Positions 1 to 39,706 of a stretch of DNA of 39,706 nt are shown here, piece after piece. The first letter of the stretch is position 1, and each line of letters begins with the position of its first letter. Source of the stretch: Anaerosomatales bacterium (GTDB lineage: Bacteria > Actinomycetota > Coriobacteriia > Anaerosomatales > SLCP01). The notes beneath the pieces were generated by a model, which did not search any database, was not told the origin of the DNA, and saw only the letters and a program-made list of their open reading frames with translations. Where the stretch lies: NCBI GenBank assembly GCA_029210645.1, contig JARGFT010000013.1:1-39706 (forward strand), given 5' to 3'. The translations under genes and the position numbers were made by a program.

Positions 1-201
1 CAGGTCCCCCTGGAAGTCCACCGTCGCTGCGTTCACGCTCTGGAGCTGCTCGGAGATGCTCGTCTCGATCTCCTCGCCCCGGGACAACGTCCTTCCCGAC
101 AGGTGCCAGGTGAGCGTCGCCTACCCGGCGAGCATCAGCAGCAGCACGACCGCGAGGATCGCGACGACCGAAGGCCGGTTCCTTGCGTTCATGCGCTTCA
201 T
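1..201 (-). pseudogene. Membrane-anchored envelope protein, 5' part, with in-frame TAG
   Basis: Reading starts at the ATG ending at 201, preceded by GGAGG with a seven-base spacer (GGAGGGCGCCCGGATG). The first 26 residues are a basic N-terminus (MKRMNARNRP) followed by a hydrophobic segment (AILAVVLLLMLAG), which looks like an anchor or signal peptide. A TAG at 121-123 then stops the frame. Immediately after it the same frame stays open for 40 codons to the window edge (beginning ATLTWHLSG, then a polar, probably helical stretch rich in Glu, Gln and Ser). A stop placed exactly between the membrane segment and a plausible extracytoplasmic domain suggests a nonsense mutation or a base-call error. 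Stop-codon recoding is unlikely because TAG ends several intact genes here (rdgB, prfB, secA). The gene runs off the left edge and I do not recognise the family. Confidence 0.5.
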
Positions 202-242
202 CCGGGCGCCCTCCACTCGGTCCGGATGCGGTGCGCGCGGTC

Positions 243-268
243 CTCGGAACAGCCACTCGGAACAGCCA
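243..268. repeat. Tandem duplication of a 13-base unit
   Basis: CTCGGAACAGCCA occurs twice head to tail (243-255 and 256-268). It lies in the short leader between the tRNA array and the envelope protein start at 201. No function is evident; it may be a replication-slippage product. Confidence 0.6.
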
Positions 269-354
269 CAGGCGCGTGACGGCCGCCACTGATGATACTC
301 CTGCGCTGGGGCCGGGGACACCGGAGACGGCGCGCCGAGCGCGCACAGCACGCA

Positions 355-384
355 GAAAGCCGGCCTCGGCGGAGACCGGCTTTC
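355..384 (-). terminator. Hairpin ending the tRNA array
   Basis: GAAAGCCGG pairs with CCGGCTTTC, and inside it CTC pairs with GAG around a GGCG loop, with one C/A mismatch. It lies eleven bases past the CCA end of tRNA-Lys. Read on the minus strand the stem ends in TTTC, but no long T run follows, so intrinsic termination is plausible and not certain. Confidence 0.6.
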
Positions 385-395
385 GGATGTCGCGA

Positions 396-471
<76 letters not shown>

Positions 472-546
472 GTGAAGTGCTCGAACATTCTACCGCGTAG
501 GGCTGAAAGTGCAAGCGGCCCGCACAGGCGGGCCGCCGTGGAAGCA

Positions 547-624
547 TGGGGTGGGTAACGGGACTCGAACCCGCGACCTCCGGAGCCACAGTCCGGCGCT
601 CTAACCAACTGAGCTACACCCACC
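547..624 (-). tRNA. tRNA-His (anticodon GTG)
   Basis: The anticodon loop CTGTGGC gives GTG. The extra G at position -1 pairs with C73, the identity element of bacterial tRNA-His, and CCA is encoded. The acceptor stem GTGGGTG pairs with TACCCAC. Fourth gene of the array in transcription order. Confidence 0.97.
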
Positions 625-634
625 ATGAGTGGCA

Positions 635-711
635 TGGCACGCCCGGAGGGATTCGAACCCCCGACCTAGAGATTAGAAGTCTCCCGCTCTATCCAGCTGA
701 GCTACGGGCGC
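635..711 (-). tRNA. tRNA-Arg (anticodon TCT)
   Basis: It begins GCGCCCGTAGCTCAG. The anticodon loop CTTCTAA gives TCT, reading AGA. The acceptor stem closes with a G1-T72 wobble, then G73 and an encoded CCA. It is the only gene in this stretch for a rare codon of a high-G+C genome. Confidence 0.96.
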
Positions 712-774
712 ATATCGCGCGCGACCGGGGAGTGCCGAAGACGAACGGTACCCTCCGTCGCGTAGGGTTGTCAA

Positions 775-850
775 TGGAGCGGCGGACGGGACTCGAACCC
801 GCAACAATCAGCTTGGAAGGCTGATGCTCTACCAATTGAACTACCGCCGC
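775..850 (-). tRNA. tRNA-Gly (anticodon TCC)
   Basis: It begins GCGGCGGTAGTTCAATTGG. The anticodon loop CTTCCAA gives TCC, reading GGA and GGG. The T arm contains GGGTTCGAGTCCC; the discriminator is T and CCA is encoded. Confidence 0.97.
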
Positions 851-855
851 AAATC

Positions 856-932
856 TGGTCGGGCCGGCCGGATTCGAACCGACGACCCTCTGCTCCCAAA
901 GCAGATGCGCTACCAAGCTGCGCTACGGCCCG
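856..932 (-). tRNA. tRNA-Pro (anticodon TGG)
   Basis: It begins CGGGCCGTAGCGCAGC. The anticodon loop TTTGGGA gives TGG. The acceptor pair C1-G72 and discriminator A73 are typical of bacterial tRNA-Pro, and CCA is encoded. First tRNA after the promoter at 994-1022. Confidence 0.97.
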
Positions 933-993
933 ACACTGCGCCCCCCTGCTGCCGGAGCGCCCCGTGGGGCCGACATGCCTGAGGGCAAAGGTC

Positions 994-1022
994 AGTATAG
1001 ATACTGCCTGCCCGAGGGGCAA
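994..1022 (-). promoter_or_regulatory. Sigma-70-type promoter of the tRNA array
   Basis: On the minus strand, TTGCCC (1017-1022) and TATACT (994-999) are separated by 17 bases. Transcription would start near 987, about 55 bases before mature tRNA-Pro. The order promoter, five tRNAs, hairpin supports one transcription unit. Confidence 0.7.
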
Positions 1023-1119
1023 ACGGACCGACGGGGACCGACGGGGAGCAGTCTTGGGGAACGCCGTCCAGGGCAGTGTCGCCGAACCGGGTTCCCGCAG
1101 AGCCGGTCGTGCCAGCGGT

Positions 1120-1153
1120 CGGGTTAGTGAGAACGATCGTTCCCACTAACCCG
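1120..1153. repeat. Near-perfect 34-base palindrome over the rdgB stop codon
   Basis: CGGGTTAGTG and CACTAACCCG flank the self-complementary core GAACGATCGTTC, with a single A/C mismatch. It spans the TAG stop of rdgB (1146-1148). It is most simply the terminator stem of the murI-rdgB run, although no T tract follows. The core also fits GAAC-N4-GTTC, the half-site arrangement of Gram-positive LexA boxes. Confidence 0.75.
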
Positions 1154-1805
1154 AGGCTGCCTCCGGCCCCTCCCCGACGCGCTCGAGCAGGTCGTGCATC
1201 GCCCGCAACGCCGCACCGCGGTGGCTGATTGCGTTCTTCTCGGCCATCGAGAGCTCGGCCATCGTGCGCCCCGGAGCGGCGTCGGGCCAGAACAGCGGAT
1301 CGTACCCGAATCCGCCCTCACCCCGGGGTGCCGTCCCGATCACGCCCTCACACGCGCCCTCGGCCACGACCTCGCTACCGTCATCGCGTACGAGAACTAT
1401 CACGCTGCGGAAACGTGCCTCGCGCCGCACCCGCGGAGTGTCGCCGAGTGCGCGCAGCAGACGAGCGTTGTTCTCGGCATCCGTCGCGCAGGGGCCAGCG
1501 TACCGGCTCGAATAGACCCCGGGCTCGCCGTCGAGCGCGTCGACCTCGAGCCCGGAGTCGTCGGCGAGTGCAGGCAGCCCGTAGAGCTCGCGCGCGGCAT
1601 ACGCCTTGATGCGGGCATTCTCCTCGAACGTCTCGCCGGTCTCCTCGGGCTCGGGCCACTCGCGCAGATCAGCCGCCGCCACGAAGTCCCATCCCGTGAA
1701 GGCAAGCGCGGTCCGGATCTCGTCGACTTTGTGACGGTTGCCGGTCGCGACGACAACGCGCGTCGTCGGCCGCCCGTCCTCAGAGCCCGGCGACATCGGA
1801 ATCAT
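1146..1805 (-). CDS. rdgB: XTP/dITP diphosphatase (non-canonical purine NTP pyrophosphatase)
   Basis: HAM1/RdgB family enzyme that hydrolyses ITP, dITP and XTP to monophosphates so that deaminated purines stay out of nucleic acids. The 219-residue length is typical. Visible motifs are VVATGNRHKVDEI near the N-terminus, LADDSGLEVDALDGEPGVYS in the active site region, FGYDPLFWP, and the C-terminal EKNAISHRGAALRA. The ATG at 1805 and an in-frame ATG at 1796 both overlap the end of rph and neither has a clear Shine-Dalgarno, so translation is probably coupled to rph. It is the last gene of the murI-MBL-rph-rdgB run; rph-rdgB pairing is common across bacteria. Confidence 0.95.
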   Translation of the reverse strand: MIPMSPGSEDGRPTTRVVVATGNRHKVDEIRTALAFTGWDFVAAADLREWPEPEETGETFEENARIKAYAARELYGLPALADDSGLEVDALDGEPGVYSSRYAGPCATDAENNARLLRALGDTPRVRREARFRSVIVLVRDDGSEVVAEGACEGVIGTAPRGEGGFGYDPLFWPDAAPGRTMAELSMAEKNAISHRGAALRAMHDLLERVGEGPEAASG

Positions 1806-2523
1806 CGGCGAGCACGCGGCGCTGGAACTCCACGAGCCGGTCGATCCCGCCGGAGGCCAGGTCGAGCATCTCGTCGAGCCGTCCCCGGTCGAACGGCGTG
1901 CGCTCGCCGGTGCCCTGGACCTCGATGAAGCGTCCGCGGCCGTCCATCACCACGTTCATGTCGATCTCGGCGACCGAGTCCTCGGAGTAGTCGAGATCGA
2001 GCATGCAGACACCGTCGACCATGCCCACCGAGGTCGCGGCGACGAAGTCGATCGTGGGCAGCTCGGGTATCTTGCCCAGATCCCTCCAGGTCGCGAAGGC
2101 GTCGTGCACCGCAAGGTATGCTCCGGTGATGGCAGCGGTCCGTGTGCCACCGTCGGCCTGGATGACGTCGCAGTCGACCGCCATCGTCACCTCCCCGCCC
2201 ATCGCTCCCATGTCGACCACCGTGCGGATCGAACGTCCGATGAGCCGCTGGATCTCGTGCGTCCGACCCTTCAGCCCTCCGCCGGTGGACTCCCTGCGGC
2301 TTCGTGTGTGAGTCGAGGCCGGCAAGAGCGCGTACTCGGCGGTCACCCAGCCCTTGCCACTGCCCCGTCGCCACTGTGCGACACCCTCGGTGATGCTTGC
2401 CGCGCAGAGCACACGGGTATCGCCGAGCTCGAACAGGCAACTGCCGTGCGCATGCTTCAGGTAGCGGCGGGTGACGCGCACGGGCCTGAGCGAGTCGTGC
2501 GTGCGTCCGTCGGAACGATTCAT
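1780..2523 (-). CDS. rph: Ribonuclease PH
   Basis: Phosphorolytic 3'-5' exoribonuclease that trims tRNA 3' ends, using phosphate to release nucleoside diphosphates. The protein is 247 residues, the usual family size. It shows the N-terminal MNRSDGRTHDSLRPV signature and the conserved GGEVTMAVDCDVIQADGGT segment of the phosphate and RNA binding core. Its ATG overlaps the TGA of the upstream MBL-fold gene (TGATG), indicating translational coupling. All tRNAs in this window encode CCA, so its likely job here is 3' trimming of the precursor trailers. Confidence 0.97.
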   Translation of the reverse strand: MNRSDGRTHDSLRPVRVTRRYLKHAHGSCLFELGDTRVLCAASITEGVAQWRRGSGKGWVTAEYALLPASTHTRSRRESTGGGLKGRTHEIQRLIGRSIRTVVDMGAMGGEVTMAVDCDVIQADGGTRTAAITGAYLAVHDAFATWRDLGKIPELPTIDFVAATSVGMVDGVCMLDLDYSEDSVAEIDMNVVMDGRGRFIEVQGTGERTPFDRGRLDEMLDLASGGIDRLVEFQRRVLADDSDVAGL

Positions 2524-3302
2524 CAGGAAGTCTCCCTCTCGTCATCGGAAGCCGGGACGATCTCGAAGCTGTCGTACTCGGAGGCCACCACCACAGGCCG
2601 CCCGAACGCCACGGACGCCTCGTCAGCCATCCGGTCGCGGTCGTTGGTCGGCCAGATGTGGGTGAGCACGAGCTGGCCAGCGGCAGCCGCGCACGCGATC
2701 TCTCCGGCCTCGACGGCCGTCAGATGCGGTGCGCGTCCGCGGTACTCCTCGGGCAAAGTCGCCTCGGCGAGCAGCAGGTCGCACCCGGTGGCCAGCTGCA
2801 CTACGGCCTCCCCCGGCGCGGTGTCCGACGTGTAGCACAGCGTGGCGCTCCCGTCGGTGACCGTGAGCGCAAACGAGTCATCGGTGTGCTCGGTCGCGTG
2901 GGGCGTGACAAGGAGGTCTCCGGCGGCCAAAGGCTCGCCGGCCCGCATCTCGTGCACGGTGAATGCCGCCCGCAGCTCCGAGTTGCCCCGGTCGGACAGG
3001 AAGCAGCTCATGTCCTCGAACAACCCCCGGGGCACGCAGAGAGGCATGGGGTCGGCAGGGCCGGCGGGCGCGTATCGCAGGAGTGCCTGCAGCGCGTAGA
3101 GGTCGAGGAAGTGGTCGGGGTGCCCGTGGGTCACGAACACCGCATCCAGGGTGAGAGGATCGATCACCGATGAGAGGTTGGCGAGCACTCCGTTGCCGCA
3201 GTCGAGAAGTACGCGCGCATCGGCCCCCTCCACGAGGTGACCTGCACATGCCTGTCCGGGACCGGCGTACGACGCCGAGGAACCGAGTACCGTCAGCCGC
3301 AT
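2523..3302 (-). CDS. MBL-fold metal-dependent hydrolase (RNase Z-like)
   Basis: Metallo-beta-lactamase fold protein of 259 residues. The N-terminus MRLTVLGSSASYAGPGQACA is a typical first strand and loop of the RNase Z/ElaC-like branch. The metal site THGHPDHFLDLY (HxHxDH) lies near residue 60, and further ligand candidates are the His-rich PHATEHTDDSF segment, CYTSDTAPGE and a late LTHIWP. It lacks the long flexible arm expected of a true tRNA 3' endonuclease, so substrate is unassigned, although the neighbour rph fits RNA processing. The same family is found beside murI, rph and rdgB in other actinobacteria, from general knowledge. Its start overlaps the murI end by ten bases. Confidence 0.9.
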   Translation of the reverse strand: MRLTVLGSSASYAGPGQACAGHLVEGADARVLLDCGNGVLANLSSVIDPLTLDAVFVTHGHPDHFLDLYALQALLRYAPAGPADPMPLCVPRGLFEDMSCFLSDRGNSELRAAFTVHEMRAGEPLAAGDLLVTPHATEHTDDSFALTVTDGSATLCYTSDTAPGEAVVQLATGCDLLLAEATLPEEYRGRAPHLTAVEAGEIACAAAAGQLVLTHIWPTNDRDRMADEASVAFGRPVVVASEYDSFEIVPASDDERETS

Positions 3303-4222
3303 ACGGGATCCTCCGTTCGGTCATCGTCGAGCAGTGCGAGGCGCTCCGCTGAAGGCAGCGCCGTAAGCTCATCCAGCGATACCTGCCCGACGCCGCTGAT
3401 GCGCTCTCGAAGCACGCGCGAGCCCAGACGGGCGAACTCTGCGGGGCCACCGGTCGTGAAGAACCGGCTCGGGGACCCGGTCGTGCCCGGATCGGCCAGG
3501 TGTCCCCGGGACTGAAGCGTCTCGGTGACCTCGCGAGCGGTCTCCTCGGCAGACGAGATGAGGCGAACGCGCGAGCCGACGACCTGCTGAATCGCCGCCT
3601 GCAGTAGCGGGAAGTGAGTGCAACCGAGGACGAGCGTATCGATGCCGGAGCGCTTGAGCGGCTCGAGATAGCCGCGGGCCATCTCGTGAAACGCAGGCCG
3701 GATGACGACGTCGGAGGACTCGGAGAGCCACTCCTCGAGCGTGCCCGGGCCCATCCGCAGCCCCGCCTCGACGACGTCGACGAACTTCGGGGTCGCCACC
3801 GAGAATACGGTCACGCCCGCGTCGAGCGCGCGTGCTGCGCGGCTGTAGGCCCCGGACTCTATGGTCCCGACCGTGCCGATCACCCCCACGCTGCGGTTCA
3901 CCGTCGCCCGGACCGCCGCCCGGGCACCCGGCTCGACCACGCCGATGACCGGGACGTCGAAGGTCTCCTGTGCAAGCGCAAGGCCCGCCGCGGTCGCGGT
4001 GTTACACGCGATGACCATGAGCTTGACCGGCACCTGCTCGAGCCACGTACCGATCTCCAGCACGAAGCGGCGCACCTCTGCCAGGTCGCGCGGACCGTAG
4101 GGGCAGCGCGCCGTGTCGCCGAGGTAGACGATGCGTTCGTCGGGCAGGGTGCGGGCGATCTCGCGGGCCACGGTGAGGCCACCGAGTCCCGAGTCGAAGA
4201 TGCCGATCGGCAGAGTTTCCAT
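3293..4222 (-). CDS. murI: Glutamate racemase
   Basis: Cofactor-independent racemase that supplies D-glutamate for peptidoglycan. IGIFDSGLGGLTVAREI holds the N-terminal catalytic region, IACNTATAAGLA the first catalytic cysteine and LVLGCTHFPLL the second. The protein is about 309 residues, with a C-terminal tail beyond the minimal 265-residue enzyme that includes FFTTGGPAEFARLG, a common feature of the family. I chose the ATG at 4222, where the conserved METLPIGIFDSGLGG begins; the frame is open further upstream but that part overlaps cheB and is low-complexity Arg/Ser. No Shine-Dalgarno precedes this ATG, and a TATACT box lies seven bases upstream, so the message may be leaderless. Confidence 0.95.
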   Translation of the reverse strand: METLPIGIFDSGLGGLTVAREIARTLPDERIVYLGDTARCPYGPRDLAEVRRFVLEIGTWLEQVPVKLMVIACNTATAAGLALAQETFDVPVIGVVEPGARAAVRATVNRSVGVIGTVGTIESGAYSRAARALDAGVTVFSVATPKFVDVVEAGLRMGPGTLEEWLSESSDVVIRPAFHEMARGYLEPLKRSGIDTLVLGCTHFPLLQAAIQQVVGSRVRLISSAEETAREVTETLQSRGHLADPGTTGSPSRFFTTGGPAEFARLGSRVLRERISGVGQVSLDELTALPSAERLALLDDDRTEDPVCG

Positions 4223-4229
4223 GACCGTG

Positions 4230-4258
4230 AGTATAGCGCTCGGCGGCATCACGCGAAG
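4230..4258 (-). promoter_or_regulatory. murI: Possible promoter of a leaderless murI transcript
   Basis: TATACT lies at 4230-4235 on the minus strand, seven bases before the murI ATG, so the start site would fall on or beside the ATG. The -35 candidate TTCGCG (16-base spacer) is poor and sits inside the cheB hairpin. Confidence 0.4.
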
Positions 4259-4271
4259 CGCCCGCCGAGCG
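4237..4271 (-). terminator. Hairpin directly after the cheB stop
   Basis: CGCTCGGCGG pairs perfectly with CCGCCGAGCG across a 15-base loop, starting one base past the cheB TGA. There is no T tract. It probably marks the end of the che operon and separates it from murI. Confidence 0.55.
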
Positions 4272-5330
4272 TCACCGGCCCCGGACAGCCAGGCGCTCGA
4301 GCTCGGCCGGGATCTCGTGTACCGGCAGCACGAGCGAGACCGCCTCGCGCTCGACCGCTGCCTTGGGCATCCCGAAGACCGTCGATGTCTCTTCGTCCTG
4401 TGCGATGGTAGTCGCGCCCGCATCGCGCATGAGCTTCAGCCCGCGCGCCCCGTCGGCCCCCATGCCTGTGAGGATCACGCCGATCGCCGCAGGACCACAC
4501 GAGTGGGCCACCGATTCGAGGAGCGTGTCCGCCGAGGGGACGTGAAGCTGACCCTCTTCGGGCTCGTGCAGGCAGAGGCGCCGCCGCTCGAGGGTGAGGT
4601 TCGCGCCCGTGGGTGCGAAGTACGCCACTCCCGGCAGGACCGTCATTCCCGCCCCGGCGACGACCACGCGCATCTGGCATCCGGCGTCGAGCCACGCCAC
4701 GAGCCCCGGTACGAATCCGTCCGCGATGTGCTGGGCCACGAGTATCGGAAGCGGGTAATCCGCCGGCAGGCGGCCGAGCACGCTCAGAAGCGCCGACGGC
4801 CCCCCGGTCGACGAGCCGATGGCGACGACCTCGGGCGGTATGGCGGTGGTGCCGGCGGAGTCGGCCCTCTCGACGGACGCCGACCGGGCTCCCCGTCTGC
4901 CGCGAAGGTGCGTGATCACCGGAACCCGGGAGAGGAGCTTGACGCGCCTGATGAGGTCGGCTGCGATCTCCTGCAGGTCGGCCCAGTCACGCGGCTCGGG
5001 CTTCCTCATCACCTCGAGCGCGCCGGCCTCCAGCGCATCGAACGCCCTGCCCACGCCCTGTCCGTAGACCGAGGAGGACACCACGAGGATGGGAACGGGG
5101 GTGTACGCCATGATGTGCTCGATGGCCGCAAGCCCGTCCATCCTCGGCATGTGGATGTCCATGGTGACCAGATCGGGACGCTCCGAGGCAACGAGCTCGA
5201 CTGCTTCCTGGCCGTCTGTGGCCACGCCGGCGACCTCGATCTGCGGATCGCTCGCCAGGATCTGCACGAGCATCTCGCGCGCGAGCGCAGAGTCATCGGC
5301 CACGACCACCCGTATGGTGCGTTGCGTCAC
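4272..5330 (-). CDS. cheB: Protein-glutamate methylesterase/deamidase CheB
   Basis: Removes methyl groups from chemoreceptor glutamates as adaptation feedback to CheA. The N-terminal receiver (about residues 1-125) has VVVADDS and the phospho-acceptor Asp58 in LVTMDIHMPRMDG. The C-terminal esterase has the catalytic Ser in IGSSTGGPSALL, His in AQHIADGF and Asp in GMGADGARGLKLM. I chose the GTG at 5330 because AGGGGG precedes it by five bases; the GTG two codons earlier would be too close to that site. It follows cheA by about 20 bases and ends the operon. Confidence 0.97.
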   Translation of the reverse strand: MTQRTIRVVVADDSALAREMLVQILASDPQIEVAGVATDGQEAVELVASERPDLVTMDIHMPRMDGLAAIEHIMAYTPVPILVVSSSVYGQGVGRAFDALEAGALEVMRKPEPRDWADLQEIAADLIRRVKLLSRVPVITHLRGRRGARSASVERADSAGTTAIPPEVVAIGSSTGGPSALLSVLGRLPADYPLPILVAQHIADGFVPGLVAWLDAGCQMRVVVAGAGMTVLPGVAYFAPTGANLTLERRRLCLHEPEEGQLHVPSADTLLESVAHSCGPAAIGVILTGMGADGARGLKLMRDAGATTIAQDEETSTVFGMPKAAVEREAVSLVLPVHEIPAELERLAVRGR

Positions 5331-5350
5331 GAGCACCCCCTGCCTGGCGG

Positions 5351-7630
5351 TCAGCGGACCAGCCTCTCGACGGTGTCGAGGAGGGTGTCCTGGTTGAAGA
5401 AGGACTTCGTGATGTAGGCATCGGCACCTGCCTCGATGCCCGCGGCCTTCTCCTCCTCGCGCTCGAGTGACGTCACGATGACCACCGGGAGATCGCCGAG
5501 CCTCGAGTCGCTCTTGATCGCACGCGTGAGTTCGAAACCGCTCATCCGCGGCATCTGCACGTCGGTCACGACCGCATCCGCTGCCAGGCCCTTGCGAAGG
5601 AGTCCCAGACCCTCGGCGCCGTCCATCGCGACCTCGACGGTGTAGCCGGCCGCCTCGAAGATCGACCGCTCGAGCTCACGCGTCGTGAACGAGTCCTCGC
5701 AGATGAGCACGGTGCGCGGCCTGTCGGACGCTGCCTCGGACTGCTTCGTCTCGGGCCGTTTGAAGCCGCCGCTACGAGCGTTCGCCATCAGGTCGGGCAC
5801 GTTGAGGATCGGAACGATCTCCCCTGCACCGAGGATGGTGACACCGGCGACGTTCTCGACCCTGCGCAGGTGGTTGCCGAGTGACTTGATGACGATCTGC
5901 TGTTCGCCGATGAACTGGTCGACGATGAAGCCGTAGCGGTGACCCGCGAAGCCGATCGTGACCACCGCAAACCGCTCGGGAACCGAACGGTCGCCGGTCA
6001 CGCCGAGCGCGTCGTCGAGGCGCACGAGCGGGTAGGTGCGCTTGCCACGCCTGAGCGCCTGACGGCCCTCCAACTCGAAGACCTCCGCCGGCTCGGCCAG
6101 CAACGTCTCTTCGACAGCCGTCGTCGGCAGGGCGTAGACGCGGTCGCCCACCCGTATCATGAGTGCGCGGATGATGGCGAGCGTCAGCGGGATGGTGAGC
6201 CGGAAGGTGGTGCCCTCGCCCCTCGTGCTGAAGACGTTCATGTCGCCCTTAAGCATATCGACGATGTACTCGCGCACGACGTCCATCCCGACACCGCGCC
6301 CCGAGACCTCGGTGATGATCGGGCTCGTGGAGAAGCCCTTCTCGAAGATGAGGAAGAGCACCTCGCGCTCGGACAGAGAGTCGGCCTCGGCCTGAGTGAC
6401 GTAGCCCTTGCGTACCGCCGTCGAGCGCACCTTCTCGACGTCCACCCCGGCGCCGTCGTCGGAGACCTCGATGACGATGTGGTCGCCCTCCGAACGGGCC
6501 GAGACGGTGATCGTCGCGGTGGCGGGCTTGCCGAGCTCCGCCCGGACCTGCGCGGGCTCGATACCGTGATCTACCGCGTTTCGCAGCAGGTGGATGAGCG
6601 GGTCGTTGATCGCTTCGAGGACCTTCTTGTCGAGTTCGGTCTCGCCCCCCTCGACCACGAGCTGCACGTCCTTGGCAAACGAGCGCGCGAGGTCGCGCAC
6701 CGCCCTGGGAAAGGTTGCAAAGACCGTCTCGACCGGCAGCATGCGGATCGCCATCCCGCGCTCCTGCAACTCGTTGATGACGAGTCCGCCGCGGGCGAGG
6801 TCCTCGGCGAGCTCGGCAACGACCGTCGCGCTCACCCTCTGCTCCGCGGCGAGGCGGCGCTCGAACGTGGCGATCGCGTCTGCGCGGCGCGCCGCATCCG
6901 CCCGCTCGTCACCGGTCGGCGATCTCTCGAGCAGGTTGCGAAGGACCGTCCACGCCTGCCACACGCCGCCCGCGCCGGAGCCGCCGACGCGCAGATCCTT
7001 GGCGCGCTGCTCGTACTTGACCTGCGAGATCACGACCTCGCTGATCAGGTTGAGCAGAGAGTCGACGTGGCCGGTGTTGACCCGGATCGTGTGCTTGGCC
7101 CGGCCGCCAAGGGGCTCCGCGCACGCAGACACGCTGCCGCTCTCGCGGTGAGCGCCGTTGCCGCCCCGTCCCGTCCCGGGCACGGGAACCTCCTCCCCGC
7201 TCGGCACAACATCTGCCTGCCCGCCGGGCGGGCCGTCCGGACACGCTTGCACAAGCGTTGTGAGCCGCTCCTGCAGCGCATTCAGATCGGCTGCGGGCGC
7301 CGCGTCCGTGCCGGCGATCTCGGTGAGGTGCACCACGGTGTCGAGCGCGTCGAAGAAGTGGTCGCTGATCGCGAGCGAGTGCTCGATCGTGCCGTCGCGC
7401 AGCGCGACCATCACGTCCTCGAGGCGGTGTGCGATGTCCGAGATCTCGACCAGCCCGACCATCCGCGAGGAACCCTTGAGGGTATGGGCATCCCGCAGCA
7501 TCTTGTCGATGAGCGCACCGTCGGAGGGTCGCTCCTCGAGGAGGATGACTCCCTCGTTCAGGCGCTGCAGGAGATCGGCCGCCTCCTCCTGGAACCGGCC
7601 GATGAATGCGCTGCGGTCGAACTGGGCCAT
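5351..7630 (-). CDS. cheA: CheA histidine kinase with C-terminal receiver (CheA-CheY hybrid)
   Basis: Core kinase of the array, 759 residues. The N-terminal Hpt domain carries the phosphorylated His49 in RDAHTLKGSSRMVG. A Gly/Pro-rich linker of about 60 residues follows, with no recognisable P2 domain. The dimerisation domain starts near 172 (VDSLLNLISEVVI). The ATPase motifs are LIHLLRNAVDHGIEP (N box), EVSDDGAGVD and SGRGVGMDVV (G boxes) and GEGTTFRLTIPLTLAI. A CheW-like domain comes next. The last 120 or so residues are a receiver (TVLICEDS, Asp in VVTDVQMPRMSG, Lys in AYITKSFF). This layout resembles FrzE or PilL-type kinases. GGGGAG precedes the ATG by seven bases, and the gene starts 29 bases after mcp. 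Confidence 0.97.
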   Translation of the reverse strand: MAQFDRSAFIGRFQEEAADLLQRLNEGVILLEERPSDGALIDKMLRDAHTLKGSSRMVGLVEISDIAHRLEDVMVALRDGTIEHSLAISDHFFDALDTVVHLTEIAGTDAAPAADLNALQERLTTLVQACPDGPPGGQADVVPSGEEVPVPGTGRGGNGAHRESGSVSACAEPLGGRAKHTIRVNTGHVDSLLNLISEVVISQVKYEQRAKDLRVGGSGAGGVWQAWTVLRNLLERSPTGDERADAARRADAIATFERRLAAEQRVSATVVAELAEDLARGGLVINELQERGMAIRMLPVETVFATFPRAVRDLARSFAKDVQLVVEGGETELDKKVLEAINDPLIHLLRNAVDHGIEPAQVRAELGKPATATITVSARSEGDHIVIEVSDDGAGVDVEKVRSTAVRKGYVTQAEADSLSEREVLFLIFEKGFSTSPIITEVSGRGVGMDVVREYIVDMLKGDMNVFSTRGEGTTFRLTIPLTLAIIRALMIRVGDRVYALPTTAVEETLLAEPAEVFELEGRQALRRGKRTYPLVRLDDALGVTGDRSVPERFAVVTIGFAGHRYGFIVDQFIGEQQIVIKSLGNHLRRVENVAGVTILGAGEIVPILNVPDLMANARSGGFKRPETKQSEAASDRPRTVLICEDSFTTRELERSIFEAAGYTVEVAMDGAEGLGLLRKGLAADAVVTDVQMPRMSGFELTRAIKSDSRLGDLPVVIVTSLEREEEKAAGIEAGADAYITKSFFNQDTLLDTVERLVR

Positions 7631-7659
7631 GTTGCTGCTCCCCGGTCGCGTCGCGCCGT

Positions 7660-8892
7660 CTACTCGACGATCCGGAAGGCCGAGCCGACCTGGTTCGACT
7701 CCGTGGCGATCGCCGCAAGCTGCTCGGCCGTCGACGCCACCTGACGACCGCCCGCCGCAGTCTGCTGCGCGACCGCCGCGACCTCACGCATCGCACGCAC
7801 GACCTGGTCGGTGGCGCTCTTCTGCTGCTGAGTGGCAGCGCTGATCTCCTTGGCCGCGATGGTAGTGCGCTCGATCGTGTCGAGAATCTGCTCGAGGCTC
7901 TCACCGGTCGTGTGCGCCAGATCGACGCCGCCCTGGACCTCCGCGAGCTCCTGCTCGGTGGCGATCACGAGTTCGTTGGCCGCACCCTGGATCTCGGTCA
8001 TGATCGTCGAGATCTCGGCCGTGGAGTCGACCACCGACTCGGCGAGCTTGCGGATCTCGACCGCGACCACCGAGAAGCCCTTGCCGGCGTCGCCCGCACG
8101 GGCCGCCTCGATGGCGGCGTTGAGCGCGAGGATCTTCGTCTGATCAGCGATGCTGTTGATGATGGAGAGGACCTGCCCGATCTGCTGGCTGCGCTCGCCG
8201 AGCGTGAGGATGCGGTTGGCCGAGGACTGGCTGTGCGCCTTGATCTCCTCCATCGCCGAAAGCGTGTTCATGACGGCCTGCTGACCGCTCTCGGCGCTCC
8301 CGAGTGATGCCTCGGCCATCGCCACGACCTGGTTCGCGTTGTCCGCGATCTGCCGGTAGGTGGCGGCGAGTTCCTCCATGGTGGCGGTCGTCTCGCTGAT
8401 CGATGCGGCCTGCTCGGCAGCACCGGATGCCTGTTGCTCGGTAGCGGAGAGGATCTCGGTCGCCGACATCGAGAGGCGACGCGATGAGTCATGCGTCTGC
8501 CGGACGAGGTAGACCATCAGGTCGATCATCTGGTTGTACGACCGCGCGAGCACGCCGAACTCGTCCGGCGAGTCGATGTCGACCTTCTGGCCGATCTCCC
8601 CCTTGCACGCAGCGCGGACGCTTTCGACTACGAGTTCGAGCGGGCGCATGAAGCGGTTGCCGATGAGCACCAGCGCTGCGACCCACGCTGCAGCGATGCC
8701 GGCGAGCGCAACGGCCAGCGCGAGAATGCGATCGGCGTTCGACCAGGTGAGTACCGTCGAGACCTCCTGTCTGAACGAGGCGTAGACGATAAGCCACTGG
8801 ATCACGTTTACGAGCAACGCGAGCGCGACAGTCGCGGCAGAGTACTTATAGAGGAACTTGCTTCTGAATCCCCTCGTGAGCTTCGTTGCCAT
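7660..8892 (-). CDS. Methyl-accepting chemotaxis protein lacking a sensory domain
   Basis: Chemoreceptor of 410 residues. Two membrane segments lie at about residues 17-37 and 57-77, with a loop of roughly 15-20 residues between them, too short for a periplasmic ligand domain. A HAMP domain follows ([13 protein letters not shown] through [17 protein letters not shown]). The cytoplasmic coiled coil has the hairpin tip [20 protein letters not shown] and [16 protein letters not shown], which bind CheA and CheW. No C-terminal CheR-tethering pentapeptide is present; the end is SAFRIVE. I chose the ATG at 8892 because AGGAGG lies five bases upstream; the longer frame runs into cheW. With no ligand domain it probably responds to a protein partner or to membrane state. 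Confidence 0.95.
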
Positions 8893-8912
8893 CGTGTCCT
8901 CCTGATAGGTAC

Positions 8913-9458
8913 CTACTGTGCTCCTGCGCCGACCGGCTGCAGGATACGATCCACGTTCACAACGCTGATGAGCTTGTCGCCGAGGAATACCGTCGCGCTC
9001 ACGTATCCGGCCTGCGATTCCTGCAGGTGCGGAAGGGACGGCTCGACGCCGGATGCCGGTACATCGATGATTCCGCCGACCTCGCTCACGAGCACCGCCG
9101 TCGTGCACTGGTCGTTCTCGAGCACGATCGCCACCGAACCGTCGCCCACCGGGCCCCGGCCGATGCCCATGAGCGTGGCCGCATCGGTCACCGAGAGGAT
9201 CTCGCCCCGCACGCTCGCCACGCCCCGCACGAACCCCGGTGCGCAGGGTATCTCGGAGACCGCGACATCCTGGAGGATCTCCCTGATCGCCTCGACGCTC
9301 ACCGCGTACCAGTGGACGCCCACCCGGAAGACGAGCAGCGCGCTTCGCTGCAGGGCGGTGTCGCTTTCGACCCTGCGCGCCAGTGCCGCGGCGCGATGCC
9401 GCAGAATCGCCTCGGCCTCCCGACCGAGCCGGCTTCTACTCGCCGAGCCATCACTCAT
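8913..9458 (-). CDS. cheW: CheW-like adaptor protein, first-position paralogue beside mcp
   Basis: SH3-like CheW domain coupling receptor to CheA. The start at 9458 is set by AGGAGG with a seven-base spacer and overlaps the end of the upstream cheW by eight bases. About 50 residues of charged helical sequence ([19 protein letters not shown]) precede the domain, which begins near [13 protein letters not shown]. Conserved features include [20 protein letters not shown], matching the family segment around the receptor-binding loop. The product is 181 residues. The two CheW proteins differ clearly in sequence, so this is not a recent duplication. Confidence 0.93.
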
Positions 9459-9924
9459 CGCTCGCCTCCTGCCCTCCGCCGGGCAGGTTCGCCGGTGCCA
9501 GCAACGCATCCGCATCGAGCAGGAAGACGAGCTCGCCGTCGACCCGGTGAGCGCCACACATCCGGGAGGCCAGAGCGTGCGCTGCCGGAAGGGCGGCGGC
9601 GGCGTCGCCGGACAGCTCGACAACCGTGTCGACCGCATCGACGATGAGCGCGACCGGCCCGGCGGTGCTGGTGACGAAGATCATCGGGGTCTCCAGCGTA
9701 TAGGGCTCCGGCTGCAACCCGAGCAGAAGCCTCGCATCTACGACCGGGAGCACCTCACCCCGTACGTCGACCATGCCGACGATCATCGCGCTCTCATCGG
9801 GCATCTCCGCAAACGCGACGATCTTCTGGATCTCCCGCACCCGTTCGAGGGGCAAAGCGTATCGCTGGCCGTCGATACGAAACGTGACAGCCGTGGTGAG
9901 CGTGGTGTCGTGTGAGGCCTGCAT
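9451..9924 (-). CDS. cheW: CheW adaptor protein
   Basis: Single-domain CheW of 157 residues. VTFRIDGQRYALPLERVREI forms the first strands, MIVGMVDVRGEVLPVVDARLL is the conserved central segment, and VALIVDAVDTVVELS completes the barrel. It starts nine bases after the PilB-like gene and overlaps the next cheW, so it is cotranscribed. It probably forms the receptor-CheA core together with its neighbour; two CheW proteins could give ring variants with different receptors or partners. Confidence 0.95.
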   Translation of the reverse strand: MQASHDTTLTTAVTFRIDGQRYALPLERVREIQKIVAFAEMPDESAMIVGMVDVRGEVLPVVDARLLLGLQPEPYTLETPMIFVTSTAGPVALIVDAVDTVVELSGDAAAALPAAHALASRMCGAHRVDGELVFLLDADALLAPANLPGGGQEASDE

Positions 9925-9933
9925 CGGGGCCTG

Positions 9934-11775
9934 TCACTCCGCGAACCGCAGAACGCGGTTCAGCTCCTCGGCACTGACGAGGCCCTGCTCGACCTTGACG
10001 AGGCCCGACGCAAGCATCGGGCGCATCCCGGCGGCCTGTGCCCGCTCGGCAAGGCGTGCCGCCTGCGCACCTCCGGCGATCGCCGCGCGCACCGGCTCGG
10101 TGAAGGGAAGTACCTCGAACACACCGGTGACTCCACCGAAACCACTTCCATCACACGATGAGCAGCCACTCCCCGCAAGCGAGACCATCCCGGGGACCCC
10201 GCCGGGGATCCGGGCGGCAAGGGTGCTGTGCTCCTCGGCAGAGCAATCCGGACAGGTGGTGCGCACGAGCCGCTGACCCACGCCGAAGGTGAGCGCGGCG
10301 GCGAGACTCGTCGGCTCGGCCCCCAGGTCGAGCATCCGGCTGACACCGGCGACGATCCCGGCGCCGGAGAACGTCGCGATGACGAGCTTGCCCAGAGCGG
10401 CGGCCTCGATGGCGCGGTGCACGTCTTCGACACTCTGCATCGAATCGATCGCGACGACGTCGGTGTCCTGGCGCGCCCCGACCGCGAGATAGGACGCCGC
10501 TCCCACCGGCGAGCCGGGATCGACGAGCACCTGGGCGACCGCCGGGATCTCGTAGTCGATCGAGTGCTCAACCGAGTAGACGCTCTTGCCGACCGCAGCG
10601 GCGTGCGCGAGCAGCGCGTAGTAGGTCGCGCTGCGACCCCCCGCGACCGGAGCGCAAACGAGCAGGATGCCCCTGCCGCGCTCCACCATCGCGTGCAGGG
10701 CGCGGGTCTCAGCCTCGGAGACCCCCAGCGCGGGGAGATCGCGGGGCGATCCCGGGTCGGAGCCGAGTGAGACGACCAGTCGGTGCCCCGCGACGGTCGC
10801 GACCGCCGAGAGCGTGAGAACCAGCTCGCGCTCGCCGATGCGCGTGCGCAGGCGGCCGAGTGCGGGTCCGGCACCACGAATGGCGCCCGCCCTCACGTAC
10901 GACTTGAAGCCGTCGACCAAGCCCGCCTGCATCGACAGCGGGGCACTCGCGACCTGCTCGAGACGCCCGCCGATGCGGTAGACGAGGAAGAAGTCGTCCT
11001 TGTAGGGCAGCAGGTGGATCGCGGACGCACCCCGGTCGAGCGCGTCTGTGACGATGTCGGAGACGAGGACCGCCACCTTGCCCGCATCTGCGACCGCCAG
11101 CACGTCCAGGTCGATCGCGCTGTTCGAGACGTCGGGTGTCGGCTTGCCTTCCGGCTCTGCGGCGTCGCGATCGGTGTGAAACATCCCCTCCGGGGCCGGC
11201 TCGGCGATGAGGCTGCCGGTCTCGGGAGTGCCGGCCCCGGATGCAGGCTGCACGAGGCCCTCCTCGAGGGCGGGCGAGGCGGAGGGAATCTCGGGCGCAC
11301 CGGCAGGATCGGCGGGCGTGCCGTCCCGGGCGGGCTCGTAGTAGGTGGCGAGTGCCTGGGCCAGCGAGCCCGGATCGACCAGCACGGCCTCGAGCTCCAG
11401 GCCCAGTTCCGCACCGAGCGAGTCGAGCGCGAACACGCCCGCAGGGTCGCCTACCGCGACCGTCAGGATCCGGTCGATCTCGAACATCGGCAGGACCGAG
11501 TAGGCACGTGCCCGCTCGGCCGGTACGAGGGCAAGCGCCGACTCGTCGGGTGAGTAGCTCGAGAGGTCGACGTGCGGCACACCGAGCTCCCTTTCGAGAG
11601 CGAGCGCGATCTGGTCGGGCGCGATGACGCCGTGATCGCACAGCCACCGGCCGGCAGAGTCAGCGCCCGACATGCGGGCACGCTCGTCGGCGGCCGCGAC
11701 CTGCTCCGGCGTCAGGACGGCCATGCTCACGAGCGCATCGAGCACCCGCCGGCCAATGCTGGCTACCTCCACCAT
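9934..11775 (-). CDS. PilB/GspE-like protein with degenerate ATPase motifs (predicted pseudo-ATPase)
   Basis: About 613 residues. The N-terminal GspE_N/MshEN-like region (about 1-135, for example LTPEQVAAADERA and GVIAPDQIALALERELGV) is followed by a Pro/Ala/Gly-rich linker and then a PilB-type ATPase domain. Alignment by eye with PilB shows all four nucleotide motifs altered. Walker A GPTGSGKT is APVAGGRS (near 375), losing the Lys. The Asp box EDPVE is EHSID. Walker B MVGEIRD is AIDSMQS, losing the catalytic Glu. The His box STLHTNDA is ATFSGAGI. The zinc motif CPDC (near 508) and CSSC (near 540) is kept. It probably does not hydrolyse ATP and may scaffold or antagonise a type IV pilus motor. 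The ATG at 11775 has AGGAGG eight bases upstream; the ATG at 11781 is too close to it. Confidence 0.88.
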   Translation of the reverse strand: MVEVASIGRRVLDALVSMAVLTPEQVAAADERARMSGADSAGRWLCDHGVIAPDQIALALERELGVPHVDLSSYSPDESALALVPAERARAYSVLPMFEIDRILTVAVGDPAGVFALDSLGAELGLELEAVLVDPGSLAQALATYYEPARDGTPADPAGAPEIPSASPALEEGLVQPASGAGTPETGSLIAEPAPEGMFHTDRDAAEPEGKPTPDVSNSAIDLDVLAVADAGKVAVLVSDIVTDALDRGASAIHLLPYKDDFFLVYRIGGRLEQVASAPLSMQAGLVDGFKSYVRAGAIRGAGPALGRLRTRIGERELVLTLSAVATVAGHRLVVSLGSDPGSPRDLPALGVSEAETRALHAMVERGRGILLVCAPVAGGRSATYYALLAHAAAVGKSVYSVEHSIDYEIPAVAQVLVDPGSPVGAASYLAVGARQDTDVVAIDSMQSVEDVHRAIEAAALGKLVIATFSGAGIVAGVSRMLDLGAEPTSLAAALTFGVGQRLVRTTCPDCSAEEHSTLAARIPGGVPGMVSLAGSGCSSCDGSGFGGVTGVFEVLPFTEPVRAAIAGGAQAARLAERAQAAGMRPMLASGLVKVEQGLVSAEELNRVLRFAE

Positions 11776-11788
11776 CTGCATGGCCTCC

Positions 11789-12169
11789 TCAGCCCTCTGC
11801 CCTGGCAAGCTCGTCGGCGACCGCCTCGAGCAACCGTTCCGGCTCGACCGGCTTGGTCAGGTACTGGTCGGCTCCCGTGCGCAGTCCGGTGGCCATCGAC
11901 TGCTCCTCGGCTTTGGCCGTGAGCATGATGATCGGGATAGCCTTGTACTTTTGATCGAACTTCAGCAGACGGCACACCCGGTAGCCGTCGAGTTTGGGCA
12001 GCATGACATCGAGGAGGATGAGGTCGGGCTTGCCGTTGCGAGCCGACTCGAGAGCCTCCGCTCCGTCCTCGGCGGTAAGTACCTCGTATCCTGCAGATAC
12101 AAGGATCTCCTCGAGCATCGCGAGGATGGTCGGACTGTCGTCCACCGCGAGTATCCGCGCGCTCGCCAT
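11789..12169 (-). CDS. Single-domain response regulator (CheY/PilG-like)
   Basis: A receiver domain with no output domain, 126 residues. ILAVDDS holds the acidic metal site, Asp54 in LILLDVMLPKLDG is the phospho-acceptor, Thr in IIMLTAKAEE and Lys in YLTKPVEP complete the switch. GGAGG lies eight bases before the ATG at 12169. It ends 13 bases before the PilB-like gene, so the two are likely made together, and it is the probable diffusible output of CheA. Its partner could be a pilus motor; a flagellar switch is unsupported because no flagellar genes are visible. Confidence 0.95.
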   Translation of the reverse strand: MASARILAVDDSPTILAMLEEILVSAGYEVLTAEDGAEALESARNGKPDLILLDVMLPKLDGYRVCRLLKFDQKYKAIPIIMLTAKAEEQSMATGLRTGADQYLTKPVEPERLLEAVADELARAEG

Positions 12170-12241
12170 CCTGACTCCCTCCGTCTGTGACCGTGGGCAC
12201 ACTCCTCTCGATAGAGGTATCGCCCTTTGGAGGGTCCGGCT

Positions 12242-13627
12242 TTAGCCGCGTCCGCCTATTCGCTGGCACTGATCGAGGCTCCGTCGGCACGTCGCGATGA
12301 GGACTTCGGGCTCGAAGCCGCCGAGGAACTCCGACCAGGCACCGTCGGGCGAACGCTCGAGCGCACCGAGCGCGGCCTCGTACTCGCGACACGCCTCGGC
12401 ATGTTCTCCCCGCGAACGATGGAGATTGCCGAGGTTCAAATGCGCGAGAACGAAGTCGTCGTCCGCGCCGACCGTCCGGCGGAACTCCGCGATCGCATCG
12501 TCGGTCCGACCCGCCCGCAGATGGATCAGGCCGAGGATGTAGCGGGCGGCGGCGAGGGTCGGATCGATGCGCAACGCCTCGGTCAACCGCTCGAGCGCCG
12601 CATCGAAGTCACCGTTGTCGGCGAACGCTCGCGCGTCCCGAAGGTGAGCCGCCGCGTCGGAAGGTTCACTGGCGGGAGCTTCGGGCTCGACAGCGCGCAC
12701 GGGGACCTGAGGTGCCTCCGCAGCTGCGGCAGCGCGTGCCGGCCTCGGCGTCTGCGGGACCGACGCCCGCACCGCTGAAGTCGGTTTGCGGTGCAGGAAC
12801 ACGCCACCGACCTCGATCGTCTCGAAGCGGTTGCTGATGCCGGTCAGCGTCTCCGAATGCCCGATGAACAGGTAGCCGCCGGGATTCAGTCGCTCGAAGA
12901 GACTCTCGACCACACGGCGCGTAGACTCGATGCGGAAGTAGATGGTCACGTTGCGGCAGAAGATCACGTCCCAGTTGCCCATCAGCGCCGACGGGTGCGG
13001 CCCCTTGATCAGGTTCTGGTACCGGAAGTCGACGACGTCTCGCACCGGATCGGTCACGCGATGCCCGGTCGCGGTCGGCTCGAAGTAGCGGTCGACGCGG
13101 TCGCGGGGAACGTTGAGGAGCGCGCGGGGTGGGTATACGCCTGCCCTCGCCCGCTCGAGCGCGTGAGTCGACACATCGGTACCGAGCACCTCGGCATGAT
13201 GGCCGAGCGAATCGATGCCGGCGTCAAGCAGTGTCATGGCGATCGAGTAAGGCTCCTCGCCGGTGGAGCACCCGGCCGACCACGTCCGGAAGGAGCGAAC
13301 CGCCGGGCTGCGGGTGTCGAGGATCTCCGGGACGACGAACGTGCGCAACGCCTCGAACTGTGCCGGGAAGCGGAAAAAACTCGTCTCGTTGATGGTGATG
13401 AGGTTCATGAGCTCGCGGAACTCGGTCTCGTCTGCAACCAGGAGCTCGTAGTACCGATCGAGCGACTCGTGACCGAAGCGGGTCGCGCGGGTCATCAGCG
13501 AAATGCGCAGGGAGTCCGTGTGCCCTTCGTCGAGATGGATTCCCGAGTGTTCGTGGATGTACTCGCGGAAGCGCTCGCCCTGCTCCGCGGTCAGATCATG
13601 CTCCAGGCGTGTTTCGTGTCCGGACAT
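12242..13627 (-). CDS. cheR: Chemoreceptor methyltransferase CheR with C-terminal TPR repeats
   Basis: SAM-dependent methyltransferase that methylates receptor glutamates, countering CheB. It is 461 residues. The N-terminal CheR helical domain is followed by NETSFFRFPAQF, the SAM-binding WSAGCSTGEEPYSIA, the second motif GTDVSTHALERARAGVYPP and VIFCRNVTIYF. After about residue 275 an Ala/Pro-rich linker leads to two or three TPR-like repeats (AAARYILGLIHLRAGRTDDA, FVLAHLNLGNLHRSRGEHAE). CheR-TPR fusions are known from Frz-type and other alternative-function chemosensory systems, where the TPR part modulates receptor access. It begins two bases after the DUF4388 gene. Confidence 0.96.
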   Translation of the reverse strand: MSGHETRLEHDLTAEQGERFREYIHEHSGIHLDEGHTDSLRISLMTRATRFGHESLDRYYELLVADETEFRELMNLITINETSFFRFPAQFEALRTFVVPEILDTRSPAVRSFRTWSAGCSTGEEPYSIAMTLLDAGIDSLGHHAEVLGTDVSTHALERARAGVYPPRALLNVPRDRVDRYFEPTATGHRVTDPVRDVVDFRYQNLIKGPHPSALMGNWDVIFCRNVTIYFRIESTRRVVESLFERLNPGGYLFIGHSETLTGISNRFETIEVGGVFLHRKPTSAVRASVPQTPRPARAAAAAEAPQVPVRAVEPEAPASEPSDAAAHLRDARAFADNGDFDAALERLTEALRIDPTLAAARYILGLIHLRAGRTDDAIAEFRRTVGADDDFVLAHLNLGNLHRSRGEHAEACREYEAALGALERSPDGAWSEFLGGFEPEVLIATCRRSLDQCQRIGGRG

Positions 13628-13629
13628 GG

Positions 13630-14379
13630 CTACTCCGGAACGGTCGCCTCACCCGACGCCCCGACGACTTCTACCAGACCGGCGGCGCTCATGCCGTAGA
13701 GGACCTTTGCAGTCTCGAAGTCGTTGTAGCCGGTGAGCACGCTCAGTTCGGTGACGGACTTGCCCCCGTGCAGGTAGCACAGGAGCATCCACTCCTTCGG
13801 TTTCAGGTGGATCTCGATCGACTTCTCGCCCGGCGCTGCCGCCATCTCGAAGCGCGTGTCCATCGTCGGGATCTTCTCCCGTATGCGGTTCCACATCTCC
13901 AGGCGGCGTGACGCCTCCATGATGATGTTCTCGACCGACACCGAGATGCCGATGTCCTCCTCTTCGCACACCTCGTCCGGCTCGAATCGCAGATCCCCCG
14001 ATTCCCAGCGGAACAGGTCGAAGAGTGTGTCGTTGATCTGGTCCTGGATGAAGCCTTCGAGCACGCCAGCATCCAGATAGCCTTCGACCACGAGGATCTG
14101 CCCGAGCCGGCGAGCGGCCTTCTCCTTCTTCTGGATCTTCTGCAGACCGAGCGCCTGGCGCAGTTGCTTCTCCGAGATCACCTCGGACTTCACGAGACGC
14201 TGTCCGAGGGACTCACGGTTGTAGTTCGACGACGCGAAGAAGACGCGGCCCTTGCGGAAGCACACCTTGCCCTCGGCACCGGGGCGCGAGAGATAGAGCG
14301 TGCCGGTCTTGGCCCCGGCCGAGAGCAGCCGGAACATGTCGGCAAGCGAGAAGTCCTTGAGGTTGCCCTCGAGAGCCAC
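13630..14379 (-). CDS. DUF4388 protein with two MshEN-like motifs
   Basis: 249 residues and the first gene of the che operon. The N-terminus ALEGNLKDFSLADMFRLLSA and GKVCFRKGRVFFAS match DUF4388, a domain often linked to gliding and chemosensory proteins. Residues about 70-130 hold two similar segments, SLGQRLVKSEVISEKQL and RLGQILVVEGYLDAGVL, which fit the RLGxxLVxxGxI pattern of the c-di-GMP-binding MshEN domain. The C-terminal part looks like a small helix-turn-helix-type fold (LLCYLHGGKSVTELSVLTG). I chose the GTG at 14379 because AGGAGG lies five bases upstream and the domain begins there; an ATG about 48 bases upstream lacks a site. Ligand binding is inference. Confidence 0.85.
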   Translation of the reverse strand: MALEGNLKDFSLADMFRLLSAGAKTGTLYLSRPGAEGKVCFRKGRVFFASSNYNRESLGQRLVKSEVISEKQLRQALGLQKIQKKEKAARRLGQILVVEGYLDAGVLEGFIQDQINDTLFDLFRWESGDLRFEPDEVCEEEDIGISVSVENIIMEASRRLEMWNRIREKIPTMDTRFEMAAAPGEKSIEIHLKPKEWMLLCYLHGGKSVTELSVLTGYNDFETAKVLYGMSAAGLVEVVGASGEATVPE

Positions 14380-14461
14380 GAACGCCTCCTGGCAGGTCAC
14401 GAACGTACACAACAGGACGCACGGCACATGCTGAAGCGGCGCACGTCACGCGCCCGCGACA

Positions 14462-14489
14462 ATCCTAGCACGCACCTTGGCCCGGTCAA
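14462..14489 (-). promoter_or_regulatory. Promoter of the che operon
   Basis: On the minus strand TTGACC (14484-14489) and TAGGAT (14462-14467) are 16 bases apart. The predicted start is near 14455, giving a leader of about 75 bases before the GTG at 14379. Confidence 0.7.
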
Positions 14490-14571
14490 CGAGCCCGTCC
14501 GATGACATGTATCGGCTCCGCGCGGCTGCGCCATGAGGACGGTCGCAGGTCGGAGGGGGTGCGAAACCGGG

Positions 14572-15444
14572 CTACGCGTCCCCGCGCACAGACTGCAGTG
14601 CGGTGATGAGCGCGCCCAGCTCCTCTCCGGTGCTCGCACCCCCGTCATCGCAGATGAGCAACCCGCCGGAGCGGGCGATGAGAGATGCCGAGGAGGCCGC
14701 CTGCAGTGCCGGGATCGTACCCGCCCTGAGCGCCCAACCGGGCACCCCTCCGAGTACGACGAGGCCCTCCTGCCGTGCCCTGGTGAAGAGGTGCCGGAAG
14801 GGTTCCGGGCCGAGTCCTCCCGGGTGCAGACCGCGCAGGCCTTCGCGGGCAGCGGTGTCGAGGAATGCTCTCGTGTCGCCGTCGGAGTGCCAGATCACCG
14901 GGAGGCCCTCCTCGGCGGCCGTGCCACAGATCGCCCCGAACCGCGGCAGGAGCTCGCCCAGCACGAAGTCGGGGGCCACCAACAGGCCTTCGACACCCGC
15001 CACATCATCGGCGATCACAACCCCGCCGGCCCCGCACGCCCCCGCGTCGCGCACCGACGCGCGCGCTGCCTCCACACCTTCGTCGAGCAGCGGCGCGAGC
15101 GCCGTGGCATCACCGGCGGTCGCTGCGAGCGCCTCACTCCAACCCGTGACGCTCGCGGCGTGGTCGAGCGGGCCGCGGACCACCCAGAACGGCACGGTGC
15201 CGCACCCGGCAACCGCCTCACACAGGGCAGCCGCTTGGTCGGCCCACGACTCGACGAAGGCGAAGTCGGGTGAGAGCCGGCTGCACACCGCGGTCAGGAG
15301 CGGGTCGCCTGCCGGGGAACCCCATGCAAGCGAGAGGATGGCCTCATCGGGAACGAAGGTGACGCCGACGCAGACCTCGCCCGGCTCACCGTCGAGCGCG
15401 CGGCGCACCCGGGCGAGCGTGTCTGAGTAGCTGCGCCGAGGCAC
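14572..15444 (-). CDS. Uroporphyrinogen decarboxylase-family (URO-D) protein
   Basis: About 290 residues of the URO-D superfamily, which includes HemE and the corrinoid-dependent methyltransferases MtaA, MtbA and CmuA. The TIM-barrel-like segments VGVTFVPDEAILSLAWG, PLLDEGVEAARASVRDAG and VVIADDVAGVEGLL are visible. The metal or substrate strand reads VIWHSDGDTRAFLDTA, the HSDG form of uncharacterised family members and not the HxCG of MtaA/MtbA, so neither haem synthesis nor methylcobalamin transfer is supported. No haem genes or corrinoid proteins are nearby. The GTG at 15444 is chosen for the upstream AGGAAGG and because the longer frame overlaps the next gene. Confidence 0.8.
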   Translation of the reverse strand: MPRRSYSDTLARVRRALDGEPGEVCVGVTFVPDEAILSLAWGSPAGDPLLTAVCSRLSPDFAFVESWADQAAALCEAVAGCGTVPFWVVRGPLDHAASVTGWSEALAATAGDATALAPLLDEGVEAARASVRDAGACGAGGVVIADDVAGVEGLLVAPDFVLGELLPRFGAICGTAAEEGLPVIWHSDGDTRAFLDTAAREGLRGLHPGGLGPEPFRHLFTRARQEGLVVLGGVPGWALRAGTIPALQAASSASLIARSGGLLICDDGGASTGEELGALITALQSVRGDA

Positions 15445-15458
15445 CGTGGTTCGCCTTC

Positions 15459-15941
15459 CTATCCGGTTCTGAAGGCCCTGAATACGCCAACACCCGCAGC
15501 GATGCCCTCGGAGATACCCCACACGAGTCCGAAAGCTATCAGCACACCGAGGCACACGGCGAGAAACGCCCTGCGCCACCCCATGTCCAGAAGCCACGAC
15601 GCGGCAGTCCCCGAGTAGGCACCGGTTCCCGGGAGCGGGATGGAGACGAAGATCGCCAACCCCACCACCCCGTACTTCTCCACGAGCGGATGCGCTTTCG
15701 CACGGATGCGCTCGAGTTTTCGATGCAGCCACGTGTCCGCGGGGATGAGCTCATAGAGGAGTTCGAGCCCGAAGTACGTCGGCCAGAAGATCAGCATGTT
15801 GGTAAGCACGATGATGGGCAGGTAGGCACGATCGCCCTGCTGCACCGCCCACGGCACCGCACCCCGCAGCTCGACCCAGGGCACGAGCGTCAGGACCAGG
15901 TACTTCAGGTATGGCGGGAGCCCTGCTACCAGGTCTTCCAT
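15459..15941 (-). CDS. Small multidrug export-like membrane protein (COG2426)
   Basis: Integral membrane protein of 160 residues with about four hydrophobic segments. LVPWVELRGAVPWAV near the N-terminus and FVSIPLPGTGAYSGTAASWLLDMGWRRAFLAV match the Sm_multidrug_ex (PF06695) family. The PLPGTGAYSG motif is its most conserved part, resembling the re-entrant loop of DedA-like proteins. The transported substrate is unknown despite the family name. AGGG lies four bases before the ATG. It ends 14 bases before the URO-D gene, so the two are probably cotranscribed, without an obvious functional link. Confidence 0.85.
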   Translation of the reverse strand: MEDLVAGLPPYLKYLVLTLVPWVELRGAVPWAVQQGDRAYLPIIVLTNMLIFWPTYFGLELLYELIPADTWLHRKLERIRAKAHPLVEKYGVVGLAIFVSIPLPGTGAYSGTAASWLLDMGWRRAFLAVCLGVLIAFGLVWGISEGIAAGVGVFRAFRTG

Positions 15942-16059
15942 CGATCCCTCTCAGCGTTGCCGGATACCGCCGGATGCTCAACGACGTCGGCGACGTGCAG
16001 TGTCGCCCTCCAGGATTCTAGCCGAGGAGGGGACGGCGCGCTGCGGGCTCCGAGCGCCG

Positions 16060-17691
16060 TTACGAAGGCGACACCCTCGGCTCGCCGACGTCGAATCCCT
16101 GGACGAGGCCGAATCCGGCCTGCCGCACGCGTTTCATCACCGCCGGGTCCTCGATCCTCGATGCGACCGCTGTCAGCCCGTGCGACTCGACGACCCGCCT
16201 GATCGTCTCGAGGTAGCCCGGGTCCCCGCCCTGTCCGGTGAGCCCCACGAGGGTCGTGACGTCGAGTTTGACCTGGTCGAAGGAGAACTCCTGCGTGAGC
16301 GACAACCCACGCTCCCCCGCCCCGAAACGGTCGAGCACAACGGTGCACCCGAGTGCCTGGAACCGGTCGAGCCACGCCCGCATCGAACTGCGGTGAGCAG
16401 CCGCGTCGGCCTCGGCCACCTCGAACAACAACCGCGATGCATCGACTCTCGTCTCGGCCAGCCGCAGCTGAATGTGCTCCGGGAGCGTGCGGTCGAGCAG
16501 GTCCGAAGCACTCAGGTTCAGGGAGACTCGGGCCGTGGCGATGGTCGCCATGGCCTCGGTGACCTCGTCGACGACCAACCGGGTCAACCGCGGCATGAGT
16601 CCGAGCCGTTCGGTGGTCGAGAGAAACGACGAGGGCATCTCGAGCTCTCCGGACTCCCCGACCATCCGCACCAGTGACTCGAAGTAGGTAGTCTGCCCGT
16701 CGGAGAGGCGTACGACAGGCTGATAGTGAACGCGGAACCGGCGCGCGTTGAGAGCTTCGCGGACCCTGGCGGCAAGCCGGGAGTCGTACATGCCAGCCGA
16801 CGCGGTTCCGGTCTCCCCCACCGCCAACCGGTTGCGCCCGGACTCCTTGGCCTCGTAGAGTGCCGCGTCAGCCGCATCCGCGAGCGTGTGAATCTCCTCG
16901 CTGCCGTCGAAAGAGACGATTCCGCCGCTGAGCCCCAGGTCGAACGCGCGAGCATCGGCTACGAAGGGTTCGTCGGCAGCGGCACTGCGCATGCGCTCGC
17001 CGATCTCGATCGCCTCGTCGAGCGTCGCAGCGTCGAGCACGACACCGAACTCGTCGCCCCCGACACGCGCGAGCATGTCACCCGCGCGGACGTGTGTCTG
17101 CAGCAGCAACGCGAAGTTGACGAGCGCCTGGTCTCCCTGATTGTGGCCGAGCGCGTCGTTGTAGGACTTGAGGTTGTCGATGTCGATCATCAATAGCGCG
17201 CCGGGCTTTCCGCGCCGCGCACGGGCCATCGCGCGGACCAGGGCGTCGTCGAACATGCGACGGTTGGGAAGGCCGGTGAGCGGGTCGTGAGTGGCCATGA
17301 AGGCGAGCTGAGCTTCCCGGCGGCGGATCTCGCTGATGTCGCTCACGACGCAGAGGGCGACCGCGTCAGGCAGCGAGGGCACATCGACCGGCCCGCACCG
17401 GCCGGCGAAGGACCGCTGCTGGCCGTCGGCGTCGCGCACCGCTATCTCGATGTCCGCGGGCAAGCCCGAGGCCACCGCCTCCCGGAGGTGCGCATGCACG
17501 TTGCGCTCGGCCTCGTCCACCGCCGGTGCGGTCCCGTTGACCCCGTGCGGTTGCAGGAGGGAGTCCCAGGATGCATTGCCCTTCAGAACGGAGCCGTCCG
17601 CGCCGCAGAGGCACGCGGGAACAGGCAGACTATCGAGGCGAGCCGGGTCGCCGTGCGGTCGTTCGGGGATGTCCGGGGTTCGGTCGGCCAT
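16060..17691 (-). CDS. GGDEF-EAL protein: probable diguanylate cyclase with degenerate EAL half
   Basis: About 543 residues. A PAS-like N-terminus (to about 150) precedes the GGDEF domain (HDPLTGLPNRRMFDDAL), with the active site VGGDEFG intact and an inhibitory I site RAGD exactly five residues before it. The EAL half reads ESL in place of EAL, keeps LNLSASDL and FEVAEAD, but has LDRFGAG where DDFGTG is expected (one catalytic Asp becomes Arg) and ASRIED for AEGVE, losing a general-base region Glu. It should make c-di-GMP and probably does not degrade it; the EAL part may bind c-di-GMP or a protein. The ATG at 17691 has GGAAGG seven bases upstream. No transmembrane segment is seen. Confidence 0.9.
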   Translation of the reverse strand: MADRTPDIPERPHGDPARLDSLPVPACLCGADGSVLKGNASWDSLLQPHGVNGTAPAVDEAERNVHAHLREAVASGLPADIEIAVRDADGQQRSFAGRCGPVDVPSLPDAVALCVVSDISEIRRREAQLAFMATHDPLTGLPNRRMFDDALVRAMARARRGKPGALLMIDIDNLKSYNDALGHNQGDQALVNFALLLQTHVRAGDMLARVGGDEFGVVLDAATLDEAIEIGERMRSAAADEPFVADARAFDLGLSGGIVSFDGSEEIHTLADAADAALYEAKESGRNRLAVGETGTASAGMYDSRLAARVREALNARRFRVHYQPVVRLSDGQTTYFESLVRMVGESGELEMPSSFLSTTERLGLMPRLTRLVVDEVTEAMATIATARVSLNLSASDLLDRTLPEHIQLRLAETRVDASRLLFEVAEADAAAHRSSMRAWLDRFQALGCTVVLDRFGAGERGLSLTQEFSFDQVKLDVTTLVGLTGQGGDPGYLETIRRVVESHGLTAVASRIEDPAVMKRVRQAGFGLVQGFDVGEPRVSPS

Positions 17692-17777
17692 GCGTTTGCC
17701 TTCCGGTCGACTCTCCGTTCCGGGGACGCTGTGTAGATGCGCTGCCCCACAGCATACCTGCTGGTCCCGAATGCACG

Positions 17778-17805
17778 CGAGCGGGACCCCGGAGGGCCCC
17801 GCTCG
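17778..17805 (-). terminator. Hairpin after tmRNA
   Basis: CGAGCGGGGCCC pairs with GGGTCCCGCTCG (one G-T wobble) around a TCCG tetraloop, ten bases past the tmRNA CCA. The stem is very stable, but the T tract is missing. Confidence 0.65.
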
Positions 17806-17814
17806 TTGATTCGC

Positions 17815-18167
17815 TGGTGGAGGCGCGGAGAATCGAACTCCGGTCCACGATACCCCCCTGGGAAGCATCTCCAGGCTCAGCCACCGATCAGCATTCGGTC
17901 CGGGTGAGGCACGGTGGCCCGCGAACCCGTTCCTAGTCGGCTCAGGTGTCCCTTACGGAGTGCCGTCAGACTCCGGTCCGGTGAGTCTCCTGAATGGCGC
18001 CGGGACCGGTGTCGGAGACGCACACCGGGCGGCGTCGCTGCTCTATCTAGGCAGCGAGTGCAAGATCATTGTCGACGCTTAAAGGCGTCTTACCCCTGTT
18101 TAGCGAGGTGAGGAGACCTCGGCCTGCTTCTTCCCTCAGGACTATCGTGTCGAAACCAGTCGCCCCC
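17815..18167 (-). ncRNA. ssrA: Transfer-messenger RNA (tmRNA)
   Basis: Rescues stalled ribosomes with SmpB and tags the nascent protein for proteolysis. The minus strand begins GGGGGCGACTGGTTTCGACA and ends with a T arm (GTTCGATTC) and CGCCTCCACCA, so the tRNA-like acceptor is seven base pairs with A73 and encoded CCA. The tag frame ends VDNDLALAA followed by TAG (stop at 18047-18049), then a second in-frame-spaced TAG. The tag start is unclear: the usual Ala or Gly resume codon is absent, and GTC or a nearby codon is the likely resume site. The length of 353 bases is normal. SmpB is encoded 2.4 kb away on the same strand. Confidence 0.96.
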
Positions 18168-18692
18168 ACGTTGAAGTGGGCACAAGTTCCAGCTTTTTCA
18201 AGGTGCCCGTGCAGCGGCCGGCGTGCAGCCGCCCGGTAAGTATACCTGCATCACGCAAAGGGTGTGCCGCCGCTCAGAAACTCGCGTGTTACATCTGGCA
18301 GACTCTGGATTAGGACAGGTAAGAGCGGGTATAGTGAGTATGCGCGCAGAGGGGGCGCCACTTCATCTCAGAATCTGTCGTTGCACTCTTGCAGCCTTTC
18401 ATCTCAGCACCTACTCCAGCAGTGAACCCGGTGTCATGCCGAGGCGGAGCGTTCCGCACGCACGACCCGATACCCCCGGACGGTTTGCGTCACAGCGGGC
18501 CTGGTGCACTAGCGACTAGCGGAGCGGGTGCCGGGCACGACGCGACATGTCCGGGTCGCTCGAGTCGAGCCGCGAGACAGACGCCACGACATCGATCCGG
18601 GACCCATCTGGGCACGGGCCGCGAGTATCATCGCGACCCCCCACTGGATATCGCACTTTGACAGCAGAATCATGAGAGAGGTGAGCGGAGAC
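18168..18692. other. Intergenic region between ssrA and the surface protein
   Basis: No supported gene is seen here; short open frames lack ribosome sites and homology. On the minus strand, TATACT at 18239-18244 could be a -10 box for ssrA, giving a 5' extension removed by processing, but its -35 is poor. On the plus strand, TATAGT at 18330-18335 is the best -10 for the surface protein, with weak TGGATT upstream, leaving a leader of about 350 bases in which I found no known riboswitch. Confidence 0.4.
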
Positions 18693-20441
18693 ATGCGAAG
18701 AGCTGCATTAGTCACACTCTTTGCCACACTCATCCTCCTGATGTTCGCCGGCGCCGCGATGGCGGGGCCCCTGCCCGGAGCGATCTTCACCACGCTCGAG
18801 GACGGAACACGGGTCAACGCGAATATCTATCAGGCCAAGGAGGATGTGTATCTCGATGGAGGCCCTGGCGTACAGGCACCATCGAAGGCCGCAGCACTAC
18901 CTGCAGGAGACTACTACTTCCAGGTAACTGACCCGTCAGGGAAGGTACTGCTGTCGGTCGATCCGATCGAGAGCCGCAAGATCAGAGTCAACGAGCACGG
19001 CGTCATCGACTACGTCTATCCGGCGCTGGTCGAGACCCAGTACCCGGCGAAGAAGAACGGCATGATGTGGGGAACGCACGCCACCGGTATCGATGTGGAC
19101 CACGCCGACAAGGGCGCCATCACGGTGCAGCTGATGCCCTACGAGGACACGCCGAACCCCGGTGGAGTCTACAAGGTCTGGGTCACCCCGGCCGACAAGT
19201 ACTCGCCCGGCGAGGGCAAGCATGGCTTCATCCCGGCCTGGTCGAAGACGGACAACTTCAAGGTCAAGGGAAAGCCCCCGTGCGTGCCGACCGAGATCAC
19301 GGTCAAGAAGTTCCACGACCTGAACGCCAACGGCGTGTGGGACGAGGGCGAGCCCGAGCTGAACTGGGACGTCGAAGTCACGTTTCCTGACGGATCGTCC
19401 AACGTCTACACGACCCCGTTCACACTGATCAACGCCGAGGAGGGCAACCACTGGTTCGAGGAGCTCTTCCCCGAGAAGGGCGAGGGCTGCGATCCGGACT
19501 GGATGCAGACTGCACTCTACCTCGACGGAGAAGCTCAGCCGGTGAATCCCAAGATCGAGGTCTGGCTTGAAGGCTGCGTCTTTGGCGTGAAGAACGCCAT
19601 CACGCACGAAGTGGTCTTCGGCAACATCCAGACCGCATGCGTCGAGGCCGCCAAGTTCTACGACAAGAACGTGGATGGCGTGTGGGACGAGGGCGAGGTG
19701 CCGATCCCCGGTTGGAGGATCCAGGTCACTGGCACCAACGTCAGGGGCGAGATCGTCGACATCGTCGCGGAGACTGACGAGTACGGCATGGCGAAGATCT
19801 CCGGCCTGCTCCCGGGTGACTACAAGATCGAAGAGATCATGGCCCTGGGCAACTGGCTCGCAACGACACCGATGTACTACGAGTTCTCGCTCGAGCCCGG
19901 TGACTGCGAGTACTTCGAGTTCGGCAACGTCTGCTTCGACTACGCCGCATTCGGCACCAAGGGCTTCTGGCACAACAAGAACGGGCTCGCGCTCATCCAG
20001 CCCGCGTGGATCGACTACGCGAACGGACTCGATCCCTACAAGGACAACCCGTTCGACGGACTCGATGAGTACGGCGACCCGGTCCCTGTAGCCAAGGGTC
20101 CGGCTGGCGAGGACATCGCAGCAGCAGGAACCGCGCTCGCAGAGATCTCAGCCTACCTGGTGGACTCCAACGCAGGTGGCGACCCGAAGATCCAGCTCGG
20201 CCAGCAGCTCCTGGCCTTCATCTTCAACGTGAAGAACACGGGTGCTGAGTCGATCATCGGTCCGGAAGGCGCCATGTCCACAGAGGCGATGATCGCAAGC
20301 GCGGTCGAGGCCTGGAACGAAGGTGGCAGTGCCGCCAACTACTGGGCCGGCGTACTGGACTGCTACAACAACATGAATGGCGAGGGCAGCGGACCCCTGG
20401 TCAAGATCGTCAAGGCCGAACCCTGCGTCGTCGAGTACTAG
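18693..20441 (+). CDS. Secreted surface protein with two SdrD_B-like repeats
   Basis: About 582 residues, the only sizeable plus-strand gene. A signal peptide (MRRAALVTLFATLILLMFAG, then AAMA) ends before GPLPG. Two SdrD_B/Cna-B-type units begin near residues 205 and 320; their starts ITVKKFHDLNANGVWDEGE and AKFYDKNVDGVWDEGEVPIP show the DxNxDGxWDxGE calcium-loop pattern. The second continues with GLLPGDYKIEE. A C-terminal part beginning near 420 with FGTKGFWHNKNGLALI resembles domains of the GYWKxH type seen beside such repeats. No LPxTG signal or C-terminal membrane anchor is present, so release or non-covalent attachment is expected. GAGGTGA lies eight bases before the ATG at 18693. An adhesive or surface-layer role is inference. 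Confidence 0.88.
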   Translation: MRRAALVTLFATLILLMFAGAAMAGPLPGAIFTTLEDGTRVNANIYQAKEDVYLDGGPGVQAPSKAAALPAGDYYFQVTDPSGKVLLSVDPIESRKIRVNEHGVIDYVYPALVETQYPAKKNGMMWGTHATGIDVDHADKGAITVQLMPYEDTPNPGGVYKVWVTPADKYSPGEGKHGFIPAWSKTDNFKVKGKPPCVPTEITVKKFHDLNANGVWDEGEPELNWDVEVTFPDGSSNVYTTPFTLINAEEGNHWFEELFPEKGEGCDPDWMQTALYLDGEAQPVNPKIEVWLEGCVFGVKNAITHEVVFGNIQTACVEAAKFYDKNVDGVWDEGEVPIPGWRIQVTGTNVRGEIVDIVAETDEYGMAKISGLLPGDYKIEEIMALGNWLATTPMYYEFSLEPGDCEYFEFGNVCFDYAAFGTKGFWHNKNGLALIQPAWIDYANGLDPYKDNPFDGLDEYGDPVPVAKGPAGEDIAAAGTALAEISAYLVDSNAGGDPKIQLGQQLLAFIFNVKNTGAESIIGPEGAMSTEAMIASAVEAWNEGGSAANYWAGVLDCYNNMNGEGSGPLVKIVKAEPCVVEY

Positions 20442-20486
20442 TAGTCTTCTCCACCGAGTGTGACGTGAACTACCTCTCCAAGAAAC

Positions 20487-20515
20487 AGCCCGCCGGGGCG
20501 TACCCCCGGCGGGCT
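20487..20515. terminator. Bidirectional terminator between the surface protein and smpB
   Basis: AGCCCGCCGGGG pairs perfectly with CCCCGGCGGGCT around a five-base loop, followed by CTTCTCGTTT on the plus strand and GTTTCTT on the minus strand. It sits between convergent genes and could serve both. Confidence 0.85.
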
Positions 20516-20570
20516 CTTCTCGTTTCCGGACGGGTTGCGGCGCCGCCACAGCGGTCCTCCGGGTGCCCGG

Positions 20571-21038
20571 CTACCCCTTCTGGCGGTCGCGTAGCGCACG
20601 CTCGACATCGCGTTTGTGATCGCGATCCGCGATCGAGGCCCGCTTGTCGTGCATCTTCTTGCCGCGAGCCAGTCCGATCTCCACCTTCACGAGGTTACTC
20701 GGGCTGAAGTAGAGCTTGAGGGGCACGAGCGTAGCCCCCTTCTCGGCGGTCTTACCGGCGAGGTACCGGATCTCTTTCTTGTGCAACAGCAGCTTGCGCG
20801 CACGCGTCGGGTCGGCGTTGGCCCGGTTGCCGTGACTGTACGCCGAGATGTGCACGTTGTGCAGGAAGACCTCGCCCTTCCGCACGACAGCGAAGGAGTC
20901 GCGCAGGCTCGCCTTGTTCTGGCGCAACGACTTGACCTCCGTGCCGGTCAGCTCGATCCCGGCCTCGAAGGTCTCGTCGATGAAGTAGTCGTGATACGCC
21001 TTCTTGTTCGTGGCGATGTGTCGTTCTGCGGTTGCCAT
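20571..21038 (-). CDS. smpB: SsrA-binding protein SmpB
   Basis: tmRNA chaperone of 155 residues. It shows IATNKKAYHDYFI at the N-terminus, GIELTGTEVKSLRQNKASLRD, the conserved NVHISAYSHGN, and the basic C-terminal tail (KRASIADRDHKRDVERALRD) that enters the ribosomal decoding centre. Its ATG lies one base past the stop of the M42 peptidase gene, so the two are cotranscribed from the promoter at 22156-22184. Its RNA partner ssrA is in the window. Confidence 0.98.
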   Translation of the reverse strand: MATAERHIATNKKAYHDYFIDETFEAGIELTGTEVKSLRQNKASLRDSFAVVRKGEVFLHNVHISAYSHGNRANADPTRARKLLLHKKEIRYLAGKTAEKGATLVPLKLYFSPSNLVKVEIGLARGKKMHDKRASIADRDHKRDVERALRDRQKG

Positions 21039-21039
21039 G

Positions 21040-22116
21040 CTACGGAGTGTAGTCGGTCTCGGGCTCCAGGCGCATCACGAAGGTGGCGAGCAGCTCGATG
21101 GCGGCCTCGACATCTGCAAGCGCGAGCGCCTCGACCGGCGTGTGCATGTAGCGCAACGGCACGCTCACCAGCGCGGCCGCCTTCCCGCCGCGCGAGAGCT
21201 GGATGGCGTTTGCGTCGGTGCCGGTCGCGCGCGGCTCGCCGTCGAACTGGTGCGGTACTTCGGCGGCTTCAGCAGCCTCGACGAGCAGCCGGAACACGGT
21301 CGGGTTGATGTTGGCGCCCCGGGCCAGTATCGGGCCCTTGCCGCACGCGGCCTCACCGTGCTTGCGCTTGTCGACGTCTGGGAAGTCGGTCGCGTGTCCG
21401 ACCTCGACAGCCACACCGATGCTCGGATCCACACCGTACGCACTCGTGATACCGCCGCGCAGGCCGATCTCCTCCTGGACGGTGCCGGCTACCACGAGGT
21501 CGACTTTCGCCCCGCCGCGCTCTTTCACGCCGCGCAGTGCTTCGGCACAGATGAACGCGCCCATCTTGTCGTCAAACGCCCTCGAAACCACCATGCCGTC
21601 GCCGAACTCCTCGAACCCGACGTCGAAAGTGATCGGGTCGCCGACGCGTACGGTCTCCTTCACGCGCTCGGCGCTCATACCGAGATCGATGAAGAGCTTG
21701 TGAACCTTGGCGACGGCCTTGCGCTCGTCCTCCTCCAGCAGATGGATAGGCATCCTGCCGAGGATACCGAGCAGCGGGCCTCGTGTCGTGTGGACACGCA
21801 CCCGCATGCCGGGCAGCACCGCCTCGTCGACACCGCCGATCGGCCTGAACGCGATGAAGCCCTCGGGCGTGATGTAGGTGACCATCATGCCGATCTCATC
21901 GATATGGCCGGCGAGCATGATGCTCACCCGGCGGTCGTCACGCTCGGCATCCGAACCGCGCAGCAACGCGTGCACCGAACCCATGACGTTGGTGACGACC
22001 TCGTCGGCGAGCGGCTCGAGGTACTCGCGCATCACACGCGCTGCGGGCTGCTCGTAGCCCGACGGCGACGGCGCCTCGACGAGAGCCTTGAAGAAGGCGA
22101 GTGACTCGGAACGCAT
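21040..22116 (-). CDS. M42-family metallo-aminopeptidase
   Basis: Dinuclear metal aminopeptidase of the M42 (glutamyl aminopeptidase/FrvX) family, 358 residues, acting on short peptides in the cytoplasm. Metal and catalytic segments are LAGHIDEIGMMV, RAFDDKMGAFI, TVQEEIGLRG and AVEVGHATDFP, and the late RYMHTPVEALAL supplies the last His. GGAGGT with a six-base spacer marks the ATG at 22116; the upstream ATG lacks a site. It is first in a unit with smpB. Confidence 0.95.
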   Translation of the reverse strand: MRSESLAFFKALVEAPSPSGYEQPAARVMREYLEPLADEVVTNVMGSVHALLRGSDAERDDRRVSIMLAGHIDEIGMMVTYITPEGFIAFRPIGGVDEAVLPGMRVRVHTTRGPLLGILGRMPIHLLEEDERKAVAKVHKLFIDLGMSAERVKETVRVGDPITFDVGFEEFGDGMVVSRAFDDKMGAFICAEALRGVKERGGAKVDLVVAGTVQEEIGLRGGITSAYGVDPSIGVAVEVGHATDFPDVDKRKHGEAACGKGPILARGANINPTVFRLLVEAAEAAEVPHQFDGEPRATGTDANAIQLSRGGKAAALVSVPLRYMHTPVEALALADVEAAIELLATFVMRLEPETDYTP

Positions 22117-22155
22117 TGGGTGACCTCCCCGATGAATGGATGTGCGCAAAGACTC

Positions 22156-22184
22156 AGTCTACTCCTCGGCCCTAAGCGCGCCAA
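22156..22184 (-). promoter_or_regulatory. Promoter of the M42 peptidase-smpB unit
   Basis: TTGGCG (22179-22184) and TAGACT (22156-22161) on the minus strand are 17 bases apart. Start near 22149, about 33 bases before the ATG at 22116. Confidence 0.65.
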
Positions 22185-22259
22185 GGCGAATGCCGGTCAC
22201 GGTGAGCGCCAGGCACGATGGCGCGTGAAGCGAAGTGCCGGGCCACGCGGGCACGGTCA

Positions 22260-24002
22260 TCAGGAGGCATCCGGACCCGACCGACGCCACTGCCACGCCG
22301 CACGCGCTTCATCAAGCGCGAGGATGTCGCTCGTCGAGACGATACCGACCAGCGCGTGCTCTTCATCGCCGGCCACCACCGGCACGTGCCCGATATCACG
22401 GTCGGTCATGAGAGTCACTATCTCCCCTACCAACGTCCCCCGCCCGCAGGTGATGACGTCTCGGGTCATCGCATCCGCAACGCACGACGTCACCCACCGT
22501 TCCGCCGGAATCCGGGCGGCGTCAGCGAGCGATACCATGCCGCACAGCCGACCCCCCTGGTCGAGGACCGGCATGCAACGGTGGCCCGTGGGAACGACCT
22601 TCAGCTCCACGAAGTCCTTGACTGAATCGGTCTCGCGCACCGTGTCTACATCGTGCGTCATCACGTCGGCAACACGTAGACGCATCAGTCGGTCCATCCG
22701 GGTCTCTCTCCGCCAGCGTTGTTTGTGAGACACGGAGTGACGACCCGCGACGGAAAAGGCGACCGCAGAGCCGATCAGGCCGGGAATGATGTAGCCCGCG
22801 CCTCCGGTTGACTCCGCCACGAAGACGGCCGCTGCAAGCGGCGTGTTGTACCCGGCCGCAAGGAAGGCGGCCATGCCGACGACCGGAAAGAGCCCCCCGG
22901 CAGCCGCCGGGACGACGGCGCGCATGAACGCGCCGGCGGTCGCCCCGAGCATGATCATCGGGATGAAGATACCGCCCGCTGCGCCACTGGCCAGCGTCGC
23001 GACGACCGCGCCGGTCTTCAGCATGAGGATCGCGAGCAACTCTAGTGTTTCGTAGCGTCCACCGATGATGTCCGAGATGGCCTCGTAGCCAGTGCCGAGC
23101 ACCACGGGCTCACCGATGATCAGGAGTGCCGCGAGACCCAGAAGCCCGGTGACAAGGCCTCCCGCAGTCGTCTTGACCCACAGCGGAAGCGAGAGGGACT
23201 CGGCGTACCTGCGAATGGCGTGAAACGAAGTGACGAACGCGCGGGCGACCAGCCCGACTCCCACTCCGAGAATCGCGGCGTAGAGCAGGTCAACCGTGCC
23301 GAGCGTGTAGCGGCCGGTCAGGCGGAAGAGCGGCTCGACACCGAGAAACTGGACGAGAACGACGTAGGAGCTGACGGCTGCCACGAGCGAGGGGATCAGC
23401 GCTTCGCGGGTCAGGTCATCGCGATACGGGACTTCCAGCGCGAAGACGATCCCGGTAAGCGGGGCTTTGAAGATCGCGCTCACTCCCGCCGCTGCACCCG
23501 CGATCATGAGTGTGCGCACGTCATCGTCTGAGAAACCGAAGCGCCGAATCGTCCTGAGCGTGTAGGAGCCGATCGCGCCGCCTGCATATATGCTCGGGCC
23601 TTCCAGACCGGCACTTCCGCCGAAGCCGAGTGTCGCCACGGAGGCGAGCATCTTCCCCGGGAACGACCGGAATCGGAAGACACCGCCGCGCTCGTGAAAG
23701 GTCTCGATGACCTCCTCGGTCCCGTGGATCTGGGGATTGACGGTGAGGAACTGCAAGCACAACCCCGAGAGCAGGAGCCCGAACGTCGGAAGGAGCACCA
23801 CCGTTACCGGCCCCAGACCGGATCCGGCACGTCCCCACACCCCGGCCACGGCGAACTCCAGCGCGGTGACCCCCAGGCCGGTGAGCACGCCTACCAGCGC
23901 CGAGACGAGGAACCACCTCTTGAGCCGGGACCAGAAGGCCTCCGACCCCTGCCGTGTCAGCGTGCGGTACTCCTCCAGGCGCGTGCTCGGGGTCAGATTC
24001 AA
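22260..24002 (-). CDS. CLC-type chloride channel/transporter with two CBS domains
   Basis: Membrane protein of about 580 residues. The CLC core carries GFGGSAGLEGPSIYAGG, whose Glu is the external gating residue, the second filter segment GAAGGIFIPMIMLGA, and YNTPLAAAVFVAE near the end of the core. About ten hydrophobic helices are apparent. Two CBS domains follow (VADVMTHDVDTVRETDSV and VADAMTRDVITCGRGTL), usually binding adenine nucleotides and adjusting gating. Whether it is a channel or a Cl-/H+ antiporter cannot be told from sequence. The TTG at 24002 has GGAG at a five-base spacer; a GTG at 24065 is possible but lacks a site. It is third in the rnr-pda-CLC run. Confidence 0.92.
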   Translation of the reverse strand: MNLTPSTRLEEYRTLTRQGSEAFWSRLKRWFLVSALVGVLTGLGVTALEFAVAGVWGRAGSGLGPVTVVLLPTFGLLLSGLCLQFLTVNPQIHGTEEVIETFHERGGVFRFRSFPGKMLASVATLGFGGSAGLEGPSIYAGGAIGSYTLRTIRRFGFSDDDVRTLMIAGAAAGVSAIFKAPLTGIVFALEVPYRDDLTREALIPSLVAAVSSYVVLVQFLGVEPLFRLTGRYTLGTVDLLYAAILGVGVGLVARAFVTSFHAIRRYAESLSLPLWVKTTAGGLVTGLLGLAALLIIGEPVVLGTGYEAISDIIGGRYETLELLAILMLKTGAVVATLASGAAGGIFIPMIMLGATAGAFMRAVVPAAAGGLFPVVGMAAFLAAGYNTPLAAAVFVAESTGGAGYIIPGLIGSAVAFSVAGRHSVSHKQRWRRETRMDRLMRLRVADVMTHDVDTVRETDSVKDFVELKVVPTGHRCMPVLDQGGRLCGMVSLADAARIPAERWVTSCVADAMTRDVITCGRGTLVGEIVTLMTDRDIGHVPVVAGDEEHALVGIVSTSDILALDEARAAWQWRRSGPDAS

Positions 24003-24091
24003 TACCGCTCCGTCATCGCTCGTCCGTCCGATACCTCTTGACGATACCACCGCCGCCAACCCCACGGCGGTGAGAGATCCCGTCAGGACTC

Positions 24092-25078
24092 CTACCGCGC
24101 CTCATCGAGAGTCGCGAAACGGTAGCCACGGCTGCGCAGCTCGTCGATGGCTCGCGGGAGCGCCTCGGTGTTGCTCGACGACACGGAGTGCAGCAGCATG
24201 ATTGCGCCGGGATGCGCGCCGTCGATGATGCGCTGGTAGGTGACGTCGACCGGCGGCTGATCGTCCAGCAGCCAGTCACGGTGCGCGAAGCTCCACATCA
24301 CGCTCGTGTAGCCGAGCGAGCGCACCATACACAGTGTTCGCTCACTGTACTCGCCCCGCGGGGGCCGCTCGAAGCGCGCGAGTGCACGCCCGGTGACCTC
24401 GCGGTACCTCCGCTCCACCGCCCGGTACTCCTCTGCGAAGGCATCCGCATCGCCTGCCAGGGACGGCAGGGACGGATGGGTCTGCGTGTGATTGCCGACG
24501 AGGTGGCCCTCGGATGCCATGCGCCGCACGAGGCCCGGCTCGTCGCGGACGTAGGAGCCGCTCAGGAAGAACGTCGCCTTCACACCCTTGGAGCGCAGAG
24601 TCTCGAGGATGCGCCCGGTGAAACCGGCCTCATACCCCTGGTCGAAGGTGAGGTAGATGACCTTCTCGCGCGTCGGGACCCGCCACAGTGCCCCTTGACG
24701 CTGGACGATGGCGGCGACGTCCGAGGGGATCGTCGGCACGCTCCCGGTGCCGGACGCCTGGTACCACCACCCGCGCTTCGTGTTGCTCAGGCTGGCACAC
24801 TCGGAGGGCGACGGAGCCGGTGGAGGCGCCGGTCCGGGAGACGGCGCGGGCGTCGGCTCACCGGGCTCTGGCTCCGGGGTCGGAGCGGGCTCGCGCTCCG
24901 GGAACGGGTCGTCGGACAGGGGCGCAGGCTCAACCGGAATGTGCGGACGTTCCCTATCGGCCGGTGCCCACGGTGAGGTTGTCAGGCGCTCGGCCGAACC
25001 CACGCAGCCCGCCAGTGCGGTCGCCACCACGGTCGCACACACGACAACGGCTGCCACCCATGCGAGACGTCGCATCAT
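24092..25078 (-). CDS. PdaA-like polysaccharide deacetylase lipoprotein
   Basis: Lipoprotein signal with lipobox (ATALAGC, Cys near residue 24), then a Pro/Glu-rich spacer of about 70 residues that probably spans the wall. The C-terminal NodB domain shows YLTFDQGYEAGFT, KATFFLSGSYV and the metal site GNHTQTHPSLP, RPPRGEYSERTL and MWSFAHRDWLLDD. These match the delta-lactam-biosynthetic de-N-acetylase PdaA more closely than generic deacetylases; TFDQG has Gln where many enzymes have Asp. Expected activity is deacetylation of peptidoglycan muramic acid or a related polymer. GAGGTGA overlaps the end of rnr and precedes the ATG pair at 25078/25075; the last three bases of rnr are seven bases upstream. 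Confidence 0.9.
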   Translation of the reverse strand: MMRRLAWVAAVVVCATVVATALAGCVGSAERLTTSPWAPADRERPHIPVEPAPLSDDPFPEREPAPTPEPEPGEPTPAPSPGPAPPPAPSPSECASLSNTKRGWWYQASGTGSVPTIPSDVAAIVQRQGALWRVPTREKVIYLTFDQGYEAGFTGRILETLRSKGVKATFFLSGSYVRDEPGLVRRMASEGHLVGNHTQTHPSLPSLAGDADAFAEEYRAVERRYREVTGRALARFERPPRGEYSERTLCMVRSLGYTSVMWSFAHRDWLLDDQPPVDVTYQRIIDGAHPGAIMLLHSVSSSNTEALPRAIDELRSRGYRFATLDEAR

Positions 25079-25085
25079 ACTCACC

Positions 25086-27023
25086 TCATGCGGGCTCGAA
25101 ATCGATCCGTCCCTCGGCAACGATCACTCCGAGAATCCGCACGCGGATGCGCTCGCCGAGACGGTACGAACGCCTCCGCTCCTCGCCTACCAGCATGAAC
25201 CGTTCCGGTTCGAGATGGTAGTAGTCGTCGGTCATGGCGCTCACGTGAACCAGGCCCTCGGCGGTGTTGTCGAGCTGAACGAAGAGCCCGAAGGAGTGTA
25301 CCCCGGTGATCAGCCCCTCGAACACCTCGCCGACGTACTCCTCCATGAGCTGCGCGAGCTTGACCTGCACCGACGCGTCCTCGGCGGCCTCCGCCTCCCG
25401 CTCCATCGTCGAGCAGTGCTCGGCCAGCCACTCCAACTCCCCGGACATCGACGCTGTCGGCTCAGCGTCCAGCACGCCGGCGAGCTGCGCCCGCAGTAGC
25501 CGGTGGACAAGCAGATCCGGGTACCGGCGGATCGGGCTCGTGAAGTGGCAGTACGCCTCGCTCGCTAGCCCGAAGTGCGAGCCGAGGTAGTCGGTGTAGC
25601 GGGCGCGTTGAAGGGCACGCAGGAGCAGCGAGTTGATCAGCCGCTGCTCGGGTCTGCCGTGTGCGAAGTGGATGATGCGCTGAAAGGTGGCGGGCGAGGC
25701 CCCGTGGATGTCCTTAATCGGATAGTCGAACTCCTTGAGGATAACCGCCACCTGAGACAGCGCGTCGGCGTCGGGCTCCTCGTGGATCCGGTAGACCATC
25801 GGTGCGCCGGCCAGTGTCATGTGTCCCGCGACGACCTCGTTGGCCAGGATCATGGCCTCCTCGATCATGTTGGTGGCATCGGTGCGCTGACGAACCTTCA
25901 CCTCGACCGGCGTGATGTTGTCCTCGGCCAGGATGACCTTGGCTTCGACAGTCTCGAAGTCCAGCCCGCCCCGGGCCACTCGCCTCTCCCCGATCGCTTT
26001 GGCGATTCGGTGGAAGGAGCGAAGCAGCAGCTCACTCTCCTCGTCGGGGTACGGGTGCTCCCCGTCGAGGTGGGACTGCACGCTCTCGTAGTCGAAACGC
26101 CGGTCCGAGCGGATGACCGAGGGGGTGAGCCGGTACGACTCGACCACGGCGTCCGGAGAGAGGTCCATGATTACCGAGAAGGCGAGGCGGTCCTCGCCGG
26201 GGTTGAGCGAGCAGATCTCGTTCGACAGCTTCTCGGGTAGCATCGGCAGCACCCGGTCGACGAGGTAGACGCTCGTTGAGCGTCGGCGTGCCTCGCGATC
26301 GATCGCCGAGTCCCACGGCACGTAGTGCGAGACGTCGGCGATGTGCACTCCGAGGCGGATGCGCCCGTCAACGTGCTCGAGTGTGATCGCGTCGTCGAAG
26401 TCGCGCGCGTCGACGGGATCGATGGTGACGGTGAAAACGTCGCGTAGATCGGCGCGATCGCCAGCCGCAAGCGCGCGGTCGATGTCGATCCGCTCGGCAG
26501 CGGCCTCGGCCAGGGCCTCCTCCGGAAACGAGGTGCTCAGCCCGTGCTCGCGGATGATGACCTCGATCTCGAGTCCAGGCTCGCCTTCCCTCCCGAGGAT
26601 CTCCTCGACCACGCCCTGGGCCGCGTTGCGCCGGGAAGGGTAGGCGGTCAGGCGTGCCACGACCACGTCACCGTCTGTGGCGCCTGCGAACTCCCGGGAC
26701 CCGACGAACACCTCGGTGCGGATGCGCGGATCGGAGGGAACGACGATGCCGACCTTGCCGTGCCGCTCGAACCGGCCCACCACCGTCTCGTTCGCTCGCT
26801 CGATCACCTTGACCACGACGCCCGAACGGCCCTGCTTGCCGCGTACCGTGTTCACCCGCACGCCGACGACGTCGCGGTGCATGGCACCGGCGATGTCGCG
26901 CGAAGCGACGTAGATATCGCCCGCCTCGGCCTGGACGAACCCGTATCCGCGGCGATTGATCGTGATGCGACCGACGGTCAGTCCGCCCTTGCGGGCCTTC
27001 TCTACGCGCTTTCTGCGGGCCAC
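25086..27023 (-). CDS. rnr: Ribonuclease R (RNB-family exoribonuclease)
   Basis: Processive 3'-5' exoribonuclease of 645 residues, shorter than the 813 of E. coli RNase R because the N-terminal helix-turn-helix region is reduced. A basic start (MARRKRVEKARK) leads to cold-shock-like RNA-binding segments (RGYGFVQAEAGDIYV). The RNB catalytic domain has IDPVDARDFDDAITLEH, whose Asp residues bind magnesium, and GVHIADVSHYVPWDS. The S1 domain at the C-terminus contains GVHSFGLFVQLDNTAEGLVH. RNase R cooperates with SmpB and tmRNA in stalled-mRNA decay, in line with the nearby smpB and ssrA. Start is GTG with AGGAGG four bases upstream. Confidence 0.96.
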   Translation of the reverse strand: MARRKRVEKARKGGLTVGRITINRRGYGFVQAEAGDIYVASRDIAGAMHRDVVGVRVNTVRGKQGRSGVVVKVIERANETVVGRFERHGKVGIVVPSDPRIRTEVFVGSREFAGATDGDVVVARLTAYPSRRNAAQGVVEEILGREGEPGLEIEVIIREHGLSTSFPEEALAEAAAERIDIDRALAAGDRADLRDVFTVTIDPVDARDFDDAITLEHVDGRIRLGVHIADVSHYVPWDSAIDREARRRSTSVYLVDRVLPMLPEKLSNEICSLNPGEDRLAFSVIMDLSPDAVVESYRLTPSVIRSDRRFDYESVQSHLDGEHPYPDEESELLLRSFHRIAKAIGERRVARGGLDFETVEAKVILAEDNITPVEVKVRQRTDATNMIEEAMILANEVVAGHMTLAGAPMVYRIHEEPDADALSQVAVILKEFDYPIKDIHGASPATFQRIIHFAHGRPEQRLINSLLLRALQRARYTDYLGSHFGLASEAYCHFTSPIRRYPDLLVHRLLRAQLAGVLDAEPTASMSGELEWLAEHCSTMEREAEAAEDASVQVKLAQLMEEYVGEVFEGLITGVHSFGLFVQLDNTAEGLVHVSAMTDDYYHLEPERFMLVGEERRRSYRLGERIRVRILGVIVAEGRIDFEPA

Positions 27024-27078
27024 GAAACCTCCTCAGCCGATTATGTGAAGCGTACCCCACCGCGGGTCGTCCGGCGTT

Positions 27079-27107
27079 TTGACCGCCTCGCAGAACCGTT
27101 GTATGCT
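27079..27107 (+). promoter_or_regulatory. Promoter of the small plus-strand gene
   Basis: TTGACC (27079-27084) and TATGCT (27102-27107) are 17 bases apart. Start near 27114, about 26 bases before the ATG at 27140. Confidence 0.65.
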
Positions 27108-27139
27108 TCGATGCCATCCACAATCCTGGAGTACGCCAC

Positions 27140-27562
27140 ATGGAACCCACCCGACCGCTCGCCCCCTGCTTCATCGGCAGCGGAACCATATCCCATCCAC
27201 GCGACATGATCCGCGCTCTGGAGACTCTCGAAAGCCTCGAATTCGTCTACGAACTCGACGGGGCGGTGATTTCCTCCGGTGACGCCACGCTCGTCAAGCT
27301 GATGGCCGATCCCGACTCGGCGACGATGGCAGTGAACGGCTGTCTCTTCCTCAACGTCGCGAGCTTCCGTTACCTGGACTTCGAGACCGACGAAGAGGGC
27401 CGGTGCACGGTGCGCCTCTACGGCGACGGCAGTTTGCTGGCGCTTCGCACCGCCCCGGATGCCGAGGGCGGCGTGACCACGGGTCAGATGCGCCTGATCG
27501 AAGACGCGGAGTTCAGCCTCTCGGAGCTCGTACTGGCCGAGGACGAGGACGAAGACGAGTAA
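27140..27562 (+). CDS. Hypothetical acidic protein
   Basis: 140 residues with no family I recognise. GGAG lies eight bases before the ATG, and a good promoter precedes it, so I believe it is real. It is predicted to be cytoplasmic, with a mixed helix and strand pattern (MIRALETLESLEFVYELDGA, then GCLFLNVASFRYLDFETD) and a strongly acidic C-terminal tail ending in DEDEDE. It points toward the end of ctpA, and rnr is divergent from it. The name hypothetical is all I can support; the fold might be a small ligand-binding domain. Confidence 0.8.
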   Translation: MEPTRPLAPCFIGSGTISHPRDMIRALETLESLEFVYELDGAVISSGDATLVKLMADPDSATMAVNGCLFLNVASFRYLDFETDEEGRCTVRLYGDGSLLALRTAPDAEGGVTTGQMRLIEDAEFSLSELVLAEDEDEDE

Positions 27563-27600
27563 CGAGGCCCGGCTCCCCGGCTCGCAGCAGTCGTTCGCGG

Positions 27601-28791
27601 CTACCGAGCCGCGCGCTGCGCCTCCTCGATTGCCCGCTGCAGCTGGATGTCGGTCGAATCGTCCGCCTGATCGGCAAGTTCCATCTCCACGACCACGTCG
27701 GGCGCCAACCCCACGCCATCGATGACGCGGCTCTGCGGCGTCAGGTAGTGAGCGATGGTGAACTTCACGCCTCCACCCCAACTGAGCTGCTCAACCGTCT
27801 GCACGCTCCCCTTGCCAAACGTCTGCTCGCCCATGAGCGTGGCGCGCCCGTAGTCCTGCAGCGCACCGGCGAGCACCTCGCTCGCCGAAGCCGAGTTACC
27901 GTTGACGAGCAACACGAGCGGCGCCCCCGTAACGGTGCCGGGCCTCGCGCGCTGCTCGGTCTGGGGGCGGTCACGCTCCTCGACGCGCACGATCACGCCG
28001 TCCTCGATGAAGAGCGAGGCCACCTCGACTGCCGAACTCAGCAGGCCGCCGGGGTTGTCACGCAAGTCCAGCACAAACGAGGTGGCGCCCTCGGCCTCGA
28101 GCTCGGCGATCTCTTCGGTGAGGTCCTCGGCGGACTTCTGGTTGAAGGTGAGCAGTCTCAAGTAGCCGACCTCGTCGTCGACCATGCGCGACATGACGTT
28201 CGGGATGTCGATCTGGGCACGGGTGATCGTGAACATGACGAGTTCGTCCTCGTCGGCACGGCGCACACCGAGTTCGACCTCCGTGCCCTCGGGGCCGCGC
28301 ACGCGCGTCACGACCTCGTCGATGTCCCAGCGATCGCGCGACTCGCCGTCGATCGAGACGATCCCGTCTTCGGCCTGCAGACCGGCCGCCTCAGCGGGCG
28401 TGCCCTCCATGACCGACACCACGTAGACGATGCCATCGCGCTCGGCGATGTTGATGCCGACGCCGAAGAACTCGCCCCCGGCTTGCTCGTTGAAGTAGTC
28501 GAAGTGTTTCTCATCGAGATAGGCGGCGTACGGGTCGTCGAGCGATTCGAGCAACCCGCGCACAGAACCCGCGGTCATCGAATCCTCGCTCGAGGGAGTG
28601 AGCGCCTCGCGCTCGAGAAGCCGGCGGACCTCGTCGACACGGTTGCCGATGTTGGGTCCGGGCTCGGGCACGGTGCGGAACCACCCCGACCAATCAACGG
28701 TCTGGTCGAAGATGACCCCGCCGAGGAACGCCGCGGCGAGGACCATGAGCCCGACGAGCGTCAGAGCGATATAGGTACCGGCACGCTTCAT
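27601..28791 (-). CDS. ctpA: S41-family carboxyl-terminal processing protease
   Basis: Membrane-anchored periplasm-side serine protease of 396 residues. An N-terminal transmembrane segment (YIALTLVGLMVLAAAFLGG) precedes a PDZ domain (EFFGVGINIAERDGIVYV, GLQAEDGIVSIDGES) and the S41 catalytic domain with LDLRDNPGGLL, the nucleophile Ser in VNGNSASASEVLAGAL and the general-base Lys in TFGKGSVQTV. CtpA next to ftsE and ftsX is a recurring arrangement in Gram-positives and suggests wall-hydrolase regulation, though the target is unknown. It starts after a gap of 37 bases from ftsX. Confidence 0.95.
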   Translation of the reverse strand: MKRAGTYIALTLVGLMVLAAAFLGGVIFDQTVDWSGWFRTVPEPGPNIGNRVDEVRRLLEREALTPSSEDSMTAGSVRGLLESLDDPYAAYLDEKHFDYFNEQAGGEFFGVGINIAERDGIVYVVSVMEGTPAEAAGLQAEDGIVSIDGESRDRWDIDEVVTRVRGPEGTEVELGVRRADEDELVMFTITRAQIDIPNVMSRMVDDEVGYLRLLTFNQKSAEDLTEEIAELEAEGATSFVLDLRDNPGGLLSSAVEVASLFIEDGVIVRVEERDRPQTEQRARPGTVTGAPLVLLVNGNSASASEVLAGALQDYGRATLMGEQTFGKGSVQTVEQLSWGGGVKFTIAHYLTPQSRVIDGVGLAPDVVVEMELADQADDSTDIQLQRAIEEAQRAAR

Positions 28792-28828
28792 CAGTGGTCC
28801 GTTCTCATGTGATAGCCCGCGAGCGGGA

Positions 28829-29743
28829 TCAGACCTTCAGGTATCGCCGGAGGGCGAAGCCCGCGCCGAGAAGTCCGATGACGACACCGGCCACTACGAG
28901 GACGAGCGCGAGCTGGATCATCATGCCTGCAGCGATGTCGACGGGCAGGAAGAGCACTGCTTCCTGCAGTCTCGGCAGCACGGCGGCCTGAACCGCGACG
29001 ATCGTGAGGATCGCGAGTGCGGCACCGAGCAGACTTTGCATCACTCCCTCGAGGAGGAAGGGCGCGCGGATGAACCAGTTCGACGCGCCAACGAGGCGCA
29101 TGATGCCGATCTCCTTGCGCCGCGAGTAGATGGCGAGTCGGATCGTGTTGTTGATGAAAATGAGGCTTACCACGGCGAGCATCGCAACGAAGACGACACC
29201 GATGAGGCGGATGATTCGCGTGAAAGCGAAGAGCCGGTCGACGATCTGCTGCCCGTACTTCAGGGACTCCTCCGGCTCGTCCGGCCGGTCGCAGATCTTC
29301 AGGAAGGTCTCGTTGGCCTTGATCTTGCCGACCATCTCCTCGACCTGCCGCGGGTCGGTCAGCGTCACGTCGAGCGAGGCCGGCAGCGGGTTCTCGCGGA
29401 TGTTCTCGACGATCTCGGGGCTGCCCGCCATCTCCTCCTTGAAGCGCTCGAGCGCGTCTTCCTTGGAAACGTAGTTGACCGTGTCGACCATCTCATCGGC
29501 CAGCAGCCAGCCCTGAAGCGCCTCGACGTCCTCGGTCGCGGCTCCGTCTTTGAGAAAGATCTGGATGGAGACCTTGTCCTCCACCGACTGCACGATCTCG
29601 GAGACGATCACTCCGAGCACCATCGAGACGCCGACGAGCAGGAGCGACAGGTAGATGGTGATGACCGCGCCGAGGCTCATCACCCAGTTGCGGCGGAAGT
29701 TGAGAACCGACTCCCGGAGGAAGTACCCGACGTTAATCGCCAT
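28829..29743 (-). CDS. ftsX: Cell division protein FtsX
   Basis: Membrane partner of FtsE, 304 residues. A first membrane helix ([20 protein letters not shown]) is followed by a large extracytoplasmic domain of about 120 residues ([20 protein letters not shown]), then three C-terminal helices with [20 protein letters not shown] and the [13 protein letters not shown] motif of FtsX/MacB proteins. The complex activates peptidoglycan hydrolases at the division site. Its ATG overlaps ftsE by 11 bases. Confidence 0.97.
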
Positions 29744-30419
29744 ACCCGTACACCCCCCGGTGCTGGTCGCGGATGATGTGACCGCTCTCGAGTGCGATGA
29801 CGCGCTTGCGCATCGAGTCGACCATCTCGCGGTCGTGCGTGGCCACCAGCACGGTGGTGCCGGTCTTGTTGATGCGGTTGAAGAGACTCATGATGCCGAG
29901 CGACGTTGCCGGGTCGAGGTTGCCGGTCGGCTCGTCGGCAAGCAGGATCGGCGGCCTGTTGACAAAGGCGCGGGCGATCGACACCCGCTGCTGCTCGCCA
30001 CCGGACAGCTCATCGGGGTAGGATTCCATCTTGTCCTCGAGGCCCACGAGACGCAGCACCTCGGGCACCTGGGTGCGGATGACGTGCTTGGAGCGCCCGA
30101 TGACCTCGAGCGCGAAGGCCACGTTCTCGTAGGAGGTCTTGTTGGGGAGCAGCTTGAAGTCCTGGAAGACGCAGCCGATGTTACGGCGCAGGTAGGGCAC
30201 CTTCCAGTTCTTGAGGCGCACGATGTCCTGCCCCGCGATGATGATCTGACCCCTCGTGGGGAGCAGCTCACGCTGCAGGAGACGGATGAAGGTCGACTTG
30301 CCCGAGCCCGAGTGGCCTACAAGAAAGACGAACTCGCCCGCCTCGATCTCAACATTCACTTCAGCCAGTGCCGGCTCGTCCGGCACGTAGTACTTCTCTA
30401 CGCCGCGCATCGAAATCAT
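29733..30419 (-). CDS. ftsE: Cell division ATP-binding protein FtsE
   Basis: ABC ATPase of the FtsEX complex, about 228 residues. Walker [11 protein letters not shown] loop [12 protein letters not shown], signature [15 protein letters not shown], Walker [13 protein letters not shown] and switch His in [10 protein letters not shown] are all intact. I chose the ATG at 30419 ([11 protein letters not shown]) by family alignment; the ATG at 30431 adds four residues, and neither has a strong ribosome site. No clear promoter is seen in the 130 bases upstream, although TTGACG occurs at about 30487. Confidence 0.96.
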
Positions 30420-30562
30420 GGCACGCACCATTCTGTGGTGACAGGTCAGAGGTTACAGGGAGGCGAACGCCCCCCACCCAAACGTCAATGTTAGCAAAGC
30501 AGAGACCCTGGACGCCGCCCGTAGATCTTCGTCACGAAAGCTCCACGCCGGCACTGCCGGGG

Positions 30563-31501
30563 TCACGACCGCCTGTGTAGCACCTCCCGTGCCGCTTCTG
30601 CAACGTGGTGTGCCGTCAGACCGAAGTGCGCCATCAGCTCCTCGGGCTCTCCCGACGTGCCGAAGACGTCGCGCACGCCCACGCGCGCGAACGGCACGGG
30701 TGCCCGCTCGCCCAGCACCTCGGCCACCGCCGATCCCAGACCGCCGATGATCGAGTGCTCCTCGCACGCGACCACCGCGCCGGTCTTGGCTGCCGATACC
30801 GCGATGGTCGCAGCATCGATCGGCTTGACCGTCGCGACGTCTATGACCTCGGCTGAGACCCCGTCGCCGGCGAGGAGCTCGGCTGCGGCCAGCGCACGCT
30901 CGACCATGACCCCGCAGGCCGCGAGTGTCACGTCACTTCCCTGCCGCACGACGTAGGCCTTACCCAGCTCGAAGCTGAAGCTCTCGTCGTAAACGGCGGG
31001 GATCGCCGCTCGACCGAGACGGATGTAGAAGGGTCCCGGGGTGGCCGCGGCGAGCCTGAGCGCCTCGCCTGCGGCGAAGTAGTCAGCCGGAACGAGCACC
31101 CGCATGCCGGGAAGCACTCGCATGAGTGCGATGTCCTCGAGCATCTGGTGACTGCCGCCATCGGGGCCGACCGTGATGCCCGAGTGCGTTGGCGCGAGCT
31201 TCACATCCAGCTCCGAGTAGCACACGGTGTTGCGCACCTGGTCGTAGGCGCGACCGGTGGCGAAGACCGCGAACGAGCCCGTGAACGCGATCTTGCCCGC
31301 CACCGCCAGTCCGGCCGCCACGTTGATCATGTTCTGCTCGGCAATGCCGGCGTTGAAGAAGCGCTCCGGGTACGCATCGGCAAACGTCGCCGTCGTGGTC
31401 GACTTGGAAAGGTCGGCCTCGACCGCCACAACGTCCAGACCCTCGTCGGCCAGCTGGACCAGCGTGGCTCCAAACGCCTCACGGGTTGCTCGCTTGCTCA
31501 C
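30563..31501 (-). CDS. Transketolase, C-terminal subunit
   Basis: 312 residues. Pyrimidine-binding and C-terminal domains of a two-gene transketolase. FFNAGIAEQNMINVAAGLA carries the catalytic Glu of the pyrimidine domain, TGSFAVFATGRAYDQVRN is the second conserved segment, and the last third (VEVIDVATVKPIDAATI-like region and CEEHSIIGGLGSAVAEVLGE) is the C-terminal domain. Split transketolases are usual in Firmicutes, archaea and some actinobacteria. It overlaps the N-terminal subunit by four bases. The pair serves the pentose phosphate pathway. Confidence 0.95.
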   Translation of the reverse strand: MSKRATREAFGATLVQLADEGLDVVAVEADLSKSTTTATFADAYPERFFNAGIAEQNMINVAAGLAVAGKIAFTGSFAVFATGRAYDQVRNTVCYSELDVKLAPTHSGITVGPDGGSHQMLEDIALMRVLPGMRVLVPADYFAAGEALRLAAATPGPFYIRLGRAAIPAVYDESFSFELGKAYVVRQGSDVTLAACGVMVERALAAAELLAGDGVSAEVIDVATVKPIDAATIAVSAAKTGAVVACEEHSIIGGLGSAVAEVLGERAPVPFARVGVRDVFGTSGEPEELMAHFGLTAHHVAEAAREVLHRRS

Positions 31502-32355
31502 AGGGAGGCCCCCTTCTCCTCGAGCGCGGCTTGCAGCTCACGCAGTGCCACCTCGGTCTCCTCGATTGACGGTGCCTTACCGTGCCATCCGGCTTCGTCC
31601 TCCATGAACGACACGCCCCGGCCCTTGACGGTGCTGGCGACCACCACTCCCGGGCGGCCCGACACCGCCCTGACCCGGGTGATCGAATCGATGATGCCCT
31701 CGATGTCGTGACCGTCACACGTGGCGACCTCCCATCCGAAGGCAGCGAACTTCGCCTCGATCTCGCCCAAACACATGACTTCCGAGCATGCTCCGTCGAT
31801 CTGCAGACCGTTGCGATCGACGATCGCGACGAGGTTGTCGAGGCTCTTGTGCGCGGCGAACATAGCCGCCTCCCAGACCTGACCTTCCTGGCACTCACCG
31901 TCACCGAGCAGGCAGTAGACGCTGCGCTCGTCTTCCTTCTCCGGATTCAGGCCGAGCGCGATTCCGCACGCGATCGAGAGTCCCTGGCCGAGCGAACCGG
32001 TCGAGACCTCCACACCCGGCGTCTTCTTGCTGTCGGGATGCCCCTGGAGCAACGAGCCGAGTTTGCGAAGCGTCACCAGGTGCTCGCGGCCGAAGTACCC
32101 CGCCTCGGAGAGAGCCGCGTAGAGCACGGGTGCGGCGTGGCCCTTAGAGAGCACGAACCGGTCGCGCTCGGGCGCATCGGGGTGCGCCGGGTCGTGCTTC
32201 ATGATGCCGAAGTACAGCGTCGCGACGATGTCTGCCGCCGAGAGCGACCCGCCGGGATGGCCGGAGCCTGCTGCTGCGATCATCTCGACGATGTCGTAGC
32301 GCATGCGTGCGGCCTTCATCTCGATGGCCTGGGTGTCGATCGCGTTCGGGTTCAT
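31498..32355 (-). CDS. Transketolase, N-terminal subunit
   Basis: 285 residues. Thiamine diphosphate-binding half of the split enzyme, pairing with the product of the next gene. GSGHPGGSLSAADIVATLYF and STGSLGQGLSIACGIALG are family signatures, and LLGDGECQEGQVWEA with DRNGLQIDG forms the GDG-N cofactor motif that binds magnesium and diphosphate. Its ATG overlaps the stop of the YitT gene by four bases. Confidence 0.96.
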   Translation of the reverse strand: MNPNAIDTQAIEMKAARMRYDIVEMIAAAGSGHPGGSLSAADIVATLYFGIMKHDPAHPDAPERDRFVLSKGHAAPVLYAALSEAGYFGREHLVTLRKLGSLLQGHPDSKKTPGVEVSTGSLGQGLSIACGIALGLNPEKEDERSVYCLLGDGECQEGQVWEAAMFAAHKSLDNLVAIVDRNGLQIDGACSEVMCLGEIEAKFAAFGWEVATCDGHDIEGIIDSITRVRAVSGRPGVVVASTVKGRGVSFMEDEAGWHGKAPSIEETEVALRELQAALEEKGASL

Positions 32356-33254
32356 CGCACTCCCATCTCTTTGAATCCCTCTCCGATGGCCTCGTGGACA
32401 TCGGAGATTATCAGCAGGGCTCGCGGGTCGATCGTGCTCACGATCTGCTTGAGATCGTCGATCTCTTTGCGCGACACGACCGTGAAGACCATCTCGCGCG
32501 GATCACCCGAGTACATGCCCCTCGCAGCCAGGGCGGTCGCTCCGCGCCCGAGGTCCTTCATGATCGCATCGCCGATGAGCGCGCTGTGCTCGGACACGAT
32601 GAATGCCGCCTTCTCGACCCGCAATCCCTCCAGCACCAGGTCGATGGTCGCCCCCATCACGAAGACCGCAACCGCTCCGTAGAGCGCGAGCTCGGGGCCG
32701 AACTTCACACCGGCAAGCAGAATGACGAACGCATCGACGGCCAGCAGCAGCTGACCCTGCCCGAGCGAGATCTTGCGTGAGAGCAGTTGGGCGACGATGT
32801 CGGTCCCACCGGTGGTTCCGCCTGCCTTGAACACCATGCCCATGCCCAGACCCGAGAGCGCACCGCCGTAGAGGGCTGCAAGCAGGTAGTCGCCCTCGGC
32901 AAGGTGCGGGGTGATGGGCGCCAGGACGTCGATGAAGAACGACAGGACAACGATGCCGTAGATGGTCTTTGCCGCGTAGCGCCATCCGCGAGCACGCAGG
33001 GCGATGGCTAGCAACACGATGTTCATCACGAGCATCTGCAGACCGACCGGCAGCGTCACGCCGAGGTCTTGTGCCGTATAGAAGAGCACGGTCGCCAGAC
33101 CGGACACCCCACCGGCCGCGAGGCGGTTCGGGATGAGGAAGGCGTTCAGCGACCAGGCGGTGAGCAGGAGGCCCACGGTGATCAAAAGGTACGTGCGCAC
33201 CGGCCGGTGCCGCAGCACCTTACCCGGCGTTATCCGTCGCAGGCGGAAGACCAT
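32352..33254 (-). CDS. YitT-family membrane protein
   Basis: 300 residues with five or six transmembrane helices and a C-terminal DUF2179 domain. Characteristic segments are NAFLIPNRLAAGGVSGLATV, GGALSGLGMGMVFKAGGTTGG (a conserved loop) and, after the last helix, the soluble part FTVVSRKEIDDLKQIVSTID. YitT proteins are of unknown biochemical function. The ATG at 33254 shares one base with the PHP stop (TGATG), so it is translationally coupled. The longer frame upstream overlaps that gene and is shadow. Confidence 0.92.
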   Translation of the reverse strand: MVFRLRRITPGKVLRHRPVRTYLLITVGLLLTAWSLNAFLIPNRLAAGGVSGLATVLFYTAQDLGVTLPVGLQMLVMNIVLLAIALRARGWRYAAKTIYGIVVLSFFIDVLAPITPHLAEGDYLLAALYGGALSGLGMGMVFKAGGTTGGTDIVAQLLSRKISLGQGQLLLAVDAFVILLAGVKFGPELALYGAVAVFVMGATIDLVLEGLRVEKAAFIVSEHSALIGDAIMKDLGRGATALAARGMYSGDPREMVFTVVSRKEIDDLKQIVSTIDPRALLIISDVHEAIGEGFKEMGVR

Positions 33255-34033
33255 CACGTCACCCCGCCAGCGCCGGTCTCCCAGACGCCGCCGTGATCGA
33301 GCCGCGGCCGGGTACGCCGCGCGAGCAGGTGCGCGAGCACGGACTCCAGTGTCCGGTTGACGATGCACTCCTCGGAAAGCCCGATCTCCTCGGCTACCGC
33401 GAGCGCCGCCTCGCAGCGTCCGACCTGATTCGCGAAGTGCGCGTCCGAGTTCACGGCGATCGGCGCTCCGGCCGCCATCGCGGCCTCGGCGAACTCGCGC
33501 TCGCGGTGATTGGACGACGCCCGGCAGCTGGTGGGTGCGAAGGTGTGGTCGTTGAGCTCCAGGATGACACCTCGAGCGGCGGCCTCGTCGACGACGGTCG
33601 CCAGCTCGAGAGGGAACTCGTGGTCGTTACCGGGATGCGTGATCATGTCCACGTTCGGATTCGCCATCACCCTCAGCAGCGCCTCGGTGTTACGTGCACG
33701 GTCACGTTGGTCGAACCCGGTCTCCGGGTGGAACCCTACCGCGACGAAGTCGAGTTGCTCGAGGATGGTGTCCGGCAGGTCGACGCCGCTGCGGGAGTCG
33801 GCCGGGTTGGCCTCGCAGCCCTTCAGGATCCGCACGCCGTCGATGATCGACGGCAGTACCTTGAGGTTCCAGAAGTACCACTGCTCCGGCGCGCCGGGGC
33901 ATGCCGGCCCGTGGTCGGTGATGGCGATCAGCCCGAGGCCGGCCCGACGCGCGGCGACCGCGAGCTCGGTCGCGGTCGAGTAGGCATGACCTGAGGCCAG
34001 CGTGTGGGTGTGGAGGTCTGCCAGCAGTCGCAT
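33254..34033 (-). CDS. PHP-domain phosphatase (YcdX-like)
   Basis: 259 residues. The PHP metal sites are DLHTHTLASGHAYST, ITDHGPACPG, GCEAN, THPGND and VNSDAHFAN, which match the trinuclear zinc YcdX/YtvI-type branch more than histidinol phosphatase HisK, since no histidine genes are near. Substrate is uncertain; small phosphate esters are plausible. It starts four bases past prfB. Confidence 0.9.
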   Translation of the reverse strand: MRLLADLHTHTLASGHAYSTATELAVAARRAGLGLIAITDHGPACPGAPEQWYFWNLKVLPSIIDGVRILKGCEANPADSRSGVDLPDTILEQLDFVAVGFHPETGFDQRDRARNTEALLRVMANPNVDMITHPGNDHEFPLELATVVDEAAARGVILELNDHTFAPTSCRASSNHREREFAEAAMAAGAPIAVNSDAHFANQVGRCEAALAVAEEIGLSEECIVNRTLESVLAHLLARRTRPRLDHGGVWETGAGGVT

Positions 34034-34037
34034 CTCG

Positions 34038-35168
34038 CTAGGACTCCGCCCCTACCGCCTCGCCCTGCTCGAGGGCGACCCTCCAACGGTGGTAGCCCAC
34101 AACGAACTCCTCGAGATCCCCGTCGAGGACCGCATCGACGTTGCCGGTCTCGGTGCCGGTCCGGTGGTCCTTGACCATCTGATACGGATAGAGCACGTAG
34201 CTACGGATCTGGCTCCCGAACGTGATGTCCTGTCGTTCGCCCCGAAGCTCGTCGAGTTCCGCATCCCGCTTGGCCTTCTCGAGCTCGTACAGGCGGGCCC
34301 GCAGGATCTTCATGGCAGACTCGCGGTTCTTGAGCTGGCTCTTCTCGTTCTGACACGTGACGACAAGCCCGCTCGGCGTGTGCGTGATGCGCACTGCGGA
34401 GTCAGTCGTGTTGACCGACTGGCCGCCCGGGCCGCTGGAGCGGAACACGTCGATGCGCAGGTCCTCGTCCCGGATCTCGACCACGATCTCGTCGGGCAGC
34501 ACGGGCAGGACCTCGACGCGCGCGAACGTCGTCTGGCGGCGCTTCTTCTCGTCGGTGGGGCTGATACGCACGAGCCGGTGTACGCCGACCTCGGACTGGA
34601 GCACCCCGAACGCGTTGCGCCCGTGCACCGTGAAAACCGCGCGGTCGATCCCGAGTTCGACGCCTTGGGGTGCGTCGTGCAGGTCTACCTTCCACCGGCG
34701 CCGCTCGGCATACTTGGTGATCATACGGAGAAGCATCTCGGCCCAGTCCTGAGCCTCCAGGCCACCCTGACCCGGGGTGATCGTCACGATCGCATCGCCC
34801 GGGTCGAACTCACCGGTGAACCAGGAGGATATCTCGAGCGAGTCGATGCTCTTCGAGAGGTCCGCAAGCGACCCGCCAAGCTCGGAGGCGAGCTCCTCGT
34901 CGCCCCCGGCGACCGCAAGTTCGTTACCCACCTCGGCGTCTTCGAGCGCGGCCAGGATCGCCTCGTAGCTGCCGACCTCGTCACGAAGCTCGGAGGCGCG
35001 CGCCATGATGCGCTGGGCGGAGGACTGATCGTCCCAGAAACCGGGCTCGGCGGCACGCTCCTCGAGCTCGGCGATCTCAGCACGCTTCGCACCCACGTGA
35101 AGGTAGTCCGCCATCCTGTCGACGCGGACCCTGAGTTGGGCGATCTCTGAGCTGCGGTCCTGGATCAA
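34038..35168 (-). CDS. prfB: Peptide chain release factor 2
   Basis: 376 residues. Recognises UAA and UGA and triggers peptide release. SSGPGGQSVNTTDSAVRITH holds the GGQ motif, RISPTDEKKRR carries the anticodon-like loop (SPT in place of the usual SPF), and the C-terminal HRTGTETGNVDAVLDGDLEE is intact. The frame is continuous from the start, so no programmed +1 frameshift controls it as in E. coli. The start is most likely the TTG at 35168, directly after the secA stop; family alignment supports the first 20 residues. Both are probably coupled. Confidence 0.96.
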   Translation of the reverse strand: MIQDRSSEIAQLRVRVDRMADYLHVGAKRAEIAELEERAAEPGFWDDQSSAQRIMARASELRDEVGSYEAILAALEDAEVGNELAVAGGDEELASELGGSLADLSKSIDSLEISSWFTGEFDPGDAIVTITPGQGGLEAQDWAEMLLRMITKYAERRRWKVDLHDAPQGVELGIDRAVFTVHGRNAFGVLQSEVGVHRLVRISPTDEKKRRQTTFARVEVLPVLPDEIVVEIRDEDLRIDVFRSSGPGGQSVNTTDSAVRITHTPSGLVVTCQNEKSQLKNRESAMKILRARLYELEKAKRDAELDELRGERQDITFGSQIRSYVLYPYQMVKDHRTGTETGNVDAVLDGDLEEFVVGYHRWRVALEQGEAVGAES

Positions 35169-37934
<2,766 letters not shown>

Positions 37935-37995
37935 GGAGAACAACACCTTCCGATGCGGGAGGAATCACGCCCGATACGGGCTGAAAAGCACAACG

Positions 37996-38004
37996 ATTCT
38001 AGCA
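37996..38004 (-). promoter_or_regulatory. secA: Possible extended -10 promoter of secA
   Basis: TGCTAGAAT on the minus strand is an extended -10 box with TAGAAT at 37996-38001; no good -35 is seen. The start would fall near 37989, about 55 bases before secA. Confidence 0.5.
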
Positions 38005-38097
38005 CACAGGAGGTGCTGGACCGGGGCACATGACGGGTCGTCACCGAGATGTCACGGTGGGTCCGCACGGGCAGCCCTCCGGCTTTCGCACAGACAA

Positions 38098-38144
38098 CGC
38101 AACGGGGGCCGACGACCACGTTCGTCGTCGACCCCCGGGTTGCG
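38098..38144 (-). terminator. Large two-tier hairpin between the BTAD gene and secA
   Basis: CGCAAC pairs with GTTGCG, GGGGG with CCCCC and CGACGAC with GTCGTCG, interrupted only by a GG bulge and one C/A mismatch. On the minus strand TTGTCTGT follows. It probably ends the BTAD transcript; a role in the secA leader is less likely because it lies upstream of the predicted promoter. Confidence 0.55.
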
Positions 38145-38285
38145 GATCTCGTGCCCGCTGGGCCCGAGAGGTGGGCATCATGACCGTCGCGGTGCCCCTC
38201 AGGAGTCTCCCGTCTCCTCACCTTGCGGCCCTACCACACGCTCCCGCTCCGCTCCTTGCTGGAGGGCCCGGTGAACCTCCGATCC

Positions 38286-38321
38286 GCTCGTACAGACGGC
38301 GTTTCTGCTGTCTGTACGAGC
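38286..38321 (-). repeat. Fifteen-base-pair hairpin just past the BTAD gene
   Basis: GCTCGTACAGACGGC and GCTGTCTGTACGAGC pair with one G-T wobble around GTTTCT, 38 bases past the stop at 38360. No T tract follows on either strand. It could be a terminator stem, an RNA stability element or a protein-binding site. Confidence 0.7.
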
Positions 38322-38359
38322 ACCATAGCGCATGGCTCTTAGCAGACTCTTACTCTTTT

Positions 38360-39706
38360 CTATCCTGTGATCGAACGCCCGTCGGAGCGCTCCTCCATCG
38401 CCAGGACCTGGTCGTAGAGACGCATCGTTTCCGTTGAGGGGTCCAGTCCGAGCTGATCGGCAAGATGAGACCGGCACGAGAGATACGTGTCTATCGCGGC
38501 GCTGCGCTGGCCCGATGCGATATGGGACCTCAGCGCCGCCTGGTACAGGTCTTCACGCCACGGGTCCGCACCAATCCCACGCCGGACCATCCGAAGAGCC
38601 CCCGGATGGTCACCTCTCTCGGTCAGGAGGCGATGCGCCGACAGCATAGCGTCACAGAACTCCTGCCGATACCGGTCCCTTGCCGAGGAGAACCAGTCAT
38701 CGTAGACGTCACCCGGCAGCAGATCGCCCCTGTAGAGGTCTATGAGGCGCTCGTAGCTTCGAATCGCCGCGTCCGTGTCCCTGGCAATGATATCTTGCCG
38801 CGCAGCCGACACGAGCACGTCGAACTCGGCAACGTCGGAGAAGACGTGCTCCGGCACGACCTTGCAGACACCGCCGGTATGCTCGACGTAGGGGCACGCC
38901 TCCCCCCGTGAAGAGCCGGGCACCAGCGCGCCTTTCATGGAGCTCCAGATCACATAGAAGTTGTTGCGCGACCGCGCGGCGTCCATCTCCGGCCACAGGT
39001 GATCGTAAATCTGCTCCCGGGGCACCTCCCGGCCCTGCTGAAGCACGAGCATCGCAAAGAGCAGACGCGCCTTGCGCTTGCGCCAGTCGCGTTCCGAGAC
39101 CTGCCGAGTCCCCACTGCTACCTCGAGACCTCCGAACAAGTGCACCTGACACGGAGCGGTCGTGTTGAGCGCCGCAATGCGATCGGCACCTTCATCGCCG
39201 AGCATGCGATATGCAAGGGCCTGCCACTCCGGCTCTTCCAGTGTCTTGCGAGCTACGGTCAGAGACTCGTCGATATGATGCCCGGTGATCATGCGCAGCA
39301 TGTGCATGGGGAGCCGCTCGGGACCGAGCGCACCGGCAAACAATCCGAGAAGGTGCGGGAACGCGCGGATGTACATCGCGATCGACCAGTTGGCGTTCTC
39401 TGACAGGATGTACACTTCGTGGTCGAGCAGACGGGCCCGCGCCTCGCTCTCGTTCCCATCGCGACGGGCGATCTCAGCCAGCACCATGTCCGCTCGCATG
39501 AGGTGCTGCATCGCAGACTTAGCAGCACATCGCTCCCTTATATCGGCAGCCAGGCGACTTGCGGCCAACTCGTCGCCCAGAGCCAGGTAGTTGGCAGCAA
39601 GTTCAACTTCTGCGAGTAGCCGGAAGTACTCGATTCCCTTGGCACCGGAATGCTCGAGCACTTCGTCCACATGAACCATAGAGGCTGCCGTGCGTTTCGC
39701 CGCACG
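38360..39706 (-). CDS. BTAD-domain (SARP/MalT-like) transcriptional regulator, C-terminal part
   Basis: Only the C-terminal 448 or so codons are in the window, because the frame stays open to the right edge past the Met at 39679. The visible part begins with helical TPR-like repeats (AANYLALGDELAASRLAADI). A winged helix follows (VHLFGGLEVAVGTRQVSE, KRKARLLFAMLVLQQGREV, EQIYDHLWPEMDAARSRNNF). The bacterial transcriptional activator domain is next (EFDVLVSAARQDII, YRGDLLPGDVYDDWF, and the last helical repeats LYQAALRSHIASGQRSAAID). Full-length relatives have an N-terminal AAA/NTPase and about 1000 residues. It probably activates a target elsewhere; no obvious partner gene adjoins it in the window. 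Confidence 0.88.
   Translation of the reverse strand, partial: RAAKRTAASMVHVDEVLEHSGAKGIEYFRLLAEVELAANYLALGDELAASRLAADIRERCAAKSAMQHLMRADMVLAEIARRDGNESEARARLLDHEVYILSENANWSIAMYIRAFPHLLGLFAGALGPERLPMHMLRMITGHHIDESLTVARKTLEEPEWQALAYRMLGDEGADRIAALNTTAPCQVHLFGGLEVAVGTRQVSERDWRKRKARLLFAMLVLQQGREVPREQIYDHLWPEMDAARSRNNFYVIWSSMKGALVPGSSRGEACPYVEHTGGVCKVVPEHVFSDVAEFDVLVSAARQDIIARDTDAAIRSYERLIDLYRGDLLPGDVYDDWFSSARDRYRQEFCDAMLSAHRLLTERGDHPGALRMVRRGIGADPWREDLYQAALRSHIASGQRSAAIDTYLSCRSHLADQLGLDPSTETMRLYDQVLAMEERSDGRSITG

Follow-up and report, generated by a model that had tools for sequence, protein, structure and literature searches.

A PilB homologue in a chemosensory operon

The window analysed here is the 39,706-nucleotide contig C4 of a 2-Mb Anaerosomatales genome. 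Its minus strand carries, at positions 9934–11781, a gene for a homologue of the PilB/GspE ATPases, which we call pPilB (pseudo-PilB). Translation starts at an ATG at 11775 or 11781 and stops at 9934–9936, giving a protein of 613–615 aa, and the GGAGG ribosome site overlaps the stop codon of the CheY-like gene upstream. The surrounding operon, all of it on the minus strand, encodes in order a DUF4388 protein (13630–14427), a CheR methyltransferase with TPR repeats at its C-terminus (12242–13627), a stand-alone CheY-like response regulator (RR; 11789–12202), pPilB, two CheW proteins (CheW 1, 9451–9924; CheW 2, 8913–9581), a chemoreceptor (MCP; 7660–8901), a CheA with a receiver domain at its C-terminus (5351–7630) and CheB (4272–5336). 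The DD/D/T/K residues of the RR are intact, and its gene lies directly upstream of pPilB in every locus that covers both. CheW 2 has a C-terminal CheW domain and an uncertain start codon. The chemoreceptor consists of a HAMP and an MCP signalling domain, with no ligand-binding domain among its Pfam matches. Further upstream, a PAS-GGDEF-EAL protein is encoded on the same strand (16060–17691); a related gene adjoins the operon in some loci only. Membership of one operon with CheA, CheW, CheR, CheB, MCP and RR, together with the co-inheritance described below, identifies pPilB as a chemosensory component.

A preliminary description of the locus had named 9934–11775 as a PilB/GspE homologue flanked by a CheY-like gene on one side and two cheW genes on the other. 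The neighbours are as described, with the RR upstream and both CheW genes downstream, and profile search and structure prediction agree on the homology. Pfam matches are T2SSE (4e-48) and MshEN (8e-16). An AlphaFold2 model built on the alignment of 54 orthologues has a pLDDT of 86; its core matches the solved PilB structure 5zfr_C with a Z score of 34.2 (rmsd 5.9, 379 residues aligned; VIA-align), and its N-domain matches MshE (5htl) with a Z score of 12.4. The MshEN (N1D) domain (11332–11763) is followed by a variable linker that is predicted to be disordered (11131–11328; residues 152–217, pLDDT <50) and then by an N2D/RecA-like ATPase fold without catalytic residues. This domain order and the zinc site are those of the PilB/GspE extension ATPases of type IV pili and type II secretion (Geobacter and Thermus PilB, Vibrio GspE), whereas pPilB lacks their Walker A Lys, arginine fingers, catalytic Glu and His-box His, and its gene stands in a che operon rather than in a pil or gsp locus. 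Misassembly or a frameshift was ruled out by the open frame in 54 distinct orthologues. Plasmid carriage was likewise rejected, as PLSDB gave no match at E 1e-60.

Lost and retained residues

In order to define the losses, 54 distinct pPilB sequences from the order were aligned and compared with 61 intact PilBs, using the residue numbers of Geobacter PilB (PMC5424180) mapped onto the alignment. R271, R286, E395, T411, H413 and H420 are absent from all 54 and present in all 61. At the arginine-finger positions the window has Thr (R271; 10813–10815) and Ser (R286; 10768–10770). The former Walker A, APVAGGRS (10630–10653), departs from the GxxxxGK[ST] pattern, and where its Lys would stand, all 54 copies have R, A, S, G or C. 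Intact PilBs have an atypical Walker B in which G394 and E395 (GE) are both kept (61/61); the corresponding pPilB sequence is DVVAIDSMQ (10435–10461), where Gly394 has become Asp, in every order copy and in 58/58 of the pseudo-PilB clade, and the catalytic Glu has given way to G, S, P, A or T. The former His box, TFSGAG (10357–10374), has lost His420 throughout.

The preliminary description had read the Walker A, Walker B and His box as stripped of their key residues, which holds at the quoted sites and in all 54 copies. Its claim that the Asp box was lost is only partly right: the 'DP' of 'EDP' is gone from EHSIDYE (10549–10569), but an acid persists at the position of the Mg-binding Glu (E357), with Asp in the window and either E or D across 51 of the 54 orthologues. 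The tetracysteine zinc motif of the PilB/GspE clade and the N-terminal domain, both said to be kept, are present; the cysteines C510, C513, C540 and C543, in two CxxC pairs (10243–10254 and 10153–10164), are invariant among orthologues. A lone decaying copy among intact relatives, one case that would have told against the description, is excluded, as all 54 aligned copies are degenerate. The loss of the arginine fingers, the dismantled c-di-GMP motif and the intact and half-way forms found elsewhere go beyond that description.

Several other positions have been retained. R257 and R455, which make open-interface contacts in Geobacter PilB (PMC5424180), and the pore residue E400 are largely kept in pPilBs, and D446, E405 and E411 are invariant in the former active site. 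Overall, pPilBs are only about 28–31% identical to the intact PilBs encoded in their own genomes. Judged by its sequence, pPilB is a pseudo-ATPase.

The MshEN receptor domain binds c-di-GMP through two 24-residue motifs, RLGxxLVxxG...LxxxLxxQ, and imperfect motifs may still bind (PMC5013675). While pPilB shares the MshEN fold, its motif is broken: G11 is Leu in 47/54, Q32 is Ala in 44/54, Q61 is Glu in 43/54, and R38 is lost. The motif is largely kept in the DUF4388 protein that is encoded by the first gene of the operon; it is near-intact in the window, where it was read by eye, and in 17 loci by a strict pattern. The motif pair of the DUF4388 protein has a longer spacer and is conserved in relatives. 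c-di-GMP could feed into the pathway through this protein. The retention of the motor fold in pPilB, without the residues for splitting ATP or binding c-di-GMP, suggests a motor rebuilt as a signalling part.

Conservation within the order and relatives outside the class

Of 69 genomes surveyed in the order (Coriobacteriia), 58 have an orthologue of pPilB; they represent 36 of 40 genera and every one of the 16 families. The gene context was examined at 40 loci of the order, and in each of them pPilB lies between the RR and cheW genes wherever the sequence covers both neighbours; at one locus (L085) the contig ends inside the pPilB gene. Eight closely related pairs gave dN/dS values of 0.03–0.13 over the ATPase fold, so that the selection supposed in the preliminary description is real: purifying selection on pPilB is strong. 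Fifty-six genomes have both the operon CheA and pPilB, and 10 have neither; the remaining three, which are fragmented or incomplete assemblies, are discordant (Fisher p 2e-9, without correction for kinship).

The degenerate paralogue occurs together with an intact PilB in 58/58 genomes with pPilB. Two order genomes without PilB also lack pPilB, which is a weak association (p 0.02) as there are only two such genomes. The flagellar marker FlhA was found in none of the 69 order genomes, and the CheW domains of the source genome occur only in the pPilB operon; a flagellar output is therefore excluded, as far as the marker tells. The members of the order that have been cultured were reported to be rods that are non-motile and bear pili-like appendages (PMC9686372). 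Twitching is therefore not documented, and we count this against the explanation preferred below. We infer a link between pPilB and pili from the descent of pPilB from PilB, the co-occurrence with intact PilB and the lack of flagella; an output through exopolysaccharide or c-di-GMP would fit equally.

The pilus locus of the source genome, on contig C44, encodes a prepilin peptidase, PilC and two intact PilBs. Between the two PilBs (L098:8783–12434, minus strand) lie genes for a small Ras-like GTPase (L098:9395–9937) and a Roadblock/LC7 protein (L098:11736–12434). This pair resembles MglA/MglB and could be an alternative target of the chemosensory operon, a possibility that we note as a lead. 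The source genome also encodes, on contig C11 (L005), a PilT-type ATPase that carries a receiver-like domain at its N-terminus, another apparent link between a response regulator and a pilus motor. Many order genomes (for example L191–L197) carry a third clade of intact PilB, about 43–48% identical to PilB1 and apart from the pilus-locus pair; two copies were inspected for their gene context, and neither had che genes next to it.

A phylum-wide profile search, together with a search with CheA, identified informative genomes outside the class; coverage of other phyla consisted of Pseudomonadota PilBs from one contig scan. Four of these genomes (G422, G364, G518 and G478) have the same gene order with a half-way PilB; G364 and G518 belong to one family, and the operon of G518 is truncated at its start. 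The half-way proteins (L113:8263–10155, L121:5935–7626, L189:478–2196 and L190:3719–5500) keep the GKT of Walker A and have a Walker B of the form hhhhDE, with 'DE' replacing 'GE'; the His box, T411 and the arginine fingers are gone. It is possible that this 'DE' is a re-invented standard ASCE Walker B that followed the loss of the arginine fingers. In another genome outside the class, G412, the che operon encodes CheR, a related RR and, as its last product, an intact PilB; in G200 an intact PilB adjoins a related RR. Elsewhere, members of one family (f23; G420 and G242, loci L115 and L116) encode a PilB whose C-terminus is fused to a zinc-ribbon-like and a receiver domain.

In a tree computed without the motif columns, all degenerate PilBs form one clade (100/100) apart from the intact PilBs, and with midpoint rooting the PilBs of G412 and G200 branch next to it. 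Convergent clustering of motif-less proteins was ruled out, since the clade stays at 100/100 once the motif columns are removed. From this one tree and a handful of genomes we infer, as the simplest sequence of events, that PilB was first recruited beside the RR, that subunit coupling was lost next, and that ATP binding went last.

Candidate roles of pPilB

Signalling between chemosensory pathways and type IV pili is partly understood, and the known examples are mostly Gram-negative. We know of no pseudo-PilB in the Pil-Chp cluster of Pseudomonas. As we propose for the operon studied here, a Che-like pathway is tied to type IV pili in Pil-Chp (PilG/PilH, ChpA, PilJ), and its output runs via PilG and CyaB (PMC11656802). 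By analogy, the nearest precedent for pPilB is PilB of Myxococcus xanthus, where a PilB fold also takes part in chemosensory signalling. The Walker A mutant K327A is ATPase-dead and assembles no pili yet signals upstream of the Dif chemosensory proteins, and nucleotide-free PilB has been proposed as the signalling state (PMC5544727). The natural loss of Walker A in pPilB parallels K327A. In M. xanthus, however, one PilB is both motor and signal, whereas here the chemosensory operon encodes a separate, dedicated copy that is catalytically dead. In the literature covered, which included few subscription papers, no described case joins a chemosensory system, PilB and a pseudo-ATPase.

The explanation that we favour, at slightly better than even confidence, is that a type IV pilus extension ATPase (PilB), recruited to a place next to the CheY-like gene of a che operon, was converted into a signalling protein without motor function, which links the Che pathway with the pilus machine. 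The sequences show that the whole clade has lost the residues through which neighbouring PilB subunits influence each other (arginine fingers, T411, His box). The order of Coriobacteriia has additionally lost the Walker A Lys, the catalytic Glu and the c-di-GMP motif, while the fold, the zinc site and several positions at the interface or pore (R257, R455 and E400) are retained. pPilB would then work through partner binding and not ATP turnover. As a PilB that never carries a nucleotide, it would pair with the CheY-like regulator encoded next to it, the CheW/CheA array or both, and would couple the Che pathway to PilC and the intact PilB. The signal might run either from CheY-P to the pilus motor or from the state of the pilus to the array, as has been reported for PilB and Dif in M. 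xanthus. A non-motor signalling partner is favoured because pPilB resembles a natural, dedicated nucleotide-free PilB of the Myxococcus type. A fuller version, to which we give somewhat less than even weight, is that the motor ATPase has been split into an intact PilB and a dead signalling PilB that is the cognate partner of the CheY-like regulator; array and pilus would talk via this pseudo-motor, and the intact, half-way and dead stages would all be extant.

Alternatively, pPilB could be a poison or regulatory subunit that joins intact PilB in mixed hexamers and stalls or tunes extension on the command of the Che pathway. The preliminary description had suggested a non-hydrolysing partner of this kind, through which CheA output might act by joining or blocking a hexameric pilus motor, or else an array scaffold. 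This is consistent with the full PilB/GspE fold, with the retention of R257, R455 and the pore residue E400 while the arginine fingers that serve a neighbour are gone, and with the constant presence of an intact PilB. However, the low identity to the same-genome PilBs fits poorly with mixed assembly, and the trans-acting R271, R286, T411, H413 and H420 are lost clade-wide, even where the Walker A Lys and catalytic Glu are kept, which makes such a subunit unlikely.

We consider it rather improbable that pPilB is an array scaffold or adaptor without pilus contact, in which the old motor fold organises CheA, CheW and the RR. Such a role agrees with a gene that is always placed between those for the RR and CheW 1 and is found only with the CheA of this operon, but leaves unexplained the intact PilB after the RR in G412 and, by a weak test, the restriction of pPilB to genomes with an intact PilB.

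A non-canonical nucleotide sensor, in which the Gly394-to-Asp change restores an acidic Walker B and the pocket binds nucleotide or Mg as a switch, is a poor candidate. The Asp at 394 throughout the clade, the GKT and hhhhDE of the relatives outside the order and the frequent acid at the E357 position point towards it; against it, the Walker A Lys and the catalytic Glu of the order's copies have been replaced inconsistently, and no arginine finger is left. Finally, the idea of a decaying duplicate without function, to which the missing catalytic residues might lead, is refuted by the dN/dS values and the orthologue survey, with copies in all 16 families, a fixed operon position and new residues that are invariant, and we attach practically no weight to it.

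As a conserved protein tied by gene order to a CheY-like regulator, pPilB is a candidate for the missing link between array and pilus in flagellum-less Actinomycetota. The series of intact, half-way and dead forms makes the conversion of a motor into a signalling protein testable. Should our preferred explanation hold, it would show that a separate protein is able to carry the role in signalling that has been proposed for Myxococcus PilB in its nucleotide-free form.
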